This document shows, one piece after another, positions 1 through 56,246 of a stretch of DNA of 56,246 nt; positions within the stretch are counted from its first letter, which is position 1, and the number at the start of each line of letters is the position of its first letter. The stretch spans positions 1 to 56,246 of the forward strand of contig RECM01000176.1 of assembly GCA_007694035.1 (NCBI GenBank), given 5' to 3'. Source of the stretch: Balneolaceae bacterium (GTDB lineage: Bacteria; Bacteroidota; Rhodothermia; Balneolales; Cyclonatronaceae). Under the pieces are notes generated by a model that saw nothing but the letters and a program-made list of their open reading frames with translations, made no database searches and was not told the DNA's origin. The position numbers were made by a program, and so were the translations under genes.

Positions 1-111
1 CGCAGACTCATATATTAAGAACTTTACCATTACTTTGCAAGATGCAGTTTGAAAAATTCAGCGCTCTTGTTGCATCGCAGGGTCTTAAAATTACAACCCT
101 TTTCCTGTCAT

Positions 112-130
112 TGTCAATATAATATTGACA
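112..130. promoter_or_regulatory. Perfect 9-bp inverted repeat, possible operator
   Basis: The sequence TGTCAATATAATATTGACA is a perfect palindrome with 9-bp arms around a single central base. It lies in the AT-rich non-coding stretch at the left edge, beyond the 3' end of the small membrane protein gene. It has the form of a dimeric regulator's binding site, but no regulator gene is visible and the flanking gene to the left is outside the window. Confidence 0.3.
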
Positions 131-246
131 TCTGATTTACACTCAAATCACAATTCAGCAGATAATATTACGCTTAACCTGAAATATTATTTCATTACCC
201 AATATCATAATCGGGTAATCGATGTCATTATTCTCTTATTTATCGG

Positions 247-621
247 TCAGGAAGGATTTCGCCGTGCAGCAATAAACGATCTCACAGCCAGAAAAAGGTA
301 TGCTATCATTAACACGGCCATCAATGCCTGCATACCAACGGCCAGCGGGCGTTCAAGTTCTGCACCACCGAGGTAACCGAAGAAGCTCATCAATCCTCTG
401 AATGTGCCAATCAGGGCAAGTACTGCAATAAGAACAACTACATGCATTACATGCTTGCGCAGATTCTCTTTTTCGGCAAGTATACCACCGGCCAGAAATA
501 CTATTCCGAAAAAAGCCGGAATCATTGCTGTGAAACTGACCATTCCGGATCCAAAGTAGGACAACAGCCCCATCACGATGAGGAAAATTCCAAGATATTT
601 TGTGAGTTTAGCCATTTCCAT
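247..621 (-). CDS. Small four-helix membrane protein of unknown function
   Basis: This 124-residue protein is almost entirely hydrophobic, with about four predicted transmembrane segments (roughly residues 7-25, 27-47, 59-80 and 92-115) and a short basic C-terminus ending RSFIAARRNPS. I recognise no family motif. It stands alone: the PfpI/DJ-1 gene is divergent, separated by about 170 bases that must hold both promoters. The strong alternation of glycine-rich helices and the short charged loops argue that it is a real inner-membrane protein rather than a chance frame. A structural or stress role is possible but cannot be inferred from sequence. Confidence 0.7.
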   Translation of the reverse strand: MEMAKLTKYLGIFLIVMGLLSYFGSGMVSFTAMIPAFFGIVFLAGGILAEKENLRKHVMHVVVLIAVLALIGTFRGLMSFFGYLGGAELERPLAVGMQALMAVLMIAYLFLAVRSFIAARRNPS

Positions 622-791
622 ATTCTACACCTTGCTTAATTTCAATTTTTAAATGATTAGCTATCTAATTGTCCCCGATTTATTAATTTCCAGTAAGGTT
701 CCTCTGAATTATCGGATTCCGGAAATGAGCAGATCGGTTTAAACAGACGTCCAATTTAACAACAGAAATCGGAATAAACTCTTTTTTTGTT

Positions 792-1316
792 ATGACACCA
801 CTTAAAGGCAAGCGAGTATTAATGTTCATTGAAGATATTTACGAAGATCTGGAACTCCTCTACCCAAAATTCCGCCTGATAGAAGCCGGGGCTCACGTAA
901 CCGTTGCAGGGCCGGATAAAGGCAAAACATACCACGGCAAAAACGGTTATCCTTGCAAATCAGATGACTCTTACGACCATCTGGTTGCCGGTGATTTCGA
1001 TGCATTGGTTATTCCAGGCGGATTTGCACCCGACAAATTGAGGAGATATGAAAAGGTACTTGAACTGACCCGGGAGATACACAATGCCGGCAAACCTTTG
1101 GCCCATATCTGTCATGCAGGCTGGATCCCAATATCTGCAGGTATCATGAAAGGGTACCGCTGCACCTCTACACCCGGCATTAAGGATGACCTGATCAATG
1201 CCGGTGCTGATTGGGTGGATGAAGAGGTTGTGGTCGACCGTAACATGATATCAAGCCGCAGGCCCGATGATCTGCCGGCATTCTGCCGGGAAATTATCAG
1301 AATGATGTCTGCCTGA
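792..1316 (+). CDS. PfpI/DJ-1 family protein (class I glutamine amidotransferase-like)
   Basis: The 174 residues match the full length of the PfpI/YhbO/DJ-1 family. The nucleophile elbow is visible as AHICHAGW with Cys107 followed by His108, the usual Cys-His of this family, and the acidic partner region lies in MFIEDIYED near residue 14. The VIPGGFAPDKLR stretch (residues 73-84) is the characteristic GG loop. Family members act as cytosolic stress proteins: some are intracellular proteases, others are glyoxalase III/deglycase-like enzymes, and sequence alone does not separate these. The gene is monocistronic, and no strong Shine-Dalgarno precedes the ATG. It converges on the FAD oxidoreductase gene with only about 20 bases between stops. 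Confidence 0.88.
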   Translation: MTPLKGKRVLMFIEDIYEDLELLYPKFRLIEAGAHVTVAGPDKGKTYHGKNGYPCKSDDSYDHLVAGDFDALVIPGGFAPDKLRRYEKVLELTREIHNAGKPLAHICHAGWIPISAGIMKGYRCTSTPGIKDDLINAGADWVDEEVVVDRNMISSRRPDDLPAFCREIIRMMSA

Positions 1317-1330
1317 CCCTGATCAGGCAG
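1309..1330. terminator. Hairpin between two convergent genes
   Basis: CTGCCTGA and TCAGGCAG form a perfect 8-bp stem around a six-base loop. The hairpin overlaps the stop codon of the PfpI/DJ-1 gene and lies before the stop of the opposing oxidoreductase. No clear T-tract follows on either strand, so it may block read-through or stabilise 3' ends rather than act as a classic intrinsic terminator. Confidence 0.4.
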
Positions 1331-1337
1331 GTTCCGG

Positions 1338-2462
1338 TCAGCTTAAATTATCGGATTCATCTGTCAGCATTTGTGCTGCCCTGCCGGCCAGATCTGTGCC
1401 GATTGCAACACCCATCCCACTCAATCCGGCTGCTGCATACAGGTTTTTATCCAGCTTTTTGCATAATGGTGTTTTGGTTTTGGCAAACCCCATCGTACCG
1501 GTCCATTCCTGGTCGATAACCCATCCTTCGGGCAACTTCAGTATATTGTTCGCAAATGCTATAAGATGTGATTTAATTTTGCTGTTGATACTTCTGGATG
1601 TAGTCTCTTCGGTCTGTTTGTCATGGTTTCTTGCTCCTCCAATAAGCATTCTGCTGCCGGGCAGATCCCTGAAATAGTAGTAACCGCAATCGTAGTGAAA
1701 GATTCCCTTCCAGGCCAGGTTATCAATTGGTTTTGTGACGAATACGTAGCCTCTTGCAGGCCTTATTTCTGAATCAGGTACAAGATCTGAAGTGAACCCA
1801 TTTGTGGCCAGCAGTATTTTATTTGTACCGATTACTACCCCATTATCAAGTTCAACATTGTTCGGCCCCGTATTGATCACCTTTGAATTCCATCGGATAA
1901 CAACTCCTGAATCCAGTACTTTTGCAATCAACGCTTTCATAAATCGGCCGCTGTCAATTCTGCCTTCAAGGCTGCAATATATGGCATCATAATCCTGAAA
2001 AGTTACAGGCGAATAAACCCTTTCAACGCCGGACAATTGCTCAAGCCACTGGTTAAACAGCGGCAGGTTCTCTGTTACCTTATCAAACGTAGTGCGATCG
2101 GTGAACAATTCGTAGCCGCCCGGCTGCTCGAAACAGAGATTTTCATCGCCCATTTCAAATCTGAGCCGTTCCAGCCCTCTGAACCGGGCCTCAAGCCTCG
2201 AATAAACCCCGGGCATGGTTTCATGCTGAAGATCGTCGAGAAGCTCTCCGGCAGACCCGAAGCAGGCAAAACCGGCATTCCGTGTACTGGCACCATCAGG
2301 ATAGTATCCCCGTTCAAGCACTATCAGATTGCTGTCCGGGTTCATTCTTTTATAAAAAAGCGCTGTAAAAAGTCCTGTAAGCCCCGCACCGACAATCACA
2401 AGATCGTACCTGGTGTGCAGATGACTGAGCTCCCACCATGAGGGCTGGTATTTTTCAATCAT
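1338..2462 (-). CDS. FAD-dependent amine/amino-acid oxidoreductase (DAO family)
   Basis: A 374-residue flavoprotein of the DAO superfamily. The N-terminal Rossmann motif IVGAGLTGL (around residues 23-31) binds the ADP part of FAD, and the STRNAGF segment near residue 60 is typical of the PuuB/glycine-oxidase-like branch that oxidises secondary amines or gamma-glutamyl amines. The C-terminal GLSGMGVAIGTDLAG stretch is the second FAD-contacting glycine-rich loop. The N-terminal SWWELSHL before the Rossmann fold also recalls PuuB-type enzymes. Its start overlaps the end of the cupin gene by 8 bases, so the two are translationally coupled. The substrate is unknown; the neighbouring M20 hydrolase suggests a catabolic route in which an acylated amine or amino acid is deacylated and then oxidised. 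Confidence 0.85.
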   Translation of the reverse strand: MIEKYQPSWWELSHLHTRYDLVIVGAGLTGLFTALFYKRMNPDSNLIVLERGYYPDGASTRNAGFACFGSAGELLDDLQHETMPGVYSRLEARFRGLERLRFEMGDENLCFEQPGGYELFTDRTTFDKVTENLPLFNQWLEQLSGVERVYSPVTFQDYDAIYCSLEGRIDSGRFMKALIAKVLDSGVVIRWNSKVINTGPNNVELDNGVVIGTNKILLATNGFTSDLVPDSEIRPARGYVFVTKPIDNLAWKGIFHYDCGYYYFRDLPGSRMLIGGARNHDKQTEETTSRSINSKIKSHLIAFANNILKLPEGWVIDQEWTGTMGFAKTKTPLCKKLDKNLYAAAGLSGMGVAIGTDLAGRAAQMLTDESDNLS

Positions 2463-2967
2463 TCATTTTCTCCATGGACTCAACCCATTTTGCAGCCTCC
2501 ACAGTATGCTCCTCTGGTGCCCATTGGGCAAACTCTTTATCGGTTTGCGCGTTGTAGGGTCCTTTTTTGACTTCAAAAATTACAGTATCCCTCTCAAGAA
2601 CAATAAAACTGTGCCAGACTTCTGGCTCGATATCTATGAGTGATTCATTTGTACTGGCACGTAACGTAAAATAATTTTCTATGAATCCGACATCATCAAA
2701 AATGATGAACTGAACAGCGCCTTGCATCACCAACATACTTTCGACATGGTGTTTTCCGGGATGCTTGTGCGGCCGTATATAGGTTCCAGGCTGCACAAAA
2801 TTAATCAAACGCTGCACGCTGTCATCCTGGGTTCTGTGCAGCGGAATCAGAATTCGTTTGCGCCTGCTTTTTCTGGACGATGCTATCCCCATACCCAGAA
2901 TTTTTTTATCACTATTGAATACTTTTCCGCTCACATTCGGAAACGCGTGTTTATTCGGATTTGCCAT
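2455..2967 (-). CDS. Cupin-fold metalloprotein, WbuC-like
   Basis: This 170-residue protein has one cupin domain. The first metal-binding motif is visible in IRPHKHPGKHHVESMLVMQG (His, His and Glu ligands) and the second in VWHSFIVLE. The basic RKSRRKRILIPLH lead-in and QDDSVQRLINFVQPGTYI resemble WbuC-type cupins, which are often found in O-antigen loci, though no O-antigen genes lie nearby. Its start overlaps the end of the M20 hydrolase by 17 bases and its end overlaps the FAD oxidoreductase start by 8, making it the middle gene of a tightly coupled operon. Its role could be as an isomerase, dioxygenase or metal-dependent binding protein; sequence does not decide. Confidence 0.8.
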   Translation of the reverse strand: MANPNKHAFPNVSGKVFNSDKKILGMGIASSRKSRRKRILIPLHRTQDDSVQRLINFVQPGTYIRPHKHPGKHHVESMLVMQGAVQFIIFDDVGFIENYFTLRASTNESLIDIEPEVWHSFIVLERDTVIFEVKKGPYNAQTDKEFAQWAPEEHTVEAAKWVESMEKMND

Positions 2968-4183
2968 AATCTCCCTCCACTAATACCAATGATGCCATTA
3001 AAGCCGAACCGGTTAACAGACATTTTTCATCAACATTATACTTTGGGTGATGCCAGGCAAACTGTGAGTCGGCTGCCTGGCTGCCGGATCCAAGGAAAAA
3101 AAATGCGCCTTTGAATTTCTGAAGATAATATGAAAAATCTTCGCCTGCCATATAGGGTTCATCCATCACGACGACGGATTCCGGGCCAAACAGAGAAGCG
3201 GCTATTCCGATAACGTTGTCGGTCTGTTCCGGATAATTCATTACAGCCGGATATCCGCTTTCGTAGTGAAATTCAGCAACAGCGCCATACGATTGCGCAG
3301 TACAGGTAGCAATCTCTGCCAAACGCCGGCGAATAAGATCGGCAGTTTCAGTCCTGAATGTTCTCACTGTTCCAAACAAGCTGCCTTCTGCCGGTATGAT
3401 ATTGTGAGCGGTACCCGCTTCAATTTTTCCGACGGTTACTACTGCCGAATCTGCCGGATTTACATTTCTGCTGACAATGGTCTGCAGCTGAATTACAATC
3501 TGAGATATAATAACGACGGGGTCGATACAGGTGTGCGGGGAAGCAGCATGCCCACCCATTCCTTTTATTTTTACGGAAAACTCATCAGGTTTGGCCATAA
3601 GGCGGCCGTGCCTTATTCCGATTTTACCCGGCTCACCATTCGGATCGGTATGTAACCCGTATATTTGCTGAACACCCAGGTCTTCAAGAATGCCTGATTC
3701 ACATATTAAACTGGCACCGCCCGGCAATTTTTCCTCGCCCGGCTGGAAAACAAGCACAACTCTTCCGGGAATCCGTTCTTTATTAGCTGAAAGTATGGCG
3801 GCTGTGCCAAGAAGGTTGGCTGTATGCAGATCATGGCCACAACAGTGCGATATTCCCGGTTTCAGGGAAATAAAATCTTTCTTTGCATCGCCATCCTCCA
3901 ATATGGGAAGTGCATCAATATCTGCCCTGAGAGCGGTTACTTTTGATGATGCTATACCACCTTCCATTACGGCAACACAACCGGTAGGCGTTGGCGAATG
4001 AATTGCATAGCCCAGACCGGTCAGTTTTTCCTTTATATAGCGGGTTGTTTCATACTCCGCAAAACTCAGCTCCGGGTATCTGTGCAGATGCCGCCTGTCT
4101 TTCACCATATCCGGGTAGATTTTTCCGGACAGTTCGGCAATGTGGCGGAATAATGTGGTATCCCCTGTTTCTGGTTTCTTCAT
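2951..4183 (-). CDS. M20D family amidohydrolase (N-acyl-amino-acid hydrolase type)
   Basis: This is a two-domain metallohydrolase of the M20D subfamily (hippurate/IAA-amino-acid hydrolase type). The metal motif HCCGHDLHTANLLG supplies the Cys and His ligands, FQPGEEKLPGGA carries the catalytic and metal-binding glutamates, and the C-terminal HHPKYNVDE gives the last histidine. The family removes the acyl group from N-acylated amino acids in the cytosol. I place the start at the ATG at 4183, giving 410 residues; a TTG at 4219 would add twelve residues but neither start has a strong Shine-Dalgarno. It is the first gene of a coupled three-gene operon with the cupin and FAD oxidoreductase. No signal peptide is evident. 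Confidence 0.88.
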   Translation of the reverse strand: MKKPETGDTTLFRHIAELSGKIYPDMVKDRRHLHRYPELSFAEYETTRYIKEKLTGLGYAIHSPTPTGCVAVMEGGIASSKVTALRADIDALPILEDGDAKKDFISLKPGISHCCGHDLHTANLLGTAAILSANKERIPGRVVLVFQPGEEKLPGGASLICESGILEDLGVQQIYGLHTDPNGEPGKIGIRHGRLMAKPDEFSVKIKGMGGHAASPHTCIDPVVIISQIVIQLQTIVSRNVNPADSAVVTVGKIEAGTAHNIIPAEGSLFGTVRTFRTETADLIRRRLAEIATCTAQSYGAVAEFHYESGYPAVMNYPEQTDNVIGIAASLFGPESVVVMDEPYMAGEDFSYYLQKFKGAFFFLGSGSQAADSQFAWHHPKYNVDEKCLLTGSALMASLVLVEGDYGKSE

Positions 4184-4270
4184 CTGATTAATACATGTGA
4201 GTAATTCTGCCTTAAGCAAGAATACAAAAATTAAACCGGGATTTACACAATCGGCGTTATCGTGATTGGT

Positions 4271-5245
4271 TCATTTACCGACAACACCTTTATTCAAAGT
4301 GTACTCCGTCCAGATTCTTTCTGAGAACTCATAAAATGGTTTTTTTTGATGTAACCATCCGAAATGGATACAAAATGGTTTAACCATCATAAAATCACCA
4401 TAACCTGGTAAAACTGAACAGACATTAATAAGTAAATTGCGGATGCTGTCGTTTTTAATACCCCTGAGGCTGTAAATAAAACTATTGGTGAAATATTTGC
4501 ATTTTACATCCTCAAAATACTCGTCATGCATGCACTGATCCTCAATATAATCAAGCTGTGGGCTTGTATGCCCCTGAAGCCAGGGGAAAACAGGAATATC
4601 CATCATCGACATTGCCATAGCAAGGCTCCATTCACACGATTCAAGTGATCTGCCATGCTCCTTATTCCGGCTCTGAAAATGGGTTTCATCTTTGCGGTTA
4701 ATCATATCACCAGCAAGTTCACAGATATTTTTTGTGAGATCATTATCCTGCACGTACATCAGTCCGCTCTGTACCCGGCTTAGATAGGTCAACCCGAAAC
4801 GTTTAAGGGTTCGCTCTCTTTTTTTCATCAGCAAATCGAGAATAATCTGCGGCCCTTTTGAGGCTCCGAAATAAGCATCAGCTTTCAGATTACCGGTAAT
4901 CGTAAATTTGTATGCAGAAAGCAGATTCCACAATTTATCGGGGTCACGGCACCAAATGATATCCGAATCCAGAAATAGAGATCGCTCAAAGATATGATAC
5001 AGGTGAACGTTGTGCTTGAATCCAGTTATTGAACAATGCTCAGGATGGATGGGGTACAGAACGTCGAACAAATCACCAAAGCCCGCTGTAATCAATTCAT
5101 TTTTGTGCGTCTCTTCACAAACCAGGGCTATTTTCCTGTGCTGGTCGTATCTTCTAATTGTCAGTGCCGATGCTACAGCATGCCTGAGGTATTTACTGTG
5201 GCCATACACATGGTATATGTAACCTTCCGGTCCGTGAGTATTCAC
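4271..5245 (-). CDS. GT-A fold glycosyltransferase-like protein
   Basis: The 324-residue product has the features of a GT8-like, GT-A fold nucleotide-sugar transferase: an N-terminal beta-alpha region (HSKYLRHAVASALTIRRYD, KIALVCEE), followed by the SLFLDSDIIWCRDP segment whose DSD is the metal-binding DxD motif. A later QSGLMYVQ and CEWSLAMAMSM resemble the acceptor-side half of this fold. There is no signal peptide or transmembrane segment, so it should act in the cytosol. It starts at a GTG with no obvious Shine-Dalgarno; no in-frame ATG offers a better start. No other sugar-transfer genes adjoin it, so its acceptor is unknown. It lies about 60 bases beyond the mlaC-like gene and 90 before the M20 gene. 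Confidence 0.65.
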   Translation of the reverse strand: MNTHGPEGYIYHVYGHSKYLRHAVASALTIRRYDQHRKIALVCEETHKNELITAGFGDLFDVLYPIHPEHCSITGFKHNVHLYHIFERSLFLDSDIIWCRDPDKLWNLLSAYKFTITGNLKADAYFGASKGPQIILDLLMKKRERTLKRFGLTYLSRVQSGLMYVQDNDLTKNICELAGDMINRKDETHFQSRNKEHGRSLESCEWSLAMAMSMMDIPVFPWLQGHTSPQLDYIEDQCMHDEYFEDVKCKYFTNSFIYSLRGIKNDSIRNLLINVCSVLPGYGDFMMVKPFCIHFGWLHQKKPFYEFSERIWTEYTLNKGVVGK

Positions 5246-5307
5246 AATAGATTTTACATTGCCCGGGTTAATGTTACCCTATAATAAGAAAAAACCGCGT
5301 TCCAATA

Positions 5308-5910
5308 TCACGCATCTGCCCTTCTTTTAAGGCTGGTAAGCAGCGCGTCATAACCTCTTCTACGTATGATGTTTTGAAAAGACCTCCGGTAGGATTCTGC
5401 AGTTGACACGTTGTCGATTGACATGTCTGTGATAACCCAGGAGTCGCCCTTTGTTTTCAGTTCATACGTAACAGGTGTTCTTACATTTTCAAGTATGGCA
5501 ATTGTTTCTACTGTAGCAGTTGATTCGTTAACCCTGATTTCACGGTATTCCACATCAGCCCGGTAGATATCGAGAGAATTCAGGGATTGGTCTCTGACAA
5601 TAGTTGAAAAAATGTCGATAAATTCACGCCGCTGTTCAGAAGAAAGCTCATCAAATGTACTTTGCAGCGCATATTCCGCCATGGATGCATAATCCATAAC
5701 GTTGTTAATAATGTCTTTCAGTTTTTCTCTCTGCTCATCTGTATGCGTAGTACCCTTTGGCCCAACCAAAGCCTTAATTTCCCTGTCGCGTTCCTGCAGG
5801 AAACTTTTTATATCGTCTTTTTTATCGCTGGAATTTGCCAGTAGTGGTGAAACAAAAAAAAGCAAATTCAGAGCAATCAGAGCAAGCAATATTATTCGTA
5901 CCATATTCAT
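5308..5910 (-). CDS. MlaC/Ttg2D-like periplasmic phospholipid-binding protein
   Basis: The 200-residue protein begins with a signal peptide (MNMVRIILLALIALNLLFF, likely cleaved after LLANS) and continues as a MlaC/Ttg2D-type domain: an acidic helical start, the NNVMDYASMAEYAL segment, and the later VRTPVTYELKTKGDSWVITDMSIDNVS, which is the typical end of this fold. MlaC carries phospholipids between outer and inner membrane. It lies only three bases after the TolC-family gene on the same strand. The usual partners MlaE, MlaF and MlaD are not in the window, so it is either an orphan or works with permease genes elsewhere. Confidence 0.8.
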   Translation of the reverse strand: MNMVRIILLALIALNLLFFVSPLLANSSDKKDDIKSFLQERDREIKALVGPKGTTHTDEQREKLKDIINNVMDYASMAEYALQSTFDELSSEQRREFIDIFSTIVRDQSLNSLDIYRADVEYREIRVNESTATVETIAILENVRTPVTYELKTKGDSWVITDMSIDNVSTAESYRRSFQNIIRRRGYDALLTSLKRRADA

Positions 5911-5913
5911 CCT

Positions 5914-7308
5914 TTATTCCGGTAATTCGTTAAACGGTATGCCCGCCGCACGGTATAGTCTGCCGATATTAACGTTGAAATCGTGAGTTCGTTGTTTGAG
6001 TGCCACTTCGAGTTCAAGATTTTTTTTAACGGCATCTACAAGATTTTTGACATCACCGAAGCCAAGATCGTAGTCGAGCTGCTCCTGACGGAGCCATTCA
6101 TTGCTTATATCATACGCTTTGCCAAGGTTGTCTATTCTTGAACGTGATACCATCACGTTTTTGTATCTCTCGGCAAGATCAAGACGAAGGGCATCTGAAA
6201 CAGCCTCTTTAGTATAGGAGGCCTGCCTGTACTGAATCCTTGACCGTTCCAGCCTGCTTCTCATAATACCGAAGTTGAGGTTTTGCCTGAAACCGAAACC
6301 ATAAACAAGATTGGAGTAATTGGTTCTGTTCTGTATGAACGGATTATCCTGTTTTGGGCGGTTTGGGGTTACAGCGACCGATGCCGAAAGCCCCAGAAAA
6401 AACGAAGGGTAGTTTTGTGCCCTTGCTACTTCAAGACCATATTGAGCCGCATCAACCACCGCGCTGATCTGACGCATTTCAGGCCGGGAAACAAGTGCAC
6501 GTTGTTCATAATATCCGATATCCTCAATTGCGATCTCCAGAACATCGAGGAATTGTTCTTCCGGCAGAAAAACGGTTTGTCTGTCATTATTCAATGCAAG
6601 ATCCCAAACCCTGTTAACTGTTTTCAGATTTTCATTCACTTCATCTGCCATCATTGCGAATTCATATCTGAAAATATTGAATTCATATACATCCTTGTCT
6701 TCGATGCTGTCGTCACCCTCTTCCAGAAGTTTTTCGAGTTCTCTTTCGGCCCGGCGGAAATCGGCATTGGCCCGGTCTACAAGCCTGCTCAGTTCAAGTG
6801 CCAGAAGTTTTGCATAGTAAAGCTCCCATAGCGATGTTTCATATTGTGACATTTCTCCCTGAAAGGCGGCTTCCGCTGCTTTGGCACCCGATTCAGCCGC
6901 TTTAATAGCATTTGATATTGCCCCCCATGTGTATATGGGTTGAATGGCGGTAATTTCGGCCCGTGTAAAGACCGCCCAGTCCTCCCAATCATTTCTCAGG
7001 GTTGGATCCAGGTAGAGCGAGCCGGGCGGGTTGCCCATTGTGCCTTTAACCCCCGGTACCAGGCCATGAGCCGTATTGGCTGAAGCATTAGGCAATATTC
7101 TGCTGGCCCTGGCCTCCTGAATTCGAGTACCCGCTATTTCGACCGTTTGCTGCCTGGCTCTGAGTTGAGTGGACTCCCGAAGCCCCCTGTCAATAAATTC
7201 ATGGATATTCAGCCTGAGGGTATCCTGCGAATTTACCGGAACCAGCCCTAATAATACAAACATGGGTACGATAAAGGCAGCCCGGATATAGTAATTGCGG
7301 ATGTCCAT
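5914..7308 (-). CDS. TolC-family outer-membrane efflux protein
   Basis: This 464-residue protein has an N-terminal hydrophobic signal (IRAAFIVPMFVLLGLVPVNS) and the two-fold repeat of long helices and short beta segments of the TolC/OEP family. Examples are LRESTQLRARQQTVEIAGTRIQEARASRILPN in the first half and SRPEMRQISAVVDAAQYGLEVARAQNYPSFFLG in the second. Such proteins trimerise to form an outer-membrane channel and periplasmic tunnel for RND, ABC or MFS exporters. No inner-membrane pump or adaptor is adjacent; the only coupled gene is the MlaC-like protein, three bases downstream. It begins just after the terminator that follows tRNA-Ser, so it needs its own promoter. Confidence 0.88.
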   Translation of the reverse strand: MDIRNYYIRAAFIVPMFVLLGLVPVNSQDTLRLNIHEFIDRGLRESTQLRARQQTVEIAGTRIQEARASRILPNASANTAHGLVPGVKGTMGNPPGSLYLDPTLRNDWEDWAVFTRAEITAIQPIYTWGAISNAIKAAESGAKAAEAAFQGEMSQYETSLWELYYAKLLALELSRLVDRANADFRRAERELEKLLEEGDDSIEDKDVYEFNIFRYEFAMMADEVNENLKTVNRVWDLALNNDRQTVFLPEEQFLDVLEIAIEDIGYYEQRALVSRPEMRQISAVVDAAQYGLEVARAQNYPSFFLGLSASVAVTPNRPKQDNPFIQNRTNYSNLVYGFGFRQNLNFGIMRSRLERSRIQYRQASYTKEAVSDALRLDLAERYKNVMVSRSRIDNLGKAYDISNEWLRQEQLDYDLGFGDVKNLVDAVKKNLELEVALKQRTHDFNVNIGRLYRAAGIPFNELPE

Positions 7309-7340
7309 ATTAGCAGATGTTAACCTAAGATCATAAAATA

Positions 7341-7369
7341 AAAAAAAGCCCCGTCAGCGAGGCTTTTAT
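7341..7369 (-). terminator. Intrinsic terminator after tRNA-Ser and the atp operon
   Basis: Read on the minus strand, AAAAGCCTCG pairs with CGGGGCTTTT around a CTGA loop, with one T-G wobble, and is followed by a run of T and an AT-rich tail. It sits five bases beyond the tRNA 3' end and before the TolC gene, so it closes the long minus-strand train. Confidence 0.85.
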
Positions 7370-7374
7370 TTAAG

Positions 7375-7459
7375 CGGAGAGAGAGGGATTCGAACCCCCG
7401 GACCATTGCTGGTCAACGGTTTTCAAGACCGCCGCATTCGACCGCTCTGCCATCTCTCC
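7375..7459 (-). tRNA. tRNA-Ser (anticodon UGA)
   Basis: The minus strand folds as an 85-base class II tRNA. The acceptor stem GGAGAGA pairs with TCTCTCC and the discriminator base is G. The D arm is GGCAGAGCGGTCGAATGC, the anticodon loop CTTGAAA carries TGA (plus-strand 7423-7425), a long variable arm ACC-AGCAAT-GGT follows, and the T arm has GGGGG-TTCGAAT-CCCTC. The 3' CCA is not encoded. The long variable arm and anticodon fit serine reading UCA and UCG-type codons. It starts 18 bases after the atpG stop codon with no room for a separate strong promoter, so it is probably co-transcribed with the ATPase operon. Confidence 0.96.
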
Positions 7460-7477
7460 GTTGCTTACAATATATTA

Positions 7478-8374
7478 CTATTGAGATAAAGCTTCAGCAC
7501 CGGATACAATCTCTGAGATTTCCGTAGTAATCGAGGCCTGCCGAGCCTGGTTGTACTCGAGGTTCAATACACGAATAATCTCTTTCGCATTTTCCGTGGC
7601 ATTGTCCATCGCTGCCATCCTTGCACCCTGTTCCGATGCGTTGGATTCAAGGACTGCACGCCACAGCTGAATATTAACGTGTAAAGGAACAATTTGTTCT
7701 AAAATATCAGCTGCAGACGGTTCAAAAATATAATCAGTGCCTTGATCATGGGCCATAGCATGTACAGGTTCTATTCCATAATCGACTTTAGTTACCGGCA
7801 GTAACTGTTCTATAATGCGGTTTTGCGACAGAACAGTTTTAAACTCATTGTAGGCGATGTAAACACCGTCGTACTCACTGTTCATAAACCGGCTGAGTGC
7901 ATCTTTCATTATTTCGGCTGTTGGCTCAAAAGCCAGATCGTCGAAGAAACCGGGATGTCTTTCAATAACGTCATATCCGCGCTTGGTGAAATGTTCATTG
8001 GCCTTTCTTCCGATACATACCAGCGACAGATTCCCGCTATCGAGATATTCTCTGTAGGTTGTTTTGAACTCATCCTCGATGTAGCGAAACAGGTTTGTAT
8101 TGAATCCCCCGCACAGCCCGCGGTCCGATCCTACAATTACAACCATTATTTTGTCGGGTTTTTTCCCGGTTGAAAGTAGCCTGTTGGGTTCTTCGGCACT
8201 CAAAGCCAGGCGGTTCAGAACAGAACGGAGATTATAAGCGTAAGGCCTGGTGGCCATAATCCTTTCCTGGGCTTTTCTTAGCCTTGCCGCAGCCACCATT
8301 TTCATGGCTTTGGTAATCTGCTGAGTGCTTTTGACCGAACCTATCCGGTCTCTGATATCCCGAAGATTAGCCAT
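7478..8374 (-). CDS. atpG: F1 ATP synthase gamma subunit
   Basis: The 298-residue protein is the central rotor shaft of the F1 motor. The N-terminal helix [20 protein letters not shown] then [17 protein letters not shown] and the C-terminal helix [20 protein letters not shown] are the hallmark coiled-coil ends of the family, with the [11 protein letters not shown] motif between them. Length is normal. It is the last protein gene of the atp train, three bases downstream of atpA, and is followed by tRNA-Ser and a terminator. In many bacteria atpD and atpC come next; here they do not, so beta and epsilon must be encoded elsewhere. Confidence 0.97.
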
Positions 8375-8376
8375 AG

Positions 8377-9990
8377 TTATTCAGAAGCGCTGATTACCTG
8401 ATTTTTTAATGATTCAGCCTCTTCCAGTATGAGTTTGCCGAATTCAGGGCTCATCATACCGGATGTTCTTAATTCTTTCATCTCTTTTTCATACTTGAGC
8501 GTTACAACTTCGAGGAAGCTTTTTTCAAACTCCTGGATTTTGTTAACAGGAATTGTGTTGAGAATCCCCTCGTTGTTAAGATGAAGCAATGTTATTTGCT
8601 GATCTATTGACAGAGGCCTGTACTGGCCCTGTTTGAGCAGTTCAACAGACCGTGCGCCTCTGGCAAGCTGCCGCTGGGTTGAAGCGTCAAGATCAGAACC
8701 AAATTTGGCAAACGCTTCAAGTTCACGGTACTGTGCAAGATCAAGTTTCATGGTACCTGCAAGCTTTTTCATCGATTTCACCTGTGCTGAACCACCAACC
8801 CGCGATACGGATATACCCACATCAATAGCCGGCCTTACGCCGGAGTTAAACAGATTCGATTGAAGGAAAATCTGTCCATCGGTGATCGAGATAACGTTAG
8901 TCGGTATGTATGCAGAAACGTCGCCGGCCTGTGTTTCAATAATCGGCAGTGCAGTAAGGGAGCCACCACCCTTGAGCATTGGGCGCAGCGGTTCAGGCAC
9001 GTCGTTCATTTCTTTTGCCACATTGTCGTTCTTATTGATCTTCGCGGCACGTTCGAGAAGGCGGCTGTGAAGATAAAAAACGTCGCCGGGATAAGCTTCA
9101 CGCCCTGGTGGGCGGCGCAGCAGCAGTGAAACTTCACGGTAGGCTACAGCCTGTTTCGATAAATCATCATAGATGATCAGGGCATGGCGGCCGGTATCAC
9201 GGAAATACTCACCTATCGCTGCACCGGAGTAGGCTGCAATGAAACGCATGGGTGCCGGTGCTATAGCAGATGCCGATACAATTACAGTATAATCTTTTGC
9301 ACCATTCTTTTCCAGGATCTGGTTTACCTGGGCAATTGTAGAATTTTTCTGACCAATTGCGACATAGATACAAAAAACTCCATTGCCATCTTCATGGGTC
9401 TGCTTCTGGTTGATGATTGTATCAACCGCGATGGCCGTTTTACCGGTTTGCCGGTCACCGATGATCAACTCTCTTTGTCCCCGTCCGATAGGAATAAGGG
9501 CATCGATTGCTTTTATACCGGTTTGAAGCGGCTCAGAAACCGGCTCTCTGTAGATAACACCGGGAGCTTTTCGTTCAAGAGGCAATCTGATAGTATCTCC
9601 GGCAATCGCTCCTTTACCGTCAACGGGGTTACCAAGCGGGTCAATCACACGCCCAAGCAGGCCTTCGCCCACCGCCATTGATGCAATATTTTTAGTTCTG
9701 CGAACCGGATGCCCCTCTTTTACAAGGGTTGTATTCCCGAACAGTACTATACCTACGTTATCTTCTTCAAGGTTCAGTACCATACCGTTCACAGGATTTC
9801 CATCCTTGTCTTTTGATTCGGGCAATTCAACAAGTTCACCGGCCTGTACTTTGGAAAGGCCGTACACCCGTGCAATTCCGTCACCAACTTCGAGTACCGT
9901 GCCAACATCATAGATATCGGCTTCGCTGTCGAATCCTGCCAACTGCTTGCGCAGTATGGCTGAAACTTCGTCTGGTCTTACGTGCGTCAT
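8377..9990 (-). CDS. atpA: F1 ATP synthase alpha subunit
   Basis: The 537-residue protein binds nucleotide at the non-catalytic sites of F1. The P-loop GDRQTGKT lies at residues 178-185, and the signature [17 protein letters not shown] is present around residue 390. It is somewhat longer than the usual 500-515 residues, partly owing to a short charged insertion [12 protein letters not shown] near residue 58 in the N-terminal beta-barrel and a longer C-terminal helical end. It is separated from atpG by two bases and from atpH by about 35, within the same-strand operon. Confidence 0.98.
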
Positions 9991-10025
9991 TATGAGAGTT
10001 TCGTTAACTATTAAAAACTGTGCCT

Positions 10026-10571
10026 TTAAACTGCAGTCCTGTACATGGTTTGCTGCAGTTGTTCAAGCTTGTGTTTGACAGAACCGTCGATTACGGTGTC
10101 TTCGATACGTACCACAACTCCACCCCTCAGATCAGGATTTGTCATGAATGCGGCCTGTATCTTTTTACCTGTAGTTTTTGCGAGCATTGCCAGAAGATTC
10201 TTTCTCTGGTCATCATCCAGATCAAATGCTGATGTAATCTGAACTTCGAGTATACCCGCATACAGATTATGCTGCCGTATATAGTCTGATGCCATTCCGG
10301 GTAGTAGTGCCAGTCTGTCTTTTTCAGCCATAAGTTCAATCAGTTTCCAGGTGGTTTTACCCACTCTCGATCTGAACAACTCGGTGAGTACCGACAGTTT
10401 TTTTTCTTTTCTTACGATCGGATTACCCAGAATCAGTATCAATTCCTTTGAGCCATCAAAAGTTGCTTTCATCACCCCGATATCCGCAATAACCGTATCT
10501 ACGGATTTATTCTCCACGGCTATTTTCAGCAGGGCTGTTGCGTATCGTCTTGATGCTTTGGATGATAACAT
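10026..10571 (-). CDS. atpH: F1 ATP synthase delta subunit
   Basis: This 181-residue protein is the OSCP/delta subunit that ties the peripheral stalk to the top of the alpha/beta ring. It starts with [20 protein letters not shown], the typical delta N-terminus, and ends with the conserved [23 protein letters not shown] region and the short C-terminal helix [11 protein letters not shown]. Length is normal for the family. It follows atpF by six bases. Confidence 0.96.
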
Positions 10572-10577
10572 GGGTGC

Positions 10578-11087
10578 CTAATTTTTTGGCAGGTTATCGA
10601 TAAATGAATCGACCAGCTTTTTGTTTTTCTTCTCGTCCAGCTCGGCATCCAGAATAATAGATGCAGCCTGCAAAGCCATATCAGTAACTTCTTTTCTGAG
10701 GTCTGCCAATGCTTTTTTCTTCTCCTGCTGAATCTCGTTCTTGGCTTGTTCGATCATTTTGTGAGCTTCCTGCTTCGCTTTCTCCATACGGTCGGCACGC
10801 AGCAGTTCGGCCTCTTCAAGAGCTTCCTTGCGGATCTGTTGCGCCCTTATTTCGGCCTCTTTCAGAGCATCCTGATTCTTCCTGGTGATTTCTTCTGCTT
10901 TTCGCATAGCCTTCTCAGCAGATTCAAGAGATTCACGAATACGACCCTCCCGCTCCTGGAGAGCCGACAGCAGCGGTTTCCAAGCAAACTTAGACAAAAT
11001 CAGCAGAAAAAGGATCAGTGTAACCGCGATCCAGATAATCAGACCGGGGTCAACATTGATCAGAGAGTTGGCCAGTACAATGTACAT
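10578..11087 (-). CDS. atpF: F0 ATP synthase b subunit
   Basis: The 169-residue protein has one N-terminal transmembrane helix (LIIWIAVTLILFLLILSKF, about residues 16-34), followed by a very long, highly charged amphipathic helix with heptad pattern (roughly residues 45-150). This is the peripheral stalk that holds F1 against rotation. Only one b-type gene is present, so the stalk is probably a homodimer. It sits between atpE and atpH in the operon, 44 bases after atpE. Confidence 0.96.
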   Translation of the reverse strand: MYIVLANSLINVDPGLIIWIAVTLILFLLILSKFAWKPLLSALQEREGRIRESLESAEKAMRKAEEITRKNQDALKEAEIRAQQIRKEALEEAELLRADRMEKAKQEAHKMIEQAKNEIQQEKKKALADLRKEVTDMALQAASIILDAELDEKKNKKLVDSFIDNLPKN

Positions 11088-11131
11088 GATACTTCTGAAT
11101 TAATATCGGGATCAGTTAAACTGACCCGTTC

Positions 11132-11362
11132 TTATTTGAAAGCGAGGATGATACAAATAGCCAGGGCAAAGAAGGTAGCACCTTCAATCAGGCCGGCCGA
11201 GATAATCATCGAGGTACGGATGTCGCCTGATGCTTCCGGCTGACGGGCAGTAGCATCCATTGCGCTTTTACCGATCATACCGATACCAAATCCGGCACCG
11301 AGAAGGGTTATGGCAGCACCGATACCGGCAGCAAGGTGAGCAAAATTTGCAAATTCTTCCAT
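11132..11362 (-). CDS. atpE: F0 ATP synthase c subunit (proton-type)
   Basis: A 76-residue hairpin of two transmembrane helices joined by the polar loop ARQPE (residues 39-43). The ion-binding carboxylate is Glu60 in AGLIEGATFFAL. The first helix carries the glycine-rich AGFGIG motif and has no glutamine at the position that, with Glu and Ser/Thr in helix 2, forms sodium sites in sodium-type rings. A proton-coupled ring is therefore inferred. The ring drives rotation of the gamma shaft encoded five genes downstream. Spacing to atpB is about 42 bases. Confidence 0.96.
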   Translation of the reverse strand: MEEFANFAHLAAGIGAAITLLGAGFGIGMIGKSAMDATARQPEASGDIRTSMIISAGLIEGATFFALAICIILAFK

Positions 11363-11404
11363 CGTAATTACTCCTGAAATTATTGATTTTATTTAGATTA
11401 ACGG

Positions 11405-12502
11405 TTAATGAGATTCATGTATTACATGCGCCGCTTCACCATGATGGCTATGGTCTTCTACAGCCATACCGATAAACAGGGCTGAGAACATGGTAAAGAT
11501 GTAAGCCTGCAGGAAAGCGGCAAACAACTTGAGTGCATAAATAAACAGGTTGAAACTGATCCAGATGACCGAGCTTCCAAGGCCTACATATGTGCCAAAC
11601 ATATCGGCAAACAAAAAGATGAGCCCGATAATACTATAGATTAGCATTTTACCGGCAGCCATGTTGGCAAAAAGTCGAACACAGAGTGCAAATGGTTTGG
11701 TAAACAGACCGAGTATCTCTACCGGTGTGATGATCACAAGCATAAATTTGGGTACACCCGGCATGGCGAGCACGTGCTTCCAATAGTCTTTTGTGCCGTT
11801 AAACTGGGTAATAAAAAAGGTACACAGTGCAAGTACAATAGTTACCGAAACATCGGCAGTAGGCGTAACACCCCATGGGGCCAGCCCGAACAGGTTCATG
11901 AAAAGGATCAGGAAGAATACACTCAGCAGATACGGTGTGAACTTCATGTATTTATCCTTACCAATATTGGCAAGTGCTATATCATCCCTGATAAAGATAA
12001 TTAGTGTTTCAAAAATGTTCTGAAAAGACCCTTTGGGCTCACTGGTTCTTCCAATCCCGGCCCGGTATTTTTTATTCAGGCGGGCAAACAGAAAAATGGT
12101 CAGAAATCCGGCAACCCACATCCATACCAGGTGCGTCGAAATGGACAAATCCATTTTCAGCGGGCGCCCGTCTGTGTGGACCAGCTTGTATGTAACGGGT
12201 TCAATAAGACCGCTTTCCTTGTACCGGATTTCATTATCGAGGTAGTACAGATCGATCAGGCCGGCATCGGAATTAATAGCGCTTGTTGTGCCGGCGAAGA
12301 AGAGAATACCATCATTGGTCCACAGGATGCGGGGGAGCTCAACCTTGGCGAATGGCTTGAAATCCAGGTAATAGTGATTCGACAGCTTGTCGAGAATATC
12401 GATGGTATTGTCTTTACCATCACTCTCCGCTGCTTTTACAGAATCGGTGGATAAGGTTGTAAATAGTACCAGTAAAAACAGAAACCTGGATAGACGGCTC
12501 AT
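11405..12502 (-). CDS. atpB: F0 ATP synthase a subunit, long form
   Basis: The 365-residue protein is about 100 residues longer than the E. coli a subunit. The extra part is an N-terminal hydrophobic leader (RFLFLLVLFTTLSTDSVKA) and a soluble segment of about 100 residues that should face the periplasm, a pattern common in Bacteroidota and relatives. The membrane core follows, and the essential arginine is visible in FALCVRLFANMAAG. The C-terminus ends in a histidine-rich tail (HSHHGEAAHVIHESH). It forms the two proton half-channels beside the c ring. Its start codon overlaps the stop of the upstream AtpI-like gene by one base (TGATG). Confidence 0.96.
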   Translation of the reverse strand: MSRLSRFLFLLVLFTTLSTDSVKAAESDGKDNTIDILDKLSNHYYLDFKPFAKVELPRILWTNDGILFFAGTTSAINSDAGLIDLYYLDNEIRYKESGLIEPVTYKLVHTDGRPLKMDLSISTHLVWMWVAGFLTIFLFARLNKKYRAGIGRTSEPKGSFQNIFETLIIFIRDDIALANIGKDKYMKFTPYLLSVFFLILFMNLFGLAPWGVTPTADVSVTIVLALCTFFITQFNGTKDYWKHVLAMPGVPKFMLVIITPVEILGLFTKPFALCVRLFANMAAGKMLIYSIIGLIFLFADMFGTYVGLGSSVIWISFNLFIYALKLFAAFLQAYIFTMFSALFIGMAVEDHSHHGEAAHVIHESH

Positions 12503-12885
12503 CAGTTGGATGACAGAGATTTATTTTGAATTCGGTTGATAAAAATAATTTCCGCTACAGATTTGGAAAGATAACAAATAAACAGACTAATTATGAAACT
12601 AAATTGAGGTAATTCGGTGAGAAAAATCACAGCTACAACAGCTGCTAGCAGTATGAGAAGCCTTATTCCCATCCCTCCGAAAACTGCCCCCATCATCTGG
12701 CCCATCTTCTTTCCCATGCTTTTCGATATGGAATAGTATGACATTACAGCATTCAACGTGGTGAGAATACAGGCCAGAACCAGAACCAGGTAGTGCCCGC
12801 CCCCTTCTGCTATCTGGGCCGGCCAGTAGCCCAGCGCGAGAATAGCAAGGTCAATTAGAAGTATTACCCGTACAAATGATCCCAT
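12502..12885 (-). CDS. AtpI-like membrane protein of the ATPase operon
   Basis: The 127-residue protein has four predicted transmembrane helices (about residues 5-20, 31-50, 66-86 and 93-112) and lies between atpZ and atpB, the place of the UncI/AtpI assembly factor. The sequence is poorly conserved, and the loop SISKSMGKKMGQMMGAVFGG is rich in glycine and methionine. By position and topology I infer a role in c-ring assembly or ion supply to F0. It overlaps atpB by one base, so the two are translationally coupled. Confidence 0.75.
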   Translation of the reverse strand: MGSFVRVILLIDLAILALGYWPAQIAEGGGHYLVLVLACILTTLNAVMSYYSISKSMGKKMGQMMGAVFGGMGIRLLILLAAVVAVIFLTELPQFSFIISLFICYLSKSVAEIIFINRIQNKSLSSN

Positions 12886-12890
12886 TAATT

Positions 12891-13127
12891 TTATGATTTC
12901 TTTTTGCCGGGTTGCGGCTTCTGTTGTGATTGAATTCCCAGTTTGTAAAGATAGACAATAATACCTGCCAGCCCCAACACGATGCCCAGCAACAGCAGCC
13001 AGGGATGTGTGTCGAAATAGCTATCGGCAAAATACCCCCCCGCAACCGGGAGCCCCATTGTTGCCGATATTTCAACAGCGATACCGGAAAATCGCGCATA
13101 TTCATGAAGGCGGGAATCAGACCGCAT
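12891..13127 (-). CDS. atpZ: AtpZ/AtpI-type small membrane protein
   Basis: This 78-residue protein has two transmembrane helices (around residues 14-32 and 41-61). The family signature is seen in ARFSGIAVEISATMGLPVAGGYFADSYF and the second helix LLLLGIVLGLAGIIVYLYKL, followed by a basic tail. AtpZ-family proteins accompany F1Fo operons and, with AtpI, have been linked to divalent cation transport and ATPase stability. It is the first gene of the atp group, five bases ahead of the AtpI-like gene and 60 bases downstream of the bactofilin gene. Confidence 0.85.
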   Translation of the reverse strand: MRSDSRLHEYARFSGIAVEISATMGLPVAGGYFADSYFDTHPWLLLLGIVLGLAGIIVYLYKLGIQSQQKPQPGKKKS

Positions 13128-13187
13128 TGATCATCACAATAATAATATCAAGCCATTCGCATTCAAAATCAGCAGTGATAATTCCGG

Positions 13188-13634
13188 CTATTTTGCAGGG
13201 GTTTCAGTCATCTTGTTTTTGGTACCGGAACCGTTGCTTGCTCCCTCAATCTGCCGGTTTTCAAGCGGTTTTTCACTCATACGGCAAGTTCCTTCGAAGA
13301 TTGCACCTTCTTCGACCAGAAAACTTTTTGCATGGATATTACCGTTTACTCTGGCAGATTTTCTGAGAATAAGGCGCGTAGCGACTTTGATTTCCCCGTT
13401 CACGCTTCCTGAAATATCTGCTTCGTCGGAACTGATGTTTCCTTTTACACTCCCGCTGTTGGTGACAATACATTTGCCTTCTGCATGTATTTCGCCATCG
13501 ACTGTTCCGGCAATGCGAACATCCGATTTGGAAGCAAGTTCACCTTTGATCCGGGTTCCCTCACTGATCATATTGATCATTGGCTGATTTGGTGTAGTCA
13601 TATCTGTACTTTTTTTTGTGTTTTTATTAAACAT
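13188..13634 (-). CDS. Bactofilin (polymer-forming cytoskeletal protein)
   Basis: The protein has a short polar N-terminus, then a bactofilin domain (about residues 22-120) built of right-handed beta-helix repeats: GTRIKGELASKSDVRIAGTV, then DGEIHAEGKCIVTNSGSVKG, then NISSDEADISGSVNGEIK. Each turn repeats the G-x-I-x-G pattern. A disordered tail follows. I choose the ATG at 13634 (148 residues); a longer frame reaching 13706 would overlap the M23 gene. Bactofilins polymerise without nucleotide on the inner face of the membrane and often recruit peptidoglycan enzymes. The adjoining M23 peptidase gene, 13 bases upstream, fits the recurring bactofilin-M23 pair involved in cell shape. Confidence 0.92.
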   Translation of the reverse strand: MFNKNTKKSTDMTTPNQPMINMISEGTRIKGELASKSDVRIAGTVDGEIHAEGKCIVTNSGSVKGNISSDEADISGSVNGEIKVATRLILRKSARVNGNIHAKSFLVEEGAIFEGTCRMSEKPLENRQIEGASNGSGTKNKMTETPAK

Positions 13635-13647
13635 GTGAATAGCTCGT

Positions 13648-14502
13648 TTACAGGTTGTTAAAAAATCTGGCCGGATTTTGAGGTACACCGTCACGCCACA
13701 ACTCAAAATGCAGATGAGGTCCTGAACTCATAAATCCGGTATTGCCTACCTTGCCAATTATATCGCCCTGCAGCACCATGTCGCCTTTTACCTTGTAAAT
13801 GCTGCCATTGTGCTTATAGACACTTACATAGCCATCGCTGTGCTGCACGCTTAATGAATATCCAAAGTCGACCGCCCAACCGGCCTGAATAACCGCGCCA
13901 TCGGCAACGGCCCTGATGTAGGAATTGAGCGGTGCCGCAATATCAATGCCATAATGCCGTGATCCTGCATCAAAGCTTCTTGTAACAGTTCCGTTAAGAG
14001 GAAACATGGCCGGGAATTGCAGGCTGCCGCCATATGATGATGCATAGATAATATCGATGTTACTCAGGGATTGAAACTCGGGCAGATCGGCAGCCAGTGA
14101 CAGGGAAAAAGTACCCGGGGATTGAAGCGGCTCGTAATAGGTACTGGATCCGGTTTCAAATGTAGTATCTACCGCGTTAAGCAGAACATCCCTGATGTTC
14201 ATCAGCTGCAAGTCTCTGAGAGCAAGGGAGTCCTGCAGTGCGTAAACCCGTTCCGATACATTGTTAACGGCATGTCTGAGTAGGCGGTCCTGTTTACTGA
14301 ACAGCAGGGAGCCAAGAGGTGTGAAATAGAGGATCGCACCAAACAAGAAAACGGTGAAGAGAATGGAAATCACGAAGTAACGAAACAGCCGTATCGGCCG
14401 GAAGCCATATGTTTCGGTTTTGTCCGGGTTGGTATTCACCCACAGCACCAGTGTGAGCTTTTTGAACCTTTTATTATACAGCGATTTAAAAAGTTGGAAC
14501 AT
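13648..14502 (-). CDS. M23 family peptidoglycan endopeptidase, membrane-anchored
   Basis: A 284-residue protein with a cytoplasmic basic start, one transmembrane helix (YFVISILFTVFLFGAILYFT), a short coiled region (VSERVYALQDSLALRDLQL), and a C-terminal LytM/M23 domain. The zinc site is intact: HYGIDIAAP gives His and Asp and GPHLHFELW gives the HxH motif. It should cleave peptide cross-links in the periplasm. The ATG at 14502 is preferred; an upstream in-frame TTG at 14526 would overlap the glycosyltransferase stop. Its pairing with bactofilin suggests localised wall remodelling. Confidence 0.9.
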   Translation of the reverse strand: MFQLFKSLYNKRFKKLTLVLWVNTNPDKTETYGFRPIRLFRYFVISILFTVFLFGAILYFTPLGSLLFSKQDRLLRHAVNNVSERVYALQDSLALRDLQLMNIRDVLLNAVDTTFETGSSTYYEPLQSPGTFSLSLAADLPEFQSLSNIDIIYASSYGGSLQFPAMFPLNGTVTRSFDAGSRHYGIDIAAPLNSYIRAVADGAVIQAGWAVDFGYSLSVQHSDGYVSVYKHNGSIYKVKGDMVLQGDIIGKVGNTGFMSSGPHLHFELWRDGVPQNPARFFNNL

Positions 14503-14522
14503 TCTGATTCGGCTTTCCCGGT

Positions 14523-15971
14523 TCAACCATCTGGGTTTGATCTGCGGGTTGCTTGGTGACTCTTCAATTCATCAAATCGGGAAGCTAACTTTCCGGCAAT
14601 GCCTATCCTGTTAAACGTACTTGAAAAAACAGGATCAACCGGAGGTATGCGTTTGCTTCTTAATGTACTGAGTATTTCAATCAGTATTTGTTGCACATGT
14701 TCAATGCTGTCGGGATCTGCCCGGTATCCTGCACCGTAGGCATCCAGAATACGGGCAGCCTCCCCCCCGGGCACCAGGCCCAGGATCGGCTTTCCCGTAC
14801 CAATATATTCAAAAAGTTTACCCGTGGTAACCTGATTTTCATTTTTTTGCCTGCCCACTGTGAACCAAAGCAGATCGGAATGAAACAGATTTTTAACCGA
14901 TTCCCTGTGAGGGAGATATCCTTTATTGACGGTGATCCGGTCCAGGCGCAGTTCACTGATACGCTGCAATACGGGTTTCTCCAGCCCGCCCTGAAATACA
15001 AGCTCTATATCGTTTTCATTGATAAATCCGCTGTCAAGAAGCGCCCTGACCGCGGCAAGGAATACATCCGGTTTTTGTGCTCCGTAGAAAATTCCGTTAT
15101 AGGTAATTCTGAGAGGTGCCGATTTGGCGGTATCGTCTGCAGCATCCCGGCCTGCAACCTGCACTGCCTTAGGGTCTGTATCAGGCGCTGCCTCTCGGTG
15201 TGTATCAGGGAAGTCTTCCGGGTCGAATCCCTGGGGCAATACCATATACAGGGTACTTAGCCCCGGTGTTGCACTATCATCATTGTCAGTTTCATCATCA
15301 TTTCTGCTCTTAAGCGACATGAGCATCGCACTGTTAATGGCTGTAATGAGTGAGGCTTGCTGAAGCGTCTTCCTTTCAAGTCGCGCCATCTTCTTTCTGT
15401 GCAGTGATGTGGGCAGATTCAGCAGGTGGCTGCCGAGCCAGTCGTCACGGAAATCCATAACCACAGGTATTTTATGCCTATTGCCCAGATCCGCCGCTAT
15501 CAGATGATTGCTGTAAGGCGGCGCTGTGGAAAAAATTATGTCGATGTCACCTTTTCCGATGATTTCATCACATTTTGATAGGGCCGGCTTGATCCATCCC
15601 TTCTTGTTGTCGGGCAGATAAAACCAGGAAGAGGCTGACCTGAAAATACGCCTGGCCGATTCCGGGAGTGAAGAAAGGCCCATGTTCTGGCCACCGGTTG
15701 TGTGAAACAGGGTGTTGCCTGCTACCCTGTGAACCTCTGCTCCTGATTCGTCCAGTTCCCCGCAGAGCGATTCATCGAATGTATGATATACTCCCGGCTC
15801 AGGAGCTACGACTACCGGTTTCCAACCAAACCTGGGCAGGTATTTGATGAGCTTCAGCGGCCGTTGGACGCCACTTGAACCCATTGGCGGCAGATAATAG
15901 ACAATAAAAAGCACTCTGCCCCCGATTTTCAACTTCTTATCAGTGCCGGTACCTTTTCCGGGATCCGTCAT
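14523..15971 (-). CDS. GT-B glycosyltransferase (GT4-like)
   Basis: This 482-residue protein has the two Rossmann domains of a GT-B enzyme. The N-terminal domain begins after a short polar tail (VLFIVYYLPPMGSSGVQRPL, a typical donor-loop region). The C-terminal domain contains ITYNGIFYGAQKPDVFLAAV and the GKLFEYIGTGKPILGLVPGG segment that binds the nucleotide sugar. An acidic, low-complexity insertion (about residues 224-275, including NDDETDNDDS and AAPDTDPKAVQVAGRDAADD) separates the domains and is unusual in the family. No membrane helix is present. The acceptor is unknown. It lies 12 bases after guaB and just ahead of the M23 gene, so an envelope polysaccharide role is plausible. Confidence 0.8.
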   Translation of the reverse strand: MTDPGKGTGTDKKLKIGGRVLFIVYYLPPMGSSGVQRPLKLIKYLPRFGWKPVVVAPEPGVYHTFDESLCGELDESGAEVHRVAGNTLFHTTGGQNMGLSSLPESARRIFRSASSWFYLPDNKKGWIKPALSKCDEIIGKGDIDIIFSTAPPYSNHLIAADLGNRHKIPVVMDFRDDWLGSHLLNLPTSLHRKKMARLERKTLQQASLITAINSAMLMSLKSRNDDETDNDDSATPGLSTLYMVLPQGFDPEDFPDTHREAAPDTDPKAVQVAGRDAADDTAKSAPLRITYNGIFYGAQKPDVFLAAVRALLDSGFINENDIELVFQGGLEKPVLQRISELRLDRITVNKGYLPHRESVKNLFHSDLLWFTVGRQKNENQVTTGKLFEYIGTGKPILGLVPGGEAARILDAYGAGYRADPDSIEHVQQILIEILSTLRSKRIPPVDPVFSSTFNRIGIAGKLASRFDELKSHQATRRSNPDG

Positions 15972-15983
15972 GATATTCAGGGA

Positions 15984-17462
15984 TTAACGAACCGAATAAT
16001 TTGGCGCTTCTTTAGTTATTTGTACGGAATGGGGGTGGCTTTCCCGCATACTGGCAGCTGATACCTGTACAAATTCGGCATTGTGCAATTCATTGATATC
16101 GGCCGCGCCGCAATATCCCATGGCAGCCCTGAGCCCTCCAACCATCTGATATACCACTTCGCCGAGATATCCCTTGTATGGCACGCGACCTTCAATCCCC
16201 TCGGGCACCAGTTTTTTTATGTCGTCTTCAACATCCTGGAAGTAACGGTCTTTTGAGCCCTGATTCATGGCACCCAGGCTTCCCATACCGCGGTAGGATT
16301 TAAATTTGCGTGATTCATAGATGATGGTTTCACCGGGGCTTTCATCAACGCCGGCAAACATCGAGCCAAGCATTACGGCAGTGGCACCTCCGGCAATCGC
16401 TTTGGGTATGTCGCCGGTCTGTTTGATTCCACCATCGGCAATAAGTCCAATGCCGTGCTTGCTGCAGTATGATGCAACCTCCATAACGGCACTTAGCTGG
16501 GGCACACCAACACCGGTAACAATTCTGGTTGTACAGATCGAGCCCGGGCCCACTCCCACTTTTACCACATCGGCACCATGCTCGTGCAGTGCTTTGGCGG
16601 CAGATGCCGTAGCGATATTACCTGCAACGATGCAGAGATCCGGATACCGTTCCCTGACTGCTGCCACTGTTTTCAAAACACCGTCGGAGTGGCCATGCGC
16701 CGTATCAATCGTGATGCAATCCACATCGGCATCAGCAAGGGCCTGTATACGGTCCATCGTATCGGGACTCACACCCACAGCTGCACCAACACGAAGCCTG
16801 CCTATGTCATCTTTGCAGGCATAGGGAAAGTTTTTCTTCTTTTCGATATCCTTGAACGTAATAAGCCCCATAAGCACACCATCGGAATCGATGATTGGCA
16901 GCTTCTCAACTTTATATTGCTGCAGAAGTTTTTCTGCCTGTTCCAGAGTGGTGCCTACCCTGGCTGTAGCCAGTTCACCACTGGTCATGATTTCGAAAAG
17001 GCTCCTCTTCATGTTGCGCTCGAAGCGCAGGTCCCTGTTCGTTACAATACCAAGCAGAATTTTATTGTCATCAACAATCGGGATTCCTCCAATTTTATGC
17101 CTGTTCATGAGGTCTCTGGCCTGCTGCACAGTAGCATCTCCCGGCAGGGTAACCGGATCTACAATCATACCGCTTTCGCTTCTTTTTACCAGCCGAACCT
17201 GTTCAGCCTGTTCGGCGATGGTCATGTTTTTATGAAGCATGGCCATGCCGCCTTCCCGGGCCAGCGCTATGGCAAGCCTGTATTCCGACACAGTATCCAT
17301 CGCGGCACTGAGAATCGGAATATTCAGCTTAAGTTTTGGGGTAAGGTTTACCGACACGTCAACATCACGCGGAAGCACATGGGAATATGCCGGAACCAGT
17401 AATACGTCGTCGTAAGTTAGGCCTTGTCTGGTTATTTTTTCGAAGGGCTCTGCATTCTGCAT
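15984..17462 (-). CDS. guaB: IMP dehydrogenase
   Basis: The enzyme oxidises IMP to XMP with NAD, the committed step of guanine nucleotide synthesis. The 492-residue product has the TIM-barrel catalytic domain split by two CBS domains (about residues 95-205). The active-site loop GPGSICTTRIVTG contains the catalytic cysteine, and the flap region MGSLGAMNQGSKDRYFQ holds the mobile-loop residues. I choose the ATG at 17462; an in-frame GTG at 17471 would add three residues. It heads the long minus-strand train that runs through the glycosyltransferase and bactofilin to the ATPase genes. Confidence 0.97.
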   Translation of the reverse strand: MQNAEPFEKITRQGLTYDDVLLVPAYSHVLPRDVDVSVNLTPKLKLNIPILSAAMDTVSEYRLAIALAREGGMAMLHKNMTIAEQAEQVRLVKRSESGMIVDPVTLPGDATVQQARDLMNRHKIGGIPIVDDNKILLGIVTNRDLRFERNMKRSLFEIMTSGELATARVGTTLEQAEKLLQQYKVEKLPIIDSDGVLMGLITFKDIEKKKNFPYACKDDIGRLRVGAAVGVSPDTMDRIQALADADVDCITIDTAHGHSDGVLKTVAAVRERYPDLCIVAGNIATASAAKALHEHGADVVKVGVGPGSICTTRIVTGVGVPQLSAVMEVASYCSKHGIGLIADGGIKQTGDIPKAIAGGATAVMLGSMFAGVDESPGETIIYESRKFKSYRGMGSLGAMNQGSKDRYFQDVEDDIKKLVPEGIEGRVPYKGYLGEVVYQMVGGLRAAMGYCGAADINELHNAEFVQVSAASMRESHPHSVQITKEAPNYSVR

Positions 17463-17659
17463 AAATGGCACAGGCGTTTAGATTACAGTTTAGCTAAAAT
17501 AAGGAATTGATCGCTAAACATCCTCATCAAATTACTTGATGGCAAACTTCGTAAGTTATTAATCGCAGAAATGGAGCTGTGAAAAAAAGAACTGTGTAAT
17601 GTTACATTGAAGTCTATTGCACAAACATTCAGAGATTGCACTTGGTGCTTGTAAACTAT

Positions 17660-18144
17660 TCAAAACACTCTTTTATAGTAAATCTGTACAGTGTCAATAA
17701 TGCGATCCGGGCAATAACTACAGTGTGGCGTTTGCCAGGTTCCTTCGATTTGATTGGGATTTTCGGCATTGTACCTGATTACCACTCTTACTGTAGTGCT
17801 TTCACCGCAAACCCGACTACCTATCGGAGTTGTCGGTAGAATTTGGGATGCATCAAATACACGTCGGTGAATTTTACCACGCCATGAAGTATGCGCATCA
17901 TTGTTAAACCGCAGTACAATTTCATCATCATTTAGCTGAATGATTTCAAATGTTGCGTCGTCATTTTTGTTAAAATCTAAAATTACGCAAGCACGATCCA
18001 GCCATTCATATGTACATCATCAAGTTTCCAGAGACCGATGAGGTCTGTTGTATTGCCTTCAGCAGGTATTTTATCTGATTCACAGCCGCCCAAAATTGAA
18101 ACGGTAAACAAAGCTGACAAAATTAAATAAATTAGATTTTTCAT
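17660..18144 (-). pseudogene. Frameshifted lipoprotein gene downstream of the antiporter
   Basis: An ATG at 18144 follows a strong AGGAGG Shine-Dalgarno and opens a type II signal peptide: MKNLIYLILSALFTVSILGG then C, with lipobox LGGC. The frame continues through NTTDLIGLWKLDDVH and stops at a TAA near 17984. The shifted frame takes over in the same place (YEWLDRACVILDFNKNDD) and runs on through DEIVLRFNNDAHTSWRGKIH to RVVIRYNAENPNQIEGTWQT and a stop at 17660. The two halves join as one protein of about 160 residues if one base is restored near 17985-18015. The reading is a lipocalin-like/META-type lipoprotein broken by a one-base deletion, or a sequencing error. It begins 12 bases after the antiporter stop. 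Confidence 0.75.
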
Positions 18145-18156
18145 ATTCAGACCTCC

Positions 18157-20313
18157 TTATTGATCCTTGTGAGTTATTTGATAGCTAACCTGAGGATAAA
18201 CAACTAGTAGGCTATTGTTTTCAAACGTTTCAGCAATTTCTCTCGGCATTGGTTCAAATCTTCGAACAAAAGAAATTGTATTTCTTCGTGAAGACATTAA
18301 GACAATTAAGTCATCACTACGATTATCAGATTGAAGCTTTAATATCAAATCTTCCCAGACCGATACCTCATCGAAAGTGATTTTAGCTGATTGTGATATA
18401 CCGGATACATTTAAGTGCGCTTGTATATCCTTAATATGATGCTCGCTGGAAACGATTAATATTTCAACACCTATATCTTCAGCTAATAGCACGATTTTCT
18501 CAAATGCCCTTTCAAATCCATCTTCAGTAGTTGACCCGGGTGGAATACATAAAACGATACGTTTATGTAGCGACAGTTTCGCGCGCAGGTTTGAAACAAT
18601 GAGCAGCTGAGTCGTTTGATGCAAAAGCTGATCCAGTACGGTACCAAAAATCTTCTGGGCGGTCGAAAATTTACGATTCCATCCCATAACGACATCTGTA
18701 ATGCGATTTTCTGTTATTGCCCTTGAAATGCCATTTGCTATGTTTACATCAACATATGTAATGGTTTTTGCACTTGTATTCGTACTTGCGGCAAGTTGAG
18801 TAGCTTCACTGAGAATAATTTCGGCATCTGCGATTTGCTTTTCTACATCACCAGCCTGGTTCACTACTGACAGCGGGTACAGAGTTCCTTCAAAGTCTTT
18901 CTTTAAGATAGTTGCAAGGTTGATTAACTCCGTAATAGCCTCAGGATTAGCCAGTGGCACAAGAATTCTTTCAGTTTTATTTTCCTGCTTAACTGGCGAA
19001 TTCTTTTCTTTCACAGCAATATTTTTACCGAACCTTTCTACTACAATCGGGCCCATGATACATGTTACAAGTATCATCATTATGACTCCGTTCAAGACTT
19101 CATCACCAATAATACCTAGCCCATAACCAACTAATGTTGCGGCAAGTGTAGCTGCAGCTTCTGTTGTAGATAGCCCAAACATCACCCACCCTTCATCACT
19201 TGAGAACTTAAAGTATCTCTGGGTAAATTTAGACGCTATCAGTTTGGTAATAATGTTGGTTCCAAGCATTGCACCCATAACAATCCATGCGGTAATACTG
19301 GATGCGAGTACAGAAATGTCAACCAAAAGCCCAATGTACAGGAGGAAAAAGGGGATAAATAAAGTATTCCCGACAAACTGTATCCGGTTCATTAACGGAC
19401 TGCTTTTGGGTATCAACCGGTTCATAACCAAACCGACAAAAAAGGCTCCGACTATGGGCTCAATACCCATAGCTCTTGCCAAATAGGACAATCCAAAAGC
19501 CAGTAATAGCACGAAAGTAAACTCGAAAGACTCATCTTCTATGTTGCTAAAAAACCAACGGGATATTTTGGGTACTAAACCAATAACAATGAAACTATAT
19601 AGTAAAAGCATCAGCCCCATATTCAGCCAAAAGCCTAAGTCCAAGTCACCCTGATATCCACTGGCGATAACGGCAAGAAGTAGTAGCGCAGCTGTGTCGG
19701 TAATAATTGTTCCGCCTACGGTGGTAATGACAGCTTTATTCTGTGTAAGCCCAAGCTTTGTGATAACCGGGTAGGCCACAAGTGTATGTGATGCAAACAT
19801 ACTCGCAATAAGTAGTGAGGCAAACCAGTCAAAACCCATCCAAAGAAAAAGCGCAGTGCCCAACGTCTGAGGTATTATAAAGGTTACTGCTCCGAAAATG
19901 ATGCTTCGGTCTTTGTGTTTAAAAAACTCTGTAAGGTTAATTTCAAGACCGGCAATGAACATGATATAAAGCAGGCCGATCTGCCCAAGCATTGTTACTG
20001 TACTATCTGCTTCCAGGAAGTTCAGCGAACTCGGTCCAATAACCACACCGATAGCAATTATTCCAATAACACCTGGAAGCCTTAGCTTCGTAAATAGGAT
20101 GGGTGCAATGAGAATAACGGCCAAAATGGTTGAGAATACCAGAATGGGGTCAGAAAATGTTTCATCATTAGCTAAATCGAATAAGCCATCATCTGATGAA
20201 AAAGCCAGTAGTTCCGCGGATAGGGGGAATAGAAACAGAACAACTGTAGAAAGTATGATAAAGACGCAGGCGTAGCTTATACCTGCCCAATTTTTGGGGT
20301 CAAAGAGTTTCAT
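18157..20313 (-). CDS. CPA2-type cation/proton antiporter with tandem UspA-like domains
   Basis: The 718-residue protein has an extra N-terminal helix, then a transporter domain of about twelve helices (about residues 50-435), then a cytosolic part (450-718). In the ion-binding helix the motif is GGTIITDTAALLLLAV, with Thr205-Asp206 where other CPA2 members have Asp-Asp, Asn-Asp or Gln-Asp. The cytosolic part holds two Usp-type folds, beginning at RILVPLANPE and RIVLCIPPGS. It exchanges K+ or Na+ for protons across the inner membrane; the ion cannot be read from sequence. A c-di-AMP riboswitch lies directly upstream, which favours a K+/osmotic role. Confidence 0.9.
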   Translation of the reverse strand: MKLFDPKNWAGISYACVFIILSTVVLFLFPLSAELLAFSSDDGLFDLANDETFSDPILVFSTILAVILIAPILFTKLRLPGVIGIIAIGVVIGPSSLNFLEADSTVTMLGQIGLLYIMFIAGLEINLTEFFKHKDRSIIFGAVTFIIPQTLGTALFLWMGFDWFASLLIASMFASHTLVAYPVITKLGLTQNKAVITTVGGTIITDTAALLLLAVIASGYQGDLDLGFWLNMGLMLLLYSFIVIGLVPKISRWFFSNIEDESFEFTFVLLLAFGLSYLARAMGIEPIVGAFFVGLVMNRLIPKSSPLMNRIQFVGNTLFIPFFLLYIGLLVDISVLASSITAWIVMGAMLGTNIITKLIASKFTQRYFKFSSDEGWVMFGLSTTEAAATLAATLVGYGLGIIGDEVLNGVIMMILVTCIMGPIVVERFGKNIAVKEKNSPVKQENKTERILVPLANPEAITELINLATILKKDFEGTLYPLSVVNQAGDVEKQIADAEIILSEATQLAASTNTSAKTITYVDVNIANGISRAITENRITDVVMGWNRKFSTAQKIFGTVLDQLLHQTTQLLIVSNLRAKLSLHKRIVLCIPPGSTTEDGFERAFEKIVLLAEDIGVEILIVSSEHHIKDIQAHLNVSGISQSAKITFDEVSVWEDLILKLQSDNRSDDLIVLMSSRRNTISFVRRFEPMPREIAETFENNSLLVVYPQVSYQITHKDQ

Positions 20314-20340
20314 AACTTCGCTTTAAGTTCCAATAATACA

Positions 20341-20371
20341 GAAGCTTAAGAGCGAATAAGCTCTTTGCTTC
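20341..20371 (-). terminator. Hairpin between riboswitch and antiporter start, possible expression platform
   Basis: On the minus strand GAAGC-A-AAGAGC pairs with GCTCTT-AA-GCTTC around a TTATTC loop, giving two short helices with a small internal loop. It begins eight bases after the riboswitch 3' boundary and ends about 27 bases before the start codon. The following bases (TGTATTATTGG) are only partly T-rich, so either transcription or translation control is possible. Confidence 0.5.
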
Positions 20372-20378
20372 CCTCAAA

Positions 20379-20500
20379 GCCTGCGAAGTTAGCTGACGGG
20401 TTAGGGCCGAGAGAATATTAGCCCCTTCGGAAATATGTTTTCCGAACTCACCCCACGGTATTTGGGTCCTCCGCTACAGGAATGGGTTCCTGTATTAGGC
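20379..20500 (-). promoter_or_regulatory. c-di-AMP riboswitch (ydaO/yuaA motif)
   Basis: The minus strand upstream of the antiporter carries the conserved blocks of the ydaO/yuaA class in order: GCGGAGGACCCAA, then GGGGTGA, then AGGGGC with its partner GGCCCT, then AACCCGTCAGCTAACTTCG ending GCAGGC. The terminal helix pairs GCCT with AGGC. Two perfect arm hairpins are visible: TACAGGAA/TTCCTGTA and TTCGGAAA/TTTCCGAA. This class binds cyclic di-AMP and usually lowers expression of K+ transport, osmolyte or cell-wall genes. Its place before a cation antiporter fits, although for an exporter the sign of control may be reversed. Confidence 0.92.
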
Positions 20501-20685
20501 TGAGATAATTTGAGTAAATATTCCAAAAAAACCAAAATTTACATTTGATTCTTTTTGAATGTGTACCTTGCATGATCATTATGTACAAGCTAACAATGGA
20601 AATCAGAGTACTTGCTTCACTTGAAGTATTATTTATCATGGACATATATATGTCGATAGTGATGACGCTATTGATTCAAGTTTGA
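20501..20685. other. AT-rich gap upstream of the riboswitch
   Basis: This stretch must contain the promoter for the riboswitch-antiporter transcript. I see no convincing gene, tRNA or repeat in it. Confidence 0.5.
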
Positions 20686-20994
20686 TCAATAATTCAGTTT
20701 CAGCATACTTATTGCTGTGTCCAGGCTACAGAGATTTTTCCTATAGCAATCAATCCAATATATAACCGAACGGCGGCGGTTAAGTACAAATTCATCGCGT
20801 GAGCAGTATAGTCCTGTCACTTCATTGTAAAAGCCTTTGATGTCTTCAAGAATTACATCTATAAGTTCACCCGGGAGTTCCCTCCATCCCATAGCGGCAA
20901 TGAATTCTGACAAGGCACTGTCGTATCGTGGCTGAATGTCTAATTTTTGGAGTTTTGGTGTTTGAATCCGGGTAAGTTTAAGTGCGCTTTGCAT
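20686..20994 (-). CDS. Unknown 102-residue soluble protein between the antiporters
   Basis: The product is a small soluble protein, rich in alpha-helix-forming residues, with no signal peptide, membrane segment or motif that I recognise. Notable segments are LSEFIAAMGWRELPGELIDV and the basic RDEFVLNRRRSVIYWIDCYR, which contains a tryptophan, tyrosines and a cysteine. The start is supported by a GGAGAA Shine-Dalgarno eight bases upstream of the ATG. It lies between two antiporter genes on the same strand, about 115 bases from the end of the second one and upstream of the riboswitch. A link with ion homeostasis is only positional. Confidence 0.6.
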   Translation of the reverse strand: MQSALKLTRIQTPKLQKLDIQPRYDSALSEFIAAMGWRELPGELIDVILEDIKGFYNEVTGLYCSRDEFVLNRRRSVIYWIDCYRKNLCSLDTAISMLKLNY

Positions 20995-21110
20995 GATGTT
21001 CTCCGTTTGGATAATGTTGATTACGGAGGCATGATACGGGCGGGGTGTGACAGCATTATGTCACCCTGAGATTGTTTTTTTTCGGCTGCTTCAACAAGCT
21101 GTTTTGGCAT

Positions 21111-23135
21111 CTATATACTTTTGTCAGTAGGGTAGATTATTATGAAGCTGCAATTGGTGAATTGTTGAGCCATTTGTCTTGGGAGCTGATCCAGCCCGGG
21201 TCTCCAGGAAAGAGATCCTTCGTGAGCGCTGATGAGGGCAAGCAGGTCATCATCAGTTTTATTATTAGTTAACCAATCCAAAAGATTATCCCACGAATCT
21301 AAAATGGTATATAGAACATCTATTTCGGGTTTAATTTTTTCAATCCGGTTCTCAACAAATTCTTTCCGGTCCCGGGTTACTAAAACCTCGAAATCACCAC
21401 CCAGTTGCTGAGCCATAAGTTTTAACGATCGAATAGCCTCAGTAAACCCCACCTCCAGGGCAGCGAATGGTGGAATAGCAACAACTATCCGGTTCAGCGT
21501 ATTTACCGGATTTTCAATTTTGCAAACCATTACCATTTCATCGATATCGTTGAGCAGGTTGTCGAGAATACTGCCGAACACTTTTTGTTTAGCCGATACC
21601 TGCCCGTTCCACCCGATTATCACATTCGATATTCTTTTTTCATCCACTGCCCTTGAAATACCATTAGATACATTAAGGTCGATTCTGGTTAGCGGTATTA
21701 CGGGAACTTCTGCGGATGCTGCATGAATAATTGCGTGACTGAGTAATTTTTCACTTTCCGCCACCTCGGCACCAATGTCATTACTAACTCCCCGGGTAAC
21801 GGTGAGTGGGTACAATGGCTCATTTGAATTTTTATCTCTGACCAGAAAAGCAATATCCATCAACGCCTGAGAGGTTTCCGGATTTGCAAGAGGAACCAGA
21901 ATTCGCTGGGGTGCCTCAGATGGATCGTAGGGTTTATCTTGTTCGGCCAGAGCCAGCTTTTTTCCGTATTTCATAGTTACAACCGGCGAAACTATGCAGG
22001 TAACCAGAATCATAAGGATGGAACCGTTTAAAACTGCGTCACCAAAATCACCAAAAATACCGTAATCGAACGCAATAAGTACTACGGCCAGTGTAGCGGC
22101 AGCCTGAGCGACACTTAACCCGAACATCGACATCATTTCATTGTAACTGTAATTAAGAGTTTTCTGAGTGAGCAGAGCAGCAAGGAATTTGGCACATATT
22201 GCTACGGTAACCATGAAAATTGCTACAATCCATGCATCCAACCCTGCAACGAAAACACGGATATCCACAATCATTCCAACCGAAAGCAGAAAGAATGGAA
22301 TAAACATCGAGTTACCAACAAAATGGATTCTGTTCATCAGTGTACCGTTTTCCGGAATTAGTCTGTTCAGAGCCAGACCTGCCATAAATGCGCCAATAAT
22401 TGCTTCAACGCCTGCGATTTCTGATAAAAATGAAATGAGGTAGGCTATCGCCAGAACAAATACAAATTCCAGGTAACTCTCTTCACTTACATTCTGAAAA
22501 AACCATCTAGCAATCTTTGGAATTACCATGAAAACAAAGAGTGAGAAAACTGTCAGAGAGATTGCAAGGTTTACCCAAAACGATGTAGTGACATTCCCTT
22601 CGCCCATTGCAAGTACAACAGCAAGTACAAGAAGTGCCGCAGTGTCTGTAATAATGGTACCCCCGATGGCAGTCGTAACTGCCGTATTTTTTGTAATACC
22701 CAGCTTGCTTGCAATTGGAAAGGCCACAAGTGTGTGTGAAGCAAACATACTTGCCAACAAAATGGCCGGCAGCCATTCAAAACCCAGTATATAGACTGTT
22801 AGAACTGCTCCGACGACCTGAGGGATAAAAAATGTGTATGCCCCGAAGACTAAACTATGCCCTTTGTAACGGAAAAAACGTTTCAGGTCGATTTCCAGAC
22901 CCGCCATGAACATCAGATACAACAGCCCAACGGTACCAAGGAGAATGATTGTACTGTCTCTCTCGAGAATTCCTGCCACACTTGGCCCGACCAGGATTCC
23001 CGCAACGATCAGCCCGATGATTCCAGGTATCCTGATTCTGCTGAAGAGAATGGGAACCAATAAGATGATAAGCATCAGGCATGCGAAAATCAGAACCGGG
23101 TCAGAAAAAGGCAGAGTGAAATCAATCTTGTGCAT
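21111..23135 (-). CDS. Second CPA2-type cation/proton antiporter with UspA-like C-terminus
   Basis: The 674-residue protein is a clear paralogue of the riboswitch-controlled antiporter, without its extra N-terminal helix. Shared blocks include GLLYLMFMAGLEIDL, LLASMFASHTLVAFPI and the ion-site helix GGTIITDTAALLVLAV, with Thr163-Asp164. The cytosolic region after about residue 395 repeats the two Usp-like folds (RILVPLANPETSQAL and RIVVAIPPFAALE). It acts in the inner membrane. Its leader (23136-23335) has no riboswitch that I can see, so the two paralogues appear differently regulated. Confidence 0.9.
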   Translation of the reverse strand: MHKIDFTLPFSDPVLIFACLMLIILLVPILFSRIRIPGIIGLIVAGILVGPSVAGILERDSTIILLGTVGLLYLMFMAGLEIDLKRFFRYKGHSLVFGAYTFFIPQVVGAVLTVYILGFEWLPAILLASMFASHTLVAFPIASKLGITKNTAVTTAIGGTIITDTAALLVLAVVLAMGEGNVTTSFWVNLAISLTVFSLFVFMVIPKIARWFFQNVSEESYLEFVFVLAIAYLISFLSEIAGVEAIIGAFMAGLALNRLIPENGTLMNRIHFVGNSMFIPFFLLSVGMIVDIRVFVAGLDAWIVAIFMVTVAICAKFLAALLTQKTLNYSYNEMMSMFGLSVAQAAATLAVVLIAFDYGIFGDFGDAVLNGSILMILVTCIVSPVVTMKYGKKLALAEQDKPYDPSEAPQRILVPLANPETSQALMDIAFLVRDKNSNEPLYPLTVTRGVSNDIGAEVAESEKLLSHAIIHAASAEVPVIPLTRIDLNVSNGISRAVDEKRISNVIIGWNGQVSAKQKVFGSILDNLLNDIDEMVMVCKIENPVNTLNRIVVAIPPFAALEVGFTEAIRSLKLMAQQLGGDFEVLVTRDRKEFVENRIEKIKPEIDVLYTILDSWDNLLDWLTNNKTDDDLLALISAHEGSLSWRPGLDQLPRQMAQQFTNCSFIIIYPTDKSI

Positions 23136-23335
23136 TGGTTTAATCCGGTGTAATTATTTAGTTGGTTGATGTTAACAGTTTACTGCTTTAGCCGATATTT
23201 CGGCCTGAATATACATTATTATAACTACAACAGTTCAACCTCTTATTTAGAATGAAGCAGATGGTAACAGACCTGATCGGAATAACATAGAACTTCAACT
23301 TTAGATTAAGGATATATTTAGCTTAAAAGTATCAG

Positions 23336-24235
23336 TCAACCAACCAAAAACTCCGGATAGATCGACTTTTTTGCGGCCAGAAGGGTATTCTTCATCAGCA
23401 TGGCAACGGTAAGCGGGCCAACCCCTCCCGGTACCGGTGTAATCCAGCTGGCTTTTTGACTTACGGAATCATAATCACAGTCGCCGGTGAGTTTGTACCC
23501 TTTAGCCGACTGGTGATCAGCTACCCTGTTGATTCCCACATCAATCACAACTACTCCTTCTTTCACCATCTGCCCGGTTATAAGCCCCGGTGAGCCGGCC
23601 GCTACGATCAGGATGTCGGCATCGATGGTGTGGCGGGTGAGATCGCGTGTATATTTATGGCAAATCGTGGTGGTTGCCTTGCTGTCGTGTTCCCTCGACA
23701 GTAAAATCGCCATAGGAGAACCGACGATATTACTGGCACCCACCATTACGGCGTGTTTGCCTTTGGTCTGAATACTGTAATAGTTGAAAATTTCGAAAAT
23801 GCCGGCCGGCGTACAGGGACGGAAGCAGGGTTGGCCTGTTGTCATGCGGCCGATGTTCATGGGATGAAAGCCATCCACATCCTTTCTGTGATCGATTGTT
23901 TCGATAACCGACATGGGATCAATATGCTGCGGAAGTGGTAACTGAACCAGTATGCCATCGGTGGCATCGTCATTATTGTACTGCCTGATTGTATCCTTCA
24001 ATTCTTTATCAGACACCGTATCGGGCAGCACAAGGGTATCGGAATCGATGCCAACTTCGATACAGGCTTTCGTTTTGGCAGATACATAGGTATGCGAACC
24101 CGGGTTATCGCCAACAAGGATTACCTGCAACCGGGGTTTGCGGTTTCCGGTCTCTGTCCACCTTTTTACATCACGGGTTACATTTTCCCGAAGCAATCCC
24201 GCTACCATTTTACCGTCCAGAATACTTGCTGACAT
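23336..24235 (-). CDS. folD: Methylenetetrahydrofolate dehydrogenase/cyclohydrolase
   Basis: The bifunctional cytosolic enzyme interconverts 5,10-methylene-THF and 10-formyl-THF. The 299 residues show the catalytic lysine in SHTYVSAKTKACIEVGI, the VQLPLPQHID motif, the dinucleotide-binding VMVGASNIVGSPMAILL, and the C-terminal signature TPVPGGVGPLTVAMLMKN. All key residues and the length are normal. Its start codon overlaps by one base the stop of the sigma-54 response regulator upstream, so the two are likely co-transcribed, though no functional link is obvious. Confidence 0.97.
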   Translation of the reverse strand: MSASILDGKMVAGLLRENVTRDVKRWTETGNRKPRLQVILVGDNPGSHTYVSAKTKACIEVGIDSDTLVLPDTVSDKELKDTIRQYNNDDATDGILVQLPLPQHIDPMSVIETIDHRKDVDGFHPMNIGRMTTGQPCFRPCTPAGIFEIFNYYSIQTKGKHAVMVGASNIVGSPMAILLSREHDSKATTTICHKYTRDLTRHTIDADILIVAAGSPGLITGQMVKEGVVVIDVGINRVADHQSAKGYKLTGDCDYDSVSQKASWITPVPGGVGPLTVAMLMKNTLLAAKKSIYPEFLVG

Positions 24236-25608
24236 TATCGTTCGATTTGGTATTTCTTAATTTTGTTATAGAGATGGCTGCGCTGAATTCCGATTTTATC
24301 GGCTGTCTGGGAGATATTCCAGTCATTCTTGTCAAGATGGTATTTAATAAAAAGGTTTTCAGATGCTTCCTTGAATTCCTGAAAATCCTCATAATCGCCG
24401 AGCATTCCATCAAACTGATCAGGTTCGAGCTTGCTCATAGCCAGCATTTCGATCGTGTTGGCATCAATTATATTATCGGGCGACAGAATGCCCAATCGTT
24501 CAACCACGTTGTGCAGTTCCCTGATGTTGCCGGTCCACTCCAGTTCTTTGAGTTTAACGATAGCCTCATCCGAAAAGCTTTTGCCGGCAAATATAATATC
24601 GCGCCCGGCAAGTTCTTCCAGGAAGAACCGGGCGAGAAGTTCTATATCGTTGCGGCGTTCACGCAGCGGTGGCACGTGAATCGGAATAACACTGAGCCGG
24701 TGAAAAAGATCTTCCCGGAAGCGGTGCTCTGCAATCTCCTCTTTAAGATCTTTGTTTGTGGCCGACAGAACACGCACATCCACTTTTATGGCCTCGGAAC
24801 CGCCAACGCGGGTAATAACATTCTCCTGCAGAGCCCTGAGCACTTTGGCCTGTGATACAGGGCTCATATCGCCAATTTCATCGAGGAAAAGCGTGCCCCC
24901 ATCGGCCTGTTCAAATTTGCCGATTCGACGGTTGGCAGCGCCGGTGAAGGCTCCTTTTTCGTGACCGAACAATTCACTCTCAAGAAGTTCGGCCGGGATT
25001 GCCGCACAATTGACCTCCACAAAAGGGCCGTTATTACGCCGGCTGTATTCATGAAGCCACCTGGCAACAAGTTCTTTGCCCGTACCATTTTCACCGGTTA
25101 TAAGGACCCGGGCATCGGTTGGCGCCACCTTTTTGATAGTATTCCGGATATTTTTTATAGGATCCGAATCGCCAATAATTTCATTTACCCTGGAAATACG
25201 CCGGCGCATTTTCTTGTTTTCCAGAATCAGGCTCTGCTTTTCGAGTGCATTCCGCACACTGATGAGCAGGCGGTTGAGGTCGGGCGGTTTTTGCAGAAAA
25301 TCGAAGGCCCCGAGTTTGGTGGCCTGCACGGCGGCATCAATATTACCGTGACCCGAAAGCATGATAACCGGAAAATCATGGCCCTGTTCATTCAGCTTTT
25401 CCATAACCTCCATACCATCCATCCCCTGCATCTTGATATCGAGCAGCATCAGATCGATGTTTTCCTTACCAATCAGTTCCAGGCATTCGACACCGCTGCC
25501 GGCTTCAAATACCTCATAGTTTTCGTACTCCAGAATCTCACGCAGAGCTTTGCGGATGCTGCTTTCATCGTCTGTAAGTAATATTTTCAGCTTGTACTGC
25601 CTCGCCAT
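24235..25608 (-). CDS. Sigma-54-dependent response regulator (NtrC family)
   Basis: The 457-residue protein has three domains. The receiver domain (about 8-120) has the phospho-acceptor Asp57 in LMLLDIKMQG. The AAA+ domain (about 145-380) has Walker A GENGTGKE at 172-179, the sigma-54 contact loop GAFTGA at 219-224 and Walker B GTLFLDEIGD. The C-terminal Fis-type helix-turn-helix is NISQTADKIGIQRSHLYNKI. It remodels sigma-54 RNA polymerase when phosphorylated. No histidine kinase gene adjoins it, so its signal is unknown. It overlaps folD by one base. The nearby PtsN-like protein is often linked with sigma-54 networks. Confidence 0.95.
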   Translation of the reverse strand: MARQYKLKILLTDDESSIRKALREILEYENYEVFEAGSGVECLELIGKENIDLMLLDIKMQGMDGMEVMEKLNEQGHDFPVIMLSGHGNIDAAVQATKLGAFDFLQKPPDLNRLLISVRNALEKQSLILENKKMRRRISRVNEIIGDSDPIKNIRNTIKKVAPTDARVLITGENGTGKELVARWLHEYSRRNNGPFVEVNCAAIPAELLESELFGHEKGAFTGAANRRIGKFEQADGGTLFLDEIGDMSPVSQAKVLRALQENVITRVGGSEAIKVDVRVLSATNKDLKEEIAEHRFREDLFHRLSVIPIHVPPLRERRNDIELLARFFLEELAGRDIIFAGKSFSDEAIVKLKELEWTGNIRELHNVVERLGILSPDNIIDANTIEMLAMSKLEPDQFDGMLGDYEDFQEFKEASENLFIKYHLDKNDWNISQTADKIGIQRSHLYNKIKKYQIER

Positions 25609-25780
25609 ATCATTTGCCGTTAATTCGGGTAGTTATGAACATCTTACATGAGTCAGATAACATCCGGTTCATAATGTTACTGGTCACATCCTGATTTTTC
25701 TGCCCCGGGTTTAATGCAGGTGAACAATTTTGGTTGAAAAAATCGACAAAACCCTGCCCGCACTGCTTGGAGTATACTGA

Positions 25781-26245
25781 TTACTGCATCCCTGATTCTT
25801 CCTTAGAAAATATATCCAGGATTTCTTCAGCCGACCCGGCTTGCTGTACTGCATGGCGAAACTGATCATTGTTCATGAGCCGGGAAATTCTGCTGAGCAA
25901 TTTGATGTGGGTGCTGCTCTGGCCGTCGGGACCAATCAGCAGAAAAACCAGATCTACATCCTGGTCGTCGATTGAGCCATATGCGAGTGGTTTTTTCAGG
26001 CGGGCAAAGACGGCGTAATTCCGTTCAATGCCATTTATTTTTGCATGTGGTATGCCCAGGCCCTTGCCAACTCCGGTAGACATGATCGACTCTCGTTCCA
26101 TCACTGCCCTTGTTGCACGCATTGTGTTCTCTTTTCCGAGCTGCCCGGACAGTGATTCGATCATTGCCTTGACAAGTTGTTCTTTTGATTCTGCTTCAAG
26201 ATTGTGGTGCACATTTCCCGAATTCAGAAGATCCGAAACTTTCAT
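25781..26245 (-). CDS. ptsN: PTS EIIA domain protein, PtsN-like (EIIA-Ntr)
   Basis: This 154-residue single-domain protein has the fructose/mannitol-type EIIA fold with the phospho-accepting His67 in GKGLGIPHAKI. Other family segments are RESIMSTGVG and DLVFLLIGPDGQSSTHIKLL. No EIIB or EIIC sugar permease accompanies it, so it is probably the regulatory EIIA-Ntr type, which in other bacteria controls K+ transport and sigma-54 related regulation. It lies about 170 bases upstream of the sigma-54 response regulator on the same strand and is divergent from ccmB. Confidence 0.85.
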   Translation of the reverse strand: MKVSDLLNSGNVHHNLEAESKEQLVKAMIESLSGQLGKENTMRATRAVMERESIMSTGVGKGLGIPHAKINGIERNYAVFARLKKPLAYGSIDDQDVDLVFLLIGPDGQSSTHIKLLSRISRLMNNDQFRHAVQQAGSAEEILDIFSKEESGMQ

Positions 26246-26392
26246 TTAATCATTTTTTCATGGAAATCAGTGATTACATAAATATACTCACACCATCACT
26301 GAGTTATCAAAAGGAAAGAGATACATTTTTCAGGGTTTCGGGCCCGATTAAATTCTCCTGTTTTTATGGCAAATTCGGTTTAATTTCGGGGT

Positions 26393-27061
26393 ATGAGTTT
26401 CATAAAAAGTGCCGTTGCTGTTTTCCGCAAGGATGTACAATCCGAACTGCGCTCAAGATATGCCATCAACACAGTGCTTGCATTTGTGGCATCATCCCTC
26501 ATGATTGTGCTGTTTTCGGTTAGGATTATGGAGTTACCCCCGGCAGCCAGAGGGGCGATCGGATGGATCGTACTGTTGTTTGCAGCCATGGCAAGCTTGT
26601 CGAGATCATTCGTAATGGAAACGGACAAAGGCACATTCGATCTGCTTCGGCTGAATGTGAGCGGTCTGGCTGTTTTTACCGGAAAGCTTTTCTACAATCT
26701 GCTTTTCACTGCCCTGGTCACCATTGCGGTGATGTCGGCGTACTGGTTCCTCAGTGGAATCGAGGTCGGGAACCCGTTGTTTATGGCAATTATACTGTTT
26801 TTTGGCATCACCGGCTTTTCTTCCATCTCTACTCTGCTGGGAGCTGTTGTAGCACAGGCTACCCGAAAAGGGTCGATATTTGCCGTAATTGCACTACCCC
26901 TGCTGCTTCCCCTTATATTGCTGCTATCCGGTACCACTACCGCTGCTATGCAGGGTGAATCAGCGGGTGAATACCTTAGCGAAATACTCGCACTTTTCTC
27001 CTTCTGCGGCGTTACCCTGACCATGTCGGTTCTCTTATTTGATTATACCTGGTATGAATGA
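26393..27061 (+). CDS. ccmB: Heme exporter permease CcmB
   Basis: The 222-residue protein has about six transmembrane helices and begins with the characteristic AVFRKDVQSELRSRYAINTVL, followed by LFAAMASLSRSFVMETDKGTFDLLRL, both hallmarks of CcmB. CcmB is the membrane subunit of the CcmAB complex that releases heme-loaded CcmE for cytochrome c maturation. The ATPase CcmA, and CcmC-CcmH, are not present here. The gene ends in an ATGAATGA overlap with the delta' gene, so they are translationally coupled. Its promoter must lie in the 150-base divergent gap with ptsN. Confidence 0.85.
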   Translation: MSFIKSAVAVFRKDVQSELRSRYAINTVLAFVASSLMIVLFSVRIMELPPAARGAIGWIVLLFAAMASLSRSFVMETDKGTFDLLRLNVSGLAVFTGKLFYNLLFTALVTIAVMSAYWFLSGIEVGNPLFMAIILFFGITGFSSISTLLGAVVAQATRKGSIFAVIALPLLLPLILLLSGTTTAAMQGESAGEYLSEILALFSFCGVTLTMSVLLFDYTWYE

Positions 27062-28262
27062 ATCTTTCTATGCATCCGATGCGTTTGATCTGGGAAACCG
27101 GCGGATTGTCGGGCAGGCAAAAGCACGTTCACAGCTTTCAAAATCCCTGGCATCAGGAAGGATCAGCCATGCCTATCTGCTGGCCGGGCCTGCCGGAGTG
27201 GGCAAAAAAGCACTGGCCCTGGCCTTTGCCGAAGCTATTAACGGTGTAGATCATCTAAGCGATCTGAAAGGCCACGCATTCTCAAAAAAATCGTCGTGGT
27301 ACAGCCATCCCGATATAAACCTGTTCCTGCCGCTTCCGTCAACAGTAAGTTTCGACGAGCTTCGCATGCGCATTGACATGCTCTCAAAAGACCCGTATGA
27401 AATTGTTGACTTCGGTCTGCGGCCATCCATAACCGGCGACGACAGCAGTAAAAACCGCAATGCATTCTATTCGGTTAAATATTTCAACGAGGAAATCCGG
27501 AAGGTAAGCTATTACAAGCCGAACGAGGGGCAGAAAAACATTGTGATCATTACCAATGTCGAAAAAATGAGAAAAGAGGTGGCCAACGGCTTCCTCAAAC
27601 TGCTGGAGGAACCCGGTGAAAACCTGATGTTCATTCTCACCACCGATAACCCGAACATCCTGTTGCCCACCATTCTTTCACGATGCCAGATTGTTCACTG
27701 TCCGCCGCTGAGCCACGCCGAAATTGAGAACGGGCTTGTTACCCTGGATGGAATACCTGCGGGCGAAGCATCCTATCTTGCACGAATCGCCGGCGGCAAT
27801 TATGCCATGACCCGGTTTTATGATACCGCAACCCTGAAGACCAACCGGCAGGCGGTGATTCAATTTCTACGGTATGCCTACATTAATGATGCCGTTCAGA
27901 TAACCCGTACAGCCGCCTCGTGGCAGAGCGACCTTAACCTTGAAGGGCAGGCTTCAGTTCTGAATATGCTTGAAATGTTTATCCGGGATCTGATGGTATA
28001 CATGCAGACCGGGAACGCAGATTCACTCATTAATGCCGATCAGGCTGATGTGATCGGCAAGTTCTGTGCCTCCCTGAAAGACGCCCGCCTCGATTCGATG
28101 CTGCAGCAGGTGGCATTTGCCAGAAAAATTATCTATCAGAACGTATCGCCCAAACTGATCTTCACCGTACTTGCCAATCGTTTTACCGCCCTGATGAGGG
28201 GTTACGATATGGTGATACCGGGAGATGAACCCTGGCACCATCTGCCTGCCTACACCGCCTGA
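27054..28262 (+). CDS. holB: DNA polymerase III delta' subunit-like clamp-loader protein
   Basis: The 402-residue protein belongs to the DnaX/HolB AAA+ clamp-loader family. The P-loop region GPAGVGKK (residues 45-52) has lysine where Ser/Thr is normal, as expected of a delta' that does not hydrolyse ATP. The SRC sensor motif appears in ILSRCQIVHC, and KLLEEPGENLMFILTTDN is diagnostic. It lacks the four-cysteine zinc module of E. coli delta' and carries an insertion of about 70 residues (KKSSWYSHPD to NEEIRKVSYY), a common Bacteroidota arrangement. I choose the ATG at 27054, overlapping ccmB; an ATG at 27039 is an alternative. Confidence 0.9.
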   Translation: MNESFYASDAFDLGNRRIVGQAKARSQLSKSLASGRISHAYLLAGPAGVGKKALALAFAEAINGVDHLSDLKGHAFSKKSSWYSHPDINLFLPLPSTVSFDELRMRIDMLSKDPYEIVDFGLRPSITGDDSSKNRNAFYSVKYFNEEIRKVSYYKPNEGQKNIVIITNVEKMRKEVANGFLKLLEEPGENLMFILTTDNPNILLPTILSRCQIVHCPPLSHAEIENGLVTLDGIPAGEASYLARIAGGNYAMTRFYDTATLKTNRQAVIQFLRYAYINDAVQITRTAASWQSDLNLEGQASVLNMLEMFIRDLMVYMQTGNADSLINADQADVIGKFCASLKDARLDSMLQQVAFARKIIYQNVSPKLIFTVLANRFTALMRGYDMVIPGDEPWHHLPAYTA

Positions 28263-28270
28263 GTCCCAAC

Positions 28271-29095
28271 ATGACAAGCCAGCGAATTCACTTTACCAAG
28301 ATGCACGGAGCCGGCAACGATTTTATCGTTATCGACAACAGAAAGAACCTGACAGATCCTGATTTTTTTGCAAAGCAGATACCCTTGCTATGCCATCGCA
28401 GGTATGGCATAGGTGCTGACGGCGTACTATTGCTTGAGGCTGAAACCGGGGCATCATACCGTATGGTGTATAAAAATGCGGATGGAAGCGACGCCGGAAT
28501 GTGCGGTAACGGGGGGCGTTGCATAGCTCTTTTTGCAACCACGCTCGGTTTCAGTTGCGGTCATACTTTTACTGTTGGGAATTCTGTATACAGGGCCGTA
28601 GTTGAAAGCCACACTGTTGCCCTTCATTTTCCTGTTGAATCTATAGTCAGAAGTGTGGACTGGCCCACGGATCAGAAAATATATCAAGTTCACACCGGAA
28701 CAGAACATATCGTACTTGAAGCCGGATCCGATCTTCTCGAATCAGATGCCGAACTTGTTATCCGCGGGCAAAAACTCAGACATGCGCGGGCATTCAGCCC
28801 CGCAGGCACCAATGTTAACTTCATGACCATTAAAGGTGATAAACGGATCCGTCTGCGCACCTATGAACGCGGCGTTGAAAACCTTACACTCGCCTGTGGT
28901 ACCGGTTCAATTGCTTCAGCCCTTACAGCTCACTCTCTTTCCGGTGGCAGCCCGGACCAGGCTCAATATACTGTTGAGTGCGATGGCGGTGAACTCGAAA
29001 TCGGTTTCAATTATGACCGGGAATCCCGCATTTATTCACAAATTACATTAAAAGGACCAGCGAAAATTGTTTTTGAAGGCTTTATTGATATTTAA
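28271..29095 (+). CDS. dapF: Diaminopimelate epimerase
   Basis: The enzyme converts LL-diaminopimelate to the meso form for lysine and peptidoglycan synthesis, acting in the cytosol with two cysteines as acid and base. Both are present: Cys78 in MCGNGGRCIALF and Cys209 in LTLACGTGSIASAL. The N-terminal MHGAGNDFIVID is the standard substrate loop. The 274 residues are of normal length. It starts eight bases after the delta' stop, and its 3' end overlaps the following lipoprotein gene by 29 bases. Confidence 0.97.
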   Translation: MTSQRIHFTKMHGAGNDFIVIDNRKNLTDPDFFAKQIPLLCHRRYGIGADGVLLLEAETGASYRMVYKNADGSDAGMCGNGGRCIALFATTLGFSCGHTFTVGNSVYRAVVESHTVALHFPVESIVRSVDWPTDQKIYQVHTGTEHIVLEAGSDLLESDAELVIRGQKLRHARAFSPAGTNVNFMTIKGDKRIRLRTYERGVENLTLACGTGSIASALTAHSLSGGSPDQAQYTVECDGGELEIGFNYDRESRIYSQITLKGPAKIVFEGFIDI

Positions 29096-30368
29096 ACTAC
29101 TCATCCTGATTGTTTTAACCGGATGCTCAACCCGCGAAGCTCTAACTGATAACAACCGCGGAAGGCAACCCGGCCTGCCTGTACTTGAAAACAGTTTCAT
29201 CGTACAGGATCAGAAAGTTCCGTCTGAAGAGTTCCGCAGTATTCAGTTTTACGCAGGCGCAAACCCAGCAACAGCTCCTATCATCAAAATAGGCACCGGT
29301 GAGACCTTCACCCTGCGTTTTGACCATCTATCTGCCAGCAATGAGATGTTTACCGTGAGGGCTGAACACAGGAATGCCGACTGGAGTGAAAGCAATCTGT
29401 TCGAAGGCTTCTATATGCGCGGGCAGTCAACCGATTTTATTTCGGATCCGGTGCAGAGTACAGCAGTTGCACCCAATTATATGCATTATACGTACCGGTT
29501 TCCCAACAGGACGTTTAATTTTTTGATCAGCGGAAACTACCTGCTGCATGTTGAAGACTACCGGACAGGTGAACTTCTGTTTTCGGTACCATTTATGCTG
29601 TATGAAGACCAGGGTTCGATTGAGTTTTTCATTGAAGAGCTGTTTGGCCTGGATTCACGTCATTTCCTGCATCACCAGCCATTCGCCACCTACATACACC
29701 CCGATTTTGTTATGATGCCCGACCAGGATATATCCATTTATTTTGTGCAGAACCAGTTCTGGGGAAGAGCCAGGGAAGCTACCATCAGGGATTTAAGCGA
29801 GTCGGACCGGATCAGGATGCATGTTTCCCGCGAAGACGCATTTCCGGGCAGATATGAATTCAGGCCCCTCAGAATGCAGAACATCGACAACCTGCCAACA
29901 GACTTTCTGGAGGTGAGAAAGGATACCGAGCCACCAACGATAATCCGCGACCGGGATGTGATCAATTTTGGGGCAACACCTTTGAGCCTGGGAAGTAACA
30001 GGTATGGATCACCCGTATCTGACAGAGATGCCCGTTATGCTCGTGTTGTGTTTTACCTGGACAAACCTGATAATATTTCGGCGGGCAGCAGTATACACGT
30101 AACCGGTGCTTTTTCGAACTGGTCGGTTACCGAAAACAACAGAATGCGATATAACCGCGATACCAATCAGTTTGAAGCCGCTATTCTGGTTAAAGAAGGT
30201 CTGTACGATTATAAATATGTAATCATAGAAGGCAGAACCCTGGATGACCTGAGGCTGACCGACAGTTTTGCAGATTCCCGGCAGGAATATCATACACTGA
30301 TATACTACAGGGACCTGCAGTTGAACGCCGACCGGTTGCTGAACATCAGATCGGATTTCACGCGGTAA
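29067..30368 (+). CDS. DUF5103 / type IX secretion 'plug' family lipoprotein
   Basis: The 433-residue protein opens with a lipoprotein signal ending in LTGC, so it should be anchored in the periplasm or at the outer membrane. The rest is beta-rich and matches the DUF5103 family, whose members include the plug of the type IX secretion channel. Segments include FTVRAEHRNADWSESNLFEG, ISGNYLLHVEDYRTGELLF and a C-terminal CBM48-like beta-sandwich, IHVTGAFSNWSVTENNRM followed by GLYDYKYVIIEG. It starts at a TTG with AAAGGA upstream and overlaps dapF by 29 bases. A second TTG at 29073 is possible. No other type IX genes are in the window. Confidence 0.82.
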   Translation: MFLKALLIFKLLILIVLTGCSTREALTDNNRGRQPGLPVLENSFIVQDQKVPSEEFRSIQFYAGANPATAPIIKIGTGETFTLRFDHLSASNEMFTVRAEHRNADWSESNLFEGFYMRGQSTDFISDPVQSTAVAPNYMHYTYRFPNRTFNFLISGNYLLHVEDYRTGELLFSVPFMLYEDQGSIEFFIEELFGLDSRHFLHHQPFATYIHPDFVMMPDQDISIYFVQNQFWGRAREATIRDLSESDRIRMHVSREDAFPGRYEFRPLRMQNIDNLPTDFLEVRKDTEPPTIIRDRDVINFGATPLSLGSNRYGSPVSDRDARYARVVFYLDKPDNISAGSSIHVTGAFSNWSVTENNRMRYNRDTNQFEAAILVKEGLYDYKYVIIEGRTLDDLRLTDSFADSRQEYHTLIYYRDLQLNADRLLNIRSDFTR

Positions 30369-30401
30369 CCCGGCAGGGAGTCATATGGTTCGTTCTGTGG
30401 A

Positions 30402-33400
30402 TCAGAAATCGATACCAATACTGAAATAGTGCACCCGGCGGCCAAAACTGCGTTCATTCACGTCATACGGCCAGGCCAGATCATAGCGGACCGGGAGGCC
30501 AAGCAGAATTGTTCTAAGGCCAAAACCGGTACCCATCAGCAGGTTGTCCCTTACGTTGTTCCAGCTGGTATTATTCCAGGCCGAGCCCACATCGTAAAAA
30601 GCCACACCCTGAATATTGTAGAGCGGAATAATGGGGATTGGTCCAGGCAGGATGGCCGCGAACAGCGGGAACCTGAATTCCGCGTTCATCAGTGTATACT
30701 TCTCACCGATACCCCGGAAGTAACCATAACCACGCATTGGATAACCGGAAGGTGATATAAAGATATTTTTCAGGTCATCGTCCAGAAGGTTGATGTTATC
30801 GTCCTGTCTGAAATTGATCCAGTTCTGCATACCACCCAGGTAGAACTTTTGAGGATTCGGCCCTTCGGAAACAGCACCGGTGGCACGCAGCGCAATTACA
30901 TATGGCCCGAGTATACCAATGTATTTTCTCACATCGGCCGACAACGATACGAATCCAGGGAACTGGTCGCTGAATGGAACGCTGCCAGTGAGAGACACCA
31001 TCATTCTGCTGCCTCCCCAGGGTGTTATAAATCCTGGTCTAGTTTTGTCTCTTACATAACTCAACTGCGGATAGAACAAATACTCACGATCACTTTCGCT
31101 GAATTGGAACCCCGCCTGATCAAGTGAAATCGTAAAGAGAGACTGGGTAAACTCAATTCGTTCAAACTTGTTGAACGGACGCGAGAAGGTTACGCCCCCA
31201 CCATAAAAACGAATTCTGGAAAGCGGGCCTCCGAGAAACTGCTGGAAGTTGAATGCCGAGTGAAAGTATTGAGCCGTGATATTGGTGCGGTTAGCGAAAT
31301 AGCCATAATACATTGAGTATGAACTATTTCGGAGATCCAAAACCAGATTTGAGGCAAAACCGAGTTGGTGATCCCCAAGTACATCACTGGCTACAAGCTG
31401 AATACCGGCCGAAGCAAACGTACCATAACCACCGGTGGCAATGCCACCGCCTGCACCTGCATAATCAAGACTGAAATTGAGTCTGTACCTGGTCGGAATA
31501 AAGCGGCCATCGTCTGTCTTGTTATCTGTAACGGTAAAAATATCTTCTGCAAGTAACTCCGCGATTTCATCGTCGGCCGTATCGCCAAATACATAATTAC
31601 GGAAATCGATGATATCGGTACGGACCGTATCGCGGACTTCCACGATTTCCGCCTCTTCTGCATCGGGGGTATCCGGATCAGATACGGTTAATTGCCTGAT
31701 TTCGCCACCAAATGTGCGTCTTCCAAATCCAATAGCCGGCACTCTGAGTTCCTCAGACTCACGGGCACGCCGTTGCGCCCAGTAGTTATCAGATAGAGGC
31801 GTATCCTTGACCCTGCTGAACGGATCGTTGATAAGAAAAATATCCAGATAGCCTGCGTTGATGGAATTTACTGCAAGCTTGCTGCCATCCCTGCTCAACG
31901 ACATCTGCATCACACCCGTAACCAGGTCGGTAAGCGGCCGGCTTTCACGGCTATCCAGATCCATCACATAAACATTATTAATGCCATTCTGATCGGAGAT
32001 ATAAATCATTCTGCCATCATTGGTCAACAGTGGACGTTCCTCATTCCATCCCGGGGTATTTGTCATTCGCTCAACGCGATTGTCATCAATCCGCACACGG
32101 TAAATATCTGTCTGATTAAGATTGGGATTAGCCAATACGTTGTAATTGGTTCTGTAGGTATTCAAACGTAACCTGTTGCCCCTGTCGGAGGTGAAGTAAA
32201 CATACCGTGAATCGGGTGAAAAAGCGGGATCCGAATCGCTGAAAACATCGTTGGTAATTCCGGTAAATGCCTGCGTTTCCAGGTTATATAAGTAGATATC
32301 AACAAATGGTCCACGGTTACCCTGAAACGCGATCATTTTGCCGTCGGGTGACCAGGCAACCGAACCGATTGCATCGAGTGACGGGAACTGAATCTTTCTA
32401 ACTTCACCTGTGCTATAGTCAACAATAGAGATATCGTTTTGCCCCCGTGAGCGTGACGAAAGTGCTATCTGTGAGCCATCCGGCGACCATGCAAGATTGG
32501 GATTGAGAATATTGAGTTCTTCGAAGTCTACGTTGTCTTCGCCCCGGATCAGGGTTTTGAGCATTCTGCCGTCGAATGCCGATATTACGACGACGTCGAA
32601 GTACCCCCGGCGGTTTGTAATCATGGCAATGCGGTCGCCCAGAGGTGAAATTGCCGGGCTGGTATTATAGGAACCGCCCCTTCCCTCGCGTTTGGTAAGA
32701 TGGGTTGCGATATTTTTAAGATTCTCGCGTTCAGCGACCTCAGGCCAGTACCTTTGGCGCAGATGATCGTGAAAGCGCTCGCTGAGCTCGTCGATGCTCA
32801 GACCAATTGACTGACGGAAACTGGCATCAATATTCCGGTTATTCTTAATCCGCTGTAAAATTTCGCCAATTTTTTCACGGCCGTACTCTTCAACTATATA
32901 GTTCCATACAGCCTGGCCTCCCCGGTAAGCAAAATACCCGCCCAGTTGCCTGATTGGCGGCAGATAGGTATTGATCACAGCATCCCGGATAAACATATCG
33001 GTATTCGTGTCCCAGCCCAGGGCCGTGTATTCGGCCAGTCCCTCTTCAAACCAGAGAGGGAAGAAAAGCTGATTGGATCCTGACACCAGGGTCTGGATAT
33101 TTCCGCCGTAGTACATATCGTTGACCATAGCGTGAAGCAACTCATGGTGCAGAACGCGCCGGAAATCGCTGTAATCACCCTGGAACGGGATAGTAATCCG
33201 GTTTTTGAATTTATCTGTTACCCCGCCGATGCCCTGAGCGTCGACCGGCAGCGGAACGACATTCGTCTGGGAAAAATCGGTATGTGAATCATACACAATT
33301 ACCTTGATCCGATCGTGAATCTGATGGCGGAAATCCTGCGAGAGTTGCCAGTAAGCAGCCTCAAGCGCATTGGCTGAAAACTCAGCCAGGTAGTAATTTT

Positions 33401-33575
33401 TCGAATCATAGTAATAAATGTCGAAATGATCGGATTGAATTATTCTCCAATCGAACGAGCTGTATTGCACCCTGTTTTTTCCAAAGAAGGTAAACTGTGA
33501 ATACGCGGTTTCAGCTGCAAAAAGCAGTGCGAATATCAGAAGTACACTCTTGAAAAGATTCCCGTAAACGTTCAT
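30402..33575 (-). CDS. Peptidase_MA / TolB-like propeller / Omp85-type barrel fusion
   Basis: This 1057-residue protein has a signal peptide (cleavage near AETAYSQ) and three modules. First, a gluzincin peptidase domain (about 40-290) has the zinc motif HELLH at 144-148 and the second motif EEGLAEY at 177-183. Next comes a beta-propeller (about 300-610) of PD40 repeats such as LAWSPDGSQIALSSR, VAWSPDGKMIAFQG and PAFSPDSRYVYFTSD. Last is a C-terminal barrel (about 700-1057) ending in the Omp85-type FYDVGSAWN and a terminal FSIGIDF, with final phenylalanine. It is thus an outer-membrane protein with a periplasmic protease and sensor part. All catalytic residues are present. Function unknown. 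Confidence 0.85.
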   Translation of the reverse strand: MNVYGNLFKSVLLIFALLFAAETAYSQFTFFGKNRVQYSSFDWRIIQSDHFDIYYYDSKNYYLAEFSANALEAAYWQLSQDFRHQIHDRIKVIVYDSHTDFSQTNVVPLPVDAQGIGGVTDKFKNRITIPFQGDYSDFRRVLHHELLHAMVNDMYYGGNIQTLVSGSNQLFFPLWFEEGLAEYTALGWDTNTDMFIRDAVINTYLPPIRQLGGYFAYRGGQAVWNYIVEEYGREKIGEILQRIKNNRNIDASFRQSIGLSIDELSERFHDHLRQRYWPEVAERENLKNIATHLTKREGRGGSYNTSPAISPLGDRIAMITNRRGYFDVVVISAFDGRMLKTLIRGEDNVDFEELNILNPNLAWSPDGSQIALSSRSRGQNDISIVDYSTGEVRKIQFPSLDAIGSVAWSPDGKMIAFQGNRGPFVDIYLYNLETQAFTGITNDVFSDSDPAFSPDSRYVYFTSDRGNRLRLNTYRTNYNVLANPNLNQTDIYRVRIDDNRVERMTNTPGWNEERPLLTNDGRMIYISDQNGINNVYVMDLDSRESRPLTDLVTGVMQMSLSRDGSKLAVNSINAGYLDIFLINDPFSRVKDTPLSDNYWAQRRARESEELRVPAIGFGRRTFGGEIRQLTVSDPDTPDAEEAEIVEVRDTVRTDIIDFRNYVFGDTADDEIAELLAEDIFTVTDNKTDDGRFIPTRYRLNFSLDYAGAGGGIATGGYGTFASAGIQLVASDVLGDHQLGFASNLVLDLRNSSYSMYYGYFANRTNITAQYFHSAFNFQQFLGGPLSRIRFYGGGVTFSRPFNKFERIEFTQSLFTISLDQAGFQFSESDREYLFYPQLSYVRDKTRPGFITPWGGSRMMVSLTGSVPFSDQFPGFVSLSADVRKYIGILGPYVIALRATGAVSEGPNPQKFYLGGMQNWINFRQDDNINLLDDDLKNIFISPSGYPMRGYGYFRGIGEKYTLMNAEFRFPLFAAILPGPIPIIPLYNIQGVAFYDVGSAWNNTSWNNVRDNLLMGTGFGLRTILLGLPVRYDLAWPYDVNERSFGRRVHYFSIGIDF

Positions 33576-33849
33576 TTGATGCTGATTTCAGGATAGTTTT
33601 TGGATTACTCTTAACGTAACGCAATTTTGTACTATATTAGTTTGATTGCGGTAATTTTTTACAGATTTTTGATATTTCTGCTTCAAAATGCATTGATGTA
33701 CCGGAATTTCCGGCTGTACCGGGTTTTACCATAAGTTCATTCAACACCCGGTTGCATCCTCCACTACAAAATACCGGAAACATCTGAACGGTCTGCCTGC
33801 AGCAGACCCGCATTCTGTTCTCATTTTAATAAAAGGCCGGATTAAATAC
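33576..33849. other. Intergenic region with a short hairpin
   Basis: About 270 bases separate rnr from the Omp85-type fusion gene. I find no gene in them. A 7-bp hairpin, GGTCTGC/GCAGACC, sits at 33790-33808 without a T-tract. The AT-rich part near 33600-33665 probably holds the promoter of the fusion gene. Confidence 0.4.
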
Positions 33850-35997
33850 TCAGGCAAGTTCAAAATCAATTTGCCGCTGTTCTATACTGGTGTTAATCAC
33901 TTTTACGCGCACATCACCACCAAGCATATAGGTCTTACCACCATGCCGGCCACTGAGACAATGCCTTTTCTGATCGTACACGTAATAATCATCTTTCAGG
34001 TCACTCACGCTGACCATACCTTCACAGTAGAGATCGTTTATATTGACAAAAAGGCCTCGTTCGGTAACTCCACTTATAACACCATTAAATTCCATTCCGA
34101 TCCTTTCGGACATGAATTCAACCTGTTTCAGCTTAATGGAATCACGCTCGGCAGTAACAGCCATTTTTTCGCGTTCGCTGCAATCCGTTCCGAACCGGCT
34201 TAATTCTTCAAAGCTGTAGCCGGGTATTCCGAAGAAATAATTCTTTAGCAGTCTGTGGACAATGATATCGGGATACCGGCGGATCGGACTTGTAAAGTGG
34301 GCATAGTAACCAAAGCCAAGGCCGAAATGGCCGATATTTTTAGGGCTGTAAACCGCTTTCGCCATCGACCGGAGTACCAGTTCATTTACAGTGTATTCGA
34401 GTGGTTTTCCTTTAATCTGATCGAGCAGTTCATTTATCTGTCCGGGTTTTACATTGTCTGTTTTCACATCCAGGCTGATACCAAGCGGTTTAACGGTTTC
34501 AGCAATATTCTGCAGTTTTTCGGCATCCGGTTTATCGTGAATCCTGTAAAAAAAAGGATAGAGATCTTTGGAGGCTTTCTTACCGGTGGCCTTGCGCATC
34601 TGTTCAATTTGCAAGGCAACAGTTTTATTGGCAAGCAGCATGCATTCTTCAACCAGGCGGTGGGCAATCAGCCTTTTCTTGAGATAAACGTTCAGTGGTT
34701 TGCCATTTTCGTCGAGTTCAAAACGGGGCTCAGGTGTATTCAGATCGATTGATCCCTCGCGAAAACGTTTGGCCGTGAGCATGCGGGTCATTTCGGAAAG
34801 AATTCGCATCGGTTCCGACAAGTCATGTTTTTTTCCGTCAATGATCTCCTGCGCCTCCTCATAGGAAAGTCTGTAAGACGAACTGATTATGGTTTCCTCC
34901 ACCGAGTACCTGACCACCTTACCTTTGGGTGTTACCTCCATAAAACAGCTGTAGGTGAGCTTTTCCTCATTTGGCCTCAGGCTGCACACACCGTTGCTGA
35001 GTTTTTCAGGGAGCATGGGTATAACCCTGTCAACCAGGTACACACTGGTACCCCTGCTGTAGGCTTCCCGGTCGAGAATACTATCGGGCTGCACGTAATG
35101 GGAAACATCAGCAATGTGAACACCCAGGTAATAATTACCATTTTCGAGCACGCTAATATTCAGGGCATCATCGAAATCCTTGGCATCTTCAGGATCAATT
35201 GTAAATACTGTTTCACCCCGAAGATCAAGACGCCGTTTATATTCCGACTTGGGGATATCAGTGGCAACACGTTCAGCAAAACTGTCCACATCATCCGGGA
35301 ACGAACTGCGAAGCTGGTTTTCGGCGAGTACCGACAGCATGGCCGCATCGTTGCTGCCACTGGGCCCTAGAACTTCTGTTATACGTGCTTCGGGAAGAGA
35401 CTTCGGGTGAATCCAGTCGACCAGTTCGAATGTCACTTTATCGTTGTTTTTGGCATTCTTTGTATTCTCTGCCAAAACAAAAAAATTGATGTGGGCCGAT
35501 TTTTCATCGGGCTGAATATACAGCTGGTTTTTCCCCTCCTTTTTAAACGTACCGACATAAATTCTGCCACCCCGGCTAACTATTCCGGTAACCTTGCCTT
35601 CCTGTTTGCCAGTGCGACCATCGGATGAGACCTTGACCGTTACCCTGTCGCCAGGAAGTGCCAGACCTGTCTTCTTTCTGGGTATTCTTATTTCGGTGGT
35701 ACCGTCGCCAATTTTTACAAACCCCACACTGAAACGATTGAAGGTAATTCTGCCGTCTGCCAGTACCAGTTTGTCGGGATCCTGTTCCAGTTTTATTTCG
35801 TTACCCCTGTTTCTGGAGCGGAGTACATTTTGGGCTATCAGAGAATGAACAGCTTTATTGAGTTGCTTTCTGTGAGCGCCTTTTTGCATGTTCAGTGCGG
35901 TTGACAGCACTTCGACCGGAATAAAATTATCTCCGTGTTTGTACAAAAAATCGAGTATAAATTTTTCTATTTCTTTTTTGGTTCTTTTCATCCCCAT
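33850..35997 (-). CDS. rnr: Ribonuclease R
   Basis: A 715-residue 3'-5' exoribonuclease of the RNB family, cytosolic, degrading structured RNA. The order is an N-terminal winged helix (about 5-60), cold-shock OB domains (about 70-230), the RNB catalytic domain with its metal-binding aspartates in IDPEDAKDFDDALN, and a C-terminal S1 domain (FNGVISGVTERGLFVNINDL). The SPIRRYPDIIVHRLL motif is intact. The C-terminus ends soon after S1, lacking the basic tail of the E. coli enzyme. It starts 19 bases after tamB ends. Confidence 0.96.
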   Translation of the reverse strand: MGMKRTKKEIEKFILDFLYKHGDNFIPVEVLSTALNMQKGAHRKQLNKAVHSLIAQNVLRSRNRGNEIKLEQDPDKLVLADGRITFNRFSVGFVKIGDGTTEIRIPRKKTGLALPGDRVTVKVSSDGRTGKQEGKVTGIVSRGGRIYVGTFKKEGKNQLYIQPDEKSAHINFFVLAENTKNAKNNDKVTFELVDWIHPKSLPEARITEVLGPSGSNDAAMLSVLAENQLRSSFPDDVDSFAERVATDIPKSEYKRRLDLRGETVFTIDPEDAKDFDDALNISVLENGNYYLGVHIADVSHYVQPDSILDREAYSRGTSVYLVDRVIPMLPEKLSNGVCSLRPNEEKLTYSCFMEVTPKGKVVRYSVEETIISSSYRLSYEEAQEIIDGKKHDLSEPMRILSEMTRMLTAKRFREGSIDLNTPEPRFELDENGKPLNVYLKKRLIAHRLVEECMLLANKTVALQIEQMRKATGKKASKDLYPFFYRIHDKPDAEKLQNIAETVKPLGISLDVKTDNVKPGQINELLDQIKGKPLEYTVNELVLRSMAKAVYSPKNIGHFGLGFGYYAHFTSPIRRYPDIIVHRLLKNYFFGIPGYSFEELSRFGTDCSEREKMAVTAERDSIKLKQVEFMSERIGMEFNGVISGVTERGLFVNINDLYCEGMVSVSDLKDDYYVYDQKRHCLSGRHGGKTYMLGGDVRVKVINTSIEQRQIDFELA

Positions 35998-36016
35998 ACA
36001 TTTCTATTAATTAAGA

Positions 36017-39000
36017 TTATTCTACAGATTCGGCTACTTCCGGTGTACGTTCTTCTGAGGATACAAAAATTTTTCTGATAGAACCCCATATACGCTGTCC
36101 AAGTTCACGCCATGTGTTAAATTGAACCCGCGCTTCAAGGCCGATGCCATTTACGCTTTCAACCTGGGTTTCTGTTTGCTGCAGGGCAAGGCGCTGATCC
36201 TTACGGTGAAAAAGTTCTACCGAAAGGGCACGATTTATCCTGTACCTGACTCCGAGATCGCCAATACTCACTTCCGCGCTTTCGTCATATACATCGCGGT
36301 AAACTCCGCCCCGCAGTATAAGCCGGTCGTCGAACAGTCGCAAGGCCACCCCAAGATCGGCCTGGTCGAGTCCTGTCAGGTTCAGGTCCACATCCAGATT
36401 AAGGTTATTGAGGTTTGAGTTCAGCAGCGCTGTAATCTGATTGGAAAGCAGGCTCAGGCCGGCCTGCCCGGCTGCCCTGCCCTGGAAATCCCTGCCAAAA
36501 GCACCAGTATCAGTTCCCATTGCACCGGTCTGTATAAATGTACCTGTAAACAGCAGACTGGTTGCCTGAATCAGTTTTTGTTCTTCATTATTGATGATCG
36601 ACAACAGTGTTGTGTATTCAGAGGCGTCAGTTGCATTGGGAAACTCAAAATAGAACTCGTTCTCAATACTATCGAGATTGCCCCTTATAACAAGTACCAG
36701 GTCGACGGGAATACGCTGTGGTGTGTCATCAGGAATGGCCGGATCGACAGGAGCAATATTCGGTCTTGACCTGTAAGCGGCCGTAATATCAACACGGGCA
36801 TTGGCAGGATCTCCTTCCCATGTAATGCTACCACCCTCGCGAATGGAGAACCGGCGGCTGAAGATATCACCACCTACAAACAGATAATCGCCGCCGTCGA
36901 TATCAAACCTGCCGAACATTTGCAAAGTCTGATCTTCGAGGGTAATCCGTATACGTCCGTTGCCCCTGGCCGTAATTATTTCTCCCGTAACCGGATCAAA
37001 TACAAGCTGTACCGTAGTATTCTGGGGCGCAACAAACTGCAGGTCGAACTGGAAAATTTCCATAAATCCGAGATTTTCATCCGGCTGATCCTGCTCAACC
37101 GTGCGGTCTGCCCTGGGACGAAAAGCTTCATCGAAACTTGTCACATACCGGATGAGCCTCGACTGTTCCTCAACACTGGCTTCATCGAGCAGCGGTATGG
37201 AAAGCCTGGAATCTGATGTTACTACGATCGTCTGGGTAGTTCTAAGGTAAGGTGACGTATTCAGCCCGATCAAATTTACCTCACCGGTTCCGGTTACATT
37301 ACCATAAAATGGTTCTTCCGGTGAATAACGGTTATTGAGAAACTGCAACCGGTCAAGGGTCAATGAGATATTCAGATATTTCTCGCGCTCAAAATCATTA
37401 AGGTCAACGATTCCATAGAGATTACCCCGCCCCTGCCGGCCGTCCGACACCGATACATTGTCGATAAATACACCGGTTATTCTGTCGAGTTCAAGCGGGC
37501 CTGAAAGTGTGTAGTCGGTATTCAGGAAAGCCGGACGTGCATAGACCCTATCGAGCTGGAAAAGAGCATTGAAGTAGTAATCTTCGAGGGTTCCGAAAAG
37601 CACGCCAGTCCCGGATGACCTGCCTTCGACTTCTTCGAAAATATCACTTACAATCAAAGGAAGAATCCACATGTCGATTTCCTTTAAGTCTGCATCAAAA
37701 TAATAGACTGTATCGGCCGGGTTTTCGGGATTGGGAGGTACAAAAAACCCATCCAGGTACAGCCTGTTTCCAACACCGTTATTGCCCTGCCTGTAATCTG
37801 CATACTTCTGCTCATCGATTTCAACCGAGAGACTGGTGTCGAAATGGCGGTTTACCGGGTTATAGACACTTCTAAAGTTAACATCACCGATCAATCTGTT
37901 TTCGAGGTGCAACCCATCCACAAAAATATCACCCTCAATGGTCGGGCTGGTTGTGAGAGTTTTTGTAGTTACCGTTGCATTTAGTTTACCCTCAAAACTT
38001 ACCCGCCCACCTATCAGGGTAGATACCGCACCCAGACCTACCTCTTCCAGGCTGTAACGCATGGAATCGGTATCAAGGTCGCTGAACACTCCGTTAAGTG
38101 CTACAAGACCATCCTCACTGGATATTTCAAGATCATCAATTATTAATCTTCGGTTATTATCATAGATGATTTTAATATCCCTGGAATTTTTCCAGTCAAA
38201 TTCATCATCGCCCAGATAGAAACGGTCCATTTTCATTACTACTGAGGAATCCGAGACAACGACTTCCGCACCGCTTTCCAGAGTAAAATCATTTCCTATG
38301 CTCTTTATTTCAGTTCCAAATTCCCACCGGTCATCAGTGGTGCGTACCCTAAAACTAATGCCGGCTATATCGAGGGCAGGGTGGTCGATTGTTTCAACAT
38401 CTGCTGTCAGGTCAATATCAAGATAATTGACTCTCACGTCTGCCGGTTTGAGCTGCCCGTTAAAAGTTATGCTTGCTCCCGAGGCAACAAGGCTATCGGA
38501 TCTGAACCCGCGGCTGTGAAGGATGCCGGACATCGCCAAGGTTTCATGATCAGCCCTCAGTGATATTTCAAAGTCGGAATCGGTATCGATGTCGGGAAAA
38601 GCATTATAGATTCTGGAAACACGGTCCAGATTATTCAGGCTTCCCTTCAAATCAATTCGAATAGGATCTCCCCCGGTGGGCTTTTCAGATGTGCCTTTAA
38701 CATCATAATCTGCAAACCAGAGCCTCTTTTCAAGCCTCGAATTTACTTCCCATTTCCAAAGACTTAACATTTGTGCAATTGCGGAAGGTTTAATTGACCC
38801 TACAGCCGTCAGATTTACGATATCGCTTTTCAGATCAAGCCGCCGGTTACCAAGTTCAGCATCATTCAGGGTCAGTACCACGGATTGGCTGTCGATTATT
38901 TCACCGTTATATGCCGACTCGCGGATACCGACGAGCAGCTCGCCCGAGAGTCTGTCTGCATTGGTCCCTTTTAGATTTACAGAGTAATTGGCGTTAAGAT

Positions 39001-40645
39001 CTGTAACAGGGATGTTTGATGACCGAATAAGATTCCGGAGATTAAAACCGTCAATGTTCCCGCTGAACTGTGTTAACGGATCGGTATGATTCATATCGAC
39101 CCTTCCGCTGCCACTGGCAGTTCCTGTTCCCTCGGTTATAAAGAATTCCGGTTCAAAAACCCCGTTCCTGAAGGCAAGTTCCAGATCAAGCATCGGAATA
39201 TCATAGTTCTCGAGAAACGTATTGCGGGCATACAGGCCCCAGAAACCGGAACTCGAAAGCAGATCCGAACCGGAGCCGCGCATATTCACGGTTAGATTGA
39301 TGTTTGAATTATTCCCGGTTACTGAGGGGAAATGTGCCAGATTCAGTGAGTCAACCTGCATTGCTACTGAATACACCAGGGAATCCCGGAAAGCTGCTTC
39401 TCCGGTAAGCGTAACAATACCCCTTGGTGGTTCAACAGTAATTACACCATCAACACTGTTAATGGTCCCGTTTATGTGGCCCCTTGTAGTTAGAGAATCC
39501 CAGTCTGAAAATCTGAAATCCTGTAAAATCGCTAATTGTTTTATGTCGTGATCACGAATCCGGACATAGTCCAATATCACATCATAGGAGAACGATTCGG
39601 ATTTCAACAGATCTGTAAATTGCCCGTAGAAGAAAAAATCACTACCTCCATAGCTCATATTAAAACGATTCACATCCAACACCTGCATAGTGCCTTCGGC
39701 CAGAACTTCGAGATGAATAGCGGATGTATACCGACCCCAATCATCAATAATATCACTATAGTCGGCGGGTGTGAGTGTAGCGGAATCCATAATCAGACGG
39801 TATGAAGCATTTACGAACTGATCACGAATGTCAGGCTTTGTGAGGTCTACACCATCAATTTCGAACGTGGCGGAAAGGTTAGTTTTCCCGGAATTGAACA
39901 GCACCCGGTTAAATTCAAGATATCTCTCGTCGTTGTAGAACTGCCCCGACAGAAAGAACTCATCGTTTTGCAGATCTGGGATTACGAAAGAAAGTGATTC
40001 AATATCGACAAACCGCTGGGATGAATTAAGTTCAACATACATCTGCAGGTCGAGGTTTCTGAAATGCAGTGGTTGTGGCAGCCGGATGTCTCCAGGTTCC
40101 CACTGGTAATGATCTATGGTAATCTGTCCGGACGAGATTGCGACAGACGGTGCAAATATCACAGGCAGCTTTCTCTCAGGTCGTTCTGTCTGGAGTGTAT
40201 CCGTTATCGGGGTTTCGAAAACACGGTTAATCGTGTAGCTGTCATTCCCGGTATGTGTGAGTTTTAGTACCGGGTTTTCAAGATTGAAATAGTTCACGGA
40301 AATACGATTGCGGATCATATCCCACAGATCCAGGCCAAGCACTATCGATTCGCTGCTGAAAACAGTATCGGCCTCAATCGTTTCACCATCCGATCCGTAA
40401 TAGACAACGCTCACATCGAGTACTTCAAAACGGAACGGTATAAGCCCGTCGAGTTTACCGATTCGGAGCTCACCATTAAAATTTTCCACAAAATATTTCT
40501 CGGCCCGTTGTGCGAGCATCTCCTTTGTCGAATCGAGTTGCAGAACAAAGAACGCCACTACGACCATGAGGATCGCCGCAATTGCGATAAACCAGAATAT
40601 GCCCCAGAAAAATCGCCAGGAGTTATATATCCATCGTAAGATCAA
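36017..40645 (-). CDS. tamB: TamB-like (AsmA/DUF490) intermembrane protein
   Basis: The 1542-residue protein has an N-terminal inner-membrane anchor (FFWGIFWFIAIAAILMVVVAF), a very long array of beta-strands forming a groove-like periplasmic bridge, and the C-terminal TamB/DUF490 domain, recognised from PVTGEIITARGNGRIRITLE and GGDYLFVGGDIFSRRFSIRE followed by GGSITWEGDPANARVDITA. Such proteins move phospholipid between the membranes and help outer-membrane protein assembly with an Omp85 partner. No adjacent tamA is present. Two genes downstream on the same strand, after rnr, lies the peptidase-propeller-Omp85 fusion, a possible partner. Confidence 0.92.
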   Translation of the reverse strand: MILRWIYNSWRFFWGIFWFIAIAAILMVVVAFFVLQLDSTKEMLAQRAEKYFVENFNGELRIGKLDGLIPFRFEVLDVSVVYYGSDGETIEADTVFSSESIVLGLDLWDMIRNRISVNYFNLENPVLKLTHTGNDSYTINRVFETPITDTLQTERPERKLPVIFAPSVAISSGQITIDHYQWEPGDIRLPQPLHFRNLDLQMYVELNSSQRFVDIESLSFVIPDLQNDEFFLSGQFYNDERYLEFNRVLFNSGKTNLSATFEIDGVDLTKPDIRDQFVNASYRLIMDSATLTPADYSDIIDDWGRYTSAIHLEVLAEGTMQVLDVNRFNMSYGGSDFFFYGQFTDLLKSESFSYDVILDYVRIRDHDIKQLAILQDFRFSDWDSLTTRGHINGTINSVDGVITVEPPRGIVTLTGEAAFRDSLVYSVAMQVDSLNLAHFPSVTGNNSNINLTVNMRGSGSDLLSSSGFWGLYARNTFLENYDIPMLDLELAFRNGVFEPEFFITEGTGTASGSGRVDMNHTDPLTQFSGNIDGFNLRNLIRSSNIPVTDLNANYSVNLKGTNADRLSGELLVGIRESAYNGEIIDSQSVVLTLNDAELGNRRLDLKSDIVNLTAVGSIKPSAIAQMLSLWKWEVNSRLEKRLWFADYDVKGTSEKPTGGDPIRIDLKGSLNNLDRVSRIYNAFPDIDTDSDFEISLRADHETLAMSGILHSRGFRSDSLVASGASITFNGQLKPADVRVNYLDIDLTADVETIDHPALDIAGISFRVRTTDDRWEFGTEIKSIGNDFTLESGAEVVVSDSSVVMKMDRFYLGDDEFDWKNSRDIKIIYDNNRRLIIDDLEISSEDGLVALNGVFSDLDTDSMRYSLEEVGLGAVSTLIGGRVSFEGKLNATVTTKTLTTSPTIEGDIFVDGLHLENRLIGDVNFRSVYNPVNRHFDTSLSVEIDEQKYADYRQGNNGVGNRLYLDGFFVPPNPENPADTVYYFDADLKEIDMWILPLIVSDIFEEVEGRSSGTGVLFGTLEDYYFNALFQLDRVYARPAFLNTDYTLSGPLELDRITGVFIDNVSVSDGRQGRGNLYGIVDLNDFEREKYLNISLTLDRLQFLNNRYSPEEPFYGNVTGTGEVNLIGLNTSPYLRTTQTIVVTSDSRLSIPLLDEASVEEQSRLIRYVTSFDEAFRPRADRTVEQDQPDENLGFMEIFQFDLQFVAPQNTTVQLVFDPVTGEIITARGNGRIRITLEDQTLQMFGRFDIDGGDYLFVGGDIFSRRFSIREGGSITWEGDPANARVDITAAYRSRPNIAPVDPAIPDDTPQRIPVDLVLVIRGNLDSIENEFYFEFPNATDASEYTTLLSIINNEEQKLIQATSLLFTGTFIQTGAMGTDTGAFGRDFQGRAAGQAGLSLLSNQITALLNSNLNNLNLDVDLNLTGLDQADLGVALRLFDDRLILRGGVYRDVYDESAEVSIGDLGVRYRINRALSVELFHRKDQRLALQQTETQVESVNGIGLEARVQFNTWRELGQRIWGSIRKIFVSSEERTPEVAESVE

Positions 40646-40723
40646 CTATTTTTTCTTTGTTTAAACAACGTTAAGGGCATTATTTGATTTAAATGCGACA
40701 ATAGATTCACATCAATGCTGCGG

Positions 40724-41842
40724 TCAGTTACAAGTTTCAAGTGCAAAATCCCAGGATTTTTCCAACAGGCTCAGATCGGTAATGTCATCTATCCGCGGTT
40801 GTCCGTAACTGTTCAGCAATACTACCCGAACGGTATTGTTGAGACTTTTCTTATCCAGAAACATTTTTGCTACCAGGTCGGGTATCCGCGGTTTCAAGTC
40901 CAAAACCTTAAGCTTGTAGCCGTCCAGAAACTGAAAAAGCGGAGATTCATCCAGGCTTGCTCCCGCCAGGTTCGATAATTTCAGTGCAGCCACCATACCG
41001 ATATAAACGGCCTCGCCATGAGAAAAGCGCCTGTAATCGGTTAATGATTCAAGTGCATGGGCAAAAGTATGGCCAAAATTCAGCCAGGCCCGCTTTCCGG
41101 CTTCTTTTTCGTCTTCGGTGACTATGGCGGCTTTGATTCCGGCACATCGAATGATGAGTTCAGTGAGTTTGGCTGGTTCTGAATAGCCTGATTTAAACCG
41201 GGCGGCAAGGGCGAACAATTCAGGATCGGCGATTGCTCCATACTTGATTATTTCTGCCATACCGCAACGCCATTCCCTGGCTGGCAGTGTTTCAAGGAAA
41301 ACGATATCCGAGATTATGGTATCAGGTTGGTAGAACGCTCCGATAAGGTTTTTACCAGAAGGATGATTAATACCGGTCTTGCCTCCCAGGGAGCTGTCGA
41401 CCATGGCAAGCAGTGTGGTGGGAACCTGAACCAGCGGAATGCCACGCATTACCGATGCAGCTACGTAACCGGCAAGATCGCCTGTAACGCCACCCCCGAT
41501 TGCAACCAGGGGGGTTTTCCTGTTTACACCGTTATCGAAGCAGAAATCAACAGCTTCAAGCCATTTACCTGCAGATTTTGACGTTTCACCCGGTGGAATT
41601 TTATGAACCGCAGGTACAAAACCTTCCGAAACCAACATTTCAGTAATTCTTTGCCCGTACAGTTCATCCACATTTTCATCAATAAGAAGCAGCACCTTTT
41701 TCTGGTTGTATAAACGGATTCTCTCAGGCAGAACACTCAGGCTTCCATGGCCGGCATAAACCTGACAGGTATGTGTACCCGAGGTATCAATGTTAAAATG
41801 ATGTACCAATTTGTTCGATTTTCGGGATGAGATTTTCAGCAT
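40724..41842 (-). CDS. aroB: 3-dehydroquinate synthase
   Basis: The enzyme makes 3-dehydroquinate from DAHP in the shikimate pathway, using NAD and a divalent metal. The GGGVTGDLAGYVAAS glycine-rich loop, VPTTLLAMVDSSLGGKTGIN, the metal histidines in WLNFGHTFAHALES and the SHGEAVYIGM motif are present. The 372 residues are of normal length if the ATG at 41842 is used; this overlaps aroK by 50 bases. An in-frame TTG at 41809 would cut the overlap to 17. It is the third gene of a coupled NFACT-aroK-aroB set. Confidence 0.95.
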   Translation of the reverse strand: MLKISSRKSNKLVHHFNIDTSGTHTCQVYAGHGSLSVLPERIRLYNQKKVLLLIDENVDELYGQRITEMLVSEGFVPAVHKIPPGETSKSAGKWLEAVDFCFDNGVNRKTPLVAIGGGVTGDLAGYVAASVMRGIPLVQVPTTLLAMVDSSLGGKTGINHPSGKNLIGAFYQPDTIISDIVFLETLPAREWRCGMAEIIKYGAIADPELFALAARFKSGYSEPAKLTELIIRCAGIKAAIVTEDEKEAGKRAWLNFGHTFAHALESLTDYRRFSHGEAVYIGMVAALKLSNLAGASLDESPLFQFLDGYKLKVLDLKPRIPDLVAKMFLDKKSLNNTVRVVLLNSYGQPRIDDITDLSLLEKSWDFALETCN

Positions 41843-42350
41843 GTTTTTCTGCGGAGTTACCGGCTACCTGCACTTCGGTTATATGTGCCATCTCATATAG
41901 TTGGCGCCTGCGATCCAGCAACTCTTTCAGTTCAGATTCAAGAATTTTATCGGGTTTAAGAGAACCGTTATCATCAAGTAACAGAGGTCGCTTATGGTTC
42001 CTTTTCACCCGTTCGAGAATGGTGTGCATAGCAACATCTATATATACTAGTACCCCCGAACTTTTTATGCTGTTGACCACGTCAGTATCGGTAAGTGTAC
42101 CGCCGCCAAGGGCAACAACAACGTTTTTCCAACCTGCAAGTTCGGCGAGATATTTCTTTTCAAGATTACGGAAATGTGCCTCGCCAAATTTACTGAATAT
42201 ATAAGACACCGTTTTGCGTTCTTTTTTCTCGATATAGTGATCGAGATCAATAAATATGTATTTAAACCGACCGGCAAGAATGCGGCCGATGGTGGTTTTG
42301 CCAGCACCCATAAAACCGGTAAGAAAGATTCGTTCTGGTAATCTGTTCAT
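41793..42350 (-). CDS. aroK: Shikimate kinase
   Basis: The enzyme phosphorylates shikimate in the cytosol. The 185-residue protein has the P-loop GFMGAGKT at 12-19, the shikimate-binding DLDHYIEKK region, and the GGGT motif in ALGGGTLTD, and RNHKRPLL matches the LID segment with its arginine. It overlaps the NFACT stop codon by four bases (ATGA) and the aroB start by 50, so the three genes form a tightly linked unit. This aroK-aroB pairing is common in bacteria. Confidence 0.95.
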   Translation of the reverse strand: MNRLPERIFLTGFMGAGKTTIGRILAGRFKYIFIDLDHYIEKKERKTVSYIFSKFGEAHFRNLEKKYLAELAGWKNVVVALGGGTLTDTDVVNSIKSSGVLVYIDVAMHTILERVKRNHKRPLLLDDNGSLKPDKILESELKELLDRRRQLYEMAHITEVQVAGNSAEKHAENLIPKIEQIGTSF

Positions 42351-43945
42351 AAATCCTGCGCTGATTCGGGAGGTGCGGGTTCCACCAGCAATACCTGTTC
42401 CCTGTCGACCAGAGCCAGACCCGGTGCAGCACCTTTGGGTTTTCTCACATGTTTTCTTTTGGCGTAAATTACCGGTGCAATACCGGTAGTGCGGGCCTTC
42501 GACAACCAGGCTGCAACACCGGCTGCCTTTTCAAGAACGGCCGGTTCCGGAAAGGCGGCAGAACGGTTCATACGAATAATAAGATGTGATCCGGATACAC
42601 CGCGTGCGTGCATCCACACATCCTCTTTATGGCTCGCCCTGAGCAGTTCATCATTGCCGGCAGCACTTTTCCCAATCCAAATATCATACTTCCCGATCTG
42701 AATCCGTCTGAACGGGAAACCTTTGCCCTCAATTTCCTCTTCATTGAGGCCGAGTATTTCAAAAGTCCGACGGTTCGTATCCATCCACTTTTCGAGGGTT
42801 TCGGGGTCCTTCTGTTCAGCTAGTTCATTCAGCGATTCGAGCAACTGTTCCGACAGGCTGGCCTTGTGCTGAATTTCCTCACGGCTTTCATGAGCAATTT
42901 TCACCGACTTTTTCCCTTTCCTGGCCTTTTCATAAAAGTAAGCTGCATTTTCGGTCATCGTGAGCCCTGGCTGTAAAGGAATGGTTACTTCACCACCGGC
43001 AAACAGATCGGATACAGTAATACTGCCGGAATTATCCGGAACAATATGCAGATTAGCCATCAGCAAATGGCCGAAACGTTCATTTTGCAGTACGCGGGCC
43101 TTGCTTTTTTCTTCGTTTTCGGGTGAATATAATCTGCTTTTAAACTTATCATTTGCCCTGGAAACAAGTTTCTGCATCAAATTGAATTTCCGGCTGAACC
43201 TTTCCGTTTTCACCCTTGCATACCAGGCTGTACGCACAGCCCTGTTAACACTTTCGAAAACCTCCTTGCCGGCAACAGGAAGTATATCAGCCGGCCAGGG
43301 GTTGAAGTTACCATCAGGATTCAGGCCGGGCTCAAACCGATGCATCAGTATATCGTTAAGTTTGCCGGCAATAGCATGAATCTCATCACTACCGGCAGAT
43401 TCAACAGACTTCAACATTGGCAGGTTTTTGAGAAATGTACGTGGCAACAACGGATTAACCTTCAGTATATCCCTGAAAATATCCCCTGTTGTTGCAATTG
43501 TAAGAGCCATGGGCGGACGTGGTTTTGGCTCCTCGGAACCGGTGTACCGGTCCGGGTTTTTGAACGCTTCCACTACTATTCCATCATCTACAAGCATAAC
43601 ATTAGCCGCCGATCCATACAATACAATGAGAAGGTACTTGCCATTTTCAAATCGTATAGTGATAAGCCTGTCCGACTCAGCCAGTTCGACTGAAACTACG
43701 CGCTGAGAATTAATTTCTGAAAAAAAAGCGAGCCTGTTCGACTGTGATTTTTTCCGGTTGTAATCCATAAAAAGCACCTGATTACCCGGTGATGCAACCA
43801 CTCTTACCGTTACAGCATCATTAGAATCTTCAAATATAAGGTCAATTACATTTTTTCCGCCTGTTATGGCTGAAACAAAAAATGTTCCAATCAGTTTGCG
43901 TTTTAACTCACCTACTAAATATATTAGTGTGTAATAATTATTCAT
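42347..43945 (-). CDS. rqcH: NFACT family ribosome quality-control protein (RqcH-like)
   Basis: The 532-residue protein has NFACT-N, a coiled-coil middle (about 270-400) and the NFACT-R domain (about 410-515), visible as IGKYDIWIGKSAAGNDELL and HKEDVWMHARGVSGSHLIIR. RqcH binds obstructed 50S subunits and recruits tRNA-Ala to tag stalled peptides with alanine. At 532 residues it is slightly shorter than the Bacillus protein (about 570). It is the first gene of a set with aroK and aroB, starting after a short gap of divergence from the unknown 216-residue gene. Confidence 0.88.
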   Translation of the reverse strand: MNNYYTLIYLVGELKRKLIGTFFVSAITGGKNVIDLIFEDSNDAVTVRVVASPGNQVLFMDYNRKKSQSNRLAFFSEINSQRVVSVELAESDRLITIRFENGKYLLIVLYGSAANVMLVDDGIVVEAFKNPDRYTGSEEPKPRPPMALTIATTGDIFRDILKVNPLLPRTFLKNLPMLKSVESAGSDEIHAIAGKLNDILMHRFEPGLNPDGNFNPWPADILPVAGKEVFESVNRAVRTAWYARVKTERFSRKFNLMQKLVSRANDKFKSRLYSPENEEKSKARVLQNERFGHLLMANLHIVPDNSGSITVSDLFAGGEVTIPLQPGLTMTENAAYFYEKARKGKKSVKIAHESREEIQHKASLSEQLLESLNELAEQKDPETLEKWMDTNRRTFEILGLNEEEIEGKGFPFRRIQIGKYDIWIGKSAAGNDELLRASHKEDVWMHARGVSGSHLIIRMNRSAAFPEPAVLEKAAGVAAWLSKARTTGIAPVIYAKRKHVRKPKGAAPGLALVDREQVLLVEPAPPESAQDL

Positions 43946-43999
43946 CAGAGATAGTGAAGCTTGCGAAGCGCTTCGAGGGCAAAATTAAAAGGTAACAAC

Positions 44000-44650
44000 A
44001 TGCATTATCCGATATTTAACTCAATCATAAATAAAATACAGACAGATCTTCAGAACAGGGATATTAAAACTCAGAATTTCCGGGTTTGGACCGACAAGAC
44101 AATTAACGCAATCGGCCTTGATATAACCATAGATCTGAATAAAATCAGTGAGCACATCAAAACATTGAATCTGCACCTAGATTGGGACCGTTTCAGGGAG
44201 ATCAACCTGGCCCGACAGCTCGAGGGCATGCAGAACCATCCGATGCTTAAGGGAGGCAAGTTTACCAACATCGTTGTGGTTCCGAGAATTGATGTTGAGG
44301 TTAACTGGGTATTCAATACCGACCTGATTTACAATTCCATCGACTGCAGGAAAGGGCATGCAAGAGTTGAAGCAGCCAGCCGCTGGATGGATTCAGTAAA
44401 CCAAAAAATCAGAAATGTTATTCACGGCGACGATGTGATAACCCGCTGGCATGTTGAGGTTGAAGGAGATTTTGAAGGGCGATACCTGTCGGTAATGAGC
44501 CTCATATCCTACCTTGATTACGAATTCACCGGAATTACAGATCTTAATGATGTACACAAATTTGTTGGCCGCCGATTACAGCAGATACTTGTGCGAACCA
44601 ACAAGGTTATAATGGTTGCCGACAAATCGTTTATTGAGGCTGCGGCCTAA
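44000..44650 (+). CDS. Conserved-looking protein of unknown function, 216 residues
   Basis: I do not recognise this family. The 216 residues are soluble, mixed alpha/beta, with no signal peptide. Segments such as DWDRFREINLARQLEGMQNH, VVVPRIDVEVNWVFNTDLIY and HGDDVITRWHVEVEGDFEGR suggest a compact globular protein, possibly with a nucleic-acid or ligand-binding sheet, but no active-site motif. The ATG at 44000 is chosen because an AAAGG lies nine bases upstream; an in-frame start at 43961 would add a basic low-quality leader. It is divergent from rqcH and ends at a bidirectional terminator shared with the mini-protein gene. Confidence 0.7.
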   Translation: MHYPIFNSIINKIQTDLQNRDIKTQNFRVWTDKTINAIGLDITIDLNKISEHIKTLNLHLDWDRFREINLARQLEGMQNHPMLKGGKFTNIVVVPRIDVEVNWVFNTDLIYNSIDCRKGHARVEAASRWMDSVNQKIRNVIHGDDVITRWHVEVEGDFEGRYLSVMSLISYLDYEFTGITDLNDVHKFVGRRLQQILVRTNKVIMVADKSFIEAAA

Positions 44651-44653
44651 AAA

Positions 44654-44676
44654 AAATGCCTTGATACAAGGCATTT
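44654..44676. terminator. Bidirectional intrinsic terminator
   Basis: AAATGCCTTG and CAAGGCATTT form a perfect 10-bp stem around ATA. A run of A precedes it and a run of T follows, so it can end transcripts from both sides. On the minus strand it overlaps the stop codon of the 29-residue protein gene. Confidence 0.88.
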
Positions 44677-44764
44677 ATTTTTTCTTATGGCGATTCTTGC
44701 GAAGTCTTTTCTTGCGCTTGTGCTTGGCAATCTTTGCTCTTTTCCTTTTTTTTCCGCTTGGCAT
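44675..44764 (-). CDS. AURKAIP1/COX24-domain mini-protein (bS22/mS38-like)
   Basis: A 29-residue, extremely basic protein: MPSGKKRKRAKIAKHKRKKR followed by LRKNRHKKK. This is the compact motif of the AURKAIP1/COX24 family, the same family as mitochondrial ribosomal protein mS38 and the small bS22 of mycobacterial ribosomes, so a place on the 30S subunit is likely. Lysine and arginine make up well over half the residues. Its stop codon lies inside the terminator stem. The ATG lies about 140 bases downstream of the HU gene on the same strand, with no clear Shine-Dalgarno. Confidence 0.85.
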   Translation of the reverse strand: MPSGKKRKRAKIAKHKRKKRLRKNRHKKK

Positions 44765-44905
44765 TTTTAAAAAATTTAAGATGTTTGAGTAAATGCCCGG
44801 CGGGCACTTTTTTCTGACGGAACGCAAAAATACGAAAAAGCTGGTTAAAATCCAGCTGCAACGTCAATTTAGATACGATTCCGGATAGAAGCTACAAACA
44901 GCCAA

Positions 44906-45193
44906 TTATGGTGTGTTGGTTTCAGCAACAGCTTTTTTAAACTCTCTGGAAACTTTCAGAACCGGCACCAATTGTTCAGGCACAATTACTTCCTGGTTGG
45001 TTTTCGGGTTCCGGGCTACCCTCTGAGCCCTTTTCACTACCCTGAAGCTTCCAAAACCTCTCAGTTCGATTGACTTACCATCTTTCAGAGCTTCAATAAC
45101 CGTATCCATAAAACCCTTTACAACGGCTTCGGTTTCTACTTTAGCTATTCCCGTAGACGATGATATTATGTCCACAATATCAGCTTTTGTCAT
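44906..45193 (-). CDS. HU/IHF-family DNA-binding protein
   Basis: The 95-residue histone-like protein starts MTKADIVDIISSSTGIAKVE, has the dimer helices and sheet (GKSIELRGFGSFRVVKRAQR) and the DNA-intercalating beta-arm with the proline in VARNPKTNQEV. It dimerises and bends DNA in the nucleoid. The ATG at 45193 matches the family start; a longer frame to 45244 adds an unconserved leader. It has no clear Shine-Dalgarno but follows an AT-rich leader, as often seen in Bacteroidota. Confidence 0.93.
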   Translation of the reverse strand: MTKADIVDIISSSTGIAKVETEAVVKGFMDTVIEALKDGKSIELRGFGSFRVVKRAQRVARNPKTNQEVIVPEQLVPVLKVSREFKKAVAETNTP

Positions 45194-45260
45194 GTTTTTA
45201 TTTTTGTCGTTATTCACGGCGTCTAATTTTATTAGTAATTGCAATTCATCAGGTTACAAC

Positions 45261-45268
45261 CAAATATA
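45261..45268 (-). promoter_or_regulatory. Bacteroidota-type -7 promoter box of the HU gene
   Basis: On the minus strand the leader carries TATATTTG, an exact match to the TAnnTTTG -7 box of Bacteroidota, about 68 bases upstream of the ATG. A matching -33 TTG is not clear. Confidence 0.35.
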
Positions 45269-45613
45269 TGGTTTAGGAAATCTATAAAGCACGATTTATT
45301 TAAAATTCGTTCCGTAGCTGAAAAAAAATTAAATGAAAATTTTCAATCTTGTTCAAATAGTGAGGTGTTGTATTATAACATGACGTTATCCGATTGGAAA
45401 AAACCCGTGTATCACTGTATTATCCGGAATTCCATTTTTTAAAAAATTCACTCCATACACCAATTTTTACCTGTTTTTCAAGGATCCGGCATACTTTTTA
45501 TGATTTTTAATGCCAAATATGACTTTATCACTTTTACCAATAGGCATTTCTTTTATACCTTCCGTCTTTAATTTTGGGGAACGAACCAACCACCGACCAT
45601 AAGAGTAAAGAAC
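45269..45613. other. AT-rich intergenic region before the symporter gene
   Basis: No gene, tRNA or known riboswitch is visible. A TTGTTC, 16-base spacer, TATTAT pair near 45350-45378 could be a plus-strand promoter, about 235 bases ahead of the symporter. I saw no glycine-riboswitch core, which might have been expected before an amino-acid symporter. Confidence 0.35.
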
Positions 45614-47272
45614 ATGCAGACATTTGAACGAATAGTAAATTTTCTCAATGATCTTGTTTGGAACACACCTGAGGTGATGCCTCTTATGGTTGTAGTTCTT
45701 TTGAGTTATGGTCTGTTTATTACAGTTCGCCTTGGTTTTATTCAGATCAGAAAACTGAAGCATGGCTTCAGGGTTTTGACCGGCTACTATGACGATCCGA
45801 ACGATCAGGGAGACATTAACCACTTCCAGGCACTTAGCACCGCGCTTTCTGCAACTGTGGGTATCGGGAATATTGCAGGCGTGGCCCTGGCTATTCATTA
45901 CGGAGGCCCGGGCGCACTTTTCTGGATGTGGATAACGGCCATTTTCGGTATGGCCATTAAATACTCAGAGTGTACGCTGGCTGTACTCTACCGTGAACAG
46001 AATGATGACGGAAGTGTTTCGGGCGGGCCAATGTACTACATCGAAAAAGGTTTAGGCAGCAACTGGAAATGGCTTAGTATAGTTTTTGCGGTAAGTGCTG
46101 TAATTTGTTCTTTCCTGACCGGTAATGCGATACAGGCCAATACCGTTGCCGACAGTATGGAAAGCGCATTCATGATCCCGGTTTACATTACTGGTCTTTT
46201 TACAGCCGGTTTTGTTGCGATTGTAATTCTGGGTGGTATCAAAAGAATCGGCAATGTAACTGCAAAGCTGACCCCCTTAATGGCGGTTTTGTACGTGTTT
46301 GGAGCCCTTGTTATTTTGCTGATGAATTATGACATGGTAATACCCACACTCGGTCTCATCATCACCTCGGCATTTGACCCGGTAGCCGGAGTGCTCGGTG
46401 TGGGATCAGGCGCCTTTATGACTACCCTTGTCTGGGGTATCAAGCGTGGTCTGTTCTCAAACGAGGCCGGGCAGGGATCGGCTCCAATTGCCCATGCTGC
46501 TGCCAAAACCGACGAACCGGTCCGCGAGGGTGTAGTGGCCCTGCTTGAGCCTTTTATCGATACACTTGTTGTCTGCACCATGACCGGCCTGGTAATCTGC
46601 ATCACCGGTGCATGGGATGCAAAGCACCCCTCTGCTATATTCATCAATTCCGGCGACACCAGCTTTGCTATAGAAGAGACCGTTGGTTTTGAGGGCTTCG
46701 ACGACGGATTGCTGATAGTTAATAATGGTGTGCCCGCCAACGGAAATGTGATGCGATACGGAATACTGATCGATACCCTGTATGCAGATGCTGCTCAAAG
46801 CCAGCTGTTCAATGGAACCATCTACACCGGACCAGGCACAAAAATGGCCTATGACCCTGATAACAACCAGATTCGTGAACTTTTTGGAAATGTTGTTGAA
46901 AACGGTGCCCCACTTACTGCCAGGGCATTCGAAATTGGTCTGTCTCCAATACTGCCCGGCGGGGCCTATCTTGTTACCATATGCGTTCTGCTTTTTGGTG
47001 TTTCCACATCAATAAGCTGGAGTTATTATGGAGACCGGTCCATACAGTATCTGCTGGGTGACAGATCGATAATCTACTACCGTGTCGTATATATAATCAT
47101 GCACTTTGTTGGCGCCATTCTGGCACTTGGTACCGTTTGGGCAATAGGTGATGTGGCGCTTGGGCTGATGACACTTCCCAACCTGATAGCCCTGTTTGCA
47201 CTCTCCGGAGTAGTGTACCGGGTTACACATGAGTATTTCAATCGAATGGAAGCAGAAGACCTGAACTCCTAA
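45614..47272 (+). CDS. Alanine/glycine:sodium symporter (AGCS family)
   Basis: The 552-residue inner-membrane carrier has about ten to eleven helices. Family signatures are seen in HFQALSTALSATVGIGNIAG (residues 70-89) and FSNEAGQGSAPIAHAAAKT (281-299). It takes up alanine or glycine with sodium. It is longer than the usual 450-490 residues because of an insertion of about 95 residues (roughly 337-432) after the ITGAW segment, rich in Asp, Gly and Asn, which should face the periplasm. It is followed eleven bases later by upp on the same strand. Confidence 0.92.
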   Translation: MQTFERIVNFLNDLVWNTPEVMPLMVVVLLSYGLFITVRLGFIQIRKLKHGFRVLTGYYDDPNDQGDINHFQALSTALSATVGIGNIAGVALAIHYGGPGALFWMWITAIFGMAIKYSECTLAVLYREQNDDGSVSGGPMYYIEKGLGSNWKWLSIVFAVSAVICSFLTGNAIQANTVADSMESAFMIPVYITGLFTAGFVAIVILGGIKRIGNVTAKLTPLMAVLYVFGALVILLMNYDMVIPTLGLIITSAFDPVAGVLGVGSGAFMTTLVWGIKRGLFSNEAGQGSAPIAHAAAKTDEPVREGVVALLEPFIDTLVVCTMTGLVICITGAWDAKHPSAIFINSGDTSFAIEETVGFEGFDDGLLIVNNGVPANGNVMRYGILIDTLYADAAQSQLFNGTIYTGPGTKMAYDPDNNQIRELFGNVVENGAPLTARAFEIGLSPILPGGAYLVTICVLLFGVSTSISWSYYGDRSIQYLLGDRSIIYYRVVYIIMHFVGAILALGTVWAIGDVALGLMTLPNLIALFALSGVVYRVTHEYFNRMEAEDLNS

Positions 47273-47282
47273 AAACTAACCG

Positions 47283-47924
47283 ATGGCAGCATTCAGTAAA
47301 GATCAGGTCACAGTTATTGATCACCCTGTGGTTCACAGGGATCTGACCATACTCAGAGACAAAAACACACCGACGGCACCATTTCGCCAGGCCCTTGCCA
47401 GAATTGCTACTATCCTGGCCTATCATTCGCTCATTAGTATACCACTGAGGGAAACCCGGGTTACTACACCCATTCAGGACACCACGGGTTTCGAACTGAA
47501 TTCAAATATTATTGTAGTACCCATTCTAAGAGCTGGCCTGGGCCTGGTAGACGGCATCATTCAATTCATCCCTGATGCCAAGGTGGGGCATCTCGGCATG
47601 TACCGTGACGAAACCACACACAAACCGATCGATTACTACGTTAAACTACCTGACGGAATTAAAACCTCATTCGTATTGCTGGTCGATCCTATGCTAGCTA
47701 CCGGCGGAAGTGCTCACGATGCCATCGGGTACCTGAAGAAACAGGGCGCCAAAAAGATACTTTTTATGTGTCTCATCAGCGCTCCCGAAGGTATCCGCCA
47801 TATACTCGACAATCACCCTGATGTGCATATTGTTACGGCTGCCATTGATGATTGTCTGAACAACGAAGCATTTATCGTTCCGGGACTTGGCGATGCAGGC
47901 GACCGCATTTTTGGCACACTCTGA
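47283..47924 (+). CDS. upp: Uracil phosphoribosyltransferase
   Basis: The cytosolic enzyme salvages uracil to UMP with PRPP. The 213 residues include the PRPP-binding stretch LLVDPMLATGGSAHDAI, and VPILRAGLGLVDGI, all standard for the family; the C-terminus ends in VPGLGDAGDRIFGT, the uracil-binding loop. It is followed by the lptC-like gene after two bases. Confidence 0.96.
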   Translation: MAAFSKDQVTVIDHPVVHRDLTILRDKNTPTAPFRQALARIATILAYHSLISIPLRETRVTTPIQDTTGFELNSNIIVVPILRAGLGLVDGIIQFIPDAKVGHLGMYRDETTHKPIDYYVKLPDGIKTSFVLLVDPMLATGGSAHDAIGYLKKQGAKKILFMCLISAPEGIRHILDNHPDVHIVTAAIDDCLNNEAFIVPGLGDAGDRIFGTL

Positions 47925-47926
47925 AC

Positions 47927-48478
47927 ATGTTTATTAAACCCTTACGTCTGTTTTTACCTCTGGCCGCTTTACTCATCTCCTGTTCTGACCTGAGTGAGTA
48001 CGACAGCCAGTTAGTGAGCGAAGCCCTGAGCGATTCTGTATTTTCCGTAACCGAAAGCTGGGATGTAAGAACACATCTGATTGAAAACGGCCGCAGGATA
48101 ATTACCCTCGAGAGCCCTTACACTGCCACTTATGAAAGGCATGGGCGCAACGAATCCCATATGAAAGGTCCGGTCACCATTACCGCTTATGATTCACTTG
48201 GTACACCTGTCACACTTGTATTTGCCGACCACTCCATATACCACAGCAGAGAGACCGAATTTGAATTTGAGGGGGATGTGGTTGTGATCAACCTTGAAAC
48301 AGAAAATATACTCAGAACCGAGTACCTGAAATGGTTTTACCATACCCGCCACATCAATGCCCCCGGATTTGTGACCATTGTGTCGCCGGCCGACAGCATT
48401 GCCGGTGAAGGATTATCGGGGAAAGACGATCTCACCGAATACCGGCTGAAAAAGATAACCGGACAGTTCCAGTTATGA
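47927..48478 (+). CDS. lptC: LptC-like lipoprotein (LPS export)
   Basis: The 183-residue protein has a lipoprotein signal (LRLFLPLAALLISC, cysteine at about residue 20) and an LptC-type beta-jellyroll: WDVRTHLIENGRRIITLESP, FEFEGDVVVINLETENILRT and EYLKWFYHTRHINAPGFVTI are typical. LptC links the inner-membrane LptFG exporter to the periplasmic LptA bridge. In Bacteroidota it is often a lipoprotein. The start at 47927 is the ATG that gives the signal peptide; a longer frame would overlap upp. Its stop overlaps the next gene's ATG (ATGA). Confidence 0.85.
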   Translation: MFIKPLRLFLPLAALLISCSDLSEYDSQLVSEALSDSVFSVTESWDVRTHLIENGRRIITLESPYTATYERHGRNESHMKGPVTITAYDSLGTPVTLVFADHSIYHSRETEFEFEGDVVVINLETENILRTEYLKWFYHTRHINAPGFVTIVSPADSIAGEGLSGKDDLTEYRLKKITGQFQL

Positions 48479-49878
48479 TCCGGATTACCAAATCGGCCAC
48501 GGCGCTTGTTCTGATACTGCTGTTTTTCGGGACACCGCATCCTGTACAATCCCAAAGTCAGGTACAGATTCTTCAGGCCGATCAGCTGGAGGGGTTCACC
48601 GGAGCCCTCGGCCCTGGCAGGAAACTTACCGGAAATGTACAGCTGCGTATACAGGATTCCATGATCGAAGCAGACAGCGTATTTCAATATCTGGACCTGA
48701 ATGAGATCAGGGCATTCGGTAACATTCAGGTAACCAGTCCAAGGGAGACAATCTGGTCGGACAAAGCCATATACAATTACCTGATCGACGACAGTAATTT
48801 TGAGAGCCGCGTAATTATTGTTACAGAGAACGTAACCATCTTCAGCACCCAGGCCTACTACAGTTTCAATTCAGAAATTGCTCAGTTTCCTGTAAAACTC
48901 AGGCTCGAGGATGAAAGGGGTATTCTTCTTGCAGACAGCGGAATCTATTTCTCCGAACAGGACAGTGCGGTTTTCAGGGGGAATGTGCAGTTCGCCGATT
49001 CAACGCAGTACGTTGAGGCCGACAGTATGTTCAGTAACAGGGTAAGTGAATATTACGAACTGCACAGCAGAGTATTTATGCTGGATACAGAAAACAGGAC
49101 CCGGCTTACCGGCAACTATGCCGAACGGGACTCCCTTGGCCGAAGATTAATAAAAGGAGATGCACATCTGCTCAGGTTTAACGAGGAAGCCACCGATTCC
49201 ACATTCATGTGGGCCGACCTGATAGAGGTTACCGAACACGACACCACTTTCATAACGCAGGCTTCGGGTGATGTCAGGATATGGTCGCCCGGTTACTCGA
49301 CGCGCTCTGACTCAACAAGCTATATTGATTCAACAGAAGAATTTTATCTAATAGGCGATGGCAATATCTGGTACAAAGACATACAGCTCACCGGCCAGCA
49401 TATCCTCATTCTCTTCATGGAAGAAGCCCTCGACCGCATTGATGCCACCGGGGAACCTTTTGCGGTTTTCCAGGACACACTTACCGGGCGGTTAAATCAA
49501 CTCCGTGGTGATTCAATCGCCGTCTTTTTTTATCAGGGCGATCTGAATCTGATAACCGGTCGCCCTGATGCCCGAATATTCTATCATATGAAGAATCAGG
49601 ATGATGAACCCGACGGGGGTATTGAACTTACAGCGGAATCGGCATTCATGTACTTTACAGACGGTGAACTTGTTGATTTTAAAGCGTATGTGAATATCGA
49701 CGGAATTGTACATCCCGAATCGCAGGATGTGCTCGGAAAACATATTGAGGGTTTTGTGTGGACTCCTGAGAGAAAACCTCCTGAGCCGGTACTATTGCTA
49801 ATTCAACGCCTTAATCCCATACCAGACGACAGGCCCTTCGAATACCCCCGGCGATACCTGCAGTTTATAGGTGAATAG
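48475..49878 (+). CDS. OstA/LptA-like periplasmic LPS-transport protein
   Basis: The 467-residue protein has a signal peptide (ALVLILLFFGTPHPVQSQ) and OstA-type repeats. LTGNVQLRIQDSMIEADSVF, LLADSGIYFSEQDSAVFRGN and VQFADSTQYVEADSMFSN show the D-x-A/S pattern with GNV turns that stack as a beta-jellyroll. It is about twice as long as E. coli LptA. It overlaps the LptC-like gene by four bases, so the two are translationally coupled and form part of an LPS bridge. No lptB, lptD or lptFG is nearby. Confidence 0.85.
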   Translation: MIRITKSATALVLILLFFGTPHPVQSQSQVQILQADQLEGFTGALGPGRKLTGNVQLRIQDSMIEADSVFQYLDLNEIRAFGNIQVTSPRETIWSDKAIYNYLIDDSNFESRVIIVTENVTIFSTQAYYSFNSEIAQFPVKLRLEDERGILLADSGIYFSEQDSAVFRGNVQFADSTQYVEADSMFSNRVSEYYELHSRVFMLDTENRTRLTGNYAERDSLGRRLIKGDAHLLRFNEEATDSTFMWADLIEVTEHDTTFITQASGDVRIWSPGYSTRSDSTSYIDSTEEFYLIGDGNIWYKDIQLTGQHILILFMEEALDRIDATGEPFAVFQDTLTGRLNQLRGDSIAVFFYQGDLNLITGRPDARIFYHMKNQDDEPDGGIELTAESAFMYFTDGELVDFKAYVNIDGIVHPESQDVLGKHIEGFVWTPERKPPEPVLLLIQRLNPIPDDRPFEYPRRYLQFIGE

Positions 49879-49888
49879 TTTCAATTTA

Positions 49889-50017
49889 ATAAGCCCTTGA
49901 ACTGTCTGATTTGCTTAAAACCACCACGGTTTATAAGCCTTGTACTGCCTTATTTGCTCAAACCACCACGGTTTAACAATCTGTTCTACTGCCTGATTTC
50001 CTCATCCGACCATGCTT
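49889..50017. repeat. Three degenerate tandem units of about 43 bases
   Basis: After the OstA-like gene three similar units follow at 49889-49932, 49933-49974 and 49975-50017. Each starts near AAGCC-TTG or an equivalent, passes through CTGNCTGATTTGCT, and the first two end in AAACCACCACGGTTT, a small stem (AAACC/GGTTT). The third unit has diverged. The units could be a local duplication or a repeated 3'-end hairpin. Confidence 0.6.
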
Positions 50018-50026
50018 AAAAAGAAG

Positions 50027-50054
50027 AAGGCCACCCTCGGAATAGGGCGGCCTT
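50027..50054 (-). terminator. Intrinsic terminator of the EF-G-like gene
   Basis: On the minus strand AAGGCCGCCCT pairs with AGGGTGGCCTT, with one G-T wobble, around TTCCG, and is followed by CTTCTTTTTAAG. On the plus strand the same stem has an A-C mismatch, so the structure is better suited to the minus-strand gene. Confidence 0.8.
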
Positions 50055-50123
50055 CAGTTTTCCTGGCCCGGCGTGCAACATTAATCAACAGCGCACGACG
50101 AGTAATCAATGCAGGTTTCAGGA

Positions 50124-52250
50124 TCAGGCCTCTTCAAGGTCCAGGGTTTCCTTCATTACTTTTTCCTGAATATCTCTCGGCACAGAAGCATAGCCGCTGA
50201 ATGCAAGGCTGTGTGTTGCACGGCCCTGGGTCATCGACTTGAGGTGAGTGGCGTATTTGTTCAGCTCGGCGAGTGGTATTTTCGCTTTAATTTTCTGAAC
50301 ATTTCCATCGGCATCCATACCCAGGATTTGTCCCCTTCTGGTTGAAAGATCACCCAGAACATCACCCATAAAGTCCGACGGTACGGCGATATCCACATCA
50401 TAGATCGGTTCGAGCAGTTGTGGAGATGCATCAAGGAAGGCTTTTTTGAATGCCATCAACCCGGCCGTTTTAAAAGCAGCCTCATTGGAATCGACGGAGT
50501 GCATGGAGCCATCGTAAACGGCTACCCGTACATCCCTCACACGGCAGTTTGAAAGGGGACCATTTTCCATTTTGTCCATCACACCCTTTAGTATGGCCGG
50601 CATAAACCGGTTGTCGATTACCCCACCAACAATGCAGTTCAGGAATTCCAGCTTGCCGCCCCAGGGCAGCTCAATAAGCTGGCGGTCTCTTACCGACATC
50701 TCTGGCGGATCGGGTATACCTTCGTACCAGGGTTCCACAAACAGATAAACCTCTGCGTACTGGCCGGCACCACCGGTCTGTTTTTTATGCTTATAGGTAG
50801 CTTTAACCGGTTTCGTGATGGTTTCCCTGTATGGAATTCGAGGTTCATACAGTTCTACTTCCACCTTGAAACGGTTGGTAAGCATGTATTTGACAATCGC
50901 GAGATGTTCTTCGCCCTGACCACTGATGATGAGCTGCTTCAGCTCCTGATTATGGTCTACATGCAGTGCCGGGTTTTCTTTGTGCAGCTGGTTGAGTGCA
51001 GTTCCCAGTTTCTCTTCATCACCGGTTTTAACGTTGCGTATGGCCGCGCGAATATTCGGCTCCGGATAGATAATTGGCGGGAGTTCTACATCAAAACCTT
51101 TTTCATGCAGCGTTTCATTGGCGTGACAATCTTTAAGTTTAACCACGGCACCAATATCGCCGCACTGGAATTCGGATATTTCCGTACGCTTGTTGCCCTG
51201 GGTCATAAACAGTGTGCCAAGCCTGCTCGTGTTTGCCGTCTTGGAATTGATCATATCGAGCCCGGTTTTAACAAACCCGCTATAGACTTTGAAATACATC
51301 AGCTCGCCAACGTGATCCTCATATACATTTTTAAACAGGAAAATGGCCGATTTTGCTTCAGAATCCATGGGTAGTTCCTTGCCATCCATAAGAACCGCAG
51401 GTTTCTCGTCAACCGGGGCGGGAACCACCGTGTCGATAAAGCCCATCACCCGGCCGGTACCCATATTCTTCTCTGCGCTGGTGCAGAACAGCGGAAAAAT
51501 CTGTCCGTTCTTCATAGCCGACTTCAGACCGTCTACCATTTCGAATTCACCCAGGGTCCCCTTCTCAAAATAGAGGTCCATGAGCATCTCATCGTTTTCG
51601 GCAATGGCTTCAATAAGTTCATTGTGCAATAATTCTGCCCTGGCACGCTGCGAATCCGGAATGGGAAGTTTGTCAGGTTTGCCACCTCCTTCCGGGAATT
51701 CATACATAGTCATTTTCAACACATCGATAATGGTGTTGAATTCTTCGCCTTCTCCGTAGGGGTACTGTACTACGACCACTTCCCGGCCAAACCGTTCCCT
51801 GGCCTGGTCAACAGTATTCTGAAAATTTGAATTCGGGCTGTCGACCTTGTTGACTACAATAATAGATGGGATGTTGAGATTGCGGGCATAATTCCACAGA
51901 ACTTCGGTACCTACTTCCACGCCGTGTTCGGCATCGAGCACAAAAAGTGCATTACCGGCCACCTGAAGCGATGGTATAACCTCGCTGATGTAGTCGGCAG
52001 TTCCGGGTGTATCTATAATATTAATTTTGTGGCCTCTCCAGTCGAGATGCAGAAATGAGGTGAATACGGATTTTAGTTTGTCTTTTTCTACCGGATGAAA
52101 ATCCGATACCGTATTACCGTCGTTTATGGTACCTCTTCGTTTGATGGTACCAGACTCGAACAGCATCGTTTCTGCAAGCGTGGTTTTACCCGATCCGGAG
52201 TGGCCCAGTAGAGCGATGTTCCGGATTTTGCCTGGCTTGTAAACATTCAT
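50124..52250 (-). CDS. EF-G-like translational GTPase (EF-G2 type)
   Basis: The 708-residue GTPase has the domain layout of EF-G (G, II, III, IV, V). The P-loop is GHSGSGKT (16-23) where EF-G has GHxDAGKT, NKVD (134-137) is intact, but the switch II segment is DTPGTADY (80-87), with threonine in place of the catalytic histidine. Switch I is also divergent (VEKDKLKSVFTS in place of the usual ERGITI). Domain IV has KATYKHKKQTGGAGQYAEV, with the usual tip region altered. It resembles the second, non-canonical EF-G of many bacteria, of uncertain role (ribosome rescue, recycling or regulation). A strong AAAGGAG precedes the ATG. Confidence 0.85.
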   Translation of the reverse strand: MNVYKPGKIRNIALLGHSGSGKTTLAETMLFESGTIKRRGTINDGNTVSDFHPVEKDKLKSVFTSFLHLDWRGHKINIIDTPGTADYISEVIPSLQVAGNALFVLDAEHGVEVGTEVLWNYARNLNIPSIIVVNKVDSPNSNFQNTVDQARERFGREVVVVQYPYGEGEEFNTIIDVLKMTMYEFPEGGGKPDKLPIPDSQRARAELLHNELIEAIAENDEMLMDLYFEKGTLGEFEMVDGLKSAMKNGQIFPLFCTSAEKNMGTGRVMGFIDTVVPAPVDEKPAVLMDGKELPMDSEAKSAIFLFKNVYEDHVGELMYFKVYSGFVKTGLDMINSKTANTSRLGTLFMTQGNKRTEISEFQCGDIGAVVKLKDCHANETLHEKGFDVELPPIIYPEPNIRAAIRNVKTGDEEKLGTALNQLHKENPALHVDHNQELKQLIISGQGEEHLAIVKYMLTNRFKVEVELYEPRIPYRETITKPVKATYKHKKQTGGAGQYAEVYLFVEPWYEGIPDPPEMSVRDRQLIELPWGGKLEFLNCIVGGVIDNRFMPAILKGVMDKMENGPLSNCRVRDVRVAVYDGSMHSVDSNEAAFKTAGLMAFKKAFLDASPQLLEPIYDVDIAVPSDFMGDVLGDLSTRRGQILGMDADGNVQKIKAKIPLAELNKYATHLKSMTQGRATHSLAFSGYASVPRDIQEKVMKETLDLEEA

Positions 52251-52609
52251 ATAAAACTCCTTTATTACAGGTTAGCTTCCTGTTAAGATGGTGAGCGCCC
52301 TCGGGGTAGTTCACTTGATCTAATGATTTCTGAAAATCTTTTATCCCAATAATATAAAGAACCGGGCGCAGGATGATGGCCGGATCGTATTCCGACAACA
52401 AGATAGAAATAACTGTTTCTCTGAGAATCAAACAAGCATTTTTTTAAAAATCTTTTGAAAAAAAATAAAAAAAAGGATGCCGGGATTGGTTTTACCAGCA
52501 AATGGCTTTCGCGGCAAATGCGGAATCGCACAGACGGGTCAACAGAACTGTTATGAGCTTCGTGATGTTTCTGTTAACTTCCGGCGGTAATCACCCATAT
52601 TCCGACCAA
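52251..52609. other. Divergent promoter region, EF-G-like / asparaginase
   Basis: About 360 bases hold the leaders of two divergent genes. The AT-rich stretch with homopolymer A and T runs (52435-52475) is the likely promoter zone. I see no gene or structured RNA here. The plus-strand frame from 52502 continues into the asparaginase but looks like an unconserved leader. Confidence 0.45.
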
Positions 52610-53614
52610 ATGAAACGAATTCTGATCATACAAACCGGCGGCACTATTGCCATGCAGCTCAAAGATATAGCCGGTTATACCGGAGCCTCTCCGCACCCTT
52701 CCGATTTTCTCGAAAGCAGGATCCCGGAGCTTTCAGGAATTGCCCATATCGAGATTGCAGATCTTTTTTTCAAAGACAGCTCCGACATTAACCCGGCCGA
52801 CTGGAAAATTCTTGCCGAAACAATCTATGAGAACTACGCTTCCTTCGACGGATTCGTAATACTACACGGAACCGATACGATGGCCTATACGGCATCGGCA
52901 CTTTCTTTCTGCCTTAACAATCTCGGCAAACCGGTTATTCTTACCGGCAGCCAGATTCCGCTGGCGGTTATTCGCAGTGATGCATCCCGTAACCTGATCA
53001 ATGCTATCGAGATGGCTACCCTGCCGCTTAACGAGGTGGCTATCTGTTTCAACGATCATATATTCCGTGGCAACCGGTCAACAAAGTCGAGTGTTGGTGA
53101 TTTCGATGCTTTCAGCTCACCCAACTATCCGCCTTTGGCCGATATCGGACTTAACATCTCTCTGAACTATCAGATCACCCCGGTATCAGGTAAATTCAGC
53201 ATAAGTCCACGCTTCGACGACCGTGTATTTATAATCCGTCTTTTTCCCGGTCTGAACCCTGACCATCTTTTGAAACTGGCCGGCACTGATTTGCGCGCGA
53301 TAATAATCGAGGCATTCGGATGTGGCAACTTCCCGGTAACCGGTCGTCATTCGCTGTTGCCGTTTTTCAGGAAATGCCTGGAGCAGGATATTCTGCTGGT
53401 CATTAATTCCCAGGCAGCACATGATGCCATCGACCTGTCGAAATACGAAAGCGGCCGGAATGCGCAATCAATGGGTATTATCAGCGCCGGCGATATGACC
53501 ACCGAAGCTTCGGTAACCAAGATGATGTACCTGCTGGCGATGCATGATAATCATCTGGCGGTGCGCGACCTGTACAACCGACCCATCGCCGGAGAGATTT
53601 CCGTAAATTCCTGA
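52610..53614 (+). CDS. ansA: Type I (cytosolic) L-asparaginase
   Basis: The enzyme hydrolyses asparagine to aspartate and ammonia. The 334-residue protein carries both threonine motifs: IIQTGGTIAMQ near the start and VILHGTDTMAYTASALSF around residue 85. The LTGSQIPL loop and the long C-terminal domain with FGCGNFP are typical. I choose the ATG at 52610 (MKRILIIQ); a frame starting at 52502 adds 36 unconserved residues without signal-peptide character. No signal peptide is present, so it is cytosolic. Confidence 0.93.
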   Translation: MKRILIIQTGGTIAMQLKDIAGYTGASPHPSDFLESRIPELSGIAHIEIADLFFKDSSDINPADWKILAETIYENYASFDGFVILHGTDTMAYTASALSFCLNNLGKPVILTGSQIPLAVIRSDASRNLINAIEMATLPLNEVAICFNDHIFRGNRSTKSSVGDFDAFSSPNYPPLADIGLNISLNYQITPVSGKFSISPRFDDRVFIIRLFPGLNPDHLLKLAGTDLRAIIIEAFGCGNFPVTGRHSLLPFFRKCLEQDILLVINSQAAHDAIDLSKYESGRNAQSMGIISAGDMTTEASVTKMMYLLAMHDNHLAVRDLYNRPIAGEISVNS

Positions 53615-53703
53615 TTAGGAAACTGCATTCAGAAATACCCAAAATACTGCAAACGATTAATCGCTTTTCCCGGTTACCTCACCAACAGAATATTCATTAT
53701 CAC

Positions 53704-54648
53704 ATGAAAAGCAGCTGGACCCTGACATCCATCCCCCCTCACGACTTTTATATCTGCCTGGATGTGGATCAGTACTTCGATCTGGAACACGATCCCGAGC
53801 AGATCTTCGAACAGGGTTTTACACGTCCAGTACCGCTGAGCGGGCGCGATATTCTCTGTACAATTTTTTTTAACGGAGATCCTGAAAAACCCGAATTTCA
53901 TATCACCACTGCTGAAACACTCAGCAAGGACGAAATTGCGGACGCAAACATTTCGCTGAGCCGAATTCTGGGTACTGATCTGGATATCCGGCCGCTGTAT
54001 GACCGGGCGGCCGGCGATCCTGTTCTGGGCCGGCTTTTAACCGCCCTGTACGGATTAAAACGGCTGAGCCGTGCCAATTTCTTCGAGGATGCTATGAACC
54101 GCATCATCATAGCCCAGATCCGGCACCGCCCTACGGCGAAAAAGATGGTTTATGGAGTAAGAGAGGCGTACGGCGTGCGCCTGGATCACGATGGAGGAAG
54201 TATCAGTGCCTGGCCCCGTCCGCACAGGCTTGTATCGGCCGACCCTTCATCCCTCAAAAAGCACGGGCTATCGCTGCGCAAAGGTGAGTATGTTGTTGGC
54301 ATAGCCGATGAACTGGTATCCGGCCGAACGAGTATAAAACAGATGGAATCGCTGGCTCCCGCCGATTTCTACGCGCGGGCCAGGGCCATTCGCGGAATCG
54401 GGCCCACAACGGCACAGGATCTGATGATGTTCCGGAACCGCACAGATGCCGTATTTCCCAGCGAGATCGATAAAGGTACAGAAAAAGGACTGCGCCGGTG
54501 GATCATCTATTCGTACGGGGGCGATCCCGACCATACTTCAGAAAAAGATTTCCTCGAAATGATTGCCAACTGGAATGGACTGGAAAGCAGTGCCCTCGAA
54601 TTTCTTTTTGTAAATTGGGTATTGTCTGAAAAGAGAAAGAAACAGTAG
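53704..54648 (+). CDS. HhH-GPD DNA glycosylase, AlkA-like
   Basis: The 314-residue base-excision enzyme has an N-terminal beta-domain (about 1-95) similar to AlkA/OGG1 and a helix-hairpin-helix core. The HhH is seen in ARAIRGIGPTTAQDLMMF (about 226-243), followed by FPSEIDKG, in which Asp256 sits where the catalytic aspartate lies. There is no lysine before this, so a monofunctional glycosylase acting on alkylated bases is likely. A C-terminal iron-sulfur cluster is absent. It stands alone with a 90-base gap from the asparaginase gene. Confidence 0.85.
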   Translation: MKSSWTLTSIPPHDFYICLDVDQYFDLEHDPEQIFEQGFTRPVPLSGRDILCTIFFNGDPEKPEFHITTAETLSKDEIADANISLSRILGTDLDIRPLYDRAAGDPVLGRLLTALYGLKRLSRANFFEDAMNRIIIAQIRHRPTAKKMVYGVREAYGVRLDHDGGSISAWPRPHRLVSADPSSLKKHGLSLRKGEYVVGIADELVSGRTSIKQMESLAPADFYARARAIRGIGPTTAQDLMMFRNRTDAVFPSEIDKGTEKGLRRWIIYSYGGDPDHTSEKDFLEMIANWNGLESSALEFLFVNWVLSEKRKKQ

Positions 54649-54734
54649 AAATTGCACTGCAGGCCTTATCAGACACGATCCAGCTAATATTCAACCCGAT
54701 TCAGGTTAAAGCCCCGTTAACATAACCAACGATA

Positions 54735-55307
54735 ATGACATCAAAAGATATCCGTTCACAGATCACCATCGAAGCCGTGCGTAATATTAATGCGGCAAAA
54801 GCACTGGTCTTTATAATGATAATCAGCAGCATAGCATTTCTCTTCCTTGTATGGCTGCTCTATTTTCGTGAAGGAACAGAAAACTGGCCGGCTTATGTAT
54901 CCCGGCTTCCCACAGTAAATGCCATCTTCAACAGTATCGCAACGATATTCCTCATACTCGGTTTTATCTCCATCAAAAACCGGGATTTTAAAACTCATAT
55001 GAGGTACATGATTGCCGCCTTTATCATGTCGTGCCTGTTCCTGGTAAGCTATGTAGTATATCATAATTTTGTAGGCCATACCCCCTTTCCGGGCCAGGGT
55101 TGGATACGCCCGGTTTACTTCACGATCCTGATAAGCCATATCATACTTTCTGCAGCCGTTGTTCCCCTTATTCTGAGCAGTTTTTACTTTTCCTTCGCCG
55201 GCAAATTCGAAACCCACAGACGGGTATCAAAATTTACACTGCCTGTTTGGCTCTATGTATCGATAACCGGGGTGGCCATCTATTTTATTCTGAATGCATA
55301 TGTCTAG
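54735..55307 (+). CDS. DUF420 membrane protein (CtaM/YozB-like)
   Basis: The 190-residue protein has five predicted transmembrane helices (starting near residues 22, 60, 90, 125 and 165). DUF420 family features are THMRYMIAAFIMSCLFLVSY, the GHTPFPGQGWIRPVYFTILI loop with its histidine, and ISHIILSAAVVPLILSSFYF. In Bacillus the family member CtaM is needed for heme-copper oxidase maturation, so a role in cytochrome oxidase assembly is a fair inference; no oxidase genes are nearby. Confidence 0.82.
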   Translation: MTSKDIRSQITIEAVRNINAAKALVFIMIISSIAFLFLVWLLYFREGTENWPAYVSRLPTVNAIFNSIATIFLILGFISIKNRDFKTHMRYMIAAFIMSCLFLVSYVVYHNFVGHTPFPGQGWIRPVYFTILISHIILSAAVVPLILSSFYFSFAGKFETHRRVSKFTLPVWLYVSITGVAIYFILNAYV

Positions 55308-55322
55308 ACTGTTCATATTGAA

Positions 55323-56246
55323 ATGAATCAACCCAACATTGTAATTCTCGGAGCGGGGATTAACGGGCTAACATGTGGTTTCCTGCTTCAGCAGTCGGGA
55401 TATCCCACCAGATTGATAACCGCAAGGGAATGGCAGCCCGTGGCAGATGATCCCGGTTTTACCAGTCTTTATCCGGCATCATCCATCAAGCCTGTAACTG
55501 TTAAATCACCGATCCTGAACGACCTGCTAAGAGAATCCCAGGAGCATTTTTCAGCACTTCTGCAGATGCCGGAATCAGGCGTGCGGCAGCAGATTCACTA
55601 CGAAGTGCATGAACATGCGGAGAAGGCACCCGATTACGCAGATCAGATGACCAATTTCAACCTTTTCGGCAATGGCTTCACTACAGGCATACCAAAGCGT
55701 GATCCGGGCATACCTGTCTCTGGCTGGCATTATGATGTGTTGTTTGCCGATACTCCCGTCTATATGCCCTGGCTGAGGCGGAGGTACCTTGAAGCCGGAG
55801 GGCGGATAGAATCAAAAACCATGACCATTGATGATATCAGCGTTTTGCCCGAAACCCTGATCGTGAACTGCACCGGCACCGGTACCATCGGCCTGTTTGA
55901 AGATGATGAAAACGACATCCGGTTTGTTAAAGGCCACCAGATTATAATCGACCTTAAGGATATTCCCGAAGAAATCCGTTTCCCTGGTTTCTCCTACAAC
56001 TATACCGCCGGCCGCGATGTATACCGTAACCCCGACGGTGGTGCAGCCGATGTGTATTTCTATACCCGAAGCGACTGCTGGATTCTGGGGGCCAGCAGGC
56101 AGGAGTGCCGGTTCGACAAAACAGGGCGGCTGACGGAAGAGCCAACTGCCCATCCGATGATGGTGATTGGCGATACCCCTGTGCCGGAACCGTTGTACCA
56201 AATTAACAGGGATATCCTTCTTGAATCACTGGGCCTTGATATTGAC
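55323..56246 (+). CDS. D-amino-acid oxidase family flavoenzyme, 3' end beyond the window
   Basis: The frame runs open from the ATG at 55323 to the last base (308 codons) without a stop, so the gene is cut by the window edge. The Rossmann motif VILGAGINGLTCGFLLQQSG binds FAD, FTSLYPASSIKP is the next conserved segment, and NCTGTG (around residue 180) and VKGHQIIIDL match the DAO/DASPO family. It should oxidise D-amino acids to keto acids. It is 15 bases downstream of the DUF420 gene. The C-terminal substrate loop is not visible. Confidence 0.88.
   Translation, partial: MNQPNIVILGAGINGLTCGFLLQQSGYPTRLITAREWQPVADDPGFTSLYPASSIKPVTVKSPILNDLLRESQEHFSALLQMPESGVRQQIHYEVHEHAEKAPDYADQMTNFNLFGNGFTTGIPKRDPGIPVSGWHYDVLFADTPVYMPWLRRRYLEAGGRIESKTMTIDDISVLPETLIVNCTGTGTIGLFEDDENDIRFVKGHQIIIDLKDIPEEIRFPGFSYNYTAGRDVYRNPDGGAADVYFYTRSDCWILGASRQECRFDKTGRLTEEPTAHPMMVIGDTPVPEPLYQINRDILLESLGLDID

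Follow-up and report, generated by a model that had tools for sequence, protein, structure and literature searches.

The window, that is, the whole stretch of 56,246 nt analysed here, comes from a Balneolaceae bacterium and carries on its minus strand two antiporter genes with a riboswitch between them. The gene downstream of the switch (18157..20313, minus) encodes a CPA2-type cation/proton antiporter of 718 aa with a C-terminal Usp domain (PF00999, Na_H_Exchanger, 8.8e-56; PF00582, Usp, 2.7e-07), the regulated, accessory paralogue of the pair. Its start codon, at 20313, lies 65 nt past position 20379 on the same strand as the aptamer, so that the switch does lead a CPA2 antiporter gene, as the preliminary description of this DNA had claimed. 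Just upstream of the switch lies the gene of a second CPA2-Usp antiporter (21111..23135, minus), 43% identical to the first and, by its Pfam domains and its place in the tree discussed below, of the housekeeping type; no second RF00379 match is found, and no riboswitch stands ahead of this gene. Near the paralogous antiporters a free-standing EIIA_2 protein is encoded at 25781-26245 (minus). The housekeeping antiporter type of relatives measures about 830-890 aa and ends, where scanned, in a C-terminal EIIA_2 domain, so in the window EIIA_2 appears to have been split off.

The aptamer of the c-di-AMP (ydaO/yuaA) riboswitch is complete and occupies 20363..20511 (minus). A cmscan search against all Rfam families matched the full RF00379 model (1-134) there with 87.2 bits (gathering score 38 bits) and an E-value of 4.9e-19, and the element is single-copy in the 4.0 Mb, 279-contig draft genome. 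The ydaO/yuaA aptamer recognized earlier at 20379-20500 falls inside this match, and the covariance-model score bears out that identification. In an alignment of 17 homologues the helices covary: across 42 aptamer pairs, including a pseudoknot between a loop and the 3' tail, 90.4% of cells are paired, vs 35-51% for slid structures, 23 of the 42 pairs show double changes, and the covariation score is 0.354, vs 0.158 after shuffling. The pseudoknot, labelled P7 in this analysis, joins the loop strand UUCUCUC (20409..20415, minus) to the tail strand GAGGGAA (20369..20375, minus). In the same 17 homologues this helix is paired in 91% of cells, with both-side changes in five of its seven pairs, and its sequence varies from UUCUCUC/GAGGGAA in the window to CUAUCA/UGAUAG in the group of genus g17 and CUUCCA/UGGAAG in G264, a genome from outside the Balneolales. 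Its sequence marks the element as a true c-di-AMP riboswitch aptamer of a class already known, for which ligand binding is predicted.

The host belongs to the Balneolales (Bacteroidota), in keeping with the Bacteroidota-like origin suggested earlier, and encodes c-di-AMP enzymes. The preliminary description had proposed looking for a DAC-domain gene in the same genome; there is one such protein (DAC domain, 148.8 bits), classified as CdaA by NCBIfam (TIGR00159, 234 bits vs a cut-off of 188.8), and its gene lies directly 3' of a gene read from the sequence as folP. The genome also encodes a protein with the 7TM-7TMR_HD domain known from the phosphodiesterase PgpH, and DAC is present in all 84 good-quality Balneolales genomes. 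The host is thus predicted from its CdaA/DAC domain to make c-di-AMP. A second DAC protein of about 400-550 aa occurs in about ten Balneolales genomes; in G058 (contig C118, L013:5127-6623 minus) a second diadenylate cyclase is fused to a YbbR (CdaR-like) domain, and its gene lies about 1.6 kb upstream of a riboswitch and two CPA2 antiporters. Given these enzymes and the intact conserved core and helices of the window copy, it is hardly credible that the aptamer is decayed or has shifted to another ligand, outside c-di-AMP control, even if the switch is absent from most relatives and a related copy in G028 is visibly decayed, with the 3' strand of P1 and the pseudoknot tail missing.

Scans for RF00379, run with stricter filters that scored part of the candidates, gave matches in 15 of 129 Balneolales genomes, in 15 of 245 genomes of the class and in 12 of 396 sampled genomes of the phylum, only one of these 12 lying outside the Balneolales. 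Rescanning of 18 hit-less relatives at E <= 0.1, with nearly all candidates scored, revealed no weak RF00379 copies, and two named Balneolales relatives taken from a protein scan are both without an RF00379 match. The phyla listed for c-di-AMP riboswitches in PMC6488665 do not include this lineage.

Within the Balneolales a CPA2-Usp antiporter nearly always follows the switch, either at once or with one small gene in between, and the survey of related antiporter leaders that had been called for found a CPA2 antiporter downstream at every complete Balneolales locus read. In nine genomes (G000, G005, G008, G017, G020, G058, G103, G111, and G113) the switch stands directly before the antiporter gene, and in three members of genus g17 (G056, G070, G072) the order is switch, small TIM-barrel-like gene, CPA2 antiporter. 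A protein search of 39 genomes found a second close antiporter paralogue in six (G000, G005, G006, G008, G017, G020), all six with an RF00379 match; in G006 the switch and the antiporter lie at contig ends, which makes their link unreadable. In a tree of 40 antiporters an accessory clade of switch-linked copies received support of 97/85 and includes the window's regulated antiporter, which is long-branched and unsure in its placement. The switch-linked copy of G058 is a divergent, long-branched extra copy, and the switch-linked antiporters of g17 form a separate group within the housekeeping type. In the window's clade, then, the switch travels with the accessory paralogue, and the housekeeping paralogue is without it, which poses a clean question about the role of the accessory antiporter.

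Several neighbouring arrangements are also worth recording. The small gene of g17 (L019:5778-6440 plus, L034:7153-7815 minus, L033:3622-4284 plus) encodes a TIM-barrel-like protein of about 220 aa without a Pfam match; since it is the first gene after the riboswitch, it may be an addition to the c-di-AMP regulon. It is deleted in two g17 members, G028 and G075. In G028 (L020:9758-9892 minus and following) the deletion also took the aptamer parts named above, and the decayed riboswitch is now fused to the gene remnant; G075 (L035) suffered a separate deletion that spared the aptamer. G111 (L032) has two c-di-AMP riboswitches on one strand about 2 kb apart (7884-8024 minus and 5929-6077 minus), which differ in leader type, one standing before a TIM-barrel-type start and the other before the accessory antiporter. 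Beside the riboswitch-controlled antiporter of g17 (L019:9248-11347 plus) lies a gene for an APC-type permease that ends in EIIA_2 and TrkA_C (RCK_C) domains; as RCK_C is among the folds known to act as c-di-AMP receptors, control of this permease by c-di-AMP at the protein level is possible. In G017 a TPP riboswitch (L014:7428-7523 plus) follows shortly after the riboswitch-linked antiporter and precedes a gene resembling a TonB-dependent receptor.

Between the aptamer and the regulated antiporter gene no intrinsic terminator was recognized: the region 20250-20690 has no stem followed by a U-tract, and none is visible by eye in the 65-nt leader, which is not of the terminator type of ydaO leaders. 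It does contain a hairpin, H1 (20341..20371, minus; GAAGC.AAGAGC / GCUCUU..GCUUC), with a folding energy of -15.1 kcal/mol and a z-score of -3.6, and each of the 13 other Balneolales leaders examined has a GAAG...CUUC-type hairpin at the same position. The hairpin singled out in the preliminary description as a possible switch is thus real and likely to have that function, as a proposed anti-sequestor. Since the final three bases of the pseudoknot tail (20369-20371) double, by sequence, as the base of H1, H1 and the pseudoknot compete, although the overlap amounts to only 3 nt. The proposed start-codon sequestor (20317..20356, minus) pairs 20341-20356 (UUCGCUCUUAAGCUUC) with 20317-20330 (GAACUUAAAGCGAA) and is exclusive of H1; the fold of 20311-20361 reaches -12.9 kcal/mol with a z-score of -2.9. 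A shorter alternative, AGCUUC/GAAGUU (20341-20346 with 20314-20319), would occlude the same site. The alternative partner of the H1 3' strand ends 1-4 nt before the AUG, and the leader is predicted to fold into the sequestor when the tail is absent and into H1 when the tail is included.

Start-site accessibility was taken as the average probability of being unpaired over 16 bases, the last three of them the AUG, in folds of the 5' UTR plus 9 nt, with pseudoknot energies left out and the tail either free or held (masked) as in the bound state. It falls in the window from 0.54 with the tail free to 0.28 with the tail held, and shifts downwards likewise in all five short-leader relatives (G111a, G072, G056, G070, G075). 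Among 300 dinucleotide shuffles of each leader the observed drop was reached by 5, 4, 2, 0, 15, and 14 (window, G111a, G072, G056, G070, and G075, respectively), six tests that are not independent, as the five relatives are mutually related. The helix that covers the start persists in these relatives although its sequence differs, as in GUGCGUU/AACGCAC-AUG and GUACGUU/AACGUAC-AUG. The window leader is without a close homologue, and its sequestor therefore rests on folding; for the duplex taken by itself, 110 of 2000 shuffles do as well, so that it is not significant.

As an engaged tail makes the start less accessible, the predicted sign is the usual one, in which the ligand turns expression off. 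This runs against the earlier suggestion that the sign might be inverted: the competition between hairpin and tail, with the start sequestered when the tail is engaged, favours the OFF direction. The reverse arrangement, an ON switch whose bound aptamer frees the start codon, so that high K+ and c-di-AMP raise the synthesis of a K+ exporter, seems unlikely to us. Its attraction lies in the target being an antiporter, since exporters of the CpaA type are activated by c-di-AMP at the protein level (PMC6488665), and were it true, one messenger would close import and open export through RNA. It may also draw on the fold with 45 nt of coding sequence added, in which some pairing of the start region is predicted with or without ligand and the AUG triplet itself comes out slightly more accessible when the aptamer is bound, so that no clean OFF results for it. 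Against it stand the lowered start accessibility predicted with the tail engaged in all six short leaders, that of the window and those of its five relatives, the description of c-di-AMP riboswitches as off-switches (PMC9960051, PMC5575661), and the nature of the nearest solved relative of the target.

That relative is the Na+/H+ antiporter NapA (chain 4bwz, E 6e-17), followed by KefC (E 1e-5); the exporter role suggested earlier for the target is unproven. In the alignment to 4bwz the Asp-Asp pair of the ion-binding helix of NapA reads T-D in the regulated antiporter; by this residue pattern the protein would not be placed with the NapA-like electrogenic Na+/H+ antiporters. The CPA2 subfamily model TIGR00932 likewise scores it below the cut-off (121 bits vs 238). 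Were the antiporter a K+ exporter, the OFF sign would be difficult to explain and the ON alternative would gain strength; on an antiporter of the Na+/H+ type, an OFF switch would give derepression under salt or low-K+ stress with no inversion of sign needed. Binding of c-di-AMP by the Usp domain was considered as well but is not favoured, the KdpD-like match of the Usp part being weak (E 0.004) and no KdpD-type motif being seen by eye.

Taken together, comparison and thermodynamics suggest that the element is probably a translational OFF switch, working by exchange between H1 and the sequestor, with synthesis of the antiporter at low c-di-AMP. In the ligand-free RNA, the 3' tail of the aptamer would form H1, locking away the strand able to cover the start codon, and the antiporter would be translated. 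With c-di-AMP bound, the loop/tail pseudoknot would take the tail, H1 would lose its base, and the freed 3' strand of H1 could pair immediately ahead of the AUG, shutting translation off. A fall in c-di-AMP would then derepress the antiporter, and the most plausible setting for this is hyperosmotic stress, high Na+ or low K+. K+ limitation lowers c-di-AMP in Bacillus (PMC6488665), and high c-di-AMP has been taken as a signal that there is no osmotic distress (PMC9337991); the physiological trigger, like the transported ion, is something that we infer.

The long-leader relatives (150-195 nt) behave differently under the same model. H1 is present in all eight and an exclusive alternative hairpin, H2, in seven of them. 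The H1 and H2 states differ little in energy, and when H1 forms, the 3' strand of H2 finds a partner in a conserved CUCUGA close to the start. Predicted start accessibility barely changes in these leaders, with one exception, so the start-codon model may not apply to them. The conservation of H1 and H2 far from the start codon, with so little effect on its predicted accessibility, is one of two observations that would fit c-di-AMP acting as an OFF signal on transcription through Rho, or on RNA decay, instead of through pairing at the start codon; the other is the lack of an intrinsic terminator in the window. We hold this to be rather improbable, as the alternative pairing ends at the AUG in the short leaders, that of the window included, and as intrinsic terminators are in use in another family of related Bacteroidota, which makes the lost terminator look replaced and not simply absent. 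The translational OFF switch remains the preferred reading for the short leaders, and the short-leader set offers a test bed for such a c-di-AMP switch by compensatory mutation.

The family just mentioned, that of G264 (L036, L069-L071), shares with the window the aptamer and the phylum; there, RF00379 precedes homologues of the K+ importer KimA (6s3k, E 4e-57), and several leaders have U-tract terminators and Shine-Dalgarno-like sites. In L072, a further member of the family, a different ORF follows the switch. The ydaO/yuaA elements studied in Bacillus, in the leaders of kimA, ktrAB, and kdpFABC, likewise have RF00379, a monovalent-cation transporter downstream and, as predicted here, the OFF sign, but they combine an intrinsic terminator with K+ importers (PMC6488665, PMC9960051), whereas the window has a CPA2 antiporter and no terminator. 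The importance of the Balneolales system lies in this tie of a c-di-AMP switch to CPA2-Usp cation/proton antiporters instead of K+ importers, a target unusual for the class. An efflux target is nevertheless not unprecedented, since in the cyanobacterium Synechocystis the same class stands before slr0753, an efflux-type transporter gene, in that case for a putative chloride efflux transporter (PMC10117731). Na+ (DUF1646) riboswitches before napA-type antiporters resemble the window in joining an RNA switch to a NapA-like antiporter and salt physiology, but they have another aptamer and ligand and are ON switches (PMC9337991). The lineage, the antiporter target and the likely translational off-switch are, in our view, under-described, with prior mention of antiporters or Bacteroidota possible in the surveys of gene associations by Block 2010 and Nelson 2013. 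A translational c-di-AMP platform has so far been suggested for one gene, nlpC of C. glutamicum, whose riboswitch represses translation and for which a similar alternative pairing has been proposed (PMC9960051). The two systems would share the lack of a terminator, translational OFF control (predicted for the window), and a freed strand covering the ribosome-binding region; they differ in that nlpC is an actinobacterial cell-wall peptidase gene in which the proposed pairing is to the Shine-Dalgarno sequence GGAG (PMC9960051), whereas in the window the predicted pairing lies directly before the AUG.
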